Below are positions 1 to 64,000 of a stretch of 64,000 nt of DNA, piece by piece. A program made the translations under genes and the position numbers. The stretch's first letter is position 1. Each line of letters opens with the position of its first letter. The notes beneath the pieces were generated by a model that was given only the letters and a program-made list of their open reading frames with translations, ran no database searches and was not told where the DNA came from. The DNA is taken from assembly GCA_947463785.1 (NCBI GenBank), contig CANHRG010000002.1, forward strand, positions 310,001 to 374,000, read 5' to 3'. Source of the DNA: Sphingobacteriaceae bacterium. GTDB taxonomy: Bacteria; Bacteroidota; Bacteroidia; Sphingobacteriales; Sphingobacteriaceae.

Positions 1-1871
1 TTGTTGGCTACCACCCAAGCTTCGGCGGCATTGTAGCGTGATGCCTGAATTTGAGGTATCCAGCTTTCTTTTGGTAATCCTTTAATGCTTGGTGTAAGGT
101 TAGTCCAGGTTTTACCACCATCGCGGGTAAGTTGTACGTTACCATCGTCGGTACCTACCCAAATTACCTGGGCATCCAGTTTACTTGGTGCAATGGTTAA
201 AATGGTGTTGTGATTTTCGGCTGCGGTAATGTCGATTGTTAAACCACCACTTTCTTCCTGTTTTTGTTGGGCAGGGTTGTTTGTGGTTAGGTCTGGGGAG
301 ATGATTTCCCAGCTGATGCCTTTGTTGTTGCTTTTGTGTACAAACTGACTTCCATAATAAATTGTGGAAGTATTGGTGGGATCTTGAGCCAGGGCTGCGT
401 TCCAATTAAAGCGCAGGCGTGTTTTCAAATCGGGTGCCGGCGGACGGAGGCTGTAGGTAAATCCGCTTTGTTTATCGTAACGGGCCAATGCTCCTCCTTG
501 TGACATGGCATAGCCGTATCGGCTATTTTCCGGATCGGGCAACACATCAAATCCATCGCCACCTAAAACGGTTTGCCAATAGGCGTTACGTATTCCACCT
601 TCTCTCCAGATGTATGCCGGACCTGTCCATGAACCGTTATCTTGTAATCCGCCGTATACATTGTAAGGCATTTCATTATCTACATTGATGTGGTAAAACT
701 GGCCTAATGGTAAGGATTCTACATAGGTCCATTTTTTACCTCGATCGTGGGAAATGGCAATACCTCCATCGTTTCCATCGATAATGTATGAAGGATCTTT
801 AGGGTTGATCCAGAAGGCATGGTGATCTGGGTGCACGCCTGAGTATGGGATAATTACTTCAAAGTTTTTTCCTCCGTCTTCGCTACGGGCTATCATTTGG
901 TAGATGTTGTATAAACGGTTTTCGTTTTGCGGATCTACGGCAATGTCTTGAAAATAGAATGGACGGTTATTTACCCATTGTGGATCGGTATTGATTACTT
1001 CCCAGTGGTAGCCTCCATCGTCGGAGCGGTAAAGTGCATTTTTGGAAGATTCGATCATGGCGTATACACGATCTGGATTACTGGCTGCAATGGCGATACC
1101 AATTCTACCTAGTTCACCTTCCGGTATACCGTTGTTTTTATCGAGTTTAGTCCAGTTTTTACCACCGTCTACCGTCATGTAGAAACCTGAGCCCGGTCCA
1201 CCCGATTTGAAATCGTAGGGTGTACGGCGCATTTGCCACATGTTTACGAAAATTTTATTCGGATTGGTTGGATCCATGACCATGTCGCCTACTCCTGATT
1301 TTTCATTGGTGTAGAGAATCTTTGTCCAGGTTTCTCCTCCATCGGTGGTTTTGTAAACACCACGTTCCTGATGGTCGGCAAATGGGTTTCCGAGTACGCC
1401 TGCATATACGGTTTGCGGGTTTTGCGGATCAATTAAGATGCGGTGGATGCTTACTGATTTCTCCAGACCCATGCATTTCCAGGTACGCCCGCCATCTAAA
1501 CTTTTGTAAATGCCCTGCCCCAGATTGATGGAATTACGTGGGTTTCCTTCACCAGTGCCTACCCAAACGGTGTTGGGGTTATTTTGTTGAATGGCTATGG
1601 CTCCAATATTCACCGTGGCATTTGCATCGAAGATGCTCTTCCAGGTTGTCCCCCCGTTATCTGATTTCCAAACGCCGCCAGATGCTGCGCCAACGTAAAT
1701 AATATCTGGATTTTGTTCTACTGCGGCAATGGCTGTTACCCGGCCGCTCATGCTACCGGGACCGATGTTACGCGGTTTCATGGCTTTAAGCAGACTAAAA
1801 TCAATTTGCTGAGCTAATGCACTTAGTGAAAGCATGCTCAATACTAGTATACCCAAGTATTTTATTCTCAT
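1..1871 (-). CDS. VPS10/BNR-repeat beta-propeller protein (3' end outside window)
   Basis: Only the first 623 codons are present; the frame runs off the left edge without a stop. It starts with a signal peptide (MRIKYLGILVLSMLSLSALA, then QQ), so export to the periplasm or cell surface is expected. The mature part repeats a sortilin/VPS10 or BNR blade signature: SDNGGTTW, SLDGGRTW, TTDGGETW, TVDGGKNW, SDDGGYHW, SEDGGKNF and TRDGGKTW. This indicates one or two beta-propellers of the glycosyl-hydrolase-like type common in Bacteroidota. The substrate is unknown and no catalytic residues can be assigned. It lies downstream of the mutS-exonuclease pair on the same strand, separated by a hairpin. 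Confidence 0.85.
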   Translation of the reverse strand, partial: MRIKYLGILVLSMLSLSALAQQIDFSLLKAMKPRNIGPGSMSGRVTAIAAVEQNPDIIYVGAASGGVWKSDNGGTTWKSIFDANATVNIGAIAIQQNNPNTVWVGTGEGNPRNSINLGQGIYKSLDGGRTWKCMGLEKSVSIHRILIDPQNPQTVYAGVLGNPFADHQERGVYKTTDGGETWTKILYTNEKSGVGDMVMDPTNPNKIFVNMWQMRRTPYDFKSGGPGSGFYMTVDGGKNWTKLDKNNGIPEGELGRIGIAIAASNPDRVYAMIESSKNALYRSDDGGYHWEVINTDPQWVNNRPFYFQDIAVDPQNENRLYNIYQMIARSEDGGKNFEVIIPYSGVHPDHHAFWINPKDPSYIIDGNDGGIAISHDRGKKWTYVESLPLGQFYHINVDNEMPYNVYGGLQDNGSWTGPAYIWREGGIRNAYWQTVLGGDGFDVLPDPENSRYGYAMSQGGALARYDKQSGFTYSLRPPAPDLKTRLRFNWNAALAQDPTNTSTIYYGSQFVHKSNNKGISWEIISPDLTTNNPAQQKQEESGGLTIDITAAENHNTILTIAPSKLDAQVIWVGTDDGNVQLTRDGGKTWTNLTPSIKGLPKESWIPQIQASRYNAAEAWVVAN

Positions 1872-1927
1872 GACAGGTTTAAGATTGGTGTGCTTTGAAA
1901 TTGTGAATTATATCTGAATTTTACAAT

Positions 1928-1953
1928 AAAGCCCGTGTATTATCACGGGCTTG
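1928..1953 (-). terminator. Hairpin between exonuclease and BNR-protein genes
   Basis: A perfect 9-bp stem (AAGCCCGTG / CACGGGCTT) with a 6-nt loop lies in the 179-bp gap. On the minus strand it is followed by TTTATTGT, a weak U-tract. It probably ends the mutS-exonuclease transcript before the BNR gene. Confidence 0.5.
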
Positions 1954-2050
1954 TTACAGTTTATTTGGAAATGAATCGGGTTCAATATTTCCTTTTGTAA
2001 TTGAGTCAGCAAGTTTTCATCAGCCTAGGGCTCTGAACTGAAGATGTCGT

Positions 2051-2965
2051 TTATTCTTTTTTGAATTTATTCTGCAATTCGTTGAGCAAATCTGATGTGA
2101 GTGGCTTATCGCTTTCAGCGCTGTTTAAATCGAGTTTTGCCTGCTGTCCTGGATTGTTTTTTTGCTCGTTCCAGCGTTTCCAAATTTGCTCTAATTTGCG
2201 TTTGGTGGAAAGTGCAAAATCGCCCTGCATCATCCAGGCATAATAGCTTGGCTCTGATTGGAAGACATCAACACAGGTGCGGCCTTTGTGTTTACCAAAA
2301 TTGAAACATTCCTGATTTTTATCGTTCATGACCAGGCGGCCGGCAAAATCGACCCATTTGTTCAGGCTGGTAAAGGCATGCAAGGCTGGTACATCATTTT
2401 GTACCGGTATGCTTTTGTTTCCTTTACGGTCTTCCCATTCTTTGTTTTGGTAGCGTTCTATCTGGGCCAAGAGCACTTCGTAGGTTGCCTTGATATCTGC
2501 CTCGGCTGAGTGTGCATTTTCGAGATTTTTACCACAATAAAACTGGTATGCGGCTTTGAGTGTACGTTGTTCCATTTGGTGGAAGATGTTTTGCACATCT
2601 ACAGCATGGCGACCATCGGTAGTGAAATCTATACCGGCACGTAAGAATTCTTCTACCAGCATCGGGATATCGAATTTGTTTGAATTGTATCCGGCTAAGT
2701 CGCAATCGTCTAGAAAGCGGGCCAATTCTTCGCCAACCTGTTTGAATGTTGGTTCGTGTGCCACATCTTCATCGTAAATGCCGTGTACCAATGAGGCTTC
2801 TAATGGAATTGGTACTTCAGGATTGATTCGCAGGGTTTTTACCTGCTCGGTGCCATCGGGCATGGCCTTGAGTATGGATATTTCTACAATGCGATCGGAA
2901 GCGACATTGATGCCGGTACTTTCGAGGTCGAAAAAGGCCAATGGCCGCTTTAAGTTTAGTTTCAT
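2051..2965 (-). CDS. DEDDh 3'-5' exonuclease (DnaQ/epsilon-like) with C-terminal DUF3820-like domain
   Basis: This 304-residue protein has the DnaQ-type exonuclease fold at residues 8 to about 175. FDLESTG supplies the Exo I Asp/Glu near residues 12-14, AGYNSNKFD the Exo II region, and HSAEAD the Exo III His and Asp. The C-terminal part (about 215-265), with FNFGKHKGR and a YYAWM stretch, looks like the small DUF3820-type domain often fused to such nucleases. The gene begins 6 bp after mutS on the same strand, so they are probably co-transcribed. A role in removing mismatched or single-stranded DNA with MutS is inferred; it could equally be a stand-alone proofreading-like or repair exonuclease. 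Confidence 0.88.
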   Translation of the reverse strand: MKLNLKRPLAFFDLESTGINVASDRIVEISILKAMPDGTEQVKTLRINPEVPIPLEASLVHGIYDEDVAHEPTFKQVGEELARFLDDCDLAGYNSNKFDIPMLVEEFLRAGIDFTTDGRHAVDVQNIFHQMEQRTLKAAYQFYCGKNLENAHSAEADIKATYEVLLAQIERYQNKEWEDRKGNKSIPVQNDVPALHAFTSLNKWVDFAGRLVMNDKNQECFNFGKHKGRTCVDVFQSEPSYYAWMMQGDFALSTKRKLEQIWKRWNEQKNNPGQQAKLDLNSAESDKPLTSDLLNELQNKFKKE

Positions 2966-2971
2966 GTTTTT

Positions 2972-5581
2972 TTATTGTTTGAGGATGCGTTGTATTTCAT
3001 CCAGTTTCATTAAGGCTTCAACCGGTGTTAGGGTATTGACATCGAGGTTTTGCAAGATGTCGCGAATTTCGACCAAAATGGGGTCTTCGATGGAAAACAT
3101 CTGTAATTGATAGGCCTGCTGCTGCACTTTCTTGATGCTGTCTTTGATGTGTTCGCCTCCGGTACGTTCTTGCTCTAGGCGTTTTAAAATTTCGTTGGCA
3201 CGGGCTACTAATTTTGGCGGCATACCGGCCATTTTGGCTACGTGGATACCAAAACTGTGTTCGGATCCGCCCGGAATTAGCTTACGTAAGAAGATGACTT
3301 TATTGCCTACTTCTTTAACAGAAACGTTGTAATTCTTGATGCGGTTAAAAGAATTACTTAGTTCGTTTAATTCGTGGTAGTGGGTAGCAAACAGGGTTTT
3401 TGCTTTGGCATTTGGGTGGTTATGCAAAAACTCTGCTATGGCCCAAGCAATGGAGATACCATCGTAGGTGCTGGTTCCCCGTCCAATTTCATCGAGCAAT
3501 ATTAGGCTGCGATCGGACAGGTTGTTCATGATGCTGGCCGTTTCGTTCATCTCTACCATGAATGTGGACTCTCCGGATGATAAATTATCGGATGCCCCTA
3601 CCCGGGTAAAGATTTTATCGACCAAGCCTACCTGTGCTGCCGTTGCCGGCACAAAAGAGCCCATTTGCGCCATGAGCACGATGAGACCCGTTTGACGTAA
3701 TAAAGCAGATTTACCGGCCATGTTTGGTCCGGTAATGATCATGATCTGCTGCGAATCGCTATCCAGGTAAACATCGTTGGTGATGTAGGCCTCGCCAGTT
3801 GGCAGGTTTTTTTCTATGACCGGATGACGGCCGCCTTTGATGTCGAGTATATTGGATGTATCTATTTGCGGACGTACATAAAAGTTTTTGATGGCGGTAT
3901 TGGCAAAGTTGAGCAATACATCTAACTGGGCTATTAGTTGTGCATTTAACTGAATTGGCTTGATGTATTCAGTTAGTGCAAACATGAGCTGATTGTATAA
4001 TTGGGTTTCGAGAGCCAGAATTTTTTCTTCGGCTCCTAAAATTTGCTCTTCGTATTCTTTGAGTTCGGGTGTTATGTAACGCTCGGCGTTTACCAAGGTT
4101 TGCTTGCGCAACCAGGTTTGGGGAACTTTATCTTTATGGGTATGCGTTACTTCGAGATAGTAGCCAAATACGTTGTTAAAGGCTATTTTGAGTGAGGGAA
4201 TGCCTGTGGCTTCTGCTTCTCGCTTTTGAAGTTCTATGAGGTAGTCTTTACCGCCAAAGGCGATTTTGCGCAAGCGATCTAATTCTTCATTTACGCCATC
4301 GGCAATCACACTTCCTCTTGCCAATTGAACCGGTGGATCGGCTTGGAGTTCTCTTTCAATGCGCTCTCGCATGAGGGCACAGGGATTCAATTGTTCGGCT
4401 ATGACGTTTAAAGAGGCACTTTGGGCAGTTTCACAGAGGGTTTTGATCTGTGCAATGGCCAGCAATGCTCTTTTCAATTGGACTATTTCTCTTGGATTGG
4501 CTTTTTGTAGCCCTATTTTAGAAATTAAACGCTCTAGATCGCCAATTTGCTTGAGTTCGGTTGCCAGCTGTTCGCGTAATTCTTCGGCTTGCACAAAGTA
4601 CTCTACCACTTGTAGTCGATCTTCGATGGGTTGCTGGTCTTTTAAGGGCATTACGATCCAACGACGCAATAAACGTGCCCCCATTGGACTGAGTGTGTGA
4701 TCGAGCACATCAACTAAAGTAACCGCATTCTCATTTGCTGAACCTATCAATTCGAGGTTACGGATGGTAAAGCGGTCGAGCCACATGTAGCGGTCTTCCT
4801 CAATACGGGCTAGACCCGAAATGTGGGCCAGATTACGGTGTTCGGTTTCGTTGAGGTAATGTAAGGCTACACCTGCAGCAATAATGGCTGCGGCCATTTT
4901 ATCAATTCCAAAGCCTTTGAGTGAAGTGACCTCAAAATGCTTTTGAAGGGTTTCGGTTGCGTAATCGGTCGTGTATGGCCAATCTTCTAAGCCGTAGGTA
5001 TAATAGCGGTCGCCAAAGGTTTCGATAAAATCGCGGTTCCGACTTCTGGGAAAAATGACTTCGCTGGGCTTGAAACTTTGCAAAAGCTTATCGATATAAG
5101 CCGCATTGCCTTGTGCTACTAAAAATTCGCCGGTTGATATGTCTAGAAATGCGATTCCGTATTGGTTCTTCTCCTCAAAAATAGAGGCTAAGTAATTGTT
5201 GGATTTTTGGTTGAGGATGTTATCGTTAGTAGCTACCCCGGGGGTGACTAACTCGGTTACTCCCCTCTTGACAATGGTTTTTACTGTTTTTGGGTCTTCC
5301 AGCTGATCGCAAATGGCTACACGCTGCCCGGCACGTACCAGTTTGGGCAAATAGGTTTCTAGAGAATGGTGCGGAAAGCCTGCTAATTCAATGTGTGAGG
5401 CTGCTCCATTTGCTCTTTTGGTAAGCACAATTCCCAAAATCTGAGCAGCCTTAACGGCGTCTTGGCCAAAGGTTTCGTAGAAATCGCCCACGCGAAACAA
5501 GAGCAATGCACCAGGGTATTTGGCCTTGATGGTATTGTATTGCTGCATTAAAGGGGTTTCTTTCGAAGTACTCTTTGCCAA
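2972..5581 (-). CDS. mutS: DNA mismatch repair protein MutS
   Basis: MutS recognises base mismatches and small loops and starts mismatch repair with MutL. The 869-residue length is normal for MutS1. The mismatch-reading motif is GDFYETF, with Phe34 and Glu36. The connector and clamp domains follow. The ATPase has Walker A GPNMAGKS (618-625), Walker B ILLDEIG (694-700) and the signature segment with STFMVEM near 673. The Phe-x-Glu motif and full length distinguish it from MutS2, which lacks that domain and carries a Smr domain. It leads a two-gene unit with the DEDDh exonuclease 6 bp downstream. No mutL is in the window. Confidence 0.98.
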
Positions 5582-5648
5582 AATTGTTTAATTAGAGACT
5601 CGTAAAAATAAGAAATCGGCCAAATGATACGAGTTGTGTGGAAAGAAT

Positions 5649-6692
5649 TTAGCTTTTGGTGCTAAAACGGTAAATGGTTTGGTGATTGTAGGTTTCTCCG
5701 GGCTTTAAAAGCGTATTTGGAAAGTGAGGAATATTGATTGCATTGGGATGCACTTGATCTTCTAAACAAAATCCGGAAAATGGCTGGTAGATCTGTCCAC
5801 GTTTGCCTTTGATGGGTACCAGGTGTTTGGATGTGTAAAACTGAATTGCCGGACGGTTTGTAAACAGTTCTAGCTGGATACCCGTTTGTGTAGAATAGGC
5901 AAGTGCTGCGGCTTGGCTCAGCTGCGTATTTCTTAGGATAAAGGCTTGGTCGTAACCGTTTTCAGGATCCCAGTCTTGGCCTATTTGTTTTAATTGAGTG
6001 AAATCTTTTGGAGTGCCTTTTACCGGTAGCAGTTCGCCGGTGGGTAAAAAATCAGCATGTTGCGCCAAGTACTGAACGGCATGTAGCTGCAGGTAATGTG
6101 ATGAAATAGCGCTTCCATCACCATTTAAATTAAAATAACCGTGATGGGTTAAGTTGATGGCTGTTTCATGATCGGTAGTGGCCAGCATTGCTAGTTTCAG
6201 CTCGTTCTTGTTGGTAAGGGTGAAGCTTAATTCAATCTGCACATTTCCAGGAAAACCTTCTTCGCCATCGGGGCTGATATAGGTCAATTTTAATTCGGGT
6301 TCGGGAGTTTCGGTCAAACTTTTTATTGTCCAAACTTTTTTATCGAAACCCTCTGTTCCTCCATGAATTTGGTGAGGGTCTGCATTTACGGATAAATTGT
6401 ATGTATTTTCCTGATAAGAATAGCTAGCCTGGCCTATTCGATTGGCATAACGACCAATGATGGTTCCGAAATAGGGATAGTTGGCCAAGTATTCTGATGA
6501 AAAATAGTCGGAAAGATTATCAAAACCCAAAACCACATCTACAGGATGCCCATTTTTATCGGGCACATACATCGATTTAATCAAACCGCCATAATTGCTC
6601 AACTCTACCTGCACACCAGAATCGTTTGCAAGTCGGATGAGGTAAACCTGTTGATCTTTGTGGATAAGTACGGGAATTAATTTGGCTTCCAA
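5649..6692 (-). CDS. galM: Aldose 1-epimerase (mutarotase)
   Basis: This enzyme interconverts alpha and beta anomers of aldoses such as galactose and glucose. The 347-residue length and motifs fit the family: YFGTIIGRYANRIG, IHGGTEGFDK with the substrate-binding His, and NLTHHGYFNLNG with the catalytic His. The late stretch FCLEDQVHPNAIN contains the family's conserved Glu region. No export signal is evident, so it is probably cytoplasmic. It is transcribed divergently from the TrmH-family gene and lies upstream of mutS in the same direction, 67 bp away, without other sugar genes nearby. Confidence 0.95.
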   Translation of the reverse strand: MEAKLIPVLIHKDQQVYLIRLANDSGVQVELSNYGGLIKSMYVPDKNGHPVDVVLGFDNLSDYFSSEYLANYPYFGTIIGRYANRIGQASYSYQENTYNLSVNADPHQIHGGTEGFDKKVWTIKSLTETPEPELKLTYISPDGEEGFPGNVQIELSFTLTNKNELKLAMLATTDHETAINLTHHGYFNLNGDGSAISSHYLQLHAVQYLAQHADFLPTGELLPVKGTPKDFTQLKQIGQDWDPENGYDQAFILRNTQLSQAAALAYSTQTGIQLELFTNRPAIQFYTSKHLVPIKGKRGQIYQPFSGFCLEDQVHPNAINIPHFPNTLLKPGETYNHQTIYRFSTKS

Positions 6693-6791
6693 TCTGATTT
6701 TAATTTGCGTTTTAAATCTATAAATAAAATCTACGCTTTTGAAAATGCTAAATAATTGTTACAAAATTATGAGGCTTGCTTACTTTTGGGG

Positions 6792-7337
6792 ATGGCCAAA
6801 TTAAAACTTGATGAATTGAACCGCGTAAGTGTGGATGAATTTAAGCAACAGGAAAAACTACCTGTAGTGGTGGTATTGGATGAAGTGCGCAGTATGCACA
6901 ATGTGGGTTCTATTTTCCGTACTTCGGACGGGTTTGCTGTGGAAGCTATTTATTTGTGTGGAATTACGGGGCAACCGCCACATCGTGAAATTGAAAAAAC
7001 GGCTTTGGGTGCAACGCAATCGGTAGACTGGAAGTACTTTAAGCAAACTGTAGATGCCATTCATGAACTAAAAGCGAACGGTTATCTGGTAATCGCTATT
7101 GAACAAGCCAGTGAAAGCATGTTGTTGAATGCGTTTAATCCTCAACCCAACCAACGCTATGCCTTGGTTTTGGGAAATGAAGTAAATGGTGTGAGTGAGG
7201 AGGTTATGCAGCTGGCAGATGGCTGTATTGAGATACCCCAATTTGGCACTAAACACTCGTTTAATGTGGTGGTTTCGGCTGGAATTGTGCTTTGGGACTT
7301 TTTCGCTAAGCTGAATCTAAATCCCAAAAAATCTTAA
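6792..7337 (+). CDS. TrmH/SpoU-family RNA 2'-O-ribose methyltransferase
   Basis: This SPOUT-class enzyme methylates a ribose 2'-OH of tRNA or rRNA using S-adenosylmethionine. The knot motifs are visible: SMHNVGSIFRTSDGF (motif 1), ALVLGNEVNGVS (motif 2) and EIPQFGTKHSFNVVVSAGI (motif 3, with the Ser-Phe-Asn variant of the usual Ser-Leu-Asn). The ATG at 6792 (MAKLKLDEL) is preferred over the upstream in-frame codon at 6756, which adds only 12 residues. The resulting 181 residues are a short, single-domain form with no separate substrate-binding domain. The target nucleotide cannot be told from the sequence. Confidence 0.92.
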   Translation: MAKLKLDELNRVSVDEFKQQEKLPVVVVLDEVRSMHNVGSIFRTSDGFAVEAIYLCGITGQPPHREIEKTALGATQSVDWKYFKQTVDAIHELKANGYLVIAIEQASESMLLNAFNPQPNQRYALVLGNEVNGVSEEVMQLADGCIEIPQFGTKHSFNVVVSAGIVLWDFFAKLNLNPKKS

Positions 7338-7342
7338 TTCAG

Positions 7343-8002
7343 TTATTTTCCTGCGGCTTTGGCATGGTCGGCCAGGAACTGTGCCAAACCGTTATCGGTA
7401 AGTGGATGCTTTAACAAAGCCAAAATAGCTGATAAAGGACCGGTCATGACGTCAGCGCCAATTTTAGCACATTCGATGATGTGCATTGGGTGACGAACGG
7501 ATGCAGCCAAGATTTGAGTCTGGTAACCGTAATTGTCGTAAATCAAACGGATATCTTCAATTAATGCCAAACCATCGGTAGAAATATCGTCTAAGCGGCC
7601 AACAAATGGAGAAACGTAGGTTGCTCCTGCTTTTGCAGCCAACAAGGCCTGACCACTTGAGAAAACTAGTGTACAATTGGTCTTGATTCCTTTTGATGAA
7701 AAATATTTGATGGCTTTGATACCCTCTTTGATCATTGGAACTTTAACCACGATCTTTGGGTTTAGAGCGGCTAAGGCCTCTCCTTCTTTCACCATGTTTT
7801 CAAAATCGGTAGCAATTACTTCAGCACTCACATCACCATCCACAATATCGCAAATGGCTTTGTAATGGTTAAGGACATTGGTCTCGCCAGAGATGCCCTC
7901 TTTAGCCATTAAACTTGGATTGGTGGTTACCCCATCCAAAATACCTAAATCTTGTGCTTCTTTAATTTGAGCGAGGTTTGCTGTGTCGATGAAGAATTTC
8001 AT
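7343..8002 (-). CDS. tal: Small transaldolase / fructose-6-phosphate aldolase-type
   Basis: The 219-residue length is typical of the short transaldolase subfamily, which includes fructose-6-phosphate aldolases. These transfer a dihydroxyacetone unit in the non-oxidative pentose phosphate pathway through a Schiff-base lysine, here probably the Lys of [11 protein letters not shown]. The N-terminal [16 protein letters not shown] and [13 protein letters not shown], and the later [13 protein letters not shown] and [10 protein letters not shown], are hallmarks. The stop lies 5 bp from the stop of the convergent TrmH-family gene. Transaldolase versus aldolase activity is not decided by the visible residues. 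Confidence 0.95.
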
Positions 8003-8048
8003 ATTCCGATTTGTCTATTTGTCGATGAGTTGATTTGTCTATGTTTTA

Positions 8049-8411
8049 TTAAAGCTGCTTTTTAGTTGTAGCAACAATCTTAGTAATTATCTTCTGGATG
8101 ATCTTAATCTCTGCTAATAGTGATGCTACAAAGTCCTCATTGCTAATTTCCCGGCATAATAACAACCAATATTCGGTTTCATCTGCTTCCTTTGCTGCGA
8201 TTTTAAATTTATGAATAAAATCTATTTTGCTTTCTGCATTCTGAGCTTCACGAACATTTGCACCGATTGATGTACCCGAACGCAGTAGTTGATTCGAAAG
8301 AACAAAATGGCGCTGTTCTTGCAATAATTGAGTGAACTTTAAAATGCTTAGTGCAAATTGAAAGGTCTTATCAATTATCAGATTATCCTGTAAAGGAATG
8401 CCTGGAGCCAT
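8049..8411 (-). CDS. Four-helix-bundle protein (23S rRNA intervening-sequence protein family)
   Basis: With the start at ATG 8411 (MAPGIPLQDN) the protein has 120 residues, the normal size for this family. The hallmark LSNQLLRSGTSIGANVREAQ and the later FIHKFKIAAKEADETEYWL segment are present, and the sequence is mostly amphipathic helix. The frame stays open upstream to 8591, but that stretch crosses the SRP RNA gene and reads as low-quality protein, so the longer version is rejected. The function of the family is poorly known; members occur in 23S rRNA intervening sequences and as free-standing genes, as here. Confidence 0.88.
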   Translation of the reverse strand: MAPGIPLQDNLIIDKTFQFALSILKFTQLLQEQRHFVLSNQLLRSGTSIGANVREAQNAESKIDFIHKFKIAAKEADETEYWLLLCREISNEDFVASLLAEIKIIQKIITKIVATTKKQL

Positions 8412-8454
8412 TAACAAATTGTCTAATAAATAAATTGACAAATTGAAAAAAAAT

Positions 8455-8551
8455 GGGCAAGCACCTTCTATCGCACCGCTACAACCTTCTACCCTTGCTG
8501 CGTTCCCACCCTGGGGGAGTTCAAAGGGAGCTGGTCGTAAAAGACTTGCCC
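8455..8551 (-). ncRNA. ffs: Signal recognition particle RNA (small bacterial SRP RNA)
   Basis: On the minus strand the 97-nt RNA begins GGGCAAG and ends CTTGCCC, forming the closing helix. The apical domain IV, which binds the Ffh M domain, contains CCAGGGTGGGAACGCAGCAA followed by GGGT, with the conserved GGAA-type loop region. An A and then eight T residues (8446-8453) follow the 3' end and form the intrinsic terminator. The RNA scaffolds the SRP that delivers nascent membrane proteins to FtsY/SecYEG. It sits between the OPT transporter, transcribed away from it, and the four-helix-bundle gene downstream on the same strand. Confidence 0.93.
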
Positions 8552-8687
8552 GGCACAAAGGTGTAAAAAAAATCAGGAATGAACAATTCATAAACCTTGA
8601 AATCCTAATTAATTGAGCATTGTGGATAAAATTTAGCTCTGGGCTTCGTATTGATGTTCTATATTTAGTTTTAACAAAACCATATGT

Positions 8688-10727
8688 ATGTCGAACAAAA
8701 CATTTAAACCTTATGTGCCAGCCACGAGTAATATGGCTGAGTTTACGATCAAATCTATTTTACTTGGCGCCTTATTTGGAGTAATTTTTGGTGCTGCTAC
8801 CGTTTATTTGGCCTTGAAAGCGGGCTTAACCGTTTCTGCCTCTATTCCGGTAGCTGTTTTAGCTATTTCTATTGGGCGGAAATTTTTCAAGACTACCATT
8901 CTCGAAAACAATATTATTCAAACTACCGGCTCTGCAGGTGAATCGATTGCTGCTGGGGTTGTATTTACCCTACCAGGATTTTTATTTCTTTCTGCCGGGA
9001 GTCAGGGTGAAAGCTTTTTCTCGTATTGGCCTATCTTCATTTTGGCCGCTTTGGGTGGAATTTTGGGCACCTTAATGATGGTTCCGCTTCGTAAATCGCT
9101 CATTGTGGAGGAACACGATAATCTGCCTTATCCGGAAGGAACGGCTTGCGCATCGGTGTTAATTGCGGGCGAAAAGGGTGGCGATTTTGCAAAAACGGCC
9201 TATCAGGGTTTGGGCTTTGCCTTTGTTTATGCCATTTTGCAAAAAGTATTTCATGTAATTGCCGAAACACCCAAATGGGCTAGCGAGCAGAGTAATAAAT
9301 TCTTTCCATCGGCAACGGTAAATGGTGAGATTACTCCAGAATATATGGGTGTGGGTTATATCATCGGGCCGAAGATTGCCGGTGTATTGGTGGCAGGTGG
9401 TGTATTGGCCTGGCTGGGATTAATTCCCCTATTGGCTTCTTTGGTTCCTGCCGATACTATTGCATTTCAATTGGTTAAACTGGGTTATTTGAAAGATTTA
9501 CTTAGTCCGGGAGGACCTGGTGGCTGGGACCCGGCAACACATTCTTTTGCAGATACGGCAACAGCAGTTTACCGGGCCTATGTTCGTCAAATTGGTGCCG
9601 GTGCGGTGGCTGCCGGAGGTTTCATTACGCTGATTAAAACCATTCCGACCATTGTTTCTTCGTTTAAATCGAGCTTGGCATCCATGAAAAATAAAGATGG
9701 CAAAGCTGCAGAAGTAAAACGTACTGACCGCGATTTGAGTTTCAGTACGGTACTTTGGGGGAGTTTGGCTTTAATTGTTTTGATGGCTATTCTACCTCAA
9801 ATTCCGGGTGATTCGTTACTTAATAAATTACTGATTGGAGTTTTAGTAGTCGTTTTCGGCTTTTTCTTTGTTACGGTTTCAAGCCGTATCGTAGGTTTGA
9901 TTGGTTCATCGTCTAACCCAATTTCGGGAATGACCATTGCCACCTTGATGGGTACCTGCCTTGTGTTTATTAGTGTGGGTTGGACCGGACATGTATTTGA
10001 ACCAATGGCTTTGGTGGTGGGTAGCATGATCTGCATTGCTGCCGCTAATGCAGGGGCCACCTCACAAGATTTAAAAACGGGTTACATTGTAGGTGCAACG
10101 CCAAAATACCAACAATTGGCGCTATTTGTGGGTGCAGTGGTTTCGGCGGTAGTTATTGGGGTTACCTTATCAATTTTGGATAGACCAACACCCGAAATGC
10201 TGGCTCAAGGCATTCAGCATGCAATTGGTACCGATGCGTATCCGGCACCTCAAGGTACTTTAATGGCTACCCTTATTAAAGGTTTGTTATCCTTTAACCT
10301 CGACTGGCAATTTGTGCTGGTTGGTGTATTTCTGGCCATTACCATGGAGTTGTGCGGCGTTAAATCGCTTTCGTTTGCTGTAGGTGCTTACCTTCCTTTA
10401 TCTACTACCCTACCTATTTTTGCTGGTGGTGCGATTAAAGGATTGGTAGATTGGAAAACTAAAGGCGTGAAAAAATCTGCCGAAGAGGAAGAGTTGGGCA
10501 AAGGAAGTTTATTTGCCACCGGTTTGGTTGCCGGAGGTGCCTTAATGGGTGTTATCTATGCTTTCTTGATGGCGTTCCAGACAACGGCTATACCGGTAGG
10601 TGAATTGAATGTTGAGCCTGCATTGGAACATCAACTGGGTGCTGGTGGATATCAATTACTAGGCTTTGGATTTTTTGTGCTGATGGGTTATGTGCTGTAT
10701 CGCATAGCTATTGCGAAAGAGAAATAG
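8688..10727 (+). CDS. OPT-family oligopeptide/metal-chelate transporter
   Basis: This 679-residue, highly hydrophobic protein has about 14-16 predicted membrane segments and belongs to the oligopeptide transporter (OPT/YSL) superfamily. Recognisable segments are FTIKSILLGALFGVIFGAAT near the N-terminus, NNIIQTTGSAGESIAAGVVF, LPYPEGTACASVLIAGE, and AATSQDL-like ANAGATSQDLKTGYIVGATP. These match the prokaryotic oligopeptide-transporter branch. The likely substrates are small peptides taken up with protons across the inner membrane; siderophore or metal chelates are possible. It is a single-gene unit: divergent from ffs and closed by a strong hairpin immediately after the stop. Confidence 0.93.
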   Translation: MSNKTFKPYVPATSNMAEFTIKSILLGALFGVIFGAATVYLALKAGLTVSASIPVAVLAISIGRKFFKTTILENNIIQTTGSAGESIAAGVVFTLPGFLFLSAGSQGESFFSYWPIFILAALGGILGTLMMVPLRKSLIVEEHDNLPYPEGTACASVLIAGEKGGDFAKTAYQGLGFAFVYAILQKVFHVIAETPKWASEQSNKFFPSATVNGEITPEYMGVGYIIGPKIAGVLVAGGVLAWLGLIPLLASLVPADTIAFQLVKLGYLKDLLSPGGPGGWDPATHSFADTATAVYRAYVRQIGAGAVAAGGFITLIKTIPTIVSSFKSSLASMKNKDGKAAEVKRTDRDLSFSTVLWGSLALIVLMAILPQIPGDSLLNKLLIGVLVVVFGFFFVTVSSRIVGLIGSSSNPISGMTIATLMGTCLVFISVGWTGHVFEPMALVVGSMICIAAANAGATSQDLKTGYIVGATPKYQQLALFVGAVVSAVVIGVTLSILDRPTPEMLAQGIQHAIGTDAYPAPQGTLMATLIKGLLSFNLDWQFVLVGVFLAITMELCGVKSLSFAVGAYLPLSTTLPIFAGGAIKGLVDWKTKGVKKSAEEEELGKGSLFATGLVAGGALMGVIYAFLMAFQTTAIPVGELNVEPALEHQLGAGGYQLLGFGFFVLMGYVLYRIAIAKEK

Positions 10728-10730
10728 AAC

Positions 10731-10764
10731 AAAAAAGCCTCTCGAGTTTCGGGAGGCTTTTTTA
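10731..10764. terminator. Bidirectional intrinsic terminator after OPT gene
   Basis: The stem GCCTC..GAGGC, with extra pairing inside, is flanked by six A on the left and TTTTTT on the right. It starts 3 bp after the OPT stop and also faces the convergent murF-alr/DUF502 transcript. Confidence 0.85.
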
Positions 10765-10776
10765 TATTTTCAGTTT

Positions 10777-10849
10777 TTTATTCTGAGTGGAACGAAGAAT
10801 CTTTAATCACAAATCGTAAGATGCTTCGCTAGGCTCAGCATGACAAGCG
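10777..10849. repeat. REP-like imperfect palindrome, copy 1
   Basis: The left arm (CTGAGTGGAACGAAGAATCT) and right arm (AGATGCTTCGCTAGGCTCAG, then CATGACA) are imperfect inverted repeats. The element is related to the one at 18501-18569. It fills the gap between two convergent genes. It resembles dispersed palindromes common in intergenic DNA of Bacteroidota, and no protein is encoded. Confidence 0.7.
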
Positions 10850-10853
10850 TAGT

Positions 10854-11444
10854 TTACAAATGACTTACGCCACCGGAAACGGCAAACTTCATGGCCTCAC
10901 TGGCCTTCATTTTCAAGGGTGTAATTTTATCGGCAGGAACCACATACAATTGACCTGCGAACGAATACGAAAAGGGTACATAAACAGCCACTTCGCCAGG
11001 TAAACCTATTTTTTTGAGATCTTTTTGTGTCAAAAAGCCTATTTTTTTTACACCAGTATCGTTCATTTCGATTAGAACGGGTTTATCAAACTTCTTCTCA
11101 TCGCCCACAAAAGCTTCTGTAAAATCTTTTATTGAACCGTAAATAAAGCTGAATACCGGAAATCTTTTCAGCCATCGCTCCATCCAGTTGTATATGGGTT
11201 GAGTAATGAAGCTGGTTACGAATAGTCCGGCAAGCATAATTAAAACAATAACACTTAATAAACCTAAACCGGGAATGTAATGCGGTTCTCCCGACTTATC
11301 TGTCCACAATAAATCGCTCAAGTTGAGTGAAGCATCAAGGGCTTTAACTGCCCAAACCACGAAATAGATGGTCAAGCCGATGGGTATAACAACCAATAGG
11401 CCTTTCACAAAGTAATTGACCAATGCTTTTAAAATTTTATTCAT
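10854..11444 (-). CDS. DUF502 family inner-membrane protein
   Basis: The 196-residue protein has two membrane segments, at about residues 10-32 and 60-82, followed by a soluble domain. The DUF502 hallmarks are GLLVVIPIGLTIYFV, PGLGLL, then FSFIYGSIKDFTEAF and VAVYVPFSYSFAGQLYVVP. The biochemical function of the family is not established. It begins 2 bp after the stop of murF-alr on the same strand, so it probably shares that transcript, which hints at an envelope-related role. No catalytic motif is visible. Confidence 0.9.
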   Translation of the reverse strand: MNKILKALVNYFVKGLLVVIPIGLTIYFVVWAVKALDASLNLSDLLWTDKSGEPHYIPGLGLLSVIVLIMLAGLFVTSFITQPIYNWMERWLKRFPVFSFIYGSIKDFTEAFVGDEKKFDKPVLIEMNDTGVKKIGFLTQKDLKKIGLPGEVAVYVPFSYSFAGQLYVVPADKITPLKMKASEAMKFAVSGGVSHL

Positions 11445-11446
11445 AC

Positions 11447-13903
11447 TTACTCGTAATAATAAATTCGTTTTACCCGCTGCGATATGCCGGTGAGCACCTC
11501 GTAAGGTATGGTATTCATGGCTTTAGCTAAGGTTTCTACCCTTATCTGCTCGTTGAATACAATGACCTCGTCGCCTTCGTTTACTTCGATTTCGCTGACA
11601 TCGAGCATGCACATGTCCATGCAAATACTACCTATGGTTGGAACCAGATGACCATTGATGAGCATTTTACCGTTTCCAAGTCCTAAATCTCGGCTATAAC
11701 CATCGGCGTAGCCAATTTTCACGGTGGCAATTTTTCCACCTTTGGGCAAAACGCCTTTTCGGTTGTAACCAATGGTTTCGCCAGGTTTAATGTGTTTTAC
11801 TTGCGATACGCTGGTTTTCAGGGTAGTAACCGTCCGCAAAACAGATTCATCTAAAGTCTTATCTATCCCGTATAGCCCAATTCCAAGACGAACCAGATCA
11901 AACTGAGCATCCGGCCAGCGACTAATTCCAGAAGTGTTGGCTAGGTGACGCTTGATTGGATAATTCAGGTTTTGCTGTAATTGTTCACTCAAATTTTTAA
12001 ATAAATTAATTTGAGCGCTTGTAAACTCGTCTTCGTTCGGATCTTCGGCGGACGAAAGGTGTGAGAATACAGACATCACCTTTAAAGATGAAGATTTGCT
12101 CAATTCTTCCAGTAGTTCCGGTAAGTCGTCTGAAGTGAAACCTAAACGTTTCATTCCGGTATCCAGTTTGATGTGTACCGGATAATTCTCTTTGCGATGC
12201 CGTTTCACTGCAGATTCAACCGCTTTTAGAATTCGGAAACTGTATATTTCGGGTTCCAACTGATGCGCAATAATTGCATCAATGGCCATACTATCCGGAC
12301 TCATGACCATAATAGGCAGGGTAATTCCTGCTTGGCGCAGTGCGATACCTTCATCGGCGTAAGCCACAGCCAAATAGTCTACCCGATTGAATTGGAGTAA
12401 ATTGGCGATCTCAAAACTGCCGCTTCCGTATGCAAAAGCTTTCACCATCACCATGATGCCCATACCGGGTTGGAGTTGAGATTTGTAATAATTCAAGTTG
12501 TGCTCAAGTGCATTGAGGTTGATCTCTAGCACAGTTTCGTGTACTTTTTGCACTAACAATTTACTGATGTGCTCAAACTCAAAATTTCTGGCTCCTTTGA
12601 TCAGAATGGCTTCTTCTTCGAAAGTTAATTCTGAAAAATGAGTTAAAAAATCTTGAGTAGAGGGATAAAATCTGGCGTCAGCGGGGAATAAAGCTGAATG
12701 TTGGCTTAATTCGGGTCCAATACCAATGAATCGCTGAACTTCTTTTTGAGCAATTAATCTAGCCAGTTGCTGGTAAAGTTTGTCCGGGGCCGTTCCCGAC
12801 TCTGGTATATCTGATAAAATCAGGGTTCGTTGATCGTGCTGATTTTGTTGTTTCAGAAAATCAAGTGCAATGTTCAAGGAGGATAAATCGCAACTGTATG
12901 AATCGTCGATGATTGAACAATCGTTTATTCCTTTCTTCAACTCTAAGCGCATCTGTACCGGTTGCAGCTGTGCAACCCGGGAACTTAATGCTGCGGTTTC
13001 GTTACCTAATGCCAGCAGAGTGGCCCAACAGGTAATTGCGTTAGAAATAGAGGCCTCGTCTTTAAATGGAATCTGGATGCTTAGCTCCTGATTTTTATAC
13101 CTGGCAGTAAGTTGTGTACCCTTTGAGTTGAACTGTTTATCCGTAATCTGAAGGTCTGATCCGGTCGCTCCCCAAGAAAAAGAAGACATGGATTTAGGCA
13201 CATGAGGATAATCTAAGAGGCTTTCTTGCGGATAAATCAATAATTCAACTCCTGAAAATAATTTCAACTTTTCAGCTATCTTTTCTTCTTTAGAGATAAA
13301 GCCCTCATCGTGTGCCATCCCAATGTGGGTAAGAACACCGATGGTGGGGCGAATCATCTGAGCTAATACCTCCATTTCTCCCCTTTGCGAAATTCCGGCT
13401 TCAATAATAGCCAGATTGTGCTCATCGGTCATTTCCCAAAGTGAAAGCGCCACTCCTAGTTGTGAATTGTAGCTTTTAGGGCTACGGATGATTTTGTAAG
13501 AAGGAGAAAGTATTTCGAAAAGCCATTCTTTAACTATGGTTTTACCATTACTTCCTGTAATTCCAATAACCGGATAGGTGAATTTCTGGCGATGGTGTGC
13601 CGCCAACTGTTGTAAGGCAGCTAGGGTATTGTTTACCAGGTAAAAATTAGCCTCGGGGTATGCTGAACGATCCAGCTCTGGATCGGAGATTACAAATGAA
13701 CGTACGCCCGATTGGTATACTTCGGATATGAAATCGTGCCCATCGCGGCGTTGCTTTAAGGCAAAAAACAAGCCATAAGCCGAATCCGTTAACTTACGAC
13801 TGTCAGTCAATAAGGTACGAATGGTCGCTTGAGGCCTGTTGCAGTAGACTTGCGCCTGCATGGCTTCTTGCAATTCCTTTACCGAGTAGAGCAAATGATT
13901 CAT
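11447..13903 (-). CDS. murF-alr: Fused MurF (UDP-MurNAc-tripeptide:D-Ala-D-Ala ligase) and alanine racemase
   Basis: This 818-residue protein joins two peptidoglycan enzymes. Residues 1 to about 450 are a Mur ligase with the ATP-binding GITGSNGKT at 114-122 and a following central and C-terminal domain. Residues from about 455 to the end are a PLP-dependent alanine racemase: MVMVKAFAYGSG contains the PLP lysine, and GSICMDMCMLDVSE lies in the C-terminal barrel. The racemase makes D-alanine and the ligase adds D-Ala-D-Ala to the UDP-MurNAc tripeptide, so two non-adjacent steps of one pathway sit in one chain. The fusion is a known arrangement in Bacteroidota. The Mur half shows weak conservation downstream of the ATP loop, so its ligase activity should not be assumed. 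Confidence 0.95.
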   Translation of the reverse strand: MNHLLYSVKELQEAMQAQVYCNRPQATIRTLLTDSRKLTDSAYGLFFALKQRRDGHDFISEVYQSGVRSFVISDPELDRSAYPEANFYLVNNTLAALQQLAAHHRQKFTYPVIGITGSNGKTIVKEWLFEILSPSYKIIRSPKSYNSQLGVALSLWEMTDEHNLAIIEAGISQRGEMEVLAQMIRPTIGVLTHIGMAHDEGFISKEEKIAEKLKLFSGVELLIYPQESLLDYPHVPKSMSSFSWGATGSDLQITDKQFNSKGTQLTARYKNQELSIQIPFKDEASISNAITCWATLLALGNETAALSSRVAQLQPVQMRLELKKGINDCSIIDDSYSCDLSSLNIALDFLKQQNQHDQRTLILSDIPESGTAPDKLYQQLARLIAQKEVQRFIGIGPELSQHSALFPADARFYPSTQDFLTHFSELTFEEEAILIKGARNFEFEHISKLLVQKVHETVLEINLNALEHNLNYYKSQLQPGMGIMVMVKAFAYGSGSFEIANLLQFNRVDYLAVAYADEGIALRQAGITLPIMVMSPDSMAIDAIIAHQLEPEIYSFRILKAVESAVKRHRKENYPVHIKLDTGMKRLGFTSDDLPELLEELSKSSSLKVMSVFSHLSSAEDPNEDEFTSAQINLFKNLSEQLQQNLNYPIKRHLANTSGISRWPDAQFDLVRLGIGLYGIDKTLDESVLRTVTTLKTSVSQVKHIKPGETIGYNRKGVLPKGGKIATVKIGYADGYSRDLGLGNGKMLINGHLVPTIGSICMDMCMLDVSEIEVNEGDEVIVFNEQIRVETLAKAMNTIPYEVLTGISQRVKRIYYYE

Positions 13904-13966
13904 TTCAGCACGAATTTCATCAAAATTTTAACAATCTGCTATTATTTGCGAATTTTAACTGCAGTT

Positions 13967-14455
13967 ATGGATCAGGAAAAGAGCAAGCGTAGGAACTACA
14001 CCCCACATCAGGCCCGATTGAAGGCCGAATCGTATTGTGCGTACCAGGAGCGTTCGCAAAAAGAAATACGTGATAAATTGTACGAATGGGGGCTTTTTTC
14101 AAAAGACGTGGAAGAAATCATTTCAGAGTTAATTCAACACAATTTCCTCAACGAGGAGCGTTTTGCTATGGCTTATGCTCAGGGAAAATTACGGATTAAG
14201 GGTTGGGGGAAATACAAAATTAAGCAAGGCTTAAAGCAGAAACAGGTACCTGAAAAACTGATTCAGAAGGCTTTGAAGCACTTGGATATGGACGAATATC
14301 TAGCCAAATTGGAAAGCATACTGCTAAAGAAAGCAGCCCTACTCGCTGAAAAAGATGCATTTAAACGCAGGATGAAGTTGCAGCAGTTTGCTCAAATGCG
14401 GGGTTTCGAACAAGATTTCATTTCGGATATGCTGAAGGACAAGCGCTTATCCTGA
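13967..14455 (+). CDS. recX: Regulatory protein RecX
   Basis: RecX binds RecA filaments and limits recombination. From ATG 13967 (MDQEKSKRRN) the protein has 162 residues, typical for RecX. The family's three-helix repeats are visible: ARLKAESYCAYQERSQKEIRDKL, ISELIQHNFLNEERFAMAYAQGK and RIKGWGKYKIKQGLKQKQV. The reading frame is open upstream to 13829, but that part overlaps the start of murF-alr on the opposite strand and is not RecX-like, so the internal ATG is chosen. It stands alone before the tRNA pair; recA is not in the window. Confidence 0.92.
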   Translation: MDQEKSKRRNYTPHQARLKAESYCAYQERSQKEIRDKLYEWGLFSKDVEEIISELIQHNFLNEERFAMAYAQGKLRIKGWGKYKIKQGLKQKQVPEKLIQKALKHLDMDEYLAKLESILLKKAALLAEKDAFKRRMKLQQFAQMRGFEQDFISDMLKDKRLS

Positions 14456-14478
14456 TTTTGAAAAATTTAAAAATTTTC

Positions 14479-14508
14479 TTGACGAGATGCCAATTCTATC
14501 TATATTTG
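14479..14508 (+). promoter_or_regulatory. Bacteroidota-type promoter for tRNA-Gly
   Basis: TTG (14479-14481) and TATATTTG (14501-14508) match the -33 / -7 (TAnnTTTG) consensus of Bacteroidota primary sigma factor promoters with a 19-nt gap. The start of transcription would fall about 7 nt before the tRNA. Confidence 0.65.
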
Positions 14509-14521
14509 CACTCACCAAAAC

Positions 14522-14594
14522 GCGAAAGTAGCTCAGTTGGTAGAGCACAACCTTGCCAAGGTTGGGGTCGCGAGTTCGAATCTCGTCTTTCGCT
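14522..14594 (+). tRNA. tRNA-Gly (anticodon GCC)
   Basis: The 73-nt cloverleaf has acceptor GCGAAAG / CTTTCGC, D-arm GCTC..GAGC, anticodon arm CAACC-TTGCCAA-GGTTG and T-arm with TTCGAAT. The anticodon GCC reads GGC and GGU. CCA is not encoded. Confidence 0.97.
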
Positions 14595-14599
14595 CTAAT

Positions 14600-14628
14600 C
14601 CCTTCCCTCCGTGGAAGGGTTAATTTTT
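14600..14628 (+). terminator. Hairpin between tRNA-Gly and tRNA-Leu
   Basis: The stem CCCTTCC / GGAAGGG with a 6-nt loop is followed by TTAATTTTTT. It lies 5 nt after tRNA-Gly, so the two tRNAs may be separate transcripts, or this may be partial read-through. Confidence 0.7.
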
Positions 14629-14644
14629 TCAAGGTTAATCACCT

Positions 14645-14730
14645 GCCTGGGTGGTGGAACTGGTAGACACGCAGGACTTAAAATCCTGTTCGCCTTAAAG
14701 CGAGTGCGGGTTCGATTCCCGCCCCAGGTA
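14645..14730 (+). tRNA. tRNA-Leu (anticodon UAA)
   Basis: This 86-nt class II tRNA has acceptor GCCTGGG / CCCAGGT, the D-loop GGTAGAC, anticodon loop CTTAAAA giving UAA, a variable arm (TTCGCCTTAAAGCGAG) and T-loop TTCGATT. It reads UUA and UUG. CCA is not encoded. Confidence 0.97.
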
Positions 14731-14760
14731 CAAAAGCTCCGAATTTCGGGGCTTTTGTTG
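14731..14760 (+). terminator. Terminator hairpin after tRNA-Leu
   Basis: CAAAAGCtCCGAA / TTCGGgGCTTTTG forms a long stem directly after the tRNA, followed by TTG then TTT. It isolates the tRNA from the arsenic operon. Confidence 0.75.
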
Positions 14761-14791
14761 TTTCTAGCCTTTAGCTTTTTACATTTTATCC

Positions 14792-14823
14792 TTGACAGGT
14801 GATTTTTATTTATCGTATATTTA
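14792..14823 (+). promoter_or_regulatory. Promoter of the arsenic operon
   Basis: TTG (14792-14794, inside TTGACA) and TATATTTA (14816-14823) resemble the TTTG / TAnnTTTG promoter with a 21-nt gap. The -7 element lies inside the ArsR operator, so a bound repressor would block RNA polymerase. Confidence 0.5.
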
Positions 14824-14828
14824 CGATA
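14811..14828. promoter_or_regulatory. Probable ArsR operator palindrome
   Basis: TATCGTA-TATT-TACGATA is a perfect 7-bp inverted repeat 15 bp before the arsR start. Position and symmetry fit the dimeric winged-helix repressor encoded next to it, giving arsenite-relieved autorepression. The assignment is inference from location. Confidence 0.72.
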
Positions 14829-14843
14829 TTAAATAAAAAAATT

Positions 14844-15179
14844 ATGGCATTGAATAAAAAAGAAGACTTTTCTTCAAAAGATCAAGAACTTGCCAGCTTT
14901 GCGAAAGCACTTTCTCACCCGGCCCGAATAGCCATTATCAAGCTTTTGGCTCAACAAAACTCCTGCATTTGCGGTGAAATTGTAGAGGTTCTACCCTTAG
15001 CTCAATCAACCGTGTCTCAACATTTGAAGGAGTTACAAATGGCCGGTTTGGTAAAGGGAACTATTGATGGTACCAAATCTTGCTATTGCATTAACTGGGA
15101 GAATCTAGAGAAATGTATTCAGGAGTTTACCGGGATTTTGAATACTCTAGACGAACAAAAAACTATTGCTTGCTGCTAA
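14844..15179 (+). CDS. arsR: ArsR/SmtB-family arsenic-responsive repressor
   Basis: This winged-helix repressor has 111 residues from ATG 14844 (MALNKKEDFS); the 15-codon upstream extension overlaps the operator and is rejected. The DNA-recognition helix region is LPLAQSTVSQHLKELQMAGLV. Candidate metalloid ligands are Cys41 and Cys43 (SCICGE), at the position of the CxC metalloid site of ArsR proteins; further cysteines lie at 80, 82, 91 and the Cys-Cys C-terminus. It leads a four-gene arsenic operon and should release the operator when it binds As(III). Its TAA overlaps the next ATG by one base. Confidence 0.93.
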   Translation: MALNKKEDFSSKDQELASFAKALSHPARIAIIKLLAQQNSCICGEIVEVLPLAQSTVSQHLKELQMAGLVKGTIDGTKSCYCINWENLEKCIQEFTGILNTLDEQKTIACC

Positions 15180-15667
15180 TGGAAATTGTAAAATTAGAAT
15201 ACGATCACTGGCCACAAGTACGAATAATTTACGAAGAAGGTATTGCCACTGGTAATGCTACCATGGAAACTCACTCTCCCGAATGGGGAAGCTGGAATGA
15301 CGCACATACAACGCATAGTAGATGGGTAGCAATCGATACTAATGAAGTGCTGGGATGGGCAGCTTTAAGTCCTGTCTCAGAGCGTTGCGTATTTGCAGGA
15401 GTGGCAGAAGTAAGTATATACATCGCAAAAAAAGCACGAGGTAAGGGTATTGGCTTAAAATTATTAGAAAAACTCATTATTTCAAGTGAAGAGGCAGGCA
15501 TTTGGACTTTACAATCGGGAATACTCGACCAAAACGAGGCCAGTATGAAATTACATCAAAAAGCAGGTTTCCGCACTATTGGGTACCGCGAAAGAATTGG
15601 CCAACTGAATGGCCAATGGAGAACTATTAATCTGTTAGAACGCAGAAGCAGTAAATTAGGCTTATGA
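15179..15667 (+). CDS. arsN: GNAT N-acetyltransferase, ArsN / phosphinothricin acetyltransferase-like
   Basis: The start at 15179 ([10 protein letters not shown]) overlaps the arsR stop by one base (TAATG) and gives 162 residues. The acetyl-CoA loop appears as [15 protein letters not shown], and the family's early [18 protein letters not shown] and late [18 protein letters not shown] match the phosphinothricin/methionine-sulfoximine acetyltransferase branch. ArsN1 enzymes of this branch occur in ars operons and are reported to acetylate arsenic-containing antibiotics such as arsinothricin. Whether this one does so is inference from family and context; it may act on another amino-acid analogue. 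It overlaps acr3 by four bases. Confidence 0.88.
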
Positions 15668-16695
15668 AACCTAAACTTTCCTTTTTAGACCGCTATCTAA
15701 CCCTTTGGATTTTCAGTGCCATGGCAATTGGCGTTGCTTTGGGTTATTTTATCCCAGAAACTGAAAACTTTATCCAGCAATTTCAGCACGGAAGCACCAA
15801 TATTCCGATTGCTATAGGCTTAATTTTAATGATGTACCCCCCTTTAGCTAAGGTGAAATTTGAAGAATTGCCACAGGTGTTCAGAAACCGTAAGGTTTTG
15901 GGGCTTTCGCTTGTACAAAACTGGATCATTGGTCCTGTTTTCATGTTTATTTTAGCCGTAATTTTTCTAAAAGGTTACCCGGAATACATGACGGGGCTAA
16001 TTTTGATTGGTATTGCCCGATGCATTGCGATGGTCATCGTTTGGAACGATTTGGCAAAGGGCGACCGTGTTTATACCGCAGGCTTGGTAGCCTTTAATTC
16101 TATTTTCCAGGTATTGTTTTACAGCGTTTATGCCTGGTTATTTATCACTAAACTCCCACCACTACTTGGCCTAAAAGGTTTTGAAGTGAACATAACCATC
16201 GGGCAAATTGCCGAAAGTGTAGTTATTTATTTAGGTATTCCTTTTTTCGCCGGTTGGTTATCTAGAGTGGTATTAATCCGGAAAATGGGCAAAGAATGGT
16301 TCGAACAAGTTTACCTTCCGACCATTAGTCCCATAACTTTAATTGCTTTATTATTTACCATTGTGGTGATGTTTAGTCTAAAAGGGCAATTGATTGTTCA
16401 AATACCGATGGATGTGGTACGTATTGCCATTCCTCTGACTATTTATTTCAGCATCATGTTTTTCGGGGCCTTTTACTTGGCTAAACGAGCAGGCATTGCT
16501 TACGATCGATCAACTTCTCTGGCATTTACCGCCGCAGGTAATAATTTCGAATTAGGTATTGCAGTTGCGATCGCCGTATTCGGCGTAAACTCAGGCGCAG
16601 CTTTTGCTGCAGTCATTGGCCCGCTTATTGAAGTACCAGTATTGATTTTGTTGGTGAACTGGGCTTTGAAACAACAAAAGGGTTTTCAATCATGA
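15664..16695 (+). CDS. acr3: ACR3-family arsenite efflux permease
   Basis: The ACR3 permease exports arsenite across the inner membrane using the proton-motive force. It has 343 residues and about ten membrane segments, matching the family. The conserved transport cysteine of TM4 is Cys120 in [18 protein letters not shown], and the late segment [20 protein letters not shown] matches the TM9 signature with its essential Glu. It is unrelated to the ArsB permease. Translation is probably coupled on both sides by ATGA overlaps with the acetyltransferase and arsC. Confidence 0.96.
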
Positions 16696-17078
16696 AAAAG
16701 ACTTTTTTATTTGTTTGTATTGAGAACAGCAACCGCAGCCAAATGGCACAAGCATTTGCTAAAATTTGGGGCGGTGATGCGGTTGAAGCCTACAGTGCAG
16801 GTTCTAAGCCATCGGGTAAAATTAATCCAAAAGCTATTGCGGCCATGGCTGAATTGGGTTATGACCTGGCAAAGCATCAGTCTAAATCGTTAAAAGAGAT
16901 TCCAGATATCACTTTTGATTATGTAGTAACCATGGGTTGCGGTGATGCTTGCCCTTGGGTTCCGGCAAAACAACGTATTGACTGGCAAATACCAGATCCA
17001 CGAGAAATGGATGCCGGAGAATTTAATCAGGTTCGGGATTTGATTTCAGCCCAAGTCGAGAAACTGGTATTGGGCTAA
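16692..17078 (+). CDS. arsC: Arsenate reductase, low-molecular-weight phosphatase (thioredoxin-coupled) type
   Basis: ArsC reduces arsenate to arsenite for export by Acr3. The 128-residue protein has the P-loop CX5R at Cys9-Arg15 (CIENSNRS), the LMW-phosphatase general-acid Asp in the DPRE segment, and a second redox region MGCGDACPW with Cys83 and Cys87. These point to the thioredoxin-linked ArsC class rather than the glutaredoxin class. The start ATG overlaps the acr3 stop by four bases. A hairpin lies 6 bp after the stop, so the operon ends here. Confidence 0.95.
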
Positions 17079-17084
17079 ACGAAA

Positions 17085-17114
17085 CAAGGGCTCCGGCCTA
17101 AACCGTAACCCTTG
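17085..17114. terminator. Hairpin between arsC and the antisense TPP riboswitch
   Basis: CAAGGG (17085-17090) pairs with CCCTTG (17109-17114) around an inner CGG/CCG stem. On the minus strand it is followed by TTTCGTTT, four bases after the TPP aptamer's closing helix; on the plus strand by a weaker CCTTTT. It can end the ars transcript and would also stop riboswitch transcription. Confidence 0.65.
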
Positions 17115-17118
17115 AGTA

Positions 17119-17217
17119 GCCTTTTCTGATCCCTACGCTGGTATTATCCAGATCAGGTTCGTTGAGTATATTCTCAGATTCCTAAGAACCACCCCCTCAA
17201 AAAAGGCTTTGTATGTA
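17119..17217 (-). ncRNA. TPP (thiamine pyrophosphate) riboswitch aptamer without a downstream thiamine gene
   Basis: Reading the minus strand, the core elements are in order: GGGGGTG, then CTGAGA, then ACCTGATCTGGATAATACC, then AGCGTAGGGA. The closing helix P1 pairs 11 bases (17207-17217 with 17119-17129). This matches the THI-box that normally controls thiamine synthesis or uptake genes. Here transcription runs into a hairpin and then antisense to arsC and acr3; no gene starts on that strand for more than 3 kb until murF-alr at 13903. Whether it is a relic or controls a short or antisense RNA is open. Confidence 0.93.
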
Positions 17218-17328
17218 CAACGCAAAAGACTTGACTTGGTTTTTAAATTTTACATAATTAATTGGCTAGTTATTCGGGTTATTGACCTTAGATTGACCTT
17301 AGGACAAGAATTAGCTAATCAAAAGGGC

Positions 17329-17336
17329 TATATTTG
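17329..17336 (+). promoter_or_regulatory. -7 promoter element of mnmA
   Basis: TATATTTG is an exact TAnnTTTG match whose end lies only 8 bp before the mnmA ATG. The predicted start of transcription is almost at the start codon, implying a leaderless or very short-leader mRNA. Confidence 0.55.
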
Positions 17337-17344
17337 CAGCTGCA

Positions 17345-18433
17345 ATGAGTAAACACGGTAGAATATTGGTGGCCATGAGTGGCGGAGTAGACAGTTCGGT
17401 GGCATCGGTGATGCTGCATGAGCAGGGTTATGAAGTGATTGGGCTGACCATGAAGACCTGGGATTATGCTTCTGCCGGTGGTTCTTCGAAAGAAACGGGC
17501 TGCTGCAGTTTGGATAGTATAAATGATGCCCGTTCATTGGCTGTGGCTTATGGATTCCCCCACTACATTCTCGATATTCGCGATGAGTTTGGCGATTTTG
17601 TAATCGATAATTTTGTGGATGAGTACCTGGCTGGGCGTACGCCTAACCCTTGTGTATTGTGCAATACACACATTAAATGGGAGGCTTTACTTAAACGTGC
17701 CGATAAATTGGATTGCGAATTTATTGCTACCGGTCATTATGCCAATATTCGGATGCAAGAGAATGGCCGCTACGTGATTTCAAAAGGTAAAGACGAGCAC
17801 AAAGACCAGAGTTATGTGTTGTGGGGTGTTTCGCAAGAAAATTTAGCCAGAACGAAATTTCCATTGGGAAGTTTTGCCAAATCAGAAATTCGCCAGATGG
17901 CTTTGGATATGGGTCAAGTAGAATTGGCAAACAAATCTGAAAGTTACGAGATCTGTTTTGTGCCCGATAACGATTATCGTGCTTTTTTACGTCATAAGGT
18001 TAGTGATCTTGATGAGCGTGTTGGGCCAGGAAATTTTGTATTGAGTAATGGTAAAGTGGTTGGTCAGCATCAAGGCTATCCGTTTTATACCATTGGACAG
18101 CGTAAAGGCCTAGGTATTGCCTTGGGGCAACCCATGTTTGTAACCCGTATTTTGCCAGAAAGCAATACCGTAATGCTGGGCACTGAGGAAGAATTACAGC
18201 AAAGCACGGCCCGGGTGCGTAGTTTAAACTTGGTGAAATACGAAAGCATTGCAGAACCATTAGAAGCCATTACCAAAATTCGTTACAAGGATGCGGGTAC
18301 TTTAAGTACCATTGTTCAGGAGGGTGATTTCTTGAACATAGATTTCCATCATTCGGTTTCTGGTGTTGCACCAGGACAATCGGCTGTATTTTACGAAGGC
18401 AGCGATTTATTGGGTGGCGGATTCTTGATGTAA
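17345..18433 (+). CDS. mnmA: tRNA-specific 2-thiouridylase MnmA
   Basis: MnmA thiolates U34 in tRNAs for Lys, Glu and Gln, using persulfide sulfur and ATP. The 362-residue protein has the PP-loop SGGVDS at 12-17, and the two catalytic cysteines Cys103 (TPNPCVLCN) and Cys204 (SYEICFVPD). The tRNA-binding motifs ATGHYAN and FYTIGQRKGLGI are also present. It stands alone between the riboswitch region and topA, with its own promoter element just upstream. Confidence 0.97.
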   Translation: MSKHGRILVAMSGGVDSSVASVMLHEQGYEVIGLTMKTWDYASAGGSSKETGCCSLDSINDARSLAVAYGFPHYILDIRDEFGDFVIDNFVDEYLAGRTPNPCVLCNTHIKWEALLKRADKLDCEFIATGHYANIRMQENGRYVISKGKDEHKDQSYVLWGVSQENLARTKFPLGSFAKSEIRQMALDMGQVELANKSESYEICFVPDNDYRAFLRHKVSDLDERVGPGNFVLSNGKVVGQHQGYPFYTIGQRKGLGIALGQPMFVTRILPESNTVMLGTEEELQQSTARVRSLNLVKYESIAEPLEAITKIRYKDAGTLSTIVQEGDFLNIDFHHSVSGVAPGQSAVFYEGSDLLGGGFLM

Positions 18434-18500
18434 GTTGGCGCCCTGAGTTCCCAGTCGGGAGTCTTCAATTTAGAGTTCTGAGTTTTTAGCACCTATTTTT

Positions 18501-18569
18501 TGTCATGCTGAGTGTAACGAAGCATCTTTATTATGAGCTGAAAGATCCTTCGCACTACTCCGGATGACA
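18501..18569. repeat. REP-like imperfect palindrome, copy 2
   Basis: The left arm TGTCATGCTGAGTGTAACGA and the right arm ending TCCGGATGACA are inverted, with CATCTTT / AAAGATC nearer the centre. It is related to the element at 10777-10849; the left arms share the CTGAGTGnAACGAAG core. Confidence 0.72.
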
Positions 18570-18589
18570 AACGCTCAACAAATAAACCC

Positions 18590-18633
18590 GATTGTAGTCT
18601 CGATTTTCATCGGGACGAAAAGCGGGACTACAG
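18590..18633. repeat. Second intergenic palindrome
   Basis: TTGTAGTC..CGAT at the left faces ATCG and GGGACTACAG at the right, giving a nested inverted repeat (GTAGTC / GACTAC and CGAT / ATCG). It is different in sequence from its neighbour at 18501-18569. Confidence 0.55.
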
Positions 18634-18751
18634 AACCTCAAAGGCAGGGTCGGGACGTTTTCAAAAAACACGACTAAAAATTGGCCTTAAGACGAACGAA
18701 TTTTGCATTCCTGAGTTTAATGTCTTTATTTGCACAAAATTCATCTACTTC

Positions 18752-21100
18752 ATGGCTAAAAATTTACTTATTGTTGAGTCACCGGCTAAAGCCAAAACCA
18801 TTGAGGGATACCTGGGCAAAGATTTCCTGGTGAAATCGAGTTATGGCCATATCCGTGACTTGGTTAAAACCGATGATGCAATTGATATTCACAATAAGTT
18901 TGCCCAGAAATACGAAGTTCCTGCTGATAAAAAGGCTGTGGTAAGTGAATTGAAGAAATTAGCGAAAGCGGCCGAAATGGTTTGGCTGGCATCGGATGAG
19001 GACCGCGAGGGTGAAGCGATTTCCTGGCATTTGTTTGAAACGCTAGAGTTGAAAGCAGAGAAGACCAAGCGCATTGTTTTTCATGAAATTACCAAGCCTG
19101 CCATTGTTAAAGCGATTGAGAATCCACGTCAGATTGACTACAATTTAGTGAATGCGCAACAAGCCCGTCGGGTTTTGGACCGCTTGGTGGGGTTTGAACT
19201 TTCGCCAGTATTGTGGAAAAAGGTTAAACCTTCTTTGTCTGCAGGCCGTGTTCAATCGGTTGCTGTGCGCTTAATTGTTGACCGCGAACGTGAGATAAAT
19301 CAGTTTAAGCCGGAAGCTGCGTTTAAAGTAGTGGCCATATTTAGTACCGGTCAGGCTAAAGAATTGTTTAAAGCAGAATTGCCGCATCGTTTTGCCCAAG
19401 CTGCTGAAGCCGAACGGTTTTTAAACGATTGTTTACATGCCGAATTCAGCGTGAACAGTTTGGAAACCAAACCTGCCAAACGCAGTCCGGCGGCTCCTTT
19501 TACCACCTCTACTTTACAACAAGAAGCAAGCCGTAAATTGGGTTTCTCGGTTTCGAGAACCATGTCGGTAGCTCAGAAATTATACGAAGCGGGTAAGATT
19601 ACTTACATGCGTACGGATTCGGTGAACTTATCGGATACAGCGCTGGATGCTGCGGCTAAAGAAATCCGCTCTGCCTATGGTGATAACTACCATCAGCTAC
19701 GAAAATTTAAAACAAAATCGGCAGGTGCTCAAGAAGCTCATGAAGCTATCCGCCCTACCTATTTTGATGTGCATACCTTAAACGGTGATCCATCGGAGAA
19801 GCGTTTGTACGAATTGATTTGGAAGCGTGCCATTGCTTCGCAGATGACTGAAGCTGCTTTTGAGAAAACGACGGCGAAAATCAGTATTTCTACTCGTAAA
19901 GAGGAATTGGTGGCTCAAGGTGAGGTGATGAAATTTGATGGCTTCTTGAAAGTTTACATGGAATCTAGTGATGAGGAGGAAGATCAGGAAGTAAACTTGG
20001 AAGACAGCAACGATCAGGCTATTTTGCCGCCATTGAGCAAGGGGCAAGCCTTGCAGCTGCGTGAGATGCATGCTACGGAGCGTTATTCACGCCCTCCTGC
20101 CCGATATACCGAAGCCAGTTTGGTTAAAAAATTAGAAGAATTGGGTATCGGTCGCCCGTCTACTTATGCGCCAACCATTTCGACGGTGCAAAACCGCGGT
20201 TATGTGGTAAAAGAAGATCGGGAAGGTAAAACCAGAAATTACCAATTCTTGAGTCTAAGAGATGGCCAACTGGTTAAAGAACTAAAAACAGAAAATACCG
20301 GTGCTGAAAAATCTAAGCTGTTCCCTACTGATATTGGTGCTATTGTAAACGATTTTCTGGTAGCGCATTTTAAGGGTATTGTAGATTTCCACTTCACCGC
20401 CAAGGTAGAAAAGGAATTTGATGAGATTGCCCAGGGCTTAAAAGACTGGACAAAAATGCTGGAGGGTTTTTATGGACCTTTCCATTCTGAAGTAGAGAAT
20501 ACGTTGCAACATGCCGAGCGTGCCAACGGAGGCCGAGATCTGGGTATTGATCCGGTTACGGGCAAAAAAGTTTCGGTGAGAATAGGTCGTTTTGGTCCAT
20601 TTGTACAGATTGGCGATACCGAGGATGAAGAAAAACCGCGTTATGCCAGTTTACGTACTGGGCAAATGCTGGAGAGTATTAGCCTAGAGGAAGCGCTAGA
20701 CCTGTTTAAATTGCCTAAAAAAGTTGGGGTGTTTGAGGAAAAGGAAATGACAGTGGCCATTGGCAAGTTTGGCCCTTACATCCGCCACAACAATGCGTTT
20801 TACTCTTTGCCTAAAGAAGTTGATCCATTTGATGTAGATGAGGCTCAAGCAATAGAAATTATTGCTGATAAGCGTCAACGCGATGCCGAAAAGCTCATTA
20901 AAGTGTTTGACGAAAATCCGGATGCTCGTATTGAGAATGGTCGCTGGGGTCCTTACATCAAGTTTGGCAAGCTAAACATCAAGATACCAAAAGATAAGAC
21001 GCCTGAGAGCTTGAGCTATGCTGATGTATTGGAATTGGCTGAGGCTGCCGAAAAAACAGCTCCAAAGGCTGGTGGACGTCGGTTTGCACGCAAAAAATAA
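18752..21100 (+). CDS. topA: DNA topoisomerase I (type IA)
   Basis: TopA relaxes negative supercoils through a transient 5'-phosphotyrosine break. The 782-residue protein has the TOPRIM domain at the N-terminus (IVESPAKAKTIEGYLG, then WLASDEDREGEAI with the Mg-binding acidic residues) and the active-site Tyr285 in KITYMRTDSVNLS. The C-terminus carries no four-cysteine zinc ribbon; instead there are three GRFGPF-type repeats (RIGRFGPFVQIG, AIGKFGPYIRHN, ENGRWGPYIKFG) that serve as DNA-binding modules, followed by a basic tail. It is the first of at least three genes running in the same direction. Confidence 0.97.
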   Translation: MAKNLLIVESPAKAKTIEGYLGKDFLVKSSYGHIRDLVKTDDAIDIHNKFAQKYEVPADKKAVVSELKKLAKAAEMVWLASDEDREGEAISWHLFETLELKAEKTKRIVFHEITKPAIVKAIENPRQIDYNLVNAQQARRVLDRLVGFELSPVLWKKVKPSLSAGRVQSVAVRLIVDREREINQFKPEAAFKVVAIFSTGQAKELFKAELPHRFAQAAEAERFLNDCLHAEFSVNSLETKPAKRSPAAPFTTSTLQQEASRKLGFSVSRTMSVAQKLYEAGKITYMRTDSVNLSDTALDAAAKEIRSAYGDNYHQLRKFKTKSAGAQEAHEAIRPTYFDVHTLNGDPSEKRLYELIWKRAIASQMTEAAFEKTTAKISISTRKEELVAQGEVMKFDGFLKVYMESSDEEEDQEVNLEDSNDQAILPPLSKGQALQLREMHATERYSRPPARYTEASLVKKLEELGIGRPSTYAPTISTVQNRGYVVKEDREGKTRNYQFLSLRDGQLVKELKTENTGAEKSKLFPTDIGAIVNDFLVAHFKGIVDFHFTAKVEKEFDEIAQGLKDWTKMLEGFYGPFHSEVENTLQHAERANGGRDLGIDPVTGKKVSVRIGRFGPFVQIGDTEDEEKPRYASLRTGQMLESISLEEALDLFKLPKKVGVFEEKEMTVAIGKFGPYIRHNNAFYSLPKEVDPFDVDEAQAIEIIADKRQRDAEKLIKVFDENPDARIENGRWGPYIKFGKLNIKIPKDKTPESLSYADVLELAEAAEKTAPKAGGRRFARKK

Positions 21101-21109
21101 TCCTGATTG

Positions 21110-21517
21110 ATGAAGAAAGATATTTTACAGCCCTTAGTGGAGGGCATTTCTATTGCTGTAGTTTTGGAAAGCGAAGATCCAATTTCAAGACATTGGAACG
21201 TGTATTTGGTCAATCATCGGGCAGATGTTTTGGAAAATGTATTGGTGAGTTCTAAGGGTTATGGGCTAAAAGATGGTCAAGAAGTCAAGACTTCTACCCT
21301 TCGCCACTCATTGGGTGAAGTAGCAGGTAGCAGTTTTGTGGCTATTGAAGCCATTGATGAGCAGGTTTTTGGACTTACCAACGAGTATTGGCTGAGTTTT
21401 TACCTTGGCCGCCAGATTTACGATAAGAAATTCATTTTTTTACCTGAGAGCATAATCGATTCGAACCTAATTCGCATTCCGCTGGTGAATAAGCCGGGTG
21501 TGATGATTGGGGAATAA
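21110..21517 (+). CDS. Conserved protein of unknown function (135 aa)
   Basis: The ATG at 21110 (MKKDILQPLVEG) is 9 bp after the topA stop; the in-frame TTG just before it is not needed. The protein is soluble, acidic and rich in beta-strand-forming residues, with VNHRADVLENVLVSSKGYG and WLSFYLGRQIYDKKFIFLP as distinctive segments. I do not recognise a catalytic motif or a known domain. Its tight spacing with topA and the following exonuclease gene suggests a common transcript, but no function follows from that. Confidence 0.85.
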   Translation: MKKDILQPLVEGISIAVVLESEDPISRHWNVYLVNHRADVLENVLVSSKGYGLKDGQEVKTSTLRHSLGEVAGSSFVAIEAIDEQVFGLTNEYWLSFYLGRQIYDKKFIFLPESIIDSNLIRIPLVNKPGVMIGE

Positions 21518-21532
21518 TTGTTACATTTAAGT

Positions 21533-22243
21533 ATGCTCAGTCAGGTTGACCTTCAACAAGTTTTGGTACTCGATGTGGAGACCGTTCCTCAATACGCTAG
21601 TGCAGATGAGGTTCCAGTACATTTACTAGATCTGTGGGCTCAGAAAACGCAGTATCAGCGTCGTGAGGGTGAAACGCCGGAAGAGTTTTATCACCGGGCG
21701 GGAATTTGGGCCGAGTTTGGAAAGATCGTCTGTATCTCGTTTGGTGGCTTTGTACGTAAACAAGGCGAATACGGTTTCAGAATTAAATCTATTGTTGGCC
21801 ACGATGAGTGTGAATTACTGAAGAAGTTTATCGCTTTTTTGGCTAAGCAATCTTCGAACTTGATTTTGTGTGCCCACAATGGCAAGGAATTTGATTTTCC
21901 GTTTTTATGTCGGCGTATGCTCATCAATGGCTTGACAATTCCTCCCATTTTGCAAATTGCGGGCAAAAAGCCCTGGGAGATTAATCATTTAGATACCATG
22001 GAGTTGTGGAAGTTTGGTGATTACAAGAACTATACTTCGCTAAATTTACTGGCAACGGTTTTGGGCATTCCCAATCCAAAAGATGATATTCAAGGCAGTG
22101 ATGTGCACTGGGTTTACTGGAAAGATCAGGATTTGACACGCATTCAAACCTATTGCCAGAAAGATGTGCTGACCACAGCACAGATTCTACTGAAATTCAA
22201 AGGCATCCCTCCGCTTTCGGATTCACTTATCTCCTACCTCTAA
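21533..22243 (+). CDS. Predicted 3'-5' exonuclease, PolB-exonuclease-like (ribonuclease H fold)
   Basis: The ATG at 21533 (MLSQVDLQQV) is preferred to a TTG 15 bp upstream, giving 236 residues. The DEDD-type core is visible: LDVETVPQ (Asp/Glu of Exo I), LCAHNGKEFDFPFLCRRM (Exo II Asp) and the late YCQKDVLTTAQILLKF (Exo III, Tyr-x3-Asp), as in the DNA polymerase B exonuclease domain. No polymerase domain is attached. Proteins of this family are common in Bacteroidota, with repair or nucleic-acid trimming roles presumed. Its stop overlaps by four bases with the stop of the convergent kinase-like gene. Confidence 0.88.
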   Translation: MLSQVDLQQVLVLDVETVPQYASADEVPVHLLDLWAQKTQYQRREGETPEEFYHRAGIWAEFGKIVCISFGGFVRKQGEYGFRIKSIVGHDECELLKKFIAFLAKQSSNLILCAHNGKEFDFPFLCRRMLINGLTIPPILQIAGKKPWEINHLDTMELWKFGDYKNYTSLNLLATVLGIPNPKDDIQGSDVHWVYWKDQDLTRIQTYCQKDVLTTAQILLKFKGIPPLSDSLISYL

Positions 22244-22968
22244 AAAATAAAATAATTTACCACTGCTGCAGCAACCAGCTGAATGGTCAGGTTGTCCAGA
22301 CCATGGCTACTGATGGCTTCTACTAGAGCTGCTGTCAAACCGCAAACCAAACCTATAGCCAGTGCAGGCAAAAAAGCAAGGTTACTGAGTTGAAGTATGA
22401 AGTAACTGGATATGGTGGTGCTAACTAAGCATACAGCTGCTGAACCTTCTATACTTCGACTAGCTTTTACGCCAAATAAGGTAGGTACAGTGTATTTGTG
22501 TTTGCCCCAGGTGGTTCCTACAGGCTCTCCAACCGCATCTCCCCAGCCGCCTACAAAATATCCTATAAAGGCCGTTTGAGGGAAGAAAATATTAGACAAT
22601 ATGCCTCCCGTTGCGGTAGCCAACAGGGGCAAAATGATGAATTTTTTCTGGTGCGGAGCATCGGTATCGCGGGCAAGTGCCTGGTAAAACCAAGTGCGAT
22701 CACCGAGCCAAACGATGAGTATAACTAGACCAAATACAAAACCGCCTAATATGCTTACGGCATGCAATCCGTACTTAAATTGCAAATAGCCAGCCAAGCT
22801 GAAAATGATAAAATGAAAAGTTTTACGGGTATAAGGTATTCTTACTCCTTTTTTAACCCGCAACCAGCCTGCGAAAACAGCTGCGAAAACAGCTGTGATT
22901 AGAATGGGTAAGCACAATTTTGAAAGCAGCTCAAGCGACGGTAAAAATGATTTAATGATGGGCAGCAT
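22240..22968 (-). CDS. Dolichol/phytol kinase-like membrane protein
   Basis: The 242-residue protein has about seven membrane segments. It contains RKTFHFIIFSLAGYLQFKYG, then GGWGDAVGEPVGTTWGKHKY and SRSIEGSAAVCLVST, and ends with VEAISSHGLDNLTIQL. These match the SEC59/VTE5 group of CTP-dependent polyprenol kinases, relatives of CDP-diglyceride synthases. The likely substrate is an isoprenoid alcohol, but it could be another lipid alcohol. Its start lies inside the end of the upstream gene (17-bp overlap), so the two are translated from one mRNA. That partner has two phosphatase-like domains, which suggests a lipid phosphorylation couple. Confidence 0.82.
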   Translation of the reverse strand: MLPIIKSFLPSLELLSKLCLPILITAVFAAVFAGWLRVKKGVRIPYTRKTFHFIIFSLAGYLQFKYGLHAVSILGGFVFGLVILIVWLGDRTWFYQALARDTDAPHQKKFIILPLLATATGGILSNIFFPQTAFIGYFVGGWGDAVGEPVGTTWGKHKYTVPTLFGVKASRSIEGSAAVCLVSTTISSYFILQLSNLAFLPALAIGLVCGLTAALVEAISSHGLDNLTIQLVAAAVVNYFIF

Positions 22969-24085
22969 GATTCTGGTTTAAGTTTATAGGTTTTTGTTGA
23001 TTTTGTTTGGCAAACTCTTTTATAAACAAACGGGCCTCGGGGCAAACCGTGTTCCAGTGATGTACCACTACAGGTTTAGGCACTTTATTTACGGCAGTTA
23101 GTAGCTGTTGCAGCTCATTTTTAAGGTTGGGATGGGCTACGTTTAGGATGTAGTTTTGGAATTGGATATCGCTGTTTTTCAGAATCTCGTATTCTTCTTT
23201 GATCCTTTTTTGATGATCCACATTGGTTGAATCCATTAAATTGATGACTGTTTTAACGTCTCCGGCAAGAAAAAAAGCCAGAAACTCCTCCTTTGTTGGA
23301 TAGGGTGTAAAATAAATGCCTGGGGCTAGGCGATACAAGTCGCCACGTTCAAAGTTTTTCATGTGTTCAAACGTACGATTGGCGCTGAGCTTGTCTATTT
23401 TGATAGCCTCCTCACCTGCTAATTGCACCAGAAGGTTTTTAACCAGGTTTACCCGATCTTTTCCCAAATAACAATGCACGTAATAGCGTTCATTCTTATT
23501 TCGTGCAAGGGTTTCTATAATCTTCAGCGAAGCTTCATTATCACTTACCCAAGGCAGCATAGGAGCTTGGATGAGGTTCATCTTGTACTTCTTGGCTAAT
23601 TCTTCTTCCTGGGCCATTAAGGTTGGCTCAAAAGGCACCACAGCCGGATGGAGTAAGGAAATGATTGCGGTATAGCCTTGTTCTTTTAAGGCAGTCATTT
23701 TTTCCTCGGTTGGGTAAGGGCCAATAGTGAACTGCTCTGTAACTTGGGCGTTTTGCTGGTCGTTGATGAGCTCCGGCTGCAGGAATAGCGTAAGTACTCC
23801 AAAAGCACATACAAAAGGTAATACTGTACTCAGCAAGGTATATTTTTTCTGGTTCGCTTTGCGCTGCACCAAAAAAATTTGTCTACTCAACCAAAATGAA
23901 CAGCCAATAAGTAGTGCAATTAGTAGCAAAACACCAGTGTTTTCCCACCGTGCAGCGTATTGATTTGTTCGGGCAAAGGTGACCCACCAGCGTACGGGCC
24001 ATAACAAGGTTAGTGTACCCAGGGTAAAGCCGGTACACACCCAAATAAATAAGAAAATGAGGGTATTGTAATAGTTGTTTTTCAT
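22952..24085 (-). CDS. Membrane protein with tandem dual-specificity/PTP-like domains
   Basis: The 377-residue protein has three N-terminal membrane segments (about 10-30, 50-66, 84-101), then two homologous phosphatase-like halves. The first starts IGPYPTEEKM and has a P-loop of the CX5R type: His204-Cys205 through Arg211 (HCYLGKDR). The second starts FTPYPTKEEF and ends VVHHWNTVCPEAR, where the P-loop Cys is not in place, so it looks inactive. This resembles a catalytic plus pseudophosphatase pair. It overlaps the polyprenol-kinase-like gene by 17 bp and could remove phosphate from a lipid or a protein; the substrate is unknown. Confidence 0.8.
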   Translation of the reverse strand: MKNNYYNTLIFLFIWVCTGFTLGTLTLLWPVRWWVTFARTNQYAARWENTGVLLLIALLIGCSFWLSRQIFLVQRKANQKKYTLLSTVLPFVCAFGVLTLFLQPELINDQQNAQVTEQFTIGPYPTEEKMTALKEQGYTAIISLLHPAVVPFEPTLMAQEEELAKKYKMNLIQAPMLPWVSDNEASLKIIETLARNKNERYYVHCYLGKDRVNLVKNLLVQLAGEEAIKIDKLSANRTFEHMKNFERGDLYRLAPGIYFTPYPTKEEFLAFFLAGDVKTVINLMDSTNVDHQKRIKEEYEILKNSDIQFQNYILNVAHPNLKNELQQLLTAVNKVPKPVVVHHWNTVCPEARLFIKEFAKQNQQKPINLNQNHAAHH

Positions 24086-24229
24086 AATTGGTGAAATAAA
24101 TATAAGAACTCTAGCAAAGTTTAGGCCAATTAGATGTTTAAACCAAGAATAAACTAGACTAGTTTAAGTAATTGTGAAATAGTATTTAAGGAGCTTAAAT
24201 ACGCTGATATTGTGTTATCTTAGTTTGCA

Positions 24230-26374
24230 ATGACAAAAAAATCAAATCATTTTAAAGAAGTACTAAGTCGAATGGTGCTAGAAGTTTTTCAAAAATCTGG
24301 CAAACAGTTACTCAATCATAAACAAGTTGCCGCTAAACTGAAGTTAAGCGATACCGAAGCCCGAGATACCATTCTACAGATTTTACGTGAGGAAGCACAC
24401 AAAGGGACCCTTAGAGAGCCAGAACGCGGCAAATTTCAATTAAAAGAACTAAAAACCTTTGTTGTGGGTAAGGTTGATATGACTGCTGATGGATCGGCTT
24501 TTGTAATGACTGAGGATGAATTTGAACCCGATATTTTTATTGCTCCACGTAAATTACGGAATGCCCTACACGGCGATACCGTACGGGTTTATGTGTATGG
24601 CAAACAGAAAGGTGGCCGAAAAAAAGATGGCGAAGTTGTAGAGATTTTGGAACGGGCCAAAATGGAATTTACAGGAATAGTAAACCTGTCTGATCGCTTT
24701 GCATTTTTCATACCGGATGACCGTAAAATGCTTCACGATATTTTTATTCCGCTATCTGATTTAAATGGTGCTAAAGACGGAGAAAAAGCCATTGCACAAA
24801 TTACCGAATGGCCTGAGCAGGCTAAAAATCCGATTGGTCGAATTAAACATGTACTGGGTAAGCAAGGCGAGAATAATACGGAAATGAACGCCATATTGGC
24901 TGATTTTGGATTTCCGCTGGCCTTTCCGGATGGAGTTGAGGCTGAAGCCGAAGCCATACCGGAAACCATTGATAAGGCAGAAATTGCTAAACGCCGGGAT
25001 TTTCGTAAGATTTTGACCTTTACGATAGACCCATTTGACGCCAAAGATTTTGACGATGCCATTTCTTTCCAAATTTTACCTAACGGGAATTACGAAATTG
25101 GTGTTCACATTGCCGATGTATCGCACTATGTTCGTCCTGGCTCTGATTTAGATAAGGAAGCTTTTGATCGAGGGACTTCAGTTTATTTGGTTGACCGGGT
25201 AATACCGATGCTGCCGGAACGATTATCCAATGGTTTGTGTTCATTGCGCCCAAAAGAAGATAAATTGTGTTTTTCGGCTGTTTTTGAACTCGATCAACAT
25301 GCGCAAATTCAATCGGAGTGGTTTGGTAAAACCATTATTCACTCAGACCGGAGATTTACCTACGAAGAAGCCCAAGAGGTTATTGAAGGGAAACGAGCAG
25401 ACTACAGCGAAGAAATCCTCACCCTCAATAAACTCGCCCACATCCTGCGGGAACGTAAGTTTAAACAAGGTGCAATCAGCTTTGAATCGGCAGAAATCAA
25501 ATTTAAATTGGATGAGCAAGGACGCCCCATTGGCGTGTACGTGAAGGAGCGCAAGGATGCGCACAAACTCATCGAAGATTTTATGCTTTTGGCCAACCGA
25601 AGGGTAGCAGAATTCATCGCAAAAAAAGGCAAAGGCAAACAGAAATATACGTTTGTATACCGCTCACACGATGCACCCAACGAACAAACTCTACTGGGTT
25701 TTGCTCAATTTGCCTCAAAATTCGGGTATCAAATTCATACCCAAAGTGATCGGGCTATTGCGAGTTCATTAAATGCGCTTTTGGAAGATGTAGAAGGTAA
25801 AAAAGAGCAAAATGTATTGACCCAGTTGGCTATACGCTCGATGGCTAAAGCTATTTATACCACAAAAAAATCGAGCCATTATGGTTTGGCTTTTGAGTAT
25901 TACACCCATTTTACCTCTCCTATTCGCCGTTATCCGGATGTTATGGTTCATCGCTTGCTTGAATTCTATTTAGGAGGTGGTAAATCGGCCAATGCTGATG
26001 AATATGAGAAGCTGTGTATTCACTCTTCACAAATGGAGAAAAAGGCTGCTGATGCCGAGCGGGCATCGGTAAAATACAAACAAGCCGAATACTTGAAAGA
26101 TCATGTGGGAAAAACCTACGAAGGGATTATATCGGGGGTTACCGAATGGGGTATGTATGTAGAGATAATTGAAAATAAATGTGAAGGAATGGTGCGATTA
26201 CGCGATATTAGCGATGATTTTTACGTACTTGATGAAAAGAATTACTGCATCATTGGGCAACGTAAAAAGAAAAAATACCAATTGGGCGACACCGTGAGCA
26301 TTAAGGTTAAAAAAGTAGATTTAGCCAAAAGACAAATTGATTTCAGCCTAAATACTGAAGCAGCATACGACTAA
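24230..26374 (+). CDS. rnr: Ribonuclease R
   Basis: RNase R is a processive 3'-5' exoribonuclease that degrades structured RNA and rRNA fragments. The 714-residue protein has an N-terminal winged-helix region, cold-shock domains with PDIFIAPRKLRNALHGDTVRV, the RNB catalytic centre FTIDPFDAKDFDDAIS with its clustered Asp residues, the SPIRRYPDVMVHRLLEF signature, and a C-terminal S1 domain (about 640-710). The polyprenyl synthase gene follows 4 bp after the stop. A TTAGTTTG element lies just before the start codon, a weak promoter candidate. Confidence 0.96.
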   Translation: MTKKSNHFKEVLSRMVLEVFQKSGKQLLNHKQVAAKLKLSDTEARDTILQILREEAHKGTLREPERGKFQLKELKTFVVGKVDMTADGSAFVMTEDEFEPDIFIAPRKLRNALHGDTVRVYVYGKQKGGRKKDGEVVEILERAKMEFTGIVNLSDRFAFFIPDDRKMLHDIFIPLSDLNGAKDGEKAIAQITEWPEQAKNPIGRIKHVLGKQGENNTEMNAILADFGFPLAFPDGVEAEAEAIPETIDKAEIAKRRDFRKILTFTIDPFDAKDFDDAISFQILPNGNYEIGVHIADVSHYVRPGSDLDKEAFDRGTSVYLVDRVIPMLPERLSNGLCSLRPKEDKLCFSAVFELDQHAQIQSEWFGKTIIHSDRRFTYEEAQEVIEGKRADYSEEILTLNKLAHILRERKFKQGAISFESAEIKFKLDEQGRPIGVYVKERKDAHKLIEDFMLLANRRVAEFIAKKGKGKQKYTFVYRSHDAPNEQTLLGFAQFASKFGYQIHTQSDRAIASSLNALLEDVEGKKEQNVLTQLAIRSMAKAIYTTKKSSHYGLAFEYYTHFTSPIRRYPDVMVHRLLEFYLGGGKSANADEYEKLCIHSSQMEKKAADAERASVKYKQAEYLKDHVGKTYEGIISGVTEWGMYVEIIENKCEGMVRLRDISDDFYVLDEKNYCIIGQRKKKKYQLGDTVSIKVKKVDLAKRQIDFSLNTEAAYD

Positions 26375-26378
26375 ATAC

Positions 26379-27353
26379 ATGCATAGCATTAAAGAATTAC
26401 AAGCTATTCTGGCCCAGGCGGTCAAAAACCAACAGTACCCAGCTAAACCTGCTGAATTGTATGAACCTATCTCCTACTTGATGGATTTAGGCGGAAAACG
26501 CATGCGTCCGGTTTTACTACTCATGTCTTGTGAACTCTTTGATGGCGATATACAGAAAGCCCTAGATCCAGCCATGGCTATTGAGGTGTTTCACAATTTC
26601 ACCCTCATGCACGACGATATTATGGACAAAGCGCCTTTGCGGCGTGGAAATCCGACGGTACATGAAAAATGGAATGCCAATACCGCTATTCTCTCGGGTG
26701 ATGTGATGCTGGTTGAAGGCTACAAGCTTCTTGGCAATCTGGAACCAGAACTCTTAAAACCAGTTTTTAAGGTATTTAACGATACAGCTGTAGGAGTTTG
26801 TGAAGGGCAACAATTTGACATGAATTTTGAAAGCCTTGCAGAAGTAAGTATTGACGAGTACCTGGAAATGATTCGCTTGAAAACTGCCGTTTTACTGGGT
26901 GGTGCCTTAAAAATAGGGGCTTTAATTGCAGGAGCCGGAGATCGGGAGGCAGATTTAATATACAGCTTCGGAGAAAACCTCGGAATTGCTTTTCAATTGC
27001 AAGATGACCTATTGGATGTGTATGGTGACCCGGATAAATTTGGTAAACAGGTTGGTGGTGATATTCTGTCGAACAAGAAAACGTATTTGCTCATTAAAGC
27101 CATAGAATTGGCAAAGGGCGCTCATGCTGAAGAATTAAACTTCTGGTTGAGTAAAACCCATTTTGAACCTGCAGATAAGGTTAAAGCCGTAACTCGTATT
27201 TACAATGAACTGAATATTCGGGAATTGGCCATAGAAACCATGCACGCTTTTGCAGCAAAAGCCATCGATCAACTAAATGCCATACCTGTACCTGAAGAAC
27301 GAAAAAAAGCCCTGAAGGAGTTTGGCGAACAGCTTTTGATCAGAGAAAGTTAA
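26379..27353 (+). CDS. Polyprenyl (geranylgeranyl/octaprenyl-type) diphosphate synthase
   Basis: This enzyme condenses isopentenyl diphosphate with allylic diphosphates in isoprenoid synthesis. The 324-residue protein has the first aspartate-rich motif in FTLMHDDIMDKAPLRRG and the second in FQLQDDLLDVYGD, both with metal ligands, plus GGKRMRPVLLLM. Chain length cannot be settled by eye: the two residues before the first motif (Leu-Met) are small, consistent with a medium or longer product. It may feed menaquinone or the polyprenol pathway, and a polyprenol-kinase-like gene lies 3.4 kb away. A bidirectional terminator ends the unit. Confidence 0.94.
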   Translation: MHSIKELQAILAQAVKNQQYPAKPAELYEPISYLMDLGGKRMRPVLLLMSCELFDGDIQKALDPAMAIEVFHNFTLMHDDIMDKAPLRRGNPTVHEKWNANTAILSGDVMLVEGYKLLGNLEPELLKPVFKVFNDTAVGVCEGQQFDMNFESLAEVSIDEYLEMIRLKTAVLLGGALKIGALIAGAGDREADLIYSFGENLGIAFQLQDDLLDVYGDPDKFGKQVGGDILSNKKTYLLIKAIELAKGAHAEELNFWLSKTHFEPADKVKAVTRIYNELNIRELAIETMHAFAAKAIDQLNAIPVPEERKKALKEFGEQLLIRES

Positions 27354-27354
27354 T

Positions 27355-27387
27355 AAAAAAGCCCTTCGGAACTCCGAAGGGCTTTTT
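27355..27387. terminator. Bidirectional intrinsic terminator
   Basis: AAAAAAGCCCTTCGGA / TCCGAAGGGCTTTTT forms a 10-bp stem between the polyprenyl synthase stop and the convergent rpmA stop. The A-run and T-run flanks make it functional in both directions. Confidence 0.92.
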
Positions 27388-27406
27388 ACTTGGATTATAT
27401 TTCCAA

Positions 27407-27841
27407 TTATTTTTTTGGAGCAGCTTTCTTAGCCGGTGCTTTTTTCTCTGCAGCAGCCTTAGGTGCAGCAGCTTTTTTAGGAGCAGCTACTTTCTTAACA
27501 GGCGCTTCGGCAGCAACTTCTACTTCAGCAATTACCGGCTCAGCAGCTTTAGGTGCAGCAGCTTTTTTAGGAGCAGCTACTTTAGCTTCTGTAGGTAAAA
27601 CTGATACGTATGATTTGCTATCTGCTTTTTTACGGAAAACAACGGTACCGTTAATCAATGCGAACAAGGTGTGGTCTTTACCAATACCCACGTTCTTATC
27701 TGGATGGTGTTGTGTACCACGCTGACGTACAATGATGTTACCAGCGATAGCTTCCTGACCACCAAAAATTTTGATACCTAAACGTTTACTATGCGATTCG
27801 CGACCGTTTTTGGAACTACCGGCCCCTTTCTTATGTGCCAT
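27407..27841 (-). CDS. rpmA: 50S ribosomal protein L27 with a long Ala/Lys/Pro-rich C-terminal tail
   Basis: L27 sits near the peptidyl-transferase centre. Residues 1 to about 85 are ordinary L27, starting [20 protein letters not shown]; no N-terminal cleavage extension of the Firmicutes kind is present. Residues from about 87 to 144 are an unusual tail made of [13 protein letters not shown]-type blocks. It resembles histone H1-like or DNA-binding Lys/Ala/Pro tails and roughly doubles the protein. Two copies of a 43-nt segment encode the repeated blocks. It lies downstream of rplU on the same strand, the usual L21-L27 order. The tail could bind rRNA or a partner; that is inference. Confidence 0.93.
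27451..27493 (-). repeat. 43-bp direct repeat in the rpmA tail, copy A
   Basis: This segment is identical to 27541-27583 except for one base (C at 27458, T at 27548). Both are in the same reading frame, 90 bp apart, encoding the block [13 protein letters not shown]. Confidence 0.9.
27541..27583 (-). repeat. 43-bp direct repeat in the rpmA tail, copy B
   Basis: The partner of 27451-27493. Recombination between the two would remove exactly 30 codons without a frameshift, so tail length may vary among strains. Confidence 0.9.
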
Positions 27842-27890
27842 ATTCTTTTAGTATTAACGAATTGAAAACCAATTCTAAATAAATTCCTAC

Positions 27891-28202
27891 TTATAATTTG
27901 ATACCAGTAATCTGGATTTTGGTGAATTGCTGACGGTGACCGTTCTTTCTTTTGTAACCTTTACGGCGTTTCTTTTTGAAAACGATTACTTTATCTCCTT
28001 TTAAATGAGACACGATTTTAGCCGAAACTACAGCACCTTTCAAGGTAGGCGTACCTACTTTAAATTTACCACCGTCTTCAGCCAATAATACATTGTCAAA
28101 TTCAATACTAGCGCCCTCATCTCCTTGTAATCTGTGTACAAAAAGGTGCTGGTCTTTAGCAACCTTAAATTGCTGTCCGGCTATATTTACTATTGCGTAC
28201 AT
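27891..28202 (-). CDS. rplU: 50S ribosomal protein L21
   Basis: This 103-residue protein binds 23S rRNA in the large subunit. [22 protein letters not shown] at the start and the basic [20 protein letters not shown] near the end are diagnostic. It precedes rpmA by 49 bp on the same strand, forming the common rplU-rpmA operon. A gap of 96 bp separates it from the upstream hypothetical gene on the same strand. Confidence 0.97.
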
Positions 28203-28298
28203 GGTGAATTAATTAGTTTTTTTTACTTAATGAGGCGCAAATATAAGCTTTCTTTTCAAAAGAAAGTATAGTAGCACAATTAATTTAACACGAATTTC

Positions 28299-28799
28299 TT
28301 ATTTCCGCTGCTTGTCTTCCGCGTCATTAATCGTCTGAGAGACAATCTCAATTAAACTTTTGGCAGCATCCCTCAACTTGTCATTACCCTCATAATTGAG
28401 ATCGAAATTGATGATTTTACTTTTTCGCTGGTACGTATACTCCAGGTAATAATGCGGTGCATTGGGTTGTGTAGGGTTTTTAACCGTCATATCTTCCGGA
28501 AAATTCCAGAAACCAAGATCTACCGCTTTGCGGTGCAAGTACAATAAATCGTCCTTACTCAGTTTTACTTGTTTTTTTACGATCGAATCTTGATCGTTTA
28601 CATATTGGTAAACACCCGTTTTACTATTGTACTGGTTAACCAAATTATCTCCCAAGCCATATTTTAGCGTAATGGACTCCATCTCGGAGAACTTGTATGG
28701 CGCATTTTTAATCATGATGCCGTAATAATACACACAGTACAAAATGAAAGGTACTGTAATGCAAATGGCTAAAAAAATCTTTTTCTGTCTGTCTGTCAT
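28299..28799 (-). CDS. Hypothetical membrane-anchored protein (166 aa)
   Basis: A single N-terminal membrane segment (about residues 8-28) is followed by a soluble domain of about 135 residues. That domain is rich in Tyr, Lys and Asn and contains KKQVKLSKDDLLYLHRKAVDLGFWNFPED and HYYLEYTYQRKSKIINFDLNY. I do not recognise the domain, and no catalytic residues stand out. It starts 10 bp after the stop of the upstream DAACS symporter gene on the same strand, so co-transcription is likely. The soluble part probably faces the periplasm; the role is unknown. Confidence 0.8.
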   Translation of the reverse strand: MTDRQKKIFLAICITVPFILYCVYYYGIMIKNAPYKFSEMESITLKYGLGDNLVNQYNSKTGVYQYVNDQDSIVKKQVKLSKDDLLYLHRKAVDLGFWNFPEDMTVKNPTQPNAPHYYLEYTYQRKSKIINFDLNYEGNDKLRDAAKSLIEIVSQTINDAEDKQRK

Positions 28800-28809
28800 C
28801 GTTAAGAAT

Positions 28810-30192
28810 TTATTCTTTAGGATCTACCAATTCGCCTTCCCATTTACTAATTACGGCCGTAGCCACGCTATTACCTACCACATTGGTTGCCGAACGACCC
28901 ATATCCAACAAAGGATCAATCCCAATCAACAAAGCTAAACCTGCCTCAGGGATGTTGAATGTGGCAATTGTACCGGCTATAACCACCAATGAAGCTCTTG
29001 GCACACCGGCAATTCCCTTGCTGGTTAACATCAAAATCAATAACATGGTTAATTGCTGATCGAAACCTAAATGGATTCCGTAAGCCTGGGCAATAAACAA
29101 AGAAGCAAAGGTCATGTACATCATGGAACCGTCCAAGTTGAACGAATATCCTAGTGGTAATACGAAACTCACAATCTTATCCTTACATCCAAAACGCTCC
29201 AATTGCAACATGGTTTTAGGATAAGCTGCTTCACTGCTCGCTGTACTAAACGCCAGCAAAACCGGTTCTTTTAAGCTATTTATCAAGCGGAAAATTCGCG
29301 ATTTCAGAATAGTAAATCCGATGAAGATCAATAAAACCCATAGAATTAATAATCCGGAATAAAACTCGCCAATAAAAATGGCGTAGGTAGATAAGATGCT
29401 TAATCCTTGCTTGGCAATAATGGCAGTCATCGCACCAAAAACAGCCAAAGGCGCAAAATTCATCACGTAACCAGTCACTTTTAAAATCACATGAGCAAAG
29501 GCATCCATGGCTTTGATCACCAGTTCACCTTTCTCTCCAATAGCGGCCGTTGCAACACCAAAGAACAACGAGAACACGACAATTTGTAGAATTTCATTGT
29601 TGGCCATTGCCTCTGCAAAGCTCTTTGGGAAAACGTGTGAAATAAAATCTTTCAAAGAGAGGGCTGCCTTCTGAATACCGGTATCGATACTAGCATCGGG
29701 CAATGGTAAATTCATGGTTTCTCCCGGACGGAAAATATTTACTAAAACCATACCTAGGGCTAAAGAAAGCAATGTGGCACTTAAAAACCACAGCATGGTT
29801 TTACCGCCAATACGCCCCACAGCCTTAATATCTCCCACTTTAGCTACACCCACCACCAATGTGGTAAAAACTAAAGGCGCTACAATCATTTTGATCAATC
29901 GTAAGAAAATATCACTCAGGAGCGTAAAATATTCCAGTTTTTTATCACGAGTTTGCTCGTTTTCTTTACGAATACTCAATTGTTCTTTTCTGGCTTTTTT
30001 CAATTCCTGAAAGGCTACAGTTGTGGTATCAGCAGATTTAGCCAATTGAACTTCTATTTTTTTGGCTTGTGTATCGGCCTTGATAATTTGTTCGTTATAT
30101 TGGCCGATAGAATTGATATTGAGTAAATAACCGGCAGCAATACCCGCAACTAGGGCGATAAAAATGAATAAGGTTAGTTTATTTTTTTGCAT
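28810..30192 (-). CDS. Dicarboxylate/amino acid:cation symporter (DAACS, GltP/DctA type)
   Basis: This 460-residue transporter has about eight membrane segments plus re-entrant loops. The family marks are SSEAAYPKTML, a Ser-rich re-entrant loop preceded by AFSTA, then LPLGYSFNLDGSMMYM and the second loop LTSKGIAGVPRASLVV. These place it in the glutamate/aspartate or C4-dicarboxylate symporters; the exact substrate and coupling ion are not decided. An unusual insert of about 60 residues after the first membrane segment (about residues 30-85) is Lys/Glu/Gln-rich and probably periplasmic. Confidence 0.94.
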   Translation of the reverse strand: MQKNKLTLFIFIALVAGIAAGYLLNINSIGQYNEQIIKADTQAKKIEVQLAKSADTTTVAFQELKKARKEQLSIRKENEQTRDKKLEYFTLLSDIFLRLIKMIVAPLVFTTLVVGVAKVGDIKAVGRIGGKTMLWFLSATLLSLALGMVLVNIFRPGETMNLPLPDASIDTGIQKAALSLKDFISHVFPKSFAEAMANNEILQIVVFSLFFGVATAAIGEKGELVIKAMDAFAHVILKVTGYVMNFAPLAVFGAMTAIIAKQGLSILSTYAIFIGEFYSGLLILWVLLIFIGFTILKSRIFRLINSLKEPVLLAFSTASSEAAYPKTMLQLERFGCKDKIVSFVLPLGYSFNLDGSMMYMTFASLFIAQAYGIHLGFDQQLTMLLILMLTSKGIAGVPRASLVVIAGTIATFNIPEAGLALLIGIDPLLDMGRSATNVVGNSVATAVISKWEGELVDPKE

Positions 30193-30243
30193 ATAGATCT
30201 GGTAAAAAGAAGAGTAAAACTACAATAAAAATATTCATTTCAA

Positions 30244-30753
30244 ATGGTACAGTTTAGCAGTATTCAGGAACAGAAAAAAGAGTTAAAAGCCCTATCGAGT
30301 GCTGAATTGGCCGAAATATGCTTGCGTTTGAGTAAGTACAAAAAAGATAACAAAGAGTTGTTAAACTACTTGCTTTTTCACCAGCACGATCCCAGAGCGT
30401 ATATCGAAAGTGTTAAATCCGAACTGCAAGCTGAATTTGAACACTTGAATACACAAAGCTATTACTGCAGCAAAACACTCCGAAAAATACTCAGAAACCT
30501 AAGCCGGCAAGCTAAATATGTGGCAAATACCGAATTAGAACTGGACATGTTGCTTTGGTTTTGCGTTAATTATCTTCAGCATGTTGATCTTAAAACAAAA
30601 AACAAGTCTTTACAAAATATTTTAGTCCGACAATTTCAAAAGATGGAGAAACTGAGCAAAAAACTACATGAAGATCTGCAGTTTGATTATCAGCAAGAAA
30701 GCGACAAAATCTATAAATTAGCTCAGGAAACCACCAACTGGTTTAACTTGTAA
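30244..30753 (+). CDS. Conserved protein of unknown function, possibly DUF6155-like
   Basis: The 169-residue protein is helical and charged, without signal peptide or membrane segment. ALSSAELAEICLRLSKYKKDNKELLNYLLF is the conserved-looking N-terminal core, and the middle and end resemble a small helical bundle (TLRKILRNLSRQAKYV, then WFCVNYL). The N-terminus recalls the DUF6155 family of Bacteroidota, but I am not certain. It is divergent from the symporter gene and 41 bp ahead of the ECF sigma gene, and may be cotranscribed with it. Confidence 0.78.
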   Translation: MVQFSSIQEQKKELKALSSAELAEICLRLSKYKKDNKELLNYLLFHQHDPRAYIESVKSELQAEFEHLNTQSYYCSKTLRKILRNLSRQAKYVANTELELDMLLWFCVNYLQHVDLKTKNKSLQNILVRQFQKMEKLSKKLHEDLQFDYQQESDKIYKLAQETTNWFNL

Positions 30754-30794
30754 CATAAAACCCGGCCGCTGCTCTAAAAAGAGGTTACTAACAC

Positions 30795-31292
30795 ATGGTA
30801 AATAAGGAGAAACTCTTTCAAGAAATCTTTCAGGCTAATTCGAAAAAGATTTACCATTTGTGTTACGGTTATACCGGAGATAGTGATACGGCCAACGATT
30901 TAATGCAAGAAACCTTTTTAAAGGTTTGGCAAAATCTCGATAAGTTCCGCAACCAGGCCATGATCTCTACCTGGATTTACCGAATTGCGGTAAATACCTG
31001 TCTTTCACATTTACGGGTTGAAAAACGCCAAGCAAAAGACGAACTAACCGAAAACATTATTGAAAGTAAAGCGGAAGAGTTTTCTGAAAAAAACGAACAG
31101 ATTGCGCTACTCTACCGCTGTATTTCAAAATTAGAGGAGAACGAACGGATTATCATTACCCTAGTGCTCGATGAGGTGCCTTATCCGGAGATTGCCGAAA
31201 TATCTGGCATTTCTGAAGGCAACCTACGGGTCAAAATTCACCGAATTAAACATAAACTAACGGAGTTATACAACAGATATGAAAGAATTTGA
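30795..31292 (+). CDS. ECF-type RNA polymerase sigma factor
   Basis: The 165-residue protein has sigma region 2 (NSKKIYHLCYGYTGDSDTANDLMQETFLKVWQNL, with the -10-binding helix including WIYRIAVNTCLSHLR) and region 4 (LDEVPYPEIAEISGISEGNLRVKIHRIKHKL), the typical ECF layout. Such factors direct RNA polymerase to envelope or stress genes. The next gene overlaps it by 14 bp and encodes a two- to four-segment membrane protein in the position usual for an anti-sigma factor. It is therefore likely to be controlled by that partner. Confidence 0.94.
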   Translation: MVNKEKLFQEIFQANSKKIYHLCYGYTGDSDTANDLMQETFLKVWQNLDKFRNQAMISTWIYRIAVNTCLSHLRVEKRQAKDELTENIIESKAEEFSEKNEQIALLYRCISKLEENERIIITLVLDEVPYPEIAEISGISEGNLRVKIHRIKHKLTELYNRYERI

Positions 31293-31872
31293 TGTGCTGC
31301 AGAATATCTGGCAAGATCAGCAAGATCCTAAATTGGATCAAGATGAGATTTTGAAGCGAGTAAAACGCTACCGAAATCGCTTGGCGAATAAATTATTGAT
31401 TGAAGTGCTCTTCATGAGCTTTGCAATAGCCGTACTCAGCTATGCCTGGTACATGATTCCTTTCCGTATGTGGACCACGCACTTGTCATTACTCATTTTT
31501 ATGGCGTGCTGCTTGTTTGTGCTGTTTGCTCAACTATCCGATTATCGGCGACTACATGCAGAGGAAGATTTTCTGCAAAAACCAGAATTGTACATTCAAT
31601 ACTTAAAAAACTTTAAACAGGAACGCCATAAACTCAACACGCAAAAATATTTGGTTTACACGCTTTTATTGGGCCTAGGACTGCTCTTGTTTTTCGTTGA
31701 AATCTTCTTCGTTTCCTCCATCTGGTTAACCATTATAGGTTTGAGTCTATCTGTTGGATGGATATTGATTTGCTACTTTTGGCTCATGCGCCTGTACATC
31801 CGCAAAGAAGAACACTACCTCAACGAGATGATTGAGCAACTGGAAAGATTATCGAAACAATTTAGCGAGTAA
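31279..31872 (+). CDS. Membrane protein, candidate anti-sigma factor partner
   Basis: The 197-residue protein begins with a short soluble segment (about 1-35, MKEFDVLQNIWQDQQDP, with helix-forming residues) followed by two pairs of membrane segments (about 36-58, 66-82, and 115-135, 140-160). It has a charged C-terminus with KEEHYLNEMIEQLERL. The 14-bp overlap with the ECF sigma gene is the classical place for its anti-sigma factor. The N-terminal region has no canonical His-x3-Cys-x2-Cys zinc motif, so it would be a non-zinc type. I cannot confirm binding from sequence. Confidence 0.78.
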   Translation: MKEFDVLQNIWQDQQDPKLDQDEILKRVKRYRNRLANKLLIEVLFMSFAIAVLSYAWYMIPFRMWTTHLSLLIFMACCLFVLFAQLSDYRRLHAEEDFLQKPELYIQYLKNFKQERHKLNTQKYLVYTLLLGLGLLLFFVEIFFVSSIWLTIIGLSLSVGWILICYFWLMRLYIRKEEHYLNEMIEQLERLSKQFSE

Positions 31873-31877
31873 AGAAG

Positions 31878-32492
31878 CTACTTTTTAGCATTGTTTTCGA
31901 TTTCCTGAATACTCAAGGTATTTTTAAATAAACGGTACTCTAAGGTTCTTTTGCGAGGCTTTGCTTTTTGATCTTCGGGATCTTGGTATAAAAAATCTCG
32001 ACGTAAATTTCCGTCCTTGATGTAAATATCGTCTTTACCCTTAAAGCCTTTTCGAGCTTTCTCAGATAATGCCGGAAAACGAATTACAGACGAATTTCCC
32101 AGCTGATCGAATTCGTAAATGTATAAATCAGTTAATTGATCTGCCAACTGAACTTGCAAGGCAATCTCCGGGTTACCGTCAGTATCTAAATCCATATCCC
32201 AGGCATCAACAGGTTTACCAGTAAGCTCACCGGCAACGGTTGCTTTAAATTTTTGATGGGTGGAGTCTGATCTCAAAAGCAGATACGCTGAAGTAGAATC
32301 TTTGCCTCTACCCCAGGTGAGCACGTCGTATAATAAGCCCGGTTTTACCTCTATGGTTCGTTGAAATCGGAATGGGGCTGCCATAGGTTTAGGCTTGGGG
32401 TTGTTAGCTACATTTTCAGATTCTTTAGATCCGCAAGCTGAGATGGCTATCATGAACAATCCAAATGCGATAAATCTCGTTCCTTTTCTCAT
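31878..32492 (-). CDS. Hypothetical lipoprotein (204 aa)
   Basis: A lipoprotein signal peptide ends in the lipobox ISAC-G (residues 17-20 with Cys20 lipidated), followed by a low-complexity linker (KESENVANNPKPKP). The globular domain contains RTIEVKPGLLYDVLTWGRGKDS and AWDMDLDTDGNPEIALQV, which reads like a calcium-binding FG-GAP-like loop, and DDIYIKDGNLRRDFLYQD. Its identity is unknown; it is probably exported and anchored to the outer membrane. The gene begins 10 bp after the GH20 stop on the same strand, so the two may be cotranscribed. Confidence 0.82.
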   Translation of the reverse strand: MRKGTRFIAFGLFMIAISACGSKESENVANNPKPKPMAAPFRFQRTIEVKPGLLYDVLTWGRGKDSTSAYLLLRSDSTHQKFKATVAGELTGKPVDAWDMDLDTDGNPEIALQVQLADQLTDLYIYEFDQLGNSSVIRFPALSEKARKGFKGKDDIYIKDGNLRRDFLYQDPEDQKAKPRKRTLEYRLFKNTLSIQEIENNAKK

Positions 32493-32502
32493 AAGGGTAT
32501 TC

Positions 32503-34809
32503 TTAATGCATGATTAAATTGGCTGGTATTTCCGTCCTAACTCCATTTGGACCCATCATCCAAACCCGAAGCTCAGATCCCCCACCTGCCTGAAAATACT
32601 TAATTTGTAATTTATGGAAGCCCTGTTGAAGCTTAACGGCTCCACTTAAGGTGTATGATGCATGCTTTTCATCGTTGTTCACCACCAATTGATCGTCTAT
32701 CCATAACGTTGATCCATCGTCTGAGGTTGTACTGAACGCATAAATACCGTCTTCCAGAATCTGAATGTAGCCATCGTAAATAAGACCGAAAGTGCGTGCT
32801 TTGGTTCGGAATTTAGCCAGACTAAAATTACTTGCAAGTCCTTTTTCCGTCGACTTCAGCGTATCCAATTCTTTAGTTAAACTGAAATCTCCTGGAATGA
32901 AATAATAAGTTAATCCGGAACTTAAGTTTTGTACTTGTTGCGCTGGCAGCGGAACTGCATTCGTTAAAATGGTGGTTGTAAAAGCACTTTGTCGGCCAGT
33001 TGGCGTAATAACCTTCGTTTTCAATACGCGTTGTACACCTTGCGGCACTTTCAGCATAATGGGTTTCGTGTACAAACTGGTCGTAACATCCGGGGTGTAG
33101 CCATCCAGGGTATAATAGATTTTGGCTCCCTTAACCGGCGATTTCAATTCGAAGGTAAATTCTTCACCCAACAGCGTCGTATCCTTGGCTCCGATCGCAG
33201 TAGGAACGCGATAAACGGTTTCTGTTCGATCTAATTTGGCTAAATGGAGTGGCACCCGATCGGTTGAAAAATCGGTCCAATTTTTCCTATCGGGATTTGT
33301 CCATGCGATCTCTGAAAGCGCATATAAGCGAGGTAAAAGCATGAATTCTACCTTTTCCGGAGTTGGCATGTACTCAGTCCACATATTGGCCTGTACCCCA
33401 ATAATGCGGCTTTGTTGTTGTGGGCTTAGACTTACCGGCGTAGGATTATAGGAGTAAACTTCTTCCAAAGGCGTATTTCCACCAATACTCAGGGGCTCTT
33501 GCGTGCTCTTACCTTGCGCATGATCAAAATAAACAAAATTGCCGGGAGTCATAATGGCATCGTGATTTTGTTTTGCTGCCGCGATTCCACCTTCCGTACC
33601 TCTCCAACTCATCACGGTTGCATTGGGCGCTAAACCGCCTTCCAAAATCTCATCCCAACCAATAATCTGACGTCCCTTGCTGTTTAAGAATTTCTCTATC
33701 CGTTGGATGAAATAACTCTGCAGGTGGTGTTCGTCTTTTAATTTGTAATCACGAATGCGTTTTTGACAGTATTTACACACTTTCCAACGCGTTTTCGGCG
33801 ATTCATCGCCACCTATATGTATGTATTTAGACGGGAAAAGTGCCATTACCTCAGTCAATACATCCTCTAAAAAATGGAAAGTTTGTTCTTTTCCGGCACA
33901 GTACACATCGTCAAATACCCCCCATTTTTCTGCCGCCTGAAATGGGCCGGGGCGATCGCCACAAGCAAGTTCAGGATAGGCAGATAAAGCGGCCAAAGAA
34001 TGACCAGGCATTTCAATTTCAGGAATAACATTGATAAATCGGGCTTGAGCATACGCTACGACCTCTTTTACCTCCTCCTGCGTATAGTATCCGCCGTAAG
34101 GCGTATTGTCAAATAACTGCGGAAAACGATCGTGGTAATTCCCAACCAAGGTTTGCGCCCGGTAAGCCCCTATTTCTGTTAGTTTTGGATATTTCTTAAT
34201 TTCAATTCTCCAGCCTTGATCTTCAGTTAAATGCCAATGGAAGTTGTTTAACTTATACTGGGCCATGAAATCGATGTATTTCTTGATAAAAGCAACCGGG
34301 AAAAAGTGTCGCCCTACATCCAAATGCATACCTCGGTAGGTATAACGTGGACCATCGCTGATATCAACACCGGGAACGGAAACTGCGGCACTTGCCTGTT
34401 CGGGAAATAACTGAATTAAGGTCTGAAATCCATAGAACAAGCCCGCTTCTTTTCCTGTAATCTGAATAGTTTGCTCGTTTACATTTAACGTGTAGGATTC
34501 TTTCTGATATCCAGGATTTGTATCTGTGAGAAGTTGAATTTGTGTTGCCTGAGATTCGGATTTAGCTGAAGTAATGGATAACTTCCAGCCGAATTTCGAT
34601 TGAATAAAATCATGTATGAGTTGGGCAATGGGCAGATTTTCTTCCTTATCGTAAACTATCAGGGTTTGTGGACTCAGCACAAACTGCTGTTGTTTGAGTT
34701 GAATACGTTGTGGAGCCGGTATGATCCCCAAATTAGGACTTGTGCTTTGCCCGAAGGCAAGCAGTGTAAAAAAAGCTAAAAAGTACGTTAGCTTGATCGA
34801 TTTGGTCAT
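32503..34809 (-). CDS. Exported beta-N-acetylhexosaminidase (GH20) with PA14-like C-terminal domain
   Basis: This 768-residue enzyme removes terminal GlcNAc or GalNAc from glycans. A signal peptide (residues 1 to about 21) precedes a GH20 N-terminal domain (about 25-150, starting PAPQRIQLKQQQFVLSP). The catalytic barrel runs from about 155 to 500, with substrate-assisted catalysis by Asp335-Glu336 in HIGGDESPKTRW. A beta-sandwich resembling chitobiase C-terminal domains (about 540-620) and a PA14-like domain (about 655-765, with GIYAFSTTSDDGSTLWIDD) follow; PA14 often binds carbohydrate. Secretion to the periplasm or surface is expected; no neighbouring SusC/SusD pair is present. Confidence 0.96.
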   Translation of the reverse strand: MTKSIKLTYFLAFFTLLAFGQSTSPNLGIIPAPQRIQLKQQQFVLSPQTLIVYDKEENLPIAQLIHDFIQSKFGWKLSITSAKSESQATQIQLLTDTNPGYQKESYTLNVNEQTIQITGKEAGLFYGFQTLIQLFPEQASAAVSVPGVDISDGPRYTYRGMHLDVGRHFFPVAFIKKYIDFMAQYKLNNFHWHLTEDQGWRIEIKKYPKLTEIGAYRAQTLVGNYHDRFPQLFDNTPYGGYYTQEEVKEVVAYAQARFINVIPEIEMPGHSLAALSAYPELACGDRPGPFQAAEKWGVFDDVYCAGKEQTFHFLEDVLTEVMALFPSKYIHIGGDESPKTRWKVCKYCQKRIRDYKLKDEHHLQSYFIQRIEKFLNSKGRQIIGWDEILEGGLAPNATVMSWRGTEGGIAAAKQNHDAIMTPGNFVYFDHAQGKSTQEPLSIGGNTPLEEVYSYNPTPVSLSPQQQSRIIGVQANMWTEYMPTPEKVEFMLLPRLYALSEIAWTNPDRKNWTDFSTDRVPLHLAKLDRTETVYRVPTAIGAKDTTLLGEEFTFELKSPVKGAKIYYTLDGYTPDVTTSLYTKPIMLKVPQGVQRVLKTKVITPTGRQSAFTTTILTNAVPLPAQQVQNLSSGLTYYFIPGDFSLTKELDTLKSTEKGLASNFSLAKFRTKARTFGLIYDGYIQILEDGIYAFSTTSDDGSTLWIDDQLVVNNDEKHASYTLSGAVKLQQGFHKLQIKYFQAGGGSELRVWMMGPNGVRTEIPANLIMH

Positions 34810-34864
34810 GCTTCAAGTTTAGGTTAACCAAATCTAAAGAAAGGATTGTAAAATACAATGCGTG

Positions 34865-35812
34865 TTAGGCGTGCTCTCTGGCAGCCAGGTAGCGCTCAGC
34901 CTCGAGGGCAGCCATACAACCGGTTCCTGCTGCAGTTATTGCCTGACGCCAAAGCTTGTCTTGTGCATCACCGCAGGCAAAAACGCCTTCAATATTGGTT
35001 TGGGTACTGTCTGGCTTGGTAATCAGGTAGCCGGTTTCGTCCATATCTAACCAGCCTTTAAAAATTTCGGTATTCGGATTATGGCCAATGGCGACAAAAA
35101 ATCCGGTTACAGGCAAGGTTTGTTCAGCACCGGTTTGGTTATTTTTTACCCTCACTCCGGTAACATTTTGTCCGTCGCCCAGAATTTCCTGAGTTTCGGT
35201 ATGGTAATGAATCTCGATGTTCGGTGTATTTTCTACGCGGTGTACCATGGCTTTTGATGCACGGAATTCACCCTTACGAACCAACATGTGGACTTTATTA
35301 CACAATTTGGCCAAATAGGTTGCCTCTTCTGCTGCGGTATCACCTGCACCTACAATAGCCACATCTTGCCCTTTGAAAAAGAAACCGTCGCAAACGGCGC
35401 ATGCTGAAACTCCAAAACCATTGTATTTCTGTTCACTTTCCAAACCCAACCATTTGGCTGAAGCTCCGGTTGAAATAATTACGGTATCAGCCGTTACGGT
35501 TTTGGTCTCGTCAATAACTACCTTGTGCGGCTGTGAAGAGAAATCAACTTTAGTTACATACCCAAAACGGATATCGGTTCCGAAACGTTCTGCCTGCTTA
35601 CGGAAATCTTCCATCATTTCCGGACCCATAATGCCATTCGGATAACCCGGGAAGTTTTCTACATCGGTAGTTTGGGTAAGCTGACCACCCGGAACCATAC
35701 CGGTGTATAAAACAGGTTTCAGATCTGCACGAGCAGCATAAATGGCAGCAGTGTATCCGGCAGGACCTGATCCGATAATGAGGCAATGTACGTGTTCGGT
35801 TTCTTGTGACAT
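34865..35812 (-). CDS. trxB: Thioredoxin reductase
   Basis: TrxB transfers electrons from NADPH through FAD to thioredoxin. The 315-residue protein has the FAD-binding GSGPAGY (14-20), the redox-active disulfide Cys138-Ala-Val-Cys141 (ACAVCDG), the NADPH-binding GAGDTAAEEATYLA and the FAD-binding GVFACGDAQD near the C-terminus. Together with the thioredoxin-coupled ArsC this provides a plausible reductant supply for arsenate reduction. The gene is monocistronic between the GH20 and carboxylase genes. Confidence 0.97.
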   Translation of the reverse strand: MSQETEHVHCLIIGSGPAGYTAAIYAARADLKPVLYTGMVPGGQLTQTTDVENFPGYPNGIMGPEMMEDFRKQAERFGTDIRFGYVTKVDFSSQPHKVVIDETKTVTADTVIISTGASAKWLGLESEQKYNGFGVSACAVCDGFFFKGQDVAIVGAGDTAAEEATYLAKLCNKVHMLVRKGEFRASKAMVHRVENTPNIEIHYHTETQEILGDGQNVTGVRVKNNQTGAEQTLPVTGFFVAIGHNPNTEIFKGWLDMDETGYLITKPDSTQTNIEGVFACGDAQDKLWRQAITAAGTGCMAALEAERYLAAREHA

Positions 35813-35867
35813 GTGATTTTCGTTTGGATCGCTAAATTAAGATTTTGAACAAGCTTCGGCAATAGCC

Positions 35868-37496
35868 TTAGGTTTGAATTATCCCCACATTAAAAGGCCG
35901 GGTAATTGGCGACTGGTTGGCAGCCTCAATACCCATAGAAATAACCTTACGGGTTTCGAGTGGATCGATAATGCCATCCACCCACAATCTGGATGCGGCA
36001 TAGTAAGGCGTGGTTTGACTGGTATAACGTTCGGTTATTTCAGCCAATAACTTAGATTTTTTTTCTTCTGTAATTTCTTCGCCTTTGGCTTTTAAAGCAG
36101 ACTCCTGGATTTGGAGTAGTGTTTTTGCCGCCTGAGCACCTCCCATTACAGCAATTTTAGCCGAAGGCCAGGCATAAATCAATCGGGGATCGTAGGCTTT
36201 ACCACACATGGCATAATTACCAGCTCCGTAAGAGTTGCCAATCACTATGGTAAACTTGGGTACCACCGAATTGGAAACGGCGTTCACCATTTTAGCTCCG
36301 TCTTTTATAATACCTCCGTGTTCTGAGCGACTACCCACCATAAATCCGGTTACATCGTGCAAGAAAACGAGCGGAATTTTCTTTTGGTTGCAGTTCATGA
36401 TAAATCGGGTGGCTTTATCGGCTGCATCTGAATAGATAACCCCGCCAAACTGCATTTCCCCTTTTTTAGATTTAATTACTTTGCGTTGGTTGGCTACAAT
36501 GCCAACGGCCCAACCATCAATTCTACCCAAACCACAAATGATACTTTGTCCGTAGAGTTGTTTGTATTCTTCAAATTCAGAGTTATCAATCAAACGGTGT
36601 ATGATCTCCAACATGTCGTATGGTTTTTCCCTATTTTCAGGTAATATGCCATAGATTTCTTGTTCGCTTTTTTTAGGCTCAAGCGGTTTAGCTCGGTCAA
36701 AACCCGCTTGTTGTGGAGCTCCTACCTTACTCATAATGTTCCGAATAGAGTCTAAACAAGCTTGATCATTCGGATGTTTGTAATCGGTTACACCTGATAT
36801 TTCACAATGAGTCGTGGCACCACCCAAGGTTTCATTGTCTACATCTTCACCAATTGCCGATTTCACTAGGTAACTACCAGCCAGAAAAACAGATCCTGTA
36901 CCGTCAACAATCATGGCTTCATCGCTCATAATTGGCAGGTATGCCCCACCGGCCACACAAGAACCCATAATGGCAGCTATTTGTACAATACCCATGCTGC
37001 TCATTAAGGCATTGTTTCTGAAAATACGACCGAAATGTTCTTTATCTGGGAAAATCTCATCCTGCATGGGCAGGTAAACGCCTGCAGAATCTACCAAATA
37101 AATAATTGGCAGACGGTTTTCCATGGCAATCTCCTGAGCACGAAGATTCTTTTTTGCAGTCATTGGGAACCAAGCACCGGCTTTAACGGTTGCATCGTTG
37201 GCAACCACAATACACTGACGGCCAGAAACATAACCCATTATGCAGACTACACCTGCCGAAGGGCATCCTCCCTGCTCGGTATACATATCTTCGGCTGCAA
37301 AAGCACCAATTTCTATACGTGGACTATCTGGATCGAGCAAGTAGTTGATACGCTCACGTGCCAATAGCTTGCCTTTTTCTTTTTGCTTCACTGCTGCTTT
37401 TTCGCCGCCGCCTGCGTAAACTTTTTGTAAACGGGATTTTAACTGTGATAAAAGTTGTTTATTGAAATCTTCGTTTTTATTGAATTCCAGATCCAT
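35868..37496 (-). CDS. Acyl-CoA carboxylase beta (carboxyltransferase) subunit
   Basis: The 542-residue protein is the carboxyltransferase of a biotin-dependent acyl-CoA carboxylase such as propionyl-CoA or methylcrotonyl-CoA carboxylase. It transfers CO2 from carboxybiotin to an acyl-CoA. The two crotonase-fold halves are visible: VANDATVKAGAWFPMTAKKNLRAQEIA and YLVDSAGVYLPMQDEIFPD in the N-half, and FLHDVTGFMVGSRSEHGGIIKDGAKM with GNSYGAGNYAMCGKAYDPR in the C-half. The substrate is not fixed by these, but the length and the HDVTGFM(V)G segment fit the methylcrotonyl/geranyl-type subfamily. The biotin-carrying alpha subunit is not adjacent. Confidence 0.92.
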   Translation of the reverse strand: MDLEFNKNEDFNKQLLSQLKSRLQKVYAGGGEKAAVKQKEKGKLLARERINYLLDPDSPRIEIGAFAAEDMYTEQGGCPSAGVVCIMGYVSGRQCIVVANDATVKAGAWFPMTAKKNLRAQEIAMENRLPIIYLVDSAGVYLPMQDEIFPDKEHFGRIFRNNALMSSMGIVQIAAIMGSCVAGGAYLPIMSDEAMIVDGTGSVFLAGSYLVKSAIGEDVDNETLGGATTHCEISGVTDYKHPNDQACLDSIRNIMSKVGAPQQAGFDRAKPLEPKKSEQEIYGILPENREKPYDMLEIIHRLIDNSEFEEYKQLYGQSIICGLGRIDGWAVGIVANQRKVIKSKKGEMQFGGVIYSDAADKATRFIMNCNQKKIPLVFLHDVTGFMVGSRSEHGGIIKDGAKMVNAVSNSVVPKFTIVIGNSYGAGNYAMCGKAYDPRLIYAWPSAKIAVMGGAQAAKTLLQIQESALKAKGEEITEEKKSKLLAEITERYTSQTTPYYAASRLWVDGIIDPLETRKVISMGIEAANQSPITRPFNVGIIQT

Positions 37497-37586
37497 GTTT
37501 TTCGGGCTTTTTCAAAAATAACAGAGTTTAGTTTAATTGGTCTAGTATTTGCTTTATTTTTGACGTGAAACACACAAACCTTATCT

Positions 37587-38381
37587 ATGAAAAAATTTCT
37601 TTTATCTAGCGCAGCAATCTGCATGATTTCTGTGTTTAGCTTTGCTCAAAATCCTAATGAGGATACGCAGCAAACACAAAAAATTGGCTTCAATTATGCC
37701 TTTACTCACTTTGACAAACGCTTTAACGATCCTTGGCATTTAGCTTCTGTATCGTACAGTAAGCAACAAAAATGGGGATATACTGGGCTGAATTTGAATT
37801 ATGCGAACCGCTTTAACAAAAACGGCTCGGAATTAGAACTTGAGACCTATCCGAAATTTAAAAAAGGGATGTATGCGTATGTAGGCGGTGCTGCAAAACT
37901 TTCTAGCAATGCCTTATTCCCGAATTACCGTGTTGGTTTTTCACTTTATCAATCTCTCGGCCGGAAATTGGAATTGGAAACCGGTATCAGACACCTGGCT
38001 TTTGATCAGCAAACGGACGTATGGGTTTTAGGTTTAGGCAAATATATGGGCAATGCTTTTATCAACCTGCGTTCGTATTGGAGTCGAAATAACGGCAGAT
38101 GGAATGAGTCTTTTATTCTTTCCAGCAAATTTTACTTGAGCGATGACCGGTTTGACTACTTTTCTGTTAATGTGGGTACGGGTGTAGCCTTTGATGATCC
38201 AACACAAATCAACAACGTGGTTTATCAGTTGAATAGCCTCAGAGCCGGAGCAGATTACTCTAGGAATATCGGCAAAAAATCCATTATAAAGGCAGGATTT
38301 CAGTGGATTAATGAAGAATACCAGAACGATACCTATGGCAATCAGTTGGGTGCAAACATTGGATTTTACCAGAAATTTTAA
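37587..38381 (+). CDS. YaiO-family outer-membrane beta-barrel protein
   Basis: A signal peptide (residues 1-20, ending FSFAQ) precedes a 240-residue beta-strand-rich domain that ends in a terminal Phe typical of outer-membrane barrels (FYQKF). The opening IGFNYAFTHFDKRFNDPW and the repeated SVSYSKQQKWGYTGLNLNYANRF match YaiO-type barrels. These occur near glycosyltransferases of family 2 and HEAT-repeat proteins in Bacteroidota. A role as a polysaccharide export channel or a barrel coupling to it is inference. Its stop abuts that of the convergent GT2, so the two are not cotranscribed. Confidence 0.78.
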   Translation: MKKFLLSSAAICMISVFSFAQNPNEDTQQTQKIGFNYAFTHFDKRFNDPWHLASVSYSKQQKWGYTGLNLNYANRFNKNGSELELETYPKFKKGMYAYVGGAAKLSSNALFPNYRVGFSLYQSLGRKLELETGIRHLAFDQQTDVWVLGLGKYMGNAFINLRSYWSRNNGRWNESFILSSKFYLSDDRFDYFSVNVGTGVAFDDPTQINNVVYQLNSLRAGADYSRNIGKKSIIKAGFQWINEEYQNDTYGNQLGANIGFYQKF

Positions 38382-39794
38382 TTACCTGAAACCGTTTCTG
38401 CTCATTTTACCCCAAGCCTTTTTACCGGTTAGGAAATCGAAATTCCCTTTTATCTCCCAATAGAGAATTAATGGATGGTAGATGAATGGCTCCAGGAAAG
38501 AGAGTATCCATAATTTGATTAAATCTCGTCCGGAAGTATACTGTCGGTAAGAAAGCTCTTCGTAAATGATGGTTAATGTTGAAATTACCAATACAAAAGC
38601 GTAAACCATTGCAAAAAGTATCAGGGAATAGGTCCAATGAACTAGCCCCAATGCAACTAGTGTGACCAAAATAATCAGTCCTATAAACTCCAAAATTGGG
38701 CCTAGCCATTCTACCAGTAACCAATACGGGAAGCTAAGCATTCCAAGGGTACCGTATTTAGGATTAAATAGAATGTCCCTGTGCATCAATAAAGATTCTA
38801 GCGTTCCGCGACTCCAGCGGTTTCGCTGTCTGCCCAACACATTTAGATTGGCTGGGGCCTCTGTCCAGCACAAGGGCTCAGGAGTGTATACCAATTTGTA
38901 GGGAAGTTTGTGCTTGTGCATGTACTTACGCATACGGATTATCAGCTCCATATCCTCTCCTACGGTTTTAGTGCTGTACCCACCAGCTTTAATGACAATA
39001 TCTTTATCAAACAGACCCAAAGCACCCGATACAATCAGCAAGCCGTTGATTCGGCTCCAGGCTAATCTTCCCATTAAAAAGCCTCTTAAATACTCCAAAA
39101 CCTGAAATCTCGATAAGAGGTTGTCGGGCATATGAACTTTTACTAAACGGCCGTGTTGTACTTCACAAGAATTGGCAATTCTGACCACGCCTCCTGCCCC
39201 AATTACGCGTACTGGCTCGTCCATGAATGGTTTCACCAATTTCAATACCGCATCTGGTTCAATAATGCAATCTGCGTCGATGCACAGAATCAAATCGTTT
39301 TTGGCAACGTTGATCCCTGCATTTAAAGCATCGGCTTTCCCGCCATTCTCTTTATCAATAACCACCAGCCGTTCCAAAGCTTTACTTTCCGAACGGTATA
39401 TTCCGCGTACCGATTCTGTTTTAATTCGTGTATTGATGGCAAAATCAACTTTTACCAATTCAAAAGCCATGATTAACTGCCTCAACGTATCGTCTTTACT
39501 GCCATCGTTCACCACAACCACCTCGTAATTATTGTAATGAAGCGATAGCAACGATCGGACATTATCCACAATATTGGGCTCTTCGTTGTATGCCGGCGCA
39601 ATAATAGATACGCTCGGTGCAAACTCCGATACCAATAAGTTTCTATAATCTGTTGGTGTATTTTTGTGCAAATACCGCCTCATTTCCCAAGCAGAAAGAA
39701 GCGCAATAATTACATAGGAAAACATGACTGCTAAGGCATAGTAGAATATGAATTCCTGAAAAAATAGCTGAATGTAGTCGATTAAAATTTTCAT
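38382..39794 (-). CDS. Processive family-2 glycosyltransferase (polysaccharide synthase-like)
   Basis: The 470-residue protein has a membrane segment (about 15-34), a cytoplasmic GT-A domain (about 60-330) and further C-terminal membrane segments (about 350-420). The processive-synthase motifs are all present: VVVNDGSKDD, Asp173-x-Asp175 in IDADCI, the Glu280-Asp281 base in GEDMEL, and QxxRW at Gln323-Trp327 (RQRNRW). This resembles PgaC/BcsA/chitin-synthase-type enzymes. It is not a simple monomeric transferase. It follows a HEAT-repeat protein (14 bp) and a receiver protein on one strand, suggesting regulated synthesis and export of an extracellular polysaccharide. The sugar is unknown. Confidence 0.92.
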   Translation of the reverse strand: MKILIDYIQLFFQEFIFYYALAVMFSYVIIALLSAWEMRRYLHKNTPTDYRNLLVSEFAPSVSIIAPAYNEEPNIVDNVRSLLSLHYNNYEVVVVNDGSKDDTLRQLIMAFELVKVDFAINTRIKTESVRGIYRSESKALERLVVIDKENGGKADALNAGINVAKNDLILCIDADCIIEPDAVLKLVKPFMDEPVRVIGAGGVVRIANSCEVQHGRLVKVHMPDNLLSRFQVLEYLRGFLMGRLAWSRINGLLIVSGALGLFDKDIVIKAGGYSTKTVGEDMELIIRMRKYMHKHKLPYKLVYTPEPLCWTEAPANLNVLGRQRNRWSRGTLESLLMHRDILFNPKYGTLGMLSFPYWLLVEWLGPILEFIGLIILVTLVALGLVHWTYSLILFAMVYAFVLVISTLTIIYEELSYRQYTSGRDLIKLWILSFLEPFIYHPLILYWEIKGNFDFLTGKKAWGKMSRNGFR

Positions 39795-39808
39795 AGGATG
39801 TGGATTTT

Positions 39809-40927
39809 TTAAGCTAAAACTTGCTCAATCATTTCTTTAGTAATAGTAGGTGCCAATAAGTACGCTTTTCTGAGTTCAGAAATACCCGGTTCACCGTGAT
39901 TTTGTAGTGCTTGAGTAGCTTCAAATGCGATTTCGAAAACAGGAGAATTCACTGCCTCAAGTAAAAAGTTGAGTTGCTTACCCGATGCAATGCGGCCTAG
40001 AGCATGGATGATATCCACTTTTAGTTTATCATCAACAAGAGCGTAACGCTTTTCTAAACTTTCCTCAGCTTTAACGGCTTCAAACTCTCCTAAAACTTTA
40101 ATGGCTAACGATTGAATTTTGACATCAGGGTGCTCTAGAAGTTGGATAAGTTTATCTTGAGCTTCAAATTGCTGGAAGTGAAGTACTAACTTCAAGCAAA
40201 GTTCAACAACAGAAGAGTTAGAAGAATTTAACCAAGTTGAAAACAATGGCAGCTCCTTTAATTTGATGTGTGTAATTAGGTTAAGTAAAATCAGCTGATG
40301 CCATTCTAAAATAGGCTCATTCAATTCCTTCAAAAAATGGAATGAGTGGTGCTTATTCAAATAGATGTACGTGGTCTGTGCTTCAATCCTGATTTCTGAG
40401 GATTTACTGTAAATCAAGCGTTCAATTACAGGAGATAGATTTTCCAGCTGCATTTCTGCAGCCTCAAGTATGCCAGCAATTTTTGTACTGGAATCCCAAC
40501 TTTTTAACTTATGTTCGGTAAGGCTATCCAGTTTTAATTTCCTGAATAAATCCCTGAGTTTATCAGCCGAATTGCCGGTAAAATTACGGTGGTAATTGAT
40601 AACCTGCTTGTACAATAACTGCTTTATGTATGCCTTTTTTAAGGGCAATTGCTCAAATTCATGCACAGTTTTGCGTAGTGAATCAGCAGGATCGGCATTA
40701 TCCATACGCACCATAAACTGAGTCATAATTTCTACAATTTGAGCATTCCAATAGCGATCTCTCCGTTGCATATAATTCGAGATCATCCGCTTCGAAATCA
40801 AAAAGATGCCGAGTAAGCAGAATAGAGCCAGACAGATCAATAAGATCCAAAATGCTAAATAGACACGGGGAGGCAACTCATCTAGAAAACCTAAAATGAA
40901 CGTTGCATTAAAGCTAAACGTTTCCAT
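39809..40927 (-). CDS. Membrane-anchored HEAT-repeat protein
   Basis: The 372-residue protein has one membrane segment near the N-terminus (about residues 18-44, RVYLAFWILLICLALFCLLGIFLI), then a cytoplasmic stretch of alpha-helical repeats. Three helical pairs resembling HEAT motifs appear toward the C-terminus (ALGRIASGKQLNFLLEAVN, ALQNHGEPGISELRKAYL). The repeats suggest a scaffold for protein partners. It lies between the response regulator (one-base overlap, TAATG) and the GT2 synthase (14 bp), so a link between the receiver and the synthase is a fair inference. No enzymatic motif is visible. Confidence 0.85.
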   Translation of the reverse strand: METFSFNATFILGFLDELPPRVYLAFWILLICLALFCLLGIFLISKRMISNYMQRRDRYWNAQIVEIMTQFMVRMDNADPADSLRKTVHEFEQLPLKKAYIKQLLYKQVINYHRNFTGNSADKLRDLFRKLKLDSLTEHKLKSWDSSTKIAGILEAAEMQLENLSPVIERLIYSKSSEIRIEAQTTYIYLNKHHSFHFLKELNEPILEWHQLILLNLITHIKLKELPLFSTWLNSSNSSVVELCLKLVLHFQQFEAQDKLIQLLEHPDVKIQSLAIKVLGEFEAVKAEESLEKRYALVDDKLKVDIIHALGRIASGKQLNFLLEAVNSPVFEIAFEATQALQNHGEPGISELRKAYLLAPTITKEMIEQVLA

Positions 40928-41307
40928 TATCCAACAGGTTGTTTAATGTGTTTTTTTACACGCATCATTAATTCGGGCAAATTGAATGGCTTCGCAATAA
41001 AATCATCTGCACCCAGTGCAAAAGCTTCTAATATTACATTTTCTAGGCCATTTGCCGAGACGACAATAATTTGTGTGGAGGCTGTTTTTGGATCAGATTT
41101 TACCTTTTGGGTAATTTCTAAACCGCCAACGTAAGGGATCATGATGTCTACCAAAATAACATCAAACTGATGCTGCTCAATGAGCTCGAGGGCTTCACCG
41201 CCGTCTTTAGCCGGATATACGTCATAACCTTCTTTTTTGAGTCTAAATTCTACTACTTTTCTAACGAGTTCTTCATCCTCGATTACTAAAATTTTGGGAA
41301 TAGGCAT
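40927..41307 (-). CDS. Single-domain response regulator (receiver only)
   Basis: The 126-residue protein is a stand-alone CheY-like receiver: acidic pocket Glu10-Asp11 (IEDEE), phospho-acceptor Asp54 in ILVDIMIPYVGG, Ser84 in VVSANG and Lys106 in IAKPF. There is no output domain. It is first in the receiver-HEAT-GT2 operon and so probably works by protein contact with the HEAT protein or the synthase. No histidine kinase is in the window. The 162 bp before it hold no coding frame, only AT-rich DNA where the promoter must lie. Confidence 0.93.
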   Translation of the reverse strand: MPIPKILVIEDEELVRKVVEFRLKKEGYDVYPAKDGGEALELIEQHQFDVILVDIMIPYVGGLEITQKVKSDPKTASTQIIVVSANGLENVILEAFALGADDFIAKPFNLPELMMRVKKHIKQPVG

Positions 41308-41423
41308 GTTAATTAAGAATTATAGGTGATGTTTCATTTTAATCATTTCTGATTAACAATTAGGTTTACAATTATACTAATAATAAATACTAAAAATCAT
41401 GCCAAGGATTTTTTTAAGGGCAA

Positions 41424-41456
41424 TTGCTGCAGTGAAGCCTACTTGTTTTATATTTG
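41424..41456 (+). promoter_or_regulatory. Promoter for the tRNA-Leu pair
   Basis: TTG (41424-41426) and TATATTTG (41449-41456) match the -33 / -7 (TAnnTTTG) pattern with a 22-nt gap, slightly long. The -7 box ends 13 bp before the first tRNA, at the right distance. Confidence 0.55.
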
Positions 41457-41469
41457 CAAGCCTGAAAAA

Positions 41470-41553
41470 GCCCAGGTGGCGAAATTGGTAAACGTTGCGG
41501 TCTCAGAAGCCGTTGCCCTAACAGGCTTGAGAGTTCGAGTCTCTCCCTGGGCA
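41470..41553 (+). tRNA. tRNA-Leu (anticodon CAG)
   Basis: This 84-nt class II cloverleaf has acceptor GCCCAGG / CCTGGGC, anticodon loop CTCAGAA (anticodon CAG, reading CUG), variable arm TTGCCCTAACAGGCTTGA and T-loop TTCGAGT. CCA is not encoded. Its relative GAG tRNA follows after 25 bp in the same transcript. Confidence 0.95.
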
Positions 41554-41578
41554 CAGTAGTTCTTTAAAATTGGGTATT

Positions 41579-41662
41579 GCCCGGGTGGCGAAATTGGTAG
41601 ACGCACCATCTTGAGGGGGTGGCGTTCGTAAGGACGTACGAGTTCGAATCTCGTTCCGGGCA
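41579..41662 (+). tRNA. tRNA-Leu (anticodon GAG)
   Basis: This 84-nt class II cloverleaf has acceptor GCCCGGG / CCGGGC, anticodon arm CCATC-TTGAGGG-GGTGG (anticodon GAG, reading CUC and CUU), a variable arm with GTTCGTAAGGAC and T-loop TTCGAAT. CCA is not encoded. The next base pair is the start of the convergent MBL gene end. Confidence 0.95.
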
Positions 41663-41666
41663 CTCA

Positions 41667-42428
41667 TTACTTTTCTAATACCAGACCATCGTATGCCAAC
41701 GCAACAGCTGGAGGCAATAGTGCTGATATTTCTTGGTGAGTTCCCAATCGGTGACTGATGTGGGTAAAATAGGTTTGGTCTGCACCAATATCGGCTGCAA
41801 ATTCTAGTGCTTCTTCTAGTGTAAAATGTGAAATGTGCTTTTCTTTTTGCAAAGCATTAATCACCAAGACTTTAGTACCTCTAATTTTAGCTCTTTCTGA
41901 TTCCGTAACCGTTTTGGCATCTGTGATGTAAGTAAAATCGCCTATTCTAAATCCTAAAACTGGTAGTTTAAAATGCATCACCTCAATGGGCATGAATTCA
42001 ATTCCGGCTACATGAAAAGGATGATGCCCAATTTCAAAAAGATCAAGTTCTGGAACACCAGGATATTTATCGTGGGTAAAAACGTAGTGAAATTCCCTTT
42101 TTAAAGCATCCTGAACTCGTTTATGGGCGTAAATATTGATGGCCTCGCCTTGCTTGTAATTAAAAGCACGGATATCGTCTAATCCGGCTATGTGATCTTT
42201 ATGTTCATGTGTAAAAACAACCGCATCTAAACGCTTTACCCCTGCTCTTAACATCTGATATCGAAAATCGGGTCCAGAATCAATTACGATCGATTTACCT
42301 TTAGATTCGATTAAAATGGATGAGCGAAGACGTTGGTCGCGGGCATCTGAAGAAGTGCATACCGGACAGCTGCACGCAATAACGGGTATCCCCTGAGAAG
42401 TTCCGGTGCCCAAAAACGTAATTTTCAC
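41667..42428 (-). CDS. Metallo-beta-lactamase-fold hydrolase (PhnP-like)
   Basis: The 253-residue protein has the fold's metal ligands: FTHEHKDHIAGLDD (HxHxDH) and later TYFTHISH, with LGTGTSQGIPVIACSCPVC at the N-terminus. The Cys residues in that early segment are typical of the PhnP and cyclic-phosphodiesterase-like branch of the superfamily. The substrate in Bacteroidota is unproven; a phosphodiesterase role on ribosyl cyclic phosphates or another nucleotide is a family inference. It follows the small gene upstream by a four-base ATGA overlap. Confidence 0.9.
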   Translation of the reverse strand: MKITFLGTGTSQGIPVIACSCPVCTSSDARDQRLRSSILIESKGKSIVIDSGPDFRYQMLRAGVKRLDAVVFTHEHKDHIAGLDDIRAFNYKQGEAINIYAHKRVQDALKREFHYVFTHDKYPGVPELDLFEIGHHPFHVAGIEFMPIEVMHFKLPVLGFRIGDFTYITDAKTVTESERAKIRGTKVLVINALQKEKHISHFTLEEALEFAADIGADQTYFTHISHRLGTHQEISALLPPAVALAYDGLVLEK

Positions 42429-42700
42429 AGCTTTAAACTGGTTTGTTTTAGGGTGTGCACCAAGTGCTTCTGTTTTTCGTCCAACAGCTGATCCTGAATA
42501 TCCAATTCCCTAATAAGTTCAACAAGAGCCTGAATTTTACTCTCCAAATTCGCAAATTTATTAACCACCACCACCTTGCTACTTTCCAGCATGCATGCAC
42601 CAGTTTTGAAATTACCTTTCTCGTATCGAACACGGTAATCGAGCGATTTGAGAATAGCTTCCAGCTTTTCTAAGGTATGGTTGGTAACAGTTAGACTCAT
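42425..42700 (-). CDS. Small conserved protein of unknown function (91 aa)
   Basis: The ATG at 42700 (MSLTVTNHTLEKLEAIL) gives 91 residues; the ten extra N-terminal residues of the longer frame are hydrophobic and lie in the divergent promoter region, so they are rejected. It contains TLEKLEAILKSLDYRVRYEKGNFKTGACMLESSKVVVVNKF and then a helix (LVELIRELDIQDQLLDE), which reads as a small alpha/beta protein; the stop overlaps the MBL hydrolase start by four bases, implying linked expression. I do not recognise the family. Confidence 0.8.
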   Translation of the reverse strand: MSLTVTNHTLEKLEAILKSLDYRVRYEKGNFKTGACMLESSKVVVVNKFANLESKIQALVELIRELDIQDQLLDEKQKHLVHTLKQTSLKL

Positions 42701-42764
42701 TGTAACCAAAAATAGTAAAATAGCCCGCATATAATAAAAACCTCAAAACAGAGTTGATATTTGT

Positions 42765-43139
42765 ATGGATTTTGACTGGCAAGCACAATGGGAAAACGGT
42801 TCGGATGAGGAGTTTGAACGCTATGCTCGAATGAAGGATGAACAACTCATAAAAGCCGTAAAAAAGCAAGAATTAGGTCTATATAACCGGATATGGCAGG
42901 TAGTTCAGAAACGCAAGTGCAAGTCATTTATCAAACCTATGTGGATCTGTTTAAAGAGCTTGGGTAGTAATGAAGCATTTTTAGAACGACAACATTGTAC
43001 CGAAACTTTATTCAATTTGATAAAGTTGAGAGATCTTAATCTGAAAAATCAGCTTATAGGATCGAGCCTTGAGTTTGATGATTTGCAGTTTAAATCTGCT
43101 TTAAAAGTGCTCGAAAAAAAAATAAAAGCGTTTACCTAA
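42765..43139 (+). CDS. Hypothetical protein (124 aa)
   Basis: The 124-residue protein is charged and Lys-rich, with MDFDWQAQWENGSDEEFERYARMKDEQLIKAVKKQ at the start and no signal or membrane segment. Its stop overlaps that of the convergent lolA gene by 8 bp. It could be a real small gene (ATG, moderate length, typical codon use). Nothing allows a functional guess. Confidence 0.6.
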   Translation: MDFDWQAQWENGSDEEFERYARMKDEQLIKAVKKQELGLYNRIWQVVQKRKCKSFIKPMWICLKSLGSNEAFLERQHCTETLFNLIKLRDLNLKNQLIGSSLEFDDLQFKSALKVLEKKIKAFT

Positions 43140-43785
43140 GGTCTACCAGTTCTACTCCAGGATATTTCTTAGAATCAAATACAAAGAAATTATCGGCAAC
43201 TTTCAAGGCCGAGTTAAAGCTTTTGATGGTGTAGGTATAGCGATTACCGTTTTTATCAAAAATTACGGCCTGGGAAATGTTTTTGGTTGCCTTATCAATT
43301 TGCAGCTTCACTTTAAAAAAGGTACGCTTAGCATCTAGCGGGGTTAGCTCAATGTTATGAACGAGCCGACCAGCTGCAGACTTGGTATCACCAATAAATA
43401 AATATTTAAAGCCTTTTTCGTAAATGGTAAACAGTTTAGCTGGGTTTAGTGCATCGGCTGAATTATCTACCTCACTTAATTGCACTTCTTTATCTGCTTT
43501 TAGGTAAGTCCATTGATTCTTTCCATCGCTAATCAATTCCTGAGCCTTCAGAATCACTTTAAACTTATTCAATTTGGTTTTGCTGTATAAAGTTCCGGTT
43601 TGGGTTTCTTTAATCTTAGCCTGTGGATTATCCAAAGTATAGCTAAATTCCGTCTTAATAACATCGTAAGAGCGGTATTTCTTACTTACTTCAGCCAAAA
43701 TCAATCTGGCTTTTTCGTCAGTTTGAGCTAGCAATACACTCACCATTCCGGCAACTAAACCCAAACACAGCGTTAATTTTTTCAT
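43132..43785 (-). CDS. lolA: LolA-like outer-membrane lipoprotein carrier protein
   Basis: LolA carries lipoproteins across the periplasm. ATG 43785 (MKKLTLCLGLVAGMVSVLLAQ) gives a clean signal peptide; the six-residue upstream extension is rejected. The mature part (about 195 residues) has the family's unclosed-barrel pattern with TDEKARLILAEVSKKYRSYDVIKTEFSYTL and LYSKTKLNKFKVILKAQELISDGKNQWTYLKADKEV. The gene lies 10 bp after the ftsK stop on the same strand, so they may be cotranscribed. Confidence 0.88.
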   Translation of the reverse strand: MKKLTLCLGLVAGMVSVLLAQTDEKARLILAEVSKKYRSYDVIKTEFSYTLDNPQAKIKETQTGTLYSKTKLNKFKVILKAQELISDGKNQWTYLKADKEVQLSEVDNSADALNPAKLFTIYEKGFKYLFIGDTKSAAGRLVHNIELTPLDAKRTFFKVKLQIDKATKNISQAVIFDKNGNRYTYTIKSFNSALKVADNFFVFDSKKYPGVELVDLR

Positions 43786-43795
43786 GGGTGCAAAA

Positions 43796-46291
43796 CTAAA
43801 CATTTTTATCGGCCAAACCGTTCAAAAATTGTTCCAGGCTATATTCGTCCGGAAAAAGAACTTCACGGGCCTTACTTCCTTCAAATGGACCAACAATACC
43901 TGCTCCCTCCAATTGATCAATTATTCTTCCCGCACGATTATAACCCAGTTTCAGTTTTCGCTGGATAAGCGAAGTTGAACCTTGTTGGTGCATAACTACC
44001 AATCGGGCAGCTTCTTCAAAAAGTGGGTCCCGATCATTCGGATCGAAGTCACGAGAAGAACCCTCTCCTGCTTCATCAATGTATTCTGGCAACATCCAAG
44101 CCGAATCGTAACCTCTTTGTGAGCCAATAAAATCAGAAATACGCTCTACTTCAGGAGTGTCAACAAAAGCACATTGCAAACGAATCATGTCGTTTCCGGT
44201 TGAAAGCAACATGTCTCCTCTACCGATTAATTGATCTGCACCGCCCGAATCCAGAATGGTTCGCGAATCAATTTTAGATAATACCCTGAAGGCCAAACGA
44301 GCCGGGAAATTCGCTTTGATGGTTCCGGTAATGATATTCACCGATGGACGTTGTGTTGCAATAACCAAGTGAATGCCTACAGCACGAGCTAATTGCGCTA
44401 AACGAGCAATTGGCGTCTCTACTTCTTTACCGGCAGTCATCATCAAATCGGCGAATTCATCCACAATTAAAACGATAAACGGCAAGAATCGATGCCCTTC
44501 TTCGGGATTCAGTTTACGGCTGGTAAATTTCTGATTGTATTCTTTGAGGTTACGTACTTGCGCATTTTTTAGCAAATCGTAGCGTTGATCCATCTCAATA
44601 CACAAGGAATTCAAGGTATTGATTACCTTTTTCGTATCGGTGATAATGGCATCTTCTTCGCCGGGTAATTTGGCTAAGAAATGACGTTCAATTTTACGGA
44701 ATAAGGTCAATTCAACTTTCTTGGGGTCAACCAAAACAAACTTCAATTGTGAGGGATGCAGCTTGTAAAGAAGTGAAGCTAAAATACAGTTGATACCCAC
44801 CGATTTACCTTGACCGGTTGCACCGGCAACCAACAAGTGTGGCATTTTTGCTAAATCTGCAATGTACACCTCATTCGAAATGGTTTTACCTAAGGCAATG
44901 GGTAATTCCATCGTGGTATTTTGAAACTTCTCGGTACCCAAAACCGAACGCATGGAAACCATTTCGGGGTTTTGGTTAGGTACCTCAATCCCAATAGTCC
45001 CTTTACCGGGCATTGGTGCGATGATACGGATACCTAGTGCGGCCAGGTTTAAGGCAATATCGTCTTCTAGGTTCTTAATCTTAGAAATACGTACGCCCGG
45101 CGCCGGGATAATTTCATAAAGCGTTACCGTTGGGCCAATCGTTGCTTTTATTTTATCAATCTCGATGTTGTAGTGATTTAAGGTCTCTACAATTTTATTT
45201 TTATTGGCTTCTAGCTCTTCAGCGTTTACTGAAATCTTGTTAGAACCGTAATTTTCTAATAAATCTAAATGCGGGTGAACGTATTGAGAAAGATCTAATT
45301 TGGGATCAAAAGCACCGAATTCTTGCACCAGCTGATCCGCTTTCACCTCCTCTTCCGTTTTTTCAATCGTCATCTCTGGCCCGGAGACGGATGGAATAAT
45401 TTCAGGCTCGGGAAGCTCCTCTGTTTCCTCTTCTTCTTCCAGCATTCGGGCATCTTCCTCAGCCAGTTGATCCTGAAAACGATCATTCAACGGAAATTCA
45501 ACAGGCTCAGAAACTACTTCTTCCACTAGTTCATCCGTTCCGGCATCAGGAACAACGTATTTTGGTTCTCTTTCGGGTAATCTAAAATCGATGTTGTAGG
45601 CAATGGTTAGCGCTGTTAATCCGGTAAATGCCAATAGTCCGAAGGTACCTGCATTGCCTATTTGAGCCATTAACAAACGATTGGCCCAAAAACCAAATTC
45701 ACCTTCCAAATAATGCGGATAATCACTTACAAAACCATGTACAAAAGCTATAGCTACAGATGTAAATACGAGTAAAAAGAAAGAATAAGCTAAACTTTTA
45801 CCAATGGAAACCAACTTTACTTTAAACAGTAAGCGATAGCCCATTATGAAAAATATTCCGATAAAAAGGAATGAAGCAACGCCAAACCACTCGTAAATAA
45901 ATTGATGCGACAATAAAGCACCCAACTTTCCTAACCAGTTTTCGACTACCCCGCCCTGATTCAAATTCATTTGGGCTAATTCCGCAGGTGTCTTAAACAA
46001 GTTAGACCAGCCGCCATTTGCATCAATCACATAGCTCTGATCTTCTTGCCAGGTGAATAAATACGAAGTAAACGCAACTAAAAAGTATACGGATAGCAGC
46101 AACATGAACAATCCGAGCACTTTTACCAACCGGCTTGAATCAAATTTGCCTTCGGTTGTATCTGCTGATTTTGTGTTGTTAGGCTTTACCCTTGACTTGG
46201 GTTTTATATGAATTTCTTCGTTATCGTCCTGCTCTAAGGGTACGTTACGGAAAGTATTTGCTCTTCTGAATTGGTTTCCTCTAAGGGACAT
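43796..46291 (-). CDS. ftsK: DNA translocase FtsK/SpoIIIE
   Basis: FtsK pumps chromosomal DNA across the division septum and activates dimer resolution. The 831-residue protein has about four N-terminal membrane segments (about 60-80, 130-155, 165-190, 212-230), a linker rich in Glu/Pro (about 240-330), and the RecA-like motor with Walker A GATGQGKSVG at 490-499 and the Walker B segment LIVDEFADLMM. The C-terminal winged-helix gamma domain (about 765-825, with the sequence-reading GRIIDQLEGAGIVGP) is also present. The acidic linker is moderate in length for Bacteroidota. Confidence 0.96.
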   Translation of the reverse strand: MSLRGNQFRRANTFRNVPLEQDDNEEIHIKPKSRVKPNNTKSADTTEGKFDSSRLVKVLGLFMLLLSVYFLVAFTSYLFTWQEDQSYVIDANGGWSNLFKTPAELAQMNLNQGGVVENWLGKLGALLSHQFIYEWFGVASFLFIGIFFIMGYRLLFKVKLVSIGKSLAYSFFLLVFTSVAIAFVHGFVSDYPHYLEGEFGFWANRLLMAQIGNAGTFGLLAFTGLTALTIAYNIDFRLPEREPKYVVPDAGTDELVEEVVSEPVEFPLNDRFQDQLAEEDARMLEEEEETEELPEPEIIPSVSGPEMTIEKTEEEVKADQLVQEFGAFDPKLDLSQYVHPHLDLLENYGSNKISVNAEELEANKNKIVETLNHYNIEIDKIKATIGPTVTLYEIIPAPGVRISKIKNLEDDIALNLAALGIRIIAPMPGKGTIGIEVPNQNPEMVSMRSVLGTEKFQNTTMELPIALGKTISNEVYIADLAKMPHLLVAGATGQGKSVGINCILASLLYKLHPSQLKFVLVDPKKVELTLFRKIERHFLAKLPGEEDAIITDTKKVINTLNSLCIEMDQRYDLLKNAQVRNLKEYNQKFTSRKLNPEEGHRFLPFIVLIVDEFADLMMTAGKEVETPIARLAQLARAVGIHLVIATQRPSVNIITGTIKANFPARLAFRVLSKIDSRTILDSGGADQLIGRGDMLLSTGNDMIRLQCAFVDTPEVERISDFIGSQRGYDSAWMLPEYIDEAGEGSSRDFDPNDRDPLFEEAARLVVMHQQGSTSLIQRKLKLGYNRAGRIIDQLEGAGIVGPFEGSKAREVLFPDEYSLEQFLNGLADKNV

Positions 46292-46395
46292 TATTTTATT
46301 CTTTGCTTACAAATATAAAAAATATGACATCCCTTGAAACAGGGAATCACACATAATTATAGTGTATATTTAGCTAACGGATCGAAAAATAATTC

Positions 46396-47046
46396 ATGCT
46401 GAATTTATTGGAACACTATATTGAAGAAGGCAAAAAAGAGGATTTGATTGAACTCTTAGTGCGCTTTCCTGAATTGGCTGATCAAAAAACCAGCAGGAAA
46501 TTGTCTCCAATACTATTTGCATGTTATTTAAAAAAACCTGAAATAGCTGAAATTTTGGTCGAATATATAGCAGAGCTTGGCTTATTTGAAGCTGCGGCCC
46601 TTGGGCGTTTTGATTGGGTTGCCCATCAGGTGTTTAAAAACCCTGAAGGTATTAATGAATACTCTGAACTCGGATTTACCGCATTGGGCTTAGCCATTTA
46701 TTTTGACCAAGAGGATATTACTAGATATCTCCTTTTGAAAGGAGCAGATGTGAATCAGCCCGCAAAAAATGCTTCAGGGTTGTACCCCCTACATTCTGCG
46801 TTGGTTGCTAAGAACAATTCCTTGGTTAAGATGCTGCTCGAAGCCGGGGCAGATGTAAATATTCAGGAAGTTTCGGGGATTACTCCCCTACATTTGGCAG
46901 CCAGTCAGGGAAACTTGGAAATCATAATTTGCCTGTTGGAGGCCGGAGCAGATGTACGGATTAAAACTAATGAAGGAAAAACACCAGGCGACTGGGCTGA
47001 AGATAATGGCTGGACAGCTATTGCCAGAATATTAAACGATTACTAA
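46396..47046 (+). CDS. Ankyrin-repeat protein (216 aa)
   Basis: Residues about 85 to 216 contain three to four ankyrin repeats: GFTALGLAIYFDQEDITRYLLLKGADVN, GLYPLHSALVAKNNSLVKMLLEAGADVN and GITPLHLAASQGNLEIIICLLEAGADV, followed by EGKTPGDWAEDNG. The N-terminal part (LVRFPELADQ..SPILFACYLKKPEIAEILV) is also repeat-like. Ankyrin repeats serve as protein-binding scaffolds; no partner or localisation signal is visible. The gene is divergent from ftsK and ends 1 bp before the convergent DUF2851 gene's stop. Confidence 0.9.
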   Translation: MLNLLEHYIEEGKKEDLIELLVRFPELADQKTSRKLSPILFACYLKKPEIAEILVEYIAELGLFEAAALGRFDWVAHQVFKNPEGINEYSELGFTALGLAIYFDQEDITRYLLLKGADVNQPAKNASGLYPLHSALVAKNNSLVKMLLEAGADVNIQEVSGITPLHLAASQGNLEIIICLLEAGADVRIKTNEGKTPGDWAEDNGWTAIARILNDY

Positions 47047-47047
47047 T

Positions 47048-48331
47048 TCAAGTTCTGGAGAGAATTTTAGCCCCAATTCCACAGTACAAACAGTGTTTAG
47101 CATCACAATACTTCTTTTTTAATTGCAATAAAGCCTGACTAATTGCTGCTGAATTGACCTTTATCCCCAACTGCTTAAAATTCCGAATGACTGAATTGTG
47201 CTCTGCATTGAGCGTTTCCAAGAGTTTAAGGGCTCTTTTGCGGTAAATTTCCTGTTTGTTATAACGTCCGTAAGCAAATAAAAAAATACACACAGTGTTC
47301 ATGAGCAAATTGGATACACTTTGTTTCCCCGGCTGTTTAGTCTGTTTTTCTGATAATTTATCGAACCTGTAATGATTGTCCCAATAGTTATAAATCGGTA
47401 AATCGGTGAAGAGCGCTTTCAATGACTGCTCATCTTGTAACTCGATGATGTTGGTAAAAAGATGGTTTGATTTACAAACTAAAGCGGCGAATTGTGCCAA
47501 ACGAATAGTTGGAAAATTGGCGGGTCGTAAACGCATAAACTTCCATATTTCAGCTTTTAAGGGTGATAAATTGTATTTCTTTTTCAAAAAATCGTATTCG
47601 GCTTTGAGTTTTTGAGGATATTCATCTCGAAATGTTGTTTTCAGAAATCCAGCTTGACCAAAAATCAGAGCCTCTACTTGCTGGTGATTGTTTTTGTGGC
47701 GGGCAAATAACTGCTGAGGTAAGGATCTAGCCATACTTTCGAACCCGAATTCATTAACCTTGAAACCGAAATTCCTAGCTAAATGAATGTAAAAAGCATC
47801 ATCCCAGCTTCCCTTTTGTTCCTCAACCAACTGAATCACTTCATCAGATTTTGAATGTAAACGCTCCAGAAGTACCCGCTCCAACCACGCGTTGATGTAA
47901 ATTGAATCGAGATCTGCTAAATGATTGGAACAAGGAATCCAGTTTTTCGATCGGATCAAATCGCGGTAAGTTGAAATTAAATTGGCTGGAATCAGGTTTT
48001 TTAACTCCAAAACTGGAATTTCGGTTCCATCTGTCCGGAAAACCGGCTCATCATGCTGATAAACCACATGAAGAATGACCGTATCATACGCCAAATCGTG
48101 CTGGTGTTGGTGTTTGTACCAATCGGATGAATGAATGTGCATTTCCACATTTCCAGCCCAGCGGGTATTACTCAAACGGACCAAGCAATTTTCAAAATCG
48201 GGGCCGGAGTGTGGATTGCTTAAACCAGAATCAATAATCTCCAGAGATTCACCATTTGTGCAATAAAGCTTCTGACGCTTGTATAAACCCGCTTTCCAGA
48301 AATAATGGAGCAATTCTTCGGTAAAATCCAT
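47048..48331 (-). CDS. DUF2851 family protein
   Basis: The ATG at 48331 (MDFTEELLHYFWKAGLYKR) gives 427 residues and matches the family's usual N-terminus, so the five residues upstream are dropped. The early sequence SGLSNPHSGPDFENCLVRLSNTRWAGNVEMHIHSSDW and the segment HVVYQHDEPVFRTDGTEIPVLEL are diagnostic of DUF2851. The C-terminus has a four-cysteine-like cluster (KKKYCDAKHCLYCGIG), suggesting a metal site. The family is largely confined to Bacteroidota and its function is not established. Confidence 0.9.
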   Translation of the reverse strand: MDFTEELLHYFWKAGLYKRQKLYCTNGESLEIIDSGLSNPHSGPDFENCLVRLSNTRWAGNVEMHIHSSDWYKHQHQHDLAYDTVILHVVYQHDEPVFRTDGTEIPVLELKNLIPANLISTYRDLIRSKNWIPCSNHLADLDSIYINAWLERVLLERLHSKSDEVIQLVEEQKGSWDDAFYIHLARNFGFKVNEFGFESMARSLPQQLFARHKNNHQQVEALIFGQAGFLKTTFRDEYPQKLKAEYDFLKKKYNLSPLKAEIWKFMRLRPANFPTIRLAQFAALVCKSNHLFTNIIELQDEQSLKALFTDLPIYNYWDNHYRFDKLSEKQTKQPGKQSVSNLLMNTVCIFLFAYGRYNKQEIYRKRALKLLETLNAEHNSVIRNFKQLGIKVNSAAISQALLQLKKKYCDAKHCLYCGIGAKILSRT

Positions 48332-48360
48332 TTCTGAATTTACCAAAATTTAATTTTAGA

Positions 48361-49188
48361 TTAAAAATCTATCTTACGGAGTTCTGCTGCCATTTCTTGC
48401 TGCATTTTCAAAGCCTCTTCACGAGCTTTTTCAGCAAAATCGGAGCCTTTGGAGGCATAAATGATGGAACGAGATGCATTCACCAATAAACCGCAATCCT
48501 TGTTCAGGCCATAACGACAAACTTCAGCAAAGTTTCCACCCTGAGCGCCTACTCCAGGCACCAATAGAAAATGATCTGGCGCCCATTTACGAATTGTTGT
48601 AAATGCTTCGCCCCGTGTGGCACCAACTACATACATGAGTTGATCAGAACCGGCCCATGACCGGGATTCTTGAATAACAGACTCAAATAGCTGCTTATCG
48701 TCAGATTTTAGGAATTGAAAATCTCGACTACCTTCATTGGAAGTTAATGCCAAAAGGATAACCCACTTGTCTTCAAAAGCTAAGAACGGCTTTACCGAAT
48801 CGCTGCCCATGTATGGCGCTACCGTAACAGAATCGAAACTCATCCCCGAAAGGGATTCATCAAAAAAAGCCTGAGCATAACGCGTTGACGTATTCCCTAT
48901 GTCTCCACGCTTAGCATCTGCAATACTGAAACAATCCTGTGGAATTAATTTCCAGGTTTGTACCAAATCTTCCCAACCTTTTACCCCTCTCGATTCGTAG
49001 AATGCGGTATTGGGCTTGTATGCAACGCACAAATCATGGGTGGCCTCAATAATTCGTTTATTAAATTCCTGAACGGGATGGGGATGATCTTTTAAACAAT
49101 CGGGAATTAAATCCGGATCGGTATCTAAACCCACACATAGAAATGATTGTTTTTTACGTATTTGTTCAATCAGTTGCTTACGGTTCAT
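48361..49188 (-). CDS. pyrF: Orotidine-5'-phosphate decarboxylase (type 2)
   Basis: PyrF converts OMP to UMP, the last step of UMP synthesis. The 275-residue protein has [14 protein letters not shown] at the start, the catalytic Asp-Lys-Asp cluster in [16 protein letters not shown], and VPGVGAQGG as the phosphate loop. The larger size compared with the E. coli enzyme marks the type 2 (long) form common in Bacteroidota and some actinobacteria. It is transcribed divergently from rho; a 236-bp gap separates the two. Confidence 0.96.
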
Positions 49189-49424
49189 GGGTTTAAATTT
49201 GCTGAACGAAAATAACTAAAAGCTACGTGGAGCACGAGAAAAATTATTTTTTTTTGAAAGTATTAAAATAAATACCTAGAATTGTGTCGTTATCTCAATT
49301 TATCCCTGTTATCAGGAAAAATCATTTCAATTTCTTTGCTTAAGATTCAGAAGTTTCGGGTCCTGTGTATTTCGGATAAATTCTAAAAACAAAATCATCC
49401 TTTTGTTACCATATTAAAAATTTA

Positions 49425-50990
49425 ATGCTGGATATAGAAAAATTGAACGATATGCTCGTTCCAGAGCTACGTGAGCTGGCGCAGAGTTTAGGTGTAAACG
49501 ATACAGAAACACTTCGAAAACAAGAATTAATTGCTGAAATCGCTAGTCGAAGTGGGCATGAGCAGGCTAATCCGTCTACCAAAGCCGATAACGCTGAGAA
49601 TGGAGAAGGGAAAACCCGTAAACGGATTAGAACATCAAAAAATGATATCGAAAAGGCTAAAGTTCCTCTAGACGATGCCAATTTGTTTCCATCCAATGGT
49701 GAAGAGCAAGATGAACCTACGCCTGAATCTGAAGCTACGGTTCCAGAAATAGTCGAAGAATCTGCTAGTACAGAGTTTCGTGAGGTACCTCCTCCAAGCG
49801 AGTTGCCTCAGCGACCAGAACGCCGCCAGCACGAAGCACACAGACCAGCTAAAAAAGAAGAATTAAACCTGGATTTCGATAATGCCATCATTAACGAAGG
49901 TATCTTAGAAATTATGCCAGATGGGTACGGTTTCCTGCGTTCATCTGATTATAACTATTTATCATCCCCAGACGATATCTACGTTTCTCAATCTCAAATT
50001 AAATTATTTGGTTTAAAAACCGGAGATACCGTTCGTGGAAGTATCCGTCCCCCAAAAGAAGGTGAAAAATATTTCCCATTGGTACGTGTTGAAGCCATTA
50101 ATGGTCGTATACCTGCCGATGTAAGAGACCGTGTTCCTTTTGATTTCTTAACCCCGCTTTTCCCAACAGAACGTTTGAACTTATTTACCGATACGGGCAA
50201 TTATTCTACCCGAATCATGGATTTATTCACTCCTATTGGTAAAGGTCAGCGTGGTTTAATTGTGGCGCAGCCGAAAACCGGTAAAACCATGTTATTAAAA
50301 GATGTGGCTAATGCAATTGCCAAAAATCATCCGGAAGTTTACCTCATTATTTTATTGATCGATGAGCGTCCGGAAGAGGTAACCGACATGTCGCGTAGTG
50401 TTCGTGCCGAGGTAATTTCTTCTACGTTCGACGAACCGGCAGAAAGACACGTAAAAATTGCCAATATTGTATTAGAGAAAGCGAAAAGAATGGTAGAATG
50501 TGGCCACGATGTGGTGATTTTGCTGGATTCTATTACTCGTTTGGCTCGTGCCTACAATACCGTGGCTCCTGCATCTGGTAAAATTTTATCGGGTGGTGTA
50601 GATGCCAATGCACTTCACAAACCGAAACGTTTCTTCGGTGCTGCCCGTAACATCGAAGATGGTGGATCACTGACCATATTGGCTACAGCCTTAACAGAAA
50701 CCGGCTCTAAAATGGATGAGGTGATTTTCGAAGAATTTAAAGGTACGGGTAACATGGAATTGCAGTTAGACCGTAAATTATCTAACAAACGTATCTTCCC
50801 GGCCATAGATTTGACTGCCTCAAGTACGCGTCGTGATGATTTATTGTTAGATCGCGAAACCTTGCAACGTATATGGATTTTACGCAACCACTTGGCCGAT
50901 ATGAACTCACAGGAAGCTATGGAGTTCTTGTTGGCTCAAATGAAAGGTACCAAGTCCAACGAAGAGTTTCTGGTATCCATGAACAGTTAA
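49425..50990 (+). CDS. rho: Transcription termination factor Rho
   Basis: Rho is a hexameric RNA helicase that stops transcription. The 521-residue protein has a Rho N-terminal domain (1-45), an acidic and low-complexity insert (about 48-145) absent from the shorter E. coli form, the RNA-binding cold-shock domain (about 155-225, [14 protein letters not shown]), and the ATPase with Walker A in [13 protein letters not shown] and the Walker B region [13 protein letters not shown]. The long insert is typical of Bacteroidota. A 236-bp leader of AT-rich DNA with no credible frame precedes it, a plausible place for autoregulation. Confidence 0.97.
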
Positions 50991-51001
50991 TTCATTAAAT
51001 C

Positions 51002-51688
51002 ATGAAAAAACATATTCCAAACGCCATAACCTGCCTCAATTTACTCAGCGGCTGTATTGGTTTGGTTTATGCCTTCGATAACCAGTTGATTACTGCGGGT
51101 TATTTTATCTTGATTTCAGCTTTGTTCGATTTTTTTGACGGAATGTTAGCCAGACTTCTCAAAGCCTACAGCGAGATTGGTAAAGAGTTGGATTCTCTGG
51201 CAGACATGGTCAGCTTCGGCGTACTTCCTTCAGTAATGGTGTATCAGCTATTTCGCATGGCTGCCCCAGAACAAGCTTATCTTCCATTTTTCGCCTTTCT
51301 AATTGCCATTTTTTCAGCTTTACGCTTGGCCAAATTCAATATTGATACCCGCCAAACCGAGAATTTTATTGGTTTGCCTACACCGGCAAATGCACTTTTT
51401 ATACTTTCTTTGCCTCATATTGTTGCAAGTGAAACACTTGCAGAATACATCCTAAATCCGGTTATTCTAGCAATAATTACCCTAGTTATGAGTTTATTGT
51501 TGGTTGCCGAATTGCCCCTATTCTCACTCAAATTCAAAAATTTAAAATTTTCAGCTAATCTCTTCCGGTTTATCCTTTTGGGTCTATCCGTAATTCTTCT
51601 AATAATTCTTAAATTTGCAGCAATACCACTCGTAATTTTGAGCTATTTAATACTATCATTCATTCAAAACAGCCTTCAAAGCAAATGA
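51002..51688 (+). CDS. pssA: CDP-diacylglycerol-serine O-phosphatidyltransferase
   Basis: PssA makes phosphatidylserine, precursor of phosphatidylethanolamine. The 228-residue membrane protein has the CDP-alcohol phosphotransferase motif ALFDFFDGMLARLLKAYSEIGKELDSLAD (Asp-Gly-x2-Ala-Arg-x8-Gly-x3-Asp-x3-Asp), with Asp residues that bind CDP and metal, and about six membrane segments. The start lies 11 bp after rho, and purS overlaps its stop by four bases, so rho-pssA-purS may form one transcript. Confidence 0.93.
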   Translation: MKKHIPNAITCLNLLSGCIGLVYAFDNQLITAGYFILISALFDFFDGMLARLLKAYSEIGKELDSLADMVSFGVLPSVMVYQLFRMAAPEQAYLPFFAFLIAIFSALRLAKFNIDTRQTENFIGLPTPANALFILSLPHIVASETLAEYILNPVILAIITLVMSLLLVAELPLFSLKFKNLKFSANLFRFILLGLSVILLIILKFAAIPLVILSYLILSFIQNSLQSK

Positions 51689-51936
51689 AATTCAGTGCAG
51701 AAATCAACGTAATGCCCTTAAAAGAAATCCTAGATCCTCAAGGAAAAGCGGTTACCGGCAGCATGAAAAATATGGGATTGGCTGAAATTCAAGAAGTCCG
51801 TATTGGCAAGCACATCAGTTTGGTTGTTGATGCCGAAAATGAAGCTATTGCTCACGAAAAGGTAGAAGAAGCTTGCAAAAAACTCTTAGCGAATCTGATC
51901 ATGGAGAGCTACGAATTCACGCTTAAAGCGCTCTAG
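51685..51936 (+). CDS. purS: Phosphoribosylformylglycinamidine synthase PurS subunit
   Basis: PurS is the small subunit of the split FGAM synthase in purine synthesis (with PurQ and PurL). The 83-residue protein starts MKFSAEINVMPLKEILDPQGKAVTGSMKNMG and contains the strand EIQEVRIGKHISLVVDAENEAIAHEKVEEACKKLLANLIMESYEF, the compact PurS fold. It overlaps pssA by four bases (ATGA). The convergent Hpt gene's stop shares CTAG with its TAG. Confidence 0.93.
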   Translation: MKFSAEINVMPLKEILDPQGKAVTGSMKNMGLAEIQEVRIGKHISLVVDAENEAIAHEKVEEACKKLLANLIMESYEFTLKAL

Positions 51937-52313
51937 GCTCCCAACCCTTTCTTTACCTCAGTTAACCGTACAAAAACGCTTTCTAGTTGTGGCTTAAGTT
52001 CTTGGTAAGCCGTAATTATTAAGTCAAAATCTTGCTCAGAACGGGCTAGCTGTTCTAGTTGAGCCATTACCTCGGTTGCGTGATCAAAACCAATAAAGGT
52101 AAATGTTGGACGAATTTTATGTGCAATTTCTGCCACAACTACGTAGTTTTTCTCATTTAAGGCAGATTCCAATTCTTGTAAATAAATTGGCGTTTGACTC
52201 ATGAAAATATCCAACATTTCCACCATAAATTCCGCACTTCCATCTGAAATTTCTTTCAAATAATTTAGATTTAATTCTACTCCAGTTCCAGAAATGGTAC
52301 TTGACTTTTTCAT
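51933..52313 (-). CDS. Hpt (histidine phosphotransfer) domain protein
   Basis: The 126-residue protein is a stand-alone Hpt domain with the phospho-His65 in AEIAHKIRPTFTFIGF, followed by helices that include LEQLARSEQDFDLIITAYQELKPQLE. It can pass phosphate between a hybrid kinase and a receiver. No kinase is adjacent. The single-domain receiver at 40927-41307 in this window is a possible partner, but nothing links them except being in the same window. The stop codon overlaps that of purS in the palindrome CTAG. Confidence 0.88.
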   Translation of the reverse strand: MKKSSTISGTGVELNLNYLKEISDGSAEFMVEMLDIFMSQTPIYLQELESALNEKNYVVVAEIAHKIRPTFTFIGFDHATEVMAQLEQLARSEQDFDLIITAYQELKPQLESVFVRLTEVKKGLGA

Positions 52314-52321
52314 ATTCAGCT

Positions 52322-52801
52322 TTATAATTTTTTCACTTCGAGCTGGCTTTCTAATTCATCTAACAATTCTGATACCGTTTTTTTAAATACTGGGTGCACA
52401 AAGTCCGGTTCAAGTTCAGCAAGAGGTATTAACGTAAATGCTCTCTGCTGTAAGTACGGGTGTGGAATTGTAAGTTCAGAACTTGCCACAACTTCTTGAT
52501 CGTAAAATAAAATATCGATGTCAATAGTCCTGGAGCCCCATTTCTCTGTTCGTTCTCTGCCCAGCTTACGCTCAATTCCTAAAATCGTTTTGAGCACTTC
52601 CAAAGGCCGTAAACTCGTTTCTAATTTAAGTACTTGGTTTATAAAATCAGGCTGATCCGTTTTACCCCAGGCCGCTGTTTGATAACGTGATGACGACTTG
52701 ATCAATTTGCCAACCTCTTCTTGAATTGCCATTCCCGCTTTGTCCAAGAAATCTAAAGAATTACCCATATTGCTTCCCAGCAATAAAAAAACCGCTGCCA
52801 T
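52322..52801 (-). CDS. folK: 2-amino-4-hydroxy-6-hydroxymethyldihydropteridine pyrophosphokinase
   Basis: FolK transfers pyrophosphate from ATP to the pterin alcohol in folate synthesis. The 159-residue protein starts MAAVFLLLGSNMGNSL and contains the family signature WGSRTIDIDILFYDQEVV with the Asp-x-Asp metal ligands, plus LTIPHPYLQQRAFTLIPLAEL. Its start is at 52801; the Hpt gene begins 8 bp after its stop on the same strand. No other folate gene is adjacent. Confidence 0.95.
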   Translation of the reverse strand: MAAVFLLLGSNMGNSLDFLDKAGMAIQEEVGKLIKSSSRYQTAAWGKTDQPDFINQVLKLETSLRPLEVLKTILGIERKLGRERTEKWGSRTIDIDILFYDQEVVASSELTIPHPYLQQRAFTLIPLAELEPDFVHPVFKKTVSELLDELESQLEVKKL

Positions 52802-52887
52802 TCAGATTTTTGAATATTTTTTGTAACAAATCAAGCTATTTATCATCTTTAATATAATCATACATAGATATAAAAATTGCACCTGAA

Positions 52888-54657
52888 ATGAAAGAATTCT
52901 TCAAGTTTGTGTTTGCATCAATGTTAGGGTTTATCCTCTCCATTTTTGTGATGGTGATCCTGATAGTTGTATTAATTATTGGCATTGTAAGCACCGCCAG
53001 CAATGAAGCAAAAGTAAGTGTAGACAAAAATTCAATTTTACACCTCAGTTTAGACTATCCGGTAACCGAGAGAACTTCAAAGAATCCTTTTGAGAATATT
53101 GATGTTTTGGGTTTCGAAACGGAGAAAAACATTGGACTGAATGATATTCTAGCAAGCATTAAAACAGCAAAAACAGACGAAAACATCAAGGGTATATACC
53201 TCGATGTTGCCTCTATACAATCGGGCTTTGCTACCATTGAAGAAATCAGAAATGCCTTGATCGACTTTAAAAAATCGGGCAAATTCATCATTGCTTACAG
53301 CGAGGTTTATACTAAAGGAGCCTATTATCTGGCTTCAGTTGCCGACAAAGTTTACCTAAATCCAGAGGGGATGATTGATTTTAGGGGTTTTAGTTCAGAA
53401 ATTACCTTCTTTAAAGGAGCGCTCGATAAACTAGGTATTGAAGCACAAGTAATCAAAGTTGGAACTTATAAAAGTGCGGTTGAACCCTTTATTCTCGACA
53501 AAATGAGTGAAGCGAACCGTAAACAAGTTACCTCCTTTTTAGGTTCCATGTACGAACATTACCTCCAAAAAATAGGCGAAAGCCGTCGCATTTCTCGCGA
53601 TTCTCTATTTACTATTGCCGACAATGCTCTAGTTCGATCAGCCAAAGATGCCGTAAAATACCGTTTAGCTGATGGACTTAAGTACAAAGACGAGATTTTA
53701 AGTGAGTTGAAAAACCTGAGTGGTATTGCCCAGAAAAAGGACCTGAATTCCGTTTCTATTGCAGATTATGCCAGTGTTGCCCACGATAACAAAACTGAAC
53801 GTTCTTCCAATAGAATTGCGGTAATCTATGCGGTAGGTGAAATCATGTCGGGCCAGGGTGACGATACCTACATTGGATCTGAAGGAATTTCTCAGGCCAT
53901 CAGAAAAGCTCGCTTGGATGATAAGATTAAAGCAGTGGTTTTCCGAATAAACTCACCGGGTGGAAGCGCATTAGCATCTGATGTAATTTGGAGAGAGGTG
54001 GAACTTACCAAAAAGGTTAAACCGATTATTGTGTCTATGGGTGATGTGGCTGCATCTGGAGGATATTATATTGCCTGTGCTGCCGATTCCATTTTCGCTC
54101 AACCCAACACAATTACTGGATCTATTGGAATTTTTAGCGTGATTCCAAACATGCAGAAGTTTTTCAATAACAAATTGGGGATTACTTTTGATGGTGTTAA
54201 GACTGGGAAATTTGCCGATATCAGCATTACCAGGCCGCTTAGAGAGGATGAAAAAATGATTATCCAAACTGAAACCAATCAGATCTATGCAAATTTCACC
54301 CAAAAAGTTGCAAATGGTCGTGGTAAAACTGCTGCTTTCATCGACAGTATTGGTCAAGGTAGAGTTTGGACAGGCGCTGAAGCCATAAAAATTGGCTTGG
54401 TTGACCGACTTGGCAACATCAACGATGCCATACACTCTGCAGCAAAAAAGGCTAAAATCAAAGAATACAAAATTGTAGAGTATCCGGCCCAAAAAGACCC
54501 ATTCAAAGAACTATTTGATAGTTCTGGCGACAGAATCAGAACCTATTTCACCAAACAAGAACTGGGTGAAAACTATACGTACTACCAACAACTGAAATCG
54601 GTTTTAAAAACTACCGGAACACAGGCCAGAATGCCTTACAATGTGGTAATTAAATAA
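52888..54657 (+). CDS. sppA: Signal peptide peptidase SppA, 67-kDa type
   Basis: SppA degrades cleaved signal peptides in the membrane. The 589-residue protein has a single N-terminal membrane anchor (about 8-36) and two tandem protease halves. The catalytic dyad is Lys195 (VGTYKSAVEP) in the first half and Ser390 (GDVAASGGYYIACAAD) in the second, an arrangement typical of the long form. VVFRINSPGGSALASD is also diagnostic. Divergent folK lies 86 bp upstream; a terminator follows the stop. Confidence 0.95.
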   Translation: MKEFFKFVFASMLGFILSIFVMVILIVVLIIGIVSTASNEAKVSVDKNSILHLSLDYPVTERTSKNPFENIDVLGFETEKNIGLNDILASIKTAKTDENIKGIYLDVASIQSGFATIEEIRNALIDFKKSGKFIIAYSEVYTKGAYYLASVADKVYLNPEGMIDFRGFSSEITFFKGALDKLGIEAQVIKVGTYKSAVEPFILDKMSEANRKQVTSFLGSMYEHYLQKIGESRRISRDSLFTIADNALVRSAKDAVKYRLADGLKYKDEILSELKNLSGIAQKKDLNSVSIADYASVAHDNKTERSSNRIAVIYAVGEIMSGQGDDTYIGSEGISQAIRKARLDDKIKAVVFRINSPGGSALASDVIWREVELTKKVKPIIVSMGDVAASGGYYIACAADSIFAQPNTITGSIGIFSVIPNMQKFFNNKLGITFDGVKTGKFADISITRPLREDEKMIIQTETNQIYANFTQKVANGRGKTAAFIDSIGQGRVWTGAEAIKIGLVDRLGNINDAIHSAAKKAKIKEYKIVEYPAQKDPFKELFDSSGDRIRTYFTKQELGENYTYYQQLKSVLKTTGTQARMPYNVVIK

Positions 54658-54675
54658 GCTTTATACTTTAATTTC

Positions 54676-54707
54676 AAAAGCCTTCCCTAATCCCGGAAGG
54701 CTTTTTT
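54676..54707 (+). terminator. Intrinsic terminator after sppA
   Basis: AAAAGCCTTCC / GGAAGGCTTTTTT forms an 8-bp stem 19 bp after the sppA stop and 13 bp before the PolX-like start. Confidence 0.9.
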
Positions 54708-54720
54708 ATTTTTGACTACC

Positions 54721-56385
54721 ATGGAAAATAAAACCATTGCCCGTACGCTTCGCCTTTACAGTCAGTTATTGGATTTACACGATGAGAACCCATTCAAGAT
54801 GCGTTCTGTGGCTAATGCCGCTTTTAAAGTAGACAAACTCCCCTTCCCTATAGCTTCTAAAAGTCTGGCAGAAATGGATGCTATGGATGGCATTGGAAAA
54901 AGTACTGCAGCTAAAATTTACGAGCTCATTCAGACGGGTCACATTTCAGAACTAGACGAATTACTACAAAATACACCAGCTGGCGTTGTAGAAATTTTAC
55001 AGATTAAAGGAATTGGACCCAAAAAAGTATCCATTATTTGGAAAGACTTAGGCATAGAGAGTGTAGGTGAGTTGTATTATGCCTGCAATGAAAACCGTTT
55101 GATCGAAGCTAAAGGCTTTGGGCTCAAAACGCAAGAAGAAATTCTTAAGGTAATCGAGTTTAAAATGGCCAATAGCGGTCGGTTGCTCTACGCAAAAGTG
55201 GAAGAAACCGCAGAAAATCTGCTTAAAGAACTTCAAAAACTTTTACCGGATACTCAGCTGAGTTTGAGTGGTGAATACCGTCGTAGAATGGAAATTATCG
55301 ACCAACTTGATCTACTTATTGGTATGTCTTTGGCCGATTTTAAAGAAAAAAATCCGCTTAGAGCTTTAAACCTCGAATTGGATGAATCGAATCGGGCTAC
55401 AACAGCTGAAGGACTTATACTGCAATTTCATTTTTGCCTTCCGGCAGATTTTGGATGGGAAATAATTCAAACTACCGGAAGTTCAGCTCATGTAGAAACC
55501 TTAAAACAACGGCTAATTGGCAAAGAAATCGGCACTAAAACCGAACAAGAAATTTATGCCTTAGCAGGATTAGATTATATAGAACCCGAACTCCGCGAAG
55601 GCGAAAACGAAATTGAACTTGCTGAAAAAGGCCAATTACCCAAACTTATTGAATTTAATGACCTAAAAGGAAGTTTACACAACCACAGCACCTGGAGCGA
55701 CGGCGTAAATACCTTAGAAGAAATGGCACTTTATTGTCGCGATGAATTAAAACTCGAATATCTGGGTATTTGCGACCATTCCAAATCGGCATTTTACGCC
55801 AATGGCTTGAATGAGCTACGTGTGGCTGCTCAACATCGTGAAATTGATGCACTAAATGCTAAACTAGCTCCTTTTAAAGTATTTAAAGGTATTGAATCCG
55901 ATATCTTGTACGACGGCAGTCTAGATTACGATGCTAGTGTTTTAGCTTCCTTCGATTTTGTGGTGGCATCTGTCCACTCTGTACTCAAGATGACCAAAGA
56001 AAAGGCCACAGAACGCCTGATCAAAGCCATTGAAAACCCATTTACCACTATTTTAGGACATCCCACAGGGAGATTGTTATTGAGTCGAAGCGCTTACCCA
56101 ATCGACCATGCTAAAGTAATTGATGCCTGTGCTGCTAACAACGTAGTGATAGAAATAAATGCCAATCCACTACGCTTAGATTTAGATTGGCGATGGCATC
56201 ACTACGCACTTGAAAAAGGAGTTTTATTATCCATTAATCCAGACGCACACCGTACCGAAGGTTTTTTAGACATGCATTACGGGGTTTTGGTTGGCCGAAA
56301 AGGTGGTTTAAGTGCAAAAGAATGCCTTAATGCTATGAGTTTAGCCGAAATAGAAGCCTTTTTCAAAAAGCGGAAACCCGCCTAA
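54721..56385 (+). CDS. PolX-family protein (HhH, degenerate family X polymerase domain, PHP exonuclease domain)
   Basis: The ATG at 54721 (MENKTIARTL) gives 554 residues with normal bacterial PolX layout: 8-kDa-like/HhH region (1-150), polymerase palm and thumb (about 155-290), PHP domain (about 314-550). The PHP metal ligands look intact: His320 and His322 (SLHNHSTWSDG), CDHS, GIESDIL, GHPTGR, and NPDAH. But the polymerase motif usually written GSxRR..DxD is GEYRR..DQLD, so the first Asp becomes Gln195, and the third carboxylate region (VDLRxV) reads LQFHF with Gln235. Two of three catalytic Asp are missing, so only the PHP nuclease is likely to work. Confidence 0.9.
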   Translation: MENKTIARTLRLYSQLLDLHDENPFKMRSVANAAFKVDKLPFPIASKSLAEMDAMDGIGKSTAAKIYELIQTGHISELDELLQNTPAGVVEILQIKGIGPKKVSIIWKDLGIESVGELYYACNENRLIEAKGFGLKTQEEILKVIEFKMANSGRLLYAKVEETAENLLKELQKLLPDTQLSLSGEYRRRMEIIDQLDLLIGMSLADFKEKNPLRALNLELDESNRATTAEGLILQFHFCLPADFGWEIIQTTGSSAHVETLKQRLIGKEIGTKTEQEIYALAGLDYIEPELREGENEIELAEKGQLPKLIEFNDLKGSLHNHSTWSDGVNTLEEMALYCRDELKLEYLGICDHSKSAFYANGLNELRVAAQHREIDALNAKLAPFKVFKGIESDILYDGSLDYDASVLASFDFVVASVHSVLKMTKEKATERLIKAIENPFTTILGHPTGRLLLSRSAYPIDHAKVIDACAANNVVIEINANPLRLDLDWRWHHYALEKGVLLSINPDAHRTEGFLDMHYGVLVGRKGGLSAKECLNAMSLAEIEAFFKKRKPA

Positions 56386-56407
56386 TTTAATTCCTTAATT
56401 TTGTAAC

Positions 56408-57007
56408 ATGATCAGTACGCTTTGCAATTCCATTTTCGAACAAGCCATTAAGGATTATCATATCCAAAACGATATCGATTTCGTTTATCAAAACCCCTAT
56501 ACCAACGGAAGCATAGAGTTTTTACTTTATGCTAAAAACTGGATAGATACTGCCCAATGGCACATGGAAGATGAGGTTCGCGAACCTAGTATTGCTGCTG
56601 CAGATGCCTTAACCTGGAAACGCCGTATTGATGCCTCTAACCAGGAAAGAACCGATATGGTGGAATACATCGACTCCTATTTCCTGGAAAAATACAAACA
56701 CGTTATAGCAAAATCTGGAGCTAAAGTAAATACCGAAAGTCCGGCTTGGGCAATAGACCGGCTTTCTATCCTAGCTTTGAAAATTTACCACATGGCCGAA
56801 GAAGCCAATAGAGCATCAGCAAGTGCAGAACATCGTGAAAAATGCCAGCAAAAACTAAATGTACTTTTAGAGCAGCGTACAGATCTTTCACAAAGCATCG
56901 ACGAATTACTAGCCGATATCGAGGCCGGAAATAAGTATATGAAGGTGTATAAGCAGATGAAAATGTACAACGACCCGAGTTTAAATCCGGTGCTGTACAA
57001 GAAATAA
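56408..57007 (+). CDS. DUF4254 domain-containing protein
   Basis: The 199-residue protein is helical, with WHMEDEVREPSIAAADALTWKRRIDASNQERTDMVEYIDSYFL as the family hallmark (including several conserved charged residues) and a second helical half rich in Lys/Glu. The family is typical of Bacteroidota and usually stands beside a glycosyltransferase of family 9, as here (6-bp gap). Its biochemical function is unknown; a link with lipopolysaccharide core assembly is a genomic-context inference. Confidence 0.9.
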   Translation: MISTLCNSIFEQAIKDYHIQNDIDFVYQNPYTNGSIEFLLYAKNWIDTAQWHMEDEVREPSIAAADALTWKRRIDASNQERTDMVEYIDSYFLEKYKHVIAKSGAKVNTESPAWAIDRLSILALKIYHMAEEANRASASAEHREKCQQKLNVLLEQRTDLSQSIDELLADIEAGNKYMKVYKQMKMYNDPSLNPVLYKK

Positions 57008-57013
57008 TTTGTC

Positions 57014-58048
57014 ATGCCTGGCCAAGCAAAAATACTTGTATTACGTTTTTCAGCCATGGGCGATGTTGCCATGACGGCGCCTGTACTACGAGAATTGCAA
57101 GAGCAAAACCCCGGATGTGAGCTAATTGTAGTGAGCAGGGCCTTGTTTGAGCCTTTTTTTGAAGGCATTCCCCGACTGAAATTTCATCCTATTGAACCGA
57201 AAGGAAAACACAAAGGATTCTTTGGCTTGCTGCGCTTATTTAATGAGCTACGCTCCTATCGTATTACCGCAGTTGCCGATTTACACCAAAATCTCAGAAG
57301 CCGGACCATTTCATCCCTATTCCGCTTTGCTGGAGTAAAAGTTGAAACACTTAACAAGGGGCGTTCAGAAAAAAAACAGCTTACCCGAAAAGAAAATAAG
57401 TTCCTAAAACCTTTAAAACCCATGCCCGAACGCTATGCAGACATTTTCAGGGCATTGGGATTAAAATTACAGCTTCAACATAAATTAATCCCAAATCCGG
57501 AGTCTTTACTGGGCCCAGTTTTAGCCCTAACAGGCGATAAAAAATCAACCGATCGGTGGATTGGAATAGCTCCATTTGCCCAACATTTGCAAAAGGTATA
57601 TCCTCTTGAAAAAATGGAATGGATAGTAAACCAATTGGCTGAAAAAGGCTACAAACTCTGGATATTTGGTGGAGGACAAAAAGAGCAAAAAATTGCAGAA
57701 CAGTGGGAACAAGTGCACAAAAATAGCTGCTCATTGGTATGTAAATTGAGTTTGAAAGAAGAATTAAACTTAGTTTCTAATCTCGATTTGATGCTAAGTA
57801 TGGATTCGGCGGGTATGCACATGGCCTCACTTAAAGGCATTCCGGTAGTTTCAATTTGGGGTGCAACCCACCCATTTGCTGGCTTTCTGGGCTATGGCCA
57901 AGAGCTAAAAAACTGTGTACAGCTAGATTTAGCTTGCCGTCCATGTTCTGTTTATGGCAACAAAGCCTGTTATCGGGGTGATTTTGCCTGCATGAATACG
58001 TTATCAGAAGTTGAAACATTAAAAATTATAACTGATACTTTAAGTTAA
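57014..58048 (+). CDS. Family-9 glycosyltransferase (heptosyltransferase-like)
   Basis: The 344-residue protein matches GT9 (WaaC/WaaF/RfaF type), which add heptose or similar sugars to the LPS core. The N-terminal KILVLRFSAMGDVAMTAPVLRELQEQNPG and the C-terminal MLSMDSAGMHMASLKGIPVVSIWGATHPFAGFLGYGQ are diagnostic. It is a single-domain GT-B fold without membrane segments. Donor and acceptor are not known here. It lies 6 bp after the DUF4254 gene, so the two likely work together. Confidence 0.92.
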   Translation: MPGQAKILVLRFSAMGDVAMTAPVLRELQEQNPGCELIVVSRALFEPFFEGIPRLKFHPIEPKGKHKGFFGLLRLFNELRSYRITAVADLHQNLRSRTISSLFRFAGVKVETLNKGRSEKKQLTRKENKFLKPLKPMPERYADIFRALGLKLQLQHKLIPNPESLLGPVLALTGDKKSTDRWIGIAPFAQHLQKVYPLEKMEWIVNQLAEKGYKLWIFGGGQKEQKIAEQWEQVHKNSCSLVCKLSLKEELNLVSNLDLMLSMDSAGMHMASLKGIPVVSIWGATHPFAGFLGYGQELKNCVQLDLACRPCSVYGNKACYRGDFACMNTLSEVETLKIITDTLS

Positions 58049-58080
58049 ATTCTTGCGTTATAATCTCAAAAATTAACGCA

Positions 58081-58713
58081 ATGAGACACTTAACATTTTT
58101 TTCAGTACTCTTTTTCTTGGCATCCAATGCCTACTCACAACTTAAGATAGGAGTTCAAGCTGGGCCCAACTTTTCAAGCATTTCGGCAGTAGAGAAAGTA
58201 AGCGATTTAAAAACAGATAAATCGTCACAAACCTCGTATCAAACCACTTTATTAGCTGAATATAAGGCTATGCCGGAATTAGCCATTGAATTGGGTGTGC
58301 AATACAGCAGACAAGGTACTAAATGGCACGATGCAGAGCAAAATACCATCAAGTTGAACTACCTAAAATTTCCACTTACACTTAGTTATCCTTTTACATT
58401 GGGTAACGGGCAAATGAAATTTGGAACCGGGGGCTATTATGCTACTGCTTTATCGGGATTTCGCATCAATGCAGGGCAAAAAGTAGAATTGGTGTTTGAT
58501 TCTTCCCAGTATTCCATGTTTAAAAGAGCAGACTTGGGGATTATTTTCAAAACAGCTTATGAATTTTCAAATGGCCTAAGCCTCGCTATGGATTATCAGA
58601 TGGGACTCAAAAACATCGCTTCTGAGCAAATGAGCGATTTCTTTAATTTTAAGAATCGTGCATTTTCAATCAGTTTGGGCTATTATTTAAAATTGAATAA
58701 GACTAGACAATAG
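58081..58713 (+). CDS. PorT-like outer-membrane beta-barrel protein, copy 1
   Basis: The 210-residue protein has a signal peptide ending at SNAYSQ, then KIGVQAGPNFSS and a pattern of alternating strands and Gly-rich turns. It matches the outer-membrane protein beta-barrel / PorT family common in Bacteroidota. Length and spacing suggest eight to ten strands. It shares its overall plan with the next gene (58749-59369), such as the motifs AGPNFSSIS/AGVNLSKIN and DYQMGLKN/GYQMGLSNN. The function is not known. Confidence 0.88.
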   Translation: MRHLTFFSVLFFLASNAYSQLKIGVQAGPNFSSISAVEKVSDLKTDKSSQTSYQTTLLAEYKAMPELAIELGVQYSRQGTKWHDAEQNTIKLNYLKFPLTLSYPFTLGNGQMKFGTGGYYATALSGFRINAGQKVELVFDSSQYSMFKRADLGIIFKTAYEFSNGLSLAMDYQMGLKNIASEQMSDFFNFKNRAFSISLGYYLKLNKTRQ

Positions 58714-58748
58714 TTTTCAGGTAACAGCGTTTAAATGAGAAAAACACT

Positions 58749-59369
58749 ATGAAAAAGCTTATCGTACTCTCTGTCCTACTGTTTGGAACACTAGCTGCAA
58801 ATGCACAAATCAGATTTGGCGCAAAGGCCGGAGTGAATTTATCCAAAATAAACATTGACTATACTACTTTAGCACAAACTGTCGAAGAAAGTTCTATTAC
58901 TTCGTATCATTTGGGTGGCTATATTGAATTTAAAGCATTTCCTAAGCTTTTCATTCAACCCGGTCTGGAATTGCATGGCTTGGGTGGTAAAGTAGGTACA
59001 GCACCTGATGATGAAAAAGCAAATATGATGTATCTACGCTTACCCTTACACCTAGTAACTAGACTTAATTTGGGATTAGGAAGTATTTTTGCTGGCGCAG
59101 GTCCTTATGCTGGCTATGCCCTATCAGGAACAAGTGAGTCAAATGGAATAAAAAAGGATATCAATTTTGGTAATGCGGTAGAGGATGATTACAAAAAAAC
59201 GGATTTAGGTTTGAGTTTTTTAGCAGGGTATCAACTAAAAAGCGGGCTCAACTTTAGCTTAGGTTATCAAATGGGGCTTAGTAATAATCTTCCCGATGAT
59301 GTGGCGCAAGTAGCAAAAGCTAAAAATGCAAACTTTAGCCTATCTCTTGGCTACAGTTTTAAATTATAA
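58749..59369 (+). CDS. PorT-like outer-membrane beta-barrel protein, copy 2
   Basis: The 206-residue protein starts with a signal peptide (ending ANAQ) and then IRFGAKAGVNLSKIN, the same family as the preceding gene. The pair lies 35 bp apart and is probably cotranscribed. The C-terminal FSLSLGYSFKL is typical of a barrel's last strand with an aromatic residue near the end. The paralogues have diverged strongly, so the duplication is not recent. Confidence 0.88.
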   Translation: MKKLIVLSVLLFGTLAANAQIRFGAKAGVNLSKINIDYTTLAQTVEESSITSYHLGGYIEFKAFPKLFIQPGLELHGLGGKVGTAPDDEKANMMYLRLPLHLVTRLNLGLGSIFAGAGPYAGYALSGTSESNGIKKDINFGNAVEDDYKKTDLGLSFLAGYQLKSGLNFSLGYQMGLSNNLPDDVAQVAKAKNANFSLSLGYSFKL

Positions 59370-59399
59370 TGTTCTGAGGTTAGTTTTGGTTTAACAATT

Positions 59400-59428
59400 A
59401 AGCCCCTTTAAAAAGGGGCTTTTTTTTA
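59400..59428. terminator. Bidirectional intrinsic terminator
   Basis: AGCCCCTTT / AAAGGGGCT forms a 9-bp stem followed by TTTTTTT, between the PorT-like and convergent dprA genes. It overlaps the dprA stop. Confidence 0.9.
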
Positions 59429-60526
59429 GGTTAAGACGTATCTATTTCCAGGATGACAATTAACTAGACCTTTCATCTCTAAAGTTAGCATGAGGGCAAC
59501 TAATTTGGATTGATTAAACTTACTCATAGCGAGCAATTCATCTACAGCTAGTGATCGGTGTTGAATTAACAGCTCAAAAATTAGTTTTTCATCCTCATTT
59601 AAATCAATGGGCATCTTAAGTTGACAAAATGCGGTTGATCTTTCTTTTCTTTTCCAACCCAATACATACTCCAGATCAGCACAATCGGTAATTAGATGAG
59701 CTCGGTTGGTTTTAATGAGGTAATTACAGCCCGAACTGTACACATCACCCACTCTTCCCGGGATGGCAAATACATCTCGATTATAGGAGTTTGCCAGTTC
59801 CGCGGTAATTAGTGCTCCACCTTTTAAGTTGGCTTCCACAACAATTGTAGCATCTGCTAATCCGGCAATAATCCGGTTACGTTTAGGAAAATTCTTCCGA
59901 TCAGGAAGCGTTTTAGAAGGAAATTCACTCAACAAACCACCCCTATCGATCATTTTTTCAGCCAAATTTCGGTGCAAACTCGGATAAATACGATCGAGGC
60001 CATGGCCCAATACGCCCAAAGTCGGGATATTGCTACGTAAGCAAACTTGGTGAGCATGGGCATCTATGCCATAAGCCAGTCCACTCACAATGAGTGGCTC
60101 ATGCACTTTAAGTGCATCAATCAGCTCTTCACAGAAATTTTTACCATAATGAGTAGCATTACGAGTACCCACTATACTCACAATTTTTGTTGCGTTTAAA
60201 TCGGCCTCACCACAGTAATAAAGTAATACTGGTGCATCGTAACACTGACTTAAGCGCTTAGGATAGTTATGATCCGTAATAAAAAGTATCCTTATTTGAT
60301 GTTTTTGGATAAACTGAAGCTCTTCATCCACCCTGGCAAAATCATCAAATGCGTGTATTTTCCTAGCCAGTTGCAAACCGATTCCTGGCACTTGGCTAAG
60401 TTCACGAACACTAGCATCGAAAATAGATTCTGGAGATTGAAAATGGGTTAATAAAGCCCTGGCGGTAATACTTCCGACACCGTCAACTAAGGTTAATGCA
60501 ATTCGATGGTAGAGAGACACAGGCAC
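59426..60526 (-). CDS. dprA: DNA-processing protein DprA
   Basis: DprA loads RecA on incoming single-stranded DNA during natural transformation. The 366-residue protein has a helix-hairpin-helix segment near residue 10 (LTLVDGVGSITARALL), the Rossmann-like domain with VSGLAYGIDAHAHQVCL and FPKRNRIIAGLADATIVVEANLKGGALITAELA, and a C-terminal winged helix (about 300-366). The start is a GTG at 60526, directly after the rsmG stop with no gap. An ATG-like alternative is absent. No other competence gene is adjacent. Confidence 0.95.
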   Translation of the reverse strand: MPVSLYHRIALTLVDGVGSITARALLTHFQSPESIFDASVRELSQVPGIGLQLARKIHAFDDFARVDEELQFIQKHQIRILFITDHNYPKRLSQCYDAPVLLYYCGEADLNATKIVSIVGTRNATHYGKNFCEELIDALKVHEPLIVSGLAYGIDAHAHQVCLRSNIPTLGVLGHGLDRIYPSLHRNLAEKMIDRGGLLSEFPSKTLPDRKNFPKRNRIIAGLADATIVVEANLKGGALITAELANSYNRDVFAIPGRVGDVYSSGCNYLIKTNRAHLITDCADLEYVLGWKRKERSTAFCQLKMPIDLNEDEKLIFELLIQHRSLAVDELLAMSKFNQSKLVALMLTLEMKGLVNCHPGNRYVLT

Positions 60527-61165
60527 TTATTGTGCCTCAAAATACAGAACGAATTTGGTAATAAAGAAATCTTGTAAAAAAAATTTAGTTATAGGATATT
60601 TTTTTACATTCTTGAGCCCTGAATGCTTAATTTCTTCGTCTAGATCACCACCTTTTAAATAAAGAACACCATTGGGAAGTGTATTCATTCCACCCCTTCT
60701 TAGCTTATTCCGTATCCAAGGGTAAAAATCTTTTAGTTGTGTAACCGCTCTGGAAATGACGAAATCGAAATTTCCATTTATTTGCTCAGCCCGGGCATGG
60801 GTCGCCTTAACATTTTTTAAATTCAATGCTTTTACGACTTCCTGAACTACCTTGATCTTTTTTCCTATAGAATCGACCAAATGAAATTGTGTTTCAGGAA
60901 ACAAGATGGCCAACGGTATACCCGGAAAACCACCACCTGTACCTACATCTAAAATTTGCTCACCTGGAAGGAATTTGATCACTTTTGCAATAGCCAGCGA
61001 ATGCAGGACGTGGTGCAGGTAAAGCATGTCGATATCCTTACGTGAAATCACATTGATTTGGGCATTCCAGAAACGATAAAGTTCATCCAGCTGCTCAAAT
61101 TGACTTTTTTGCAGAGGACTTAGTTCCGGGAATTGTTCAAAAATAAGTGAAGCGTGAGGTGTCAA
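60527..61165 (-). CDS. rsmG: 16S rRNA (guanine-N7-)-methyltransferase RsmG
   Basis: RsmG methylates G527 of 16S rRNA with SAM. The 212-residue protein has SAM motif I in EQILDVGTGGGFPGIPLAILFP, ISRAVTQLKDFYPWIRNKL near motif IV and the N-terminal LYRFWNAQINVISRKDI. Its loss is known to give low-level streptomycin resistance. It overlaps the upstream sigma factor gene by four bases (ATGA) and abuts dprA downstream. Confidence 0.96.
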   Translation of the reverse strand: MTPHASLIFEQFPELSPLQKSQFEQLDELYRFWNAQINVISRKDIDMLYLHHVLHSLAIAKVIKFLPGEQILDVGTGGGFPGIPLAILFPETQFHLVDSIGKKIKVVQEVVKALNLKNVKATHARAEQINGNFDFVISRAVTQLKDFYPWIRNKLRRGGMNTLPNGVLYLKGGDLDEEIKHSGLKNVKKYPITKFFLQDFFITKFVLYFEAQ

Positions 61166-61767
61166 AATCCAGAATGTTTATTTCGTTTCAAAATATGATG
61201 CAATAGGTCTCGAGCTCGTGCAAGCTGACCTTTGACCGTATTTTTTGGCAAATCCAGCTGCAAAGCTATTTCTTCTACTGATAATTCGTCAAAATAAAAC
61301 AAATTAATCAAAATCCGGTAGCGGTTAGGAAGCGTATTTACAATTTGTTTGAGCAGGCTTGCTTGTTGTTTTCGAATGGATTTTTCTTCAGGATTGAGAT
61401 TATGAGAACGAATTAATAAGGTTTTATCAAGCGTATTACCTTCAAACAGCTCATCTAATGAAAGAATATTCATTTTTTTTCGACGGATATAATCTATCGA
61501 ATTGTTTGAGGCCAATCTGAACAGCCAGGTACTAAAAGCAAAATCGGGTTTGTAACTATCCAGTTTCTCAAATGCTTTAGCAAATGTTTCAACCGTCAAA
61601 TCCATGGCATCTTCTCGGTTGTTCACCATTTTTAGCATCATGTAGTAAACCGAAGGTTGGTAGCGCTCCATAATGGCCGCAAAAGCCTTCTGATCGCCTT
61701 TTAGCGCCTTTTTTATGAGCTCATGGTCATTCTTTGCATTTTCAGAAAAATGCGGATTTATTTCCAT
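61162..61767 (-). CDS. ECF-type RNA polymerase sigma factor
   Basis: The 201-residue protein has sigma region 2 (YQPSVYYMMLKMVNNREDAMDLTVETFAKAFEKLDSY, then FSTWLFRLASNNSIDYIRRKK) and region 4 (DELSVEEIALQLDLPKNTVKGQLARARDLLHHIL). It is a typical ECF factor. No anti-sigma factor lies beside it, unlike the factor at 30795-31292. It overlaps both the upstream GT2 gene (10 bp) and rsmG (4 bp), so its regulation may be tied to this operon. Confidence 0.93.
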   Translation of the reverse strand: MEINPHFSENAKNDHELIKKALKGDQKAFAAIMERYQPSVYYMMLKMVNNREDAMDLTVETFAKAFEKLDSYKPDFAFSTWLFRLASNNSIDYIRRKKMNILSLDELFEGNTLDKTLLIRSHNLNPEEKSIRKQQASLLKQIVNTLPNRYRILINLFYFDELSVEEIALQLDLPKNTVKGQLARARDLLHHILKRNKHSGF

Positions 61768-62879
61768 TCTGCCTTATTCTTAAACAAAAAGACTGTATTA
61801 AGAATGAGCATGAAAATCAAATAAGCAAAATCTAGTACGGGCAGAAACCATTTCAGTTCTGGATAACTTAAGCGTTTAAAGATTTTATAATAAACCCCGA
61901 ATTGTAGGACTAAACGCAGCAAATAAATCCCTAACACCATGCGCCAATCAAACTGCAGAATGAGCAAAGCCAGCAATGCGCCATAAAATAGCAGAGCAGA
62001 TAAAAACTGGATTTGAAGCTTAAAACGGTCCTTAAATTTAAAATGCACAGCAAGCTGCATGTCTTTTAGTTTTTGCTTAACGAATTTACCAAAACTCATT
62101 TTTGATGAATTCCAAACTTGAGCTCCAGGCTTAACTTCAATCCGAACATTGTCATTCCCGGCATGCTGGTTAACAAATAAAACATCGTCACCGGCCGGAA
62201 TGTGCATGTGTGAAGCAAAGCCTTTGCTTCTGAAAAAAACGGACTTCAGGTAAGCAATATTGCGTCCGGTTCCCATAAAAGCACCAGAGTTAAGCGCAAA
62301 AGATAGGTAATTGAGTGCGTTTAAGAACGTTTCGTAACGCATAAAAAATGGCAATACACCCGGAAATTTCTGCTGTGGGGCATAACCCAAAACAAATTCA
62401 GCACCTTCAACAAAATTATCCTGCATCTCTTTGATCCATTTTTTAGAGGCAGGTTTACAATCCATTTCGCTCAATAACAAATGTTCGTGCTGAGCAGCTT
62501 TAATGCCCATACTCAACGCAAACTTTTTGTTTCTTTTAAATCGCTCCTGCTCTGGCACCGTTACTACTTTTAAGTTTTTATGTTCAGCCGCTAGGGTTCT
62601 AAGCAGATCTTCTGTTTCATCCCAAGAACAATCGTTAACAATTATTAGCTCAAATTCAGGATAGTCTTGTTCCAAAAAGGCCGGTAAGTGTTGGCGGATT
62701 AGCTCGGCCTCATTTCGTACGCATATAATCACCGAAACAGGATTTTGCTGTTTGCCTTGGATCTTCTTAACCGGATACCGGGCTAATCTTAGCTGAACAA
62801 AAAGCAGGAAATAGAGCTGTATTGCTAAACTTATACCTAGTAGGACAAGCAAAATTTGGGTGATTTGATCAATTGGCAT
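61758..62879 (-). CDS. Family-2 glycosyltransferase with membrane segments
   Basis: The ATG at 62879 (MPIDQITQILLVL) is preferred to a GTG 21 bp upstream, giving 373 residues. A membrane segment (about 8-30) precedes a GT-A domain (about 50-240, with ICVRNEAELIRQHLPAFLEQDYPEFELIIVNDCSWDET and LLSEMDCKPAS in place of the usual Asp-x-Asp loop) and two to three C-terminal segments. QxxRW is not visible, so unlike the enzyme at 38382-39794 this looks non-processive. Its product is unknown; an envelope glycan is likely. Confidence 0.9.
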   Translation of the reverse strand: MPIDQITQILLVLLGISLAIQLYFLLFVQLRLARYPVKKIQGKQQNPVSVIICVRNEAELIRQHLPAFLEQDYPEFELIIVNDCSWDETEDLLRTLAAEHKNLKVVTVPEQERFKRNKKFALSMGIKAAQHEHLLLSEMDCKPASKKWIKEMQDNFVEGAEFVLGYAPQQKFPGVLPFFMRYETFLNALNYLSFALNSGAFMGTGRNIAYLKSVFFRSKGFASHMHIPAGDDVLFVNQHAGNDNVRIEVKPGAQVWNSSKMSFGKFVKQKLKDMQLAVHFKFKDRFKLQIQFLSALLFYGALLALLILQFDWRMVLGIYLLRLVLQFGVYYKIFKRLSYPELKWFLPVLDFAYLIFMLILNTVFLFKNKAEWK

Positions 62880-62990
62880 AGTTAGTGTGCTTAGGGCCAC
62901 AAATTTGATATTTTTTCAAGATAAATTCTGGAAATTGTTAAAATTAAAAACAGGTTTAACGCTTATTTTTTTGCTATTTTGCGGCCGAAA

Positions 62991-64000
62991 ATGAAGTTTA
63001 AACTAATTCATACCGACAAACAGTCGAGAGCACGTGCCGGAGAAATCACTACCGATCACGGCGTAATTCAAACTCCGATCTTTATGCCGGTGGGCACCGC
63101 CGGAACCGTAAAAGCTGTACATCAGCGAGAACTGAAAGAAGACATTAAAGCCCAGATCATTTTAGGAAATACCTATCACTTATACCTCCGTCCTGGTTTG
63201 GATACCTTAGAAAAAGCAGGAGGTCTCCATAAATTTAACGGCTGGGATATGCCTATTTTAACCGATAGTGGCGGTTATCAAGTCTATTCCTTGTCCGAAG
63301 TGCGAAAAATAAAGGAAGAGGGCGTAACCTTTCGCTCTCACATTGATGGCTCTAAACACTTGTTTACGCCTGAAAATGTGATGGATATTCAACGGACCAT
63401 AGGTGCAGATATCATCATGGCTTTCGACGAATGTACCCCCTATCCTTGCGATTATACTTATGCACGTAAATCGATGGAGATGACCCATAGATGGCTCAAA
63501 CGTTGCTGCGATCGTTTCGATAGCACATCACCAAAATACGGCTATAATCAAACACTTTTCCCGATTGTTCAGGGTTCAACCTATAAAGATTTACGCATTC
63601 AGTCTGCAGAAACCATTGCTTCTTTTAACCGTGAAGGAAATGCCATTGGAGGTCTTTCTGTTGGTGAACCCGCAGAAGAAATGTACGAAATGACCGATCT
63701 GGTTTGCGACATTTTACCAGCCGATAAACCCCGGTATCTAATGGGTGTAGGTACTCCGGTTAATTTGCTCGAAAACATTGCATTGGGAGTAGATATGTTT
63801 GATTGTGTGATGCCCACCCGAAATGCCCGAAACGGCATGTTGTTTACCAGTAACGGCATTATCAATATCCAAAACGAGAAATGGAAAAATGATTTTTCAG
63901 CATTAGAGGAAGATAGTGACTTGTTTGCCGATAAACAGTACACGAAAGCGTATCTTAGACATTTGGTTCAATCTAAAGAGATATTAGGTGCTCAAATTGC
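62991..64000 (+). CDS. tgt: tRNA-guanine transglycosylase (3' end outside window)
   Basis: Tgt replaces G34 with preQ1 in the GUN anticodons of tRNAs for Asp, Asn, His and Tyr. The first 336 codons are present and the frame runs off the right edge. TPIFMPVGTAGTVKAV, LGNTYHLYLRPGLD, the Asp in ILTDSGGYQVYSLSEVRK and MAFDECTPYP, and GGLSVGEPAEEMYEM are diagnostic. The nucleophilic Asp is in MFDCVMPTRNARNG. A TATTTTGC element shortly before the ATG at 62991 is a candidate -7 box. The Zn-binding cysteines would lie beyond the window. Confidence 0.96.
   Translation, partial: MKFKLIHTDKQSRARAGEITTDHGVIQTPIFMPVGTAGTVKAVHQRELKEDIKAQIILGNTYHLYLRPGLDTLEKAGGLHKFNGWDMPILTDSGGYQVYSLSEVRKIKEEGVTFRSHIDGSKHLFTPENVMDIQRTIGADIIMAFDECTPYPCDYTYARKSMEMTHRWLKRCCDRFDSTSPKYGYNQTLFPIVQGSTYKDLRIQSAETIASFNREGNAIGGLSVGEPAEEMYEMTDLVCDILPADKPRYLMGVGTPVNLLENIALGVDMFDCVMPTRNARNGMLFTSNGIINIQNEKWKNDFSALEEDSDLFADKQYTKAYLRHLVQSKEILGAQI

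Follow-up and report, generated by a model that had tools for sequence, protein, structure and literature searches.

The locus described here raises the question whether a receiver, a HEAT-repeat protein, a GT2 synthase and an outer-membrane barrel encoded side by side form one polysaccharide synthesis and export system, and how such a system would be switched. The window, that is the whole stretch of 64,000 nucleotides that was analysed, comes from a Sphingobacteriaceae genome of 1.81 Mb that is 99.5% complete. A sequence-only reading had placed a tight receiver-HEAT-GT2 operon against a YaiO-type barrel gene, and the positions, the spacing and the abutting ends of the four reading frames were all borne out. 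The operon is on the minus strand in the order receiver (40927..41307), HEAT (39809..40927) and GT2 (38382..39794), with 1 bp of overlap between the first two genes and a gap of 14 bp between the last two. The YaiO gene (37587..38381, plus strand) is convergent with the operon and its stop codon abuts that of the GT2 gene. All four genes are real, as is their linkage.

Domain composition of the four proteins

The membrane GT2 synthase scored 92.7 bits with Pfam Glycos_transf_2. Its processive motifs were located at D97, D173xD175, E280-D281 and Q323xxRW327, and these columns are invariant in 12 related synthases; the full set including QxxRW, as it had been read, is present. The same motifs (DxD, ED, QxxRW) characterise synthase-dependent exopolysaccharide systems. 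The GT2 tree placed the HEAT-linked GT2s in one clade of 94 tips with modest support (0.79), which leaves out E. coli PgaC, YaiP, NfrB and BcsA and also those members of the family that are GH18-deacetylase-GT2 fusions. Membership in the known systems was rejected in each case. The nearest NCBIfam score, that of the PgaC/IcaA equivalog TIGR03937, was 155.9 bits vs a cut-off of 422.3, and together with the position of PgaC this excludes the Pga/Ica (PNAG) family. NfrB of the NGR (NfrAB) system and BcsA branch outside the clade, and YaiP, also outside, scored 33 bits with the GT2 model of the system, where members exceed 450. Degenerate GT2 paralogues occur in the family.

The HEAT protein gave 50.7 bits with Pfam HEAT_2. 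In its AlphaFold2 model (pLDDT 95.4) a single long helix at the N-terminus precedes an alpha solenoid, and comparison with the PDB returned HEAT/alphaRep and armadillo solenoids. The prediction is in accordance with the earlier description of a membrane protein with one segment and HEAT repeats. The receiver, of 126 aa, scored 98.4 bits with Pfam Response_reg and showed no further domain above cut-off, which is the composition of a single-domain response regulator without output domain. The acidic pocket residues E10/D11 are present along with D54, S84 and K106. Asp54, proposed earlier as phospho-acceptor, is found in 54/60 system receivers and Lys106 in 59/60. The YaiO protein is a family member by both Pfam YaiO (169 bits vs a cut-off of 23.9, 1.3e-49) and NCBIfam TIGR04390 (131.7 bits vs 32), and consists of a signal peptide and the barrel only, without a TPR domain.

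Conservation of the gene neighbourhood

The co-occurrence of the genes was analysed in the genomes of 60 relatives. YaiO was found in 13 and the HEAT protein in 12 of them, and every one of these genomes also has a GT2 of the clade. Fisher tests gave p=2e-11 for YaiO-GT2 and p=3e-10 for HEAT-GT2 (overall about 3e-9 to 2e-11), values which overstate independence as the relatives share ancestry. The system genes are adjacent in nearly all close-relative neighbourhoods. The HEAT profile matched 78/395 genomes of the phylum Bacteroidota, of which the weakest matches may be generic HEAT proteins.

A cross-phylum scan was performed with one genome per species and the GT2 alignment as query. The loci were picked by GT2 similarity alone, and the best 80 of 506 were analysed, which is not a random sample. 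Neighbours were called with local profile models for HEAT, receiver and YaiO. For the HEAT model, sequences were added whose selection rested partly on position; before this extension the seed already matched 55 loci, and the distant cases in Stutzerimonas (L171) and Saccharibacillus (L166) were confirmed by Pfam repeats. Among these best 80 of 506 loci, the gene directly upstream of GT2 encodes the HEAT protein in 71/75, and in each of the 60 loci whose full context was available. The receiver is nearby in 48 of these 60 and YaiO in 39, and all three partners occur together in 30. The background bins 5-10 kb downstream of GT2 contained 0-1 hits for the three models. Receivers were slightly commoner 4-9 kb upstream (3/66 and 5/56), which is expected because hybrid kinases are nearby. 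The hosts of the best 80 of 506 loci include Bacteroidota, Alpha- and Gammaproteobacteria (Pseudomonadota), Bacillota (Paenibacillus, Brevibacillus, Clostridium), Bdellovibrio (Bdellovibrionota), Myxococcota, Gemmatimonadota, Elusimicrobiota, Balneolaceae, Neomarinimicrobiota, Geobacter and Patulibacter; some of them are MAG contigs whose taxon assignment may be wrong. The linkage of the genes is far above chance. The view that the four genes belong together is upheld by their co-occurrence in the relatives and by their recurrence across many phyla.

The HEAT protein, the receiver and the possible source of the signal

The receiver is absent within the searched range in about a fifth of loci (among the best 80 of 506). 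As the tie of the HEAT protein to GT2 is near-invariant, HEAT is first of all a partner of the synthase. HEAT and GT2 form the invariant pair, and the receiver is an input that is frequent without being universal. Natural receiver-HEAT or HEAT-GT2 fusions were not found among the loci examined, which, like the loci without a receiver, counts against the explanation preferred here. An apparent HEAT-GT2 fusion in L160 (ORF of 1103 aa) was rejected because the N-terminal portion is GC-rich sequence read out of frame, and the HEAT proteins of 723-855 aa in L120 and L126 have a C-terminal extension that gave no Pfam hits and is neither a receiver nor a GT2. The HEAT protein is the fastest evolving of the set, having 63% identity vs 88-92% for the others between the congeners G004 and G005, with saturated dS.

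The near-invariant HEAT-GT2 tie and the receiver's absence near about a fifth of loci would also fit a HEAT protein that is a structural or assembly subunit only, as PgaD is for PgaC, the receiver being co-transcribed for co-ordination and acting elsewhere as a phosphate sink or relay. The solenoid, being an all-purpose binding surface, is compatible with such a role. This explanation is nevertheless rather unlikely: the receiver occupies the slot beside the HEAT gene, 1.2-2.5 kb upstream of GT2, in 40/72 loci (among the best 80 of 506), in unrelated phyla including monoderms. This position across phyla suggests a shared complex and not loose co-regulation.

The window was said to hold no kinase, and no histidine kinase was found in it. 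In some relatives histidine kinases lie directly upstream of the receiver, and kinases, often hybrid, adjoin or neighbour the receiver operon in L038, L039, L041 and L042. Kinases are also present elsewhere in the window genome, including an orphan-looking one at G000:C1:80946 (L210). Control of a synthase by c-di-GMP would call for a GGDEF protein in the genome. No match to a GGDEF protein was obtained in the 99.5% complete window genome, while 8/14 control genomes were positive; control by c-di-GMP is therefore unlikely.

The barrel and the proposed export across the outer membrane

Among the best 80 of 506 loci, YaiO was found in 39/52 diderm vs 0/8 monoderm loci (p=8e-5). The eight monoderm loci kept HEAT in 8/8 and the receiver in 7/8. 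Since the barrel is confined to diderm loci, it is the outer-membrane part, as had been proposed; such a restriction would be expected of a dedicated export pore. Most diderm loci thus possess the dedicated outer-membrane barrel typical of synthase-dependent exopolysaccharide systems. The window YaiO is encoded on the strand opposite to the operon, an observation counted against the explanation preferred here.

Single GT2 enzymes can act on lipids. The window GT2 could accordingly glycosylate a lipid or protein, or make an inner-envelope glycan, with no exported polymer and with the barrel as a separate neighbour; the convergent YaiO gene outside the operon is in line with this. The full processive motif set of the GT2 argues against it, as does the barrel, which is co-operonic with the GT2 system in many relatives, unlike in the window, and is confined to diderms. 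This alternative is considered improbable.

The stripped form of the window lineage

The window set had been called incomplete or dependent on partners elsewhere. The first part stands in that the set is stripped; it is not merely that, as the partners can be seen in the relatives, which have hybrid kinases, a barrel with a TPR domain, a phosphotransferase similar to LtaS and a protein with a GATase fold. The relatives' YaiO is a protein of 410-580 aa with N-terminal TPR and barrel. The LtaS-like Sulfatase-domain membrane protein (about 680 aa) is a separate gene in L034, L035, L036, L038 and L040, and is fused to the GT2 C-terminus in L037, L039, L041, L042 (1134-1180 aa) and further loci. 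Its Pfam Sulfatase match (122.6 bits) starts at residue 283, after the membrane domain, and its catalytic Thr aligned to the LtaS Thr in a phmmer alignment; both features of an LtaS-like transferase, the Sulfatase fold and the Thr after a membrane domain, are present in the relatives. Among the NCBIfam models, those of LtaS and of OpgB-type phosphoglycerol transferases came closest, and none reached its cut-off. A further partner in relatives (c15, about 390 aa) has no Pfam hit and is predicted to be membrane-anchored with a GATase1/ThuA-like fold (pLDDT 75; Z about 15 over 202-208 residues).

Neither the dedicated transferase nor the TPR portion of YaiO is present in the window species, G004 and G005. 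Loss in the window lineage is the simpler reading because G002 (L036), of the same genus, has retained both the transferase and a barrel with TPR. When the rest of the window genome was searched for the dedicated LtaS-like gene, only three distant paralogues with 25-29% identity were returned, which could act as substitutes. Two congeners lack the system.

The lack of the dedicated LtaS-like gene, of the TPR part and of an adjacent kinase would suit a decaying, non-functional remnant of the full system in a 1.8-Mb genome, and the congeners without the system and the degenerate GT2 paralogues point the same way. Against this, the motifs are all intact, the window genome encodes further LtaS-like proteins and kinases, and a comparison of G004 with G005, the congeners that share the stripped form, gave a dN/dS of about 0.06 for YaiO, GT2 and receiver. 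By this ratio the stripped form is under purifying selection, and a decaying locus is very improbable.

Comparison with known systems

Published synthase-dependent pathways are frequently c-di-GMP-regulated (PMC12802240). E. coli PgaABCD (PNAG) resembles the present system in its inner-membrane processive GT2 and, as in the window's relatives, its TPR and barrel outer-membrane partner. The window system is without PgaB deacetylase or PgaD, its GT2 falls in another clade, and it has a receiver and HEAT protein in place of c-di-GMP control. The NfrA-NfrB (NGR) system of E. coli likewise pairs a GT2 synthase with an outer-membrane protein; NfrB, however, lies outside the clade and is c-di-GMP-activated (PMC8669469, PMC8669472), whereas the window genome has no GGDEF protein. 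The yaiO-yaiX-yaiP-yaiS cluster of E. coli has the YaiO barrel gene beside a glycosyltransferase gene, but the partners there are an acyltransferase and a deacetylase and neither receiver nor HEAT is present. The Bcs cellulose system with BcsG combines a GT2 synthase with a polymer-decorating Sulfatase-fold transferase, as the window's relatives do; BcsA, which c-di-GMP controls, does not fall in the clade, and the relatives' transferase is nearest to LtaS-type phosphoglycerol transferases.

The closest published mechanism is that of EpsW of Myxococcus xanthus, a single-domain receiver that activates the phosphoglycosyl transferase EpsZ post-translationally by direct contact (PMC12802240). By analogy, it offers a precedent for the receiver-driven, post-translational switching of a polysaccharide enzyme that is proposed for the window system. 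The target of EpsW belongs to a Wzx/Wzy pathway, and HEAT, GT2 synthase and YaiO are missing there. Rubrivivax EmbRS was rejected as a match, having a LuxR-type regulator and a different cluster. No report on a HEAT/YaiO/receiver/GT2 system or its phenotype was found in the open-licence PMC literature.

Proposed mechanism and significance

The locus probably encodes a synthase-dependent exopolysaccharide system with HEAT as obligate synthase partner, the receiver as switch and YaiO as the outer-membrane passage. The GT2 would polymerise sugar in the cytoplasm and thread the chain through its own membrane helices, and a single helix would tether its obligate cytoplasmic partner, the HEAT protein, to the inner membrane. 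A histidine kinase whose gene is located elsewhere in the window genome would phosphorylate the receiver at Asp54. The receiver would then switch synthesis on or off post-translationally by acting on HEAT or GT2; docking on the solenoid of HEAT is the likeliest route. The polymer would cross the outer membrane through the YaiO barrel. In relatives, the LtaS-like transferase probably adds a phospho-substituent, e.g. phosphoglycerol or phosphoethanolamine. We infer polymer export, the docking of the receiver on HEAT, the sign of the control and the polymer chemistry.

The system may, with chances slightly short of even, represent a so far undescribed class of exopolysaccharide synthases across phyla. 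In this class the GT2 would be gated by a phosphorelay and not by c-di-GMP, with the HEAT protein as an adaptor anchored in the membrane, and in many members an LtaS-like transferase that is part of the synthase polypeptide would decorate the polymer. If true, the receiver-HEAT-GT2 core, spread through about ten phyla, would amount to a general switch of surface polymers that works by phosphorylation, and would explain the orphan receivers and HEAT proteins beside GT2 genes. For Bacteroidota, the fusions of LtaS-like domain and GT2 suggest surface polymers that carry phospho-decorations.

Synthase variants in related loci

The fusion of a GT2 synthase with an LtaS-like Sulfatase domain in one protein of 1134-1180 aa was found in four loci of relatives (L037:8161-11703, L039:8806-12255, L041:6615-10019 and L042:6437-9874; positions within each locus). 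The GT2 proteins of two receiver-HEAT-GT2 operons (L044:7119-8483 and L046:8514-10031) lacked the DxD, ED and QxxRW motifs and are pseudo-synthases. The genome of L044 also carried an intact GT2-LtaS fusion at another place, and the FtsK/MBL site was common to L044 with its degenerate GT2 and the window locus. In the window, ftsK was adjoined by an ankyrin-repeat protein (46396-47046), and a tRNA-Leu pair (cag and gag, 41470-41663) was located immediately upstream of the receiver operon. Two tandem GT2 genes followed the HEAT gene in the operons of L128, L130, L132 and L134, and in three of these four loci a very large TPR-YaiO protein of about 955-1006 aa came next.

Further neighbouring proteins

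The c15 family (L098:13512-14693), which has no Pfam model, was predicted to be membrane-anchored and GATase1/ThuA-like; its members likewise adjoined the receiver-HEAT-GT2 system in Saccharibacillus and a Myxococcota MAG. A polysaccharide deacetylase-like protein was observed at L111:7171-9060. In some Bacteroidota, DUF4838 proteins (L154:14266-16410 and L162:14691-16559) were present downstream of HEAT-GT2 and a large TPR protein, the latter carrying the YaiO barrel in L154.
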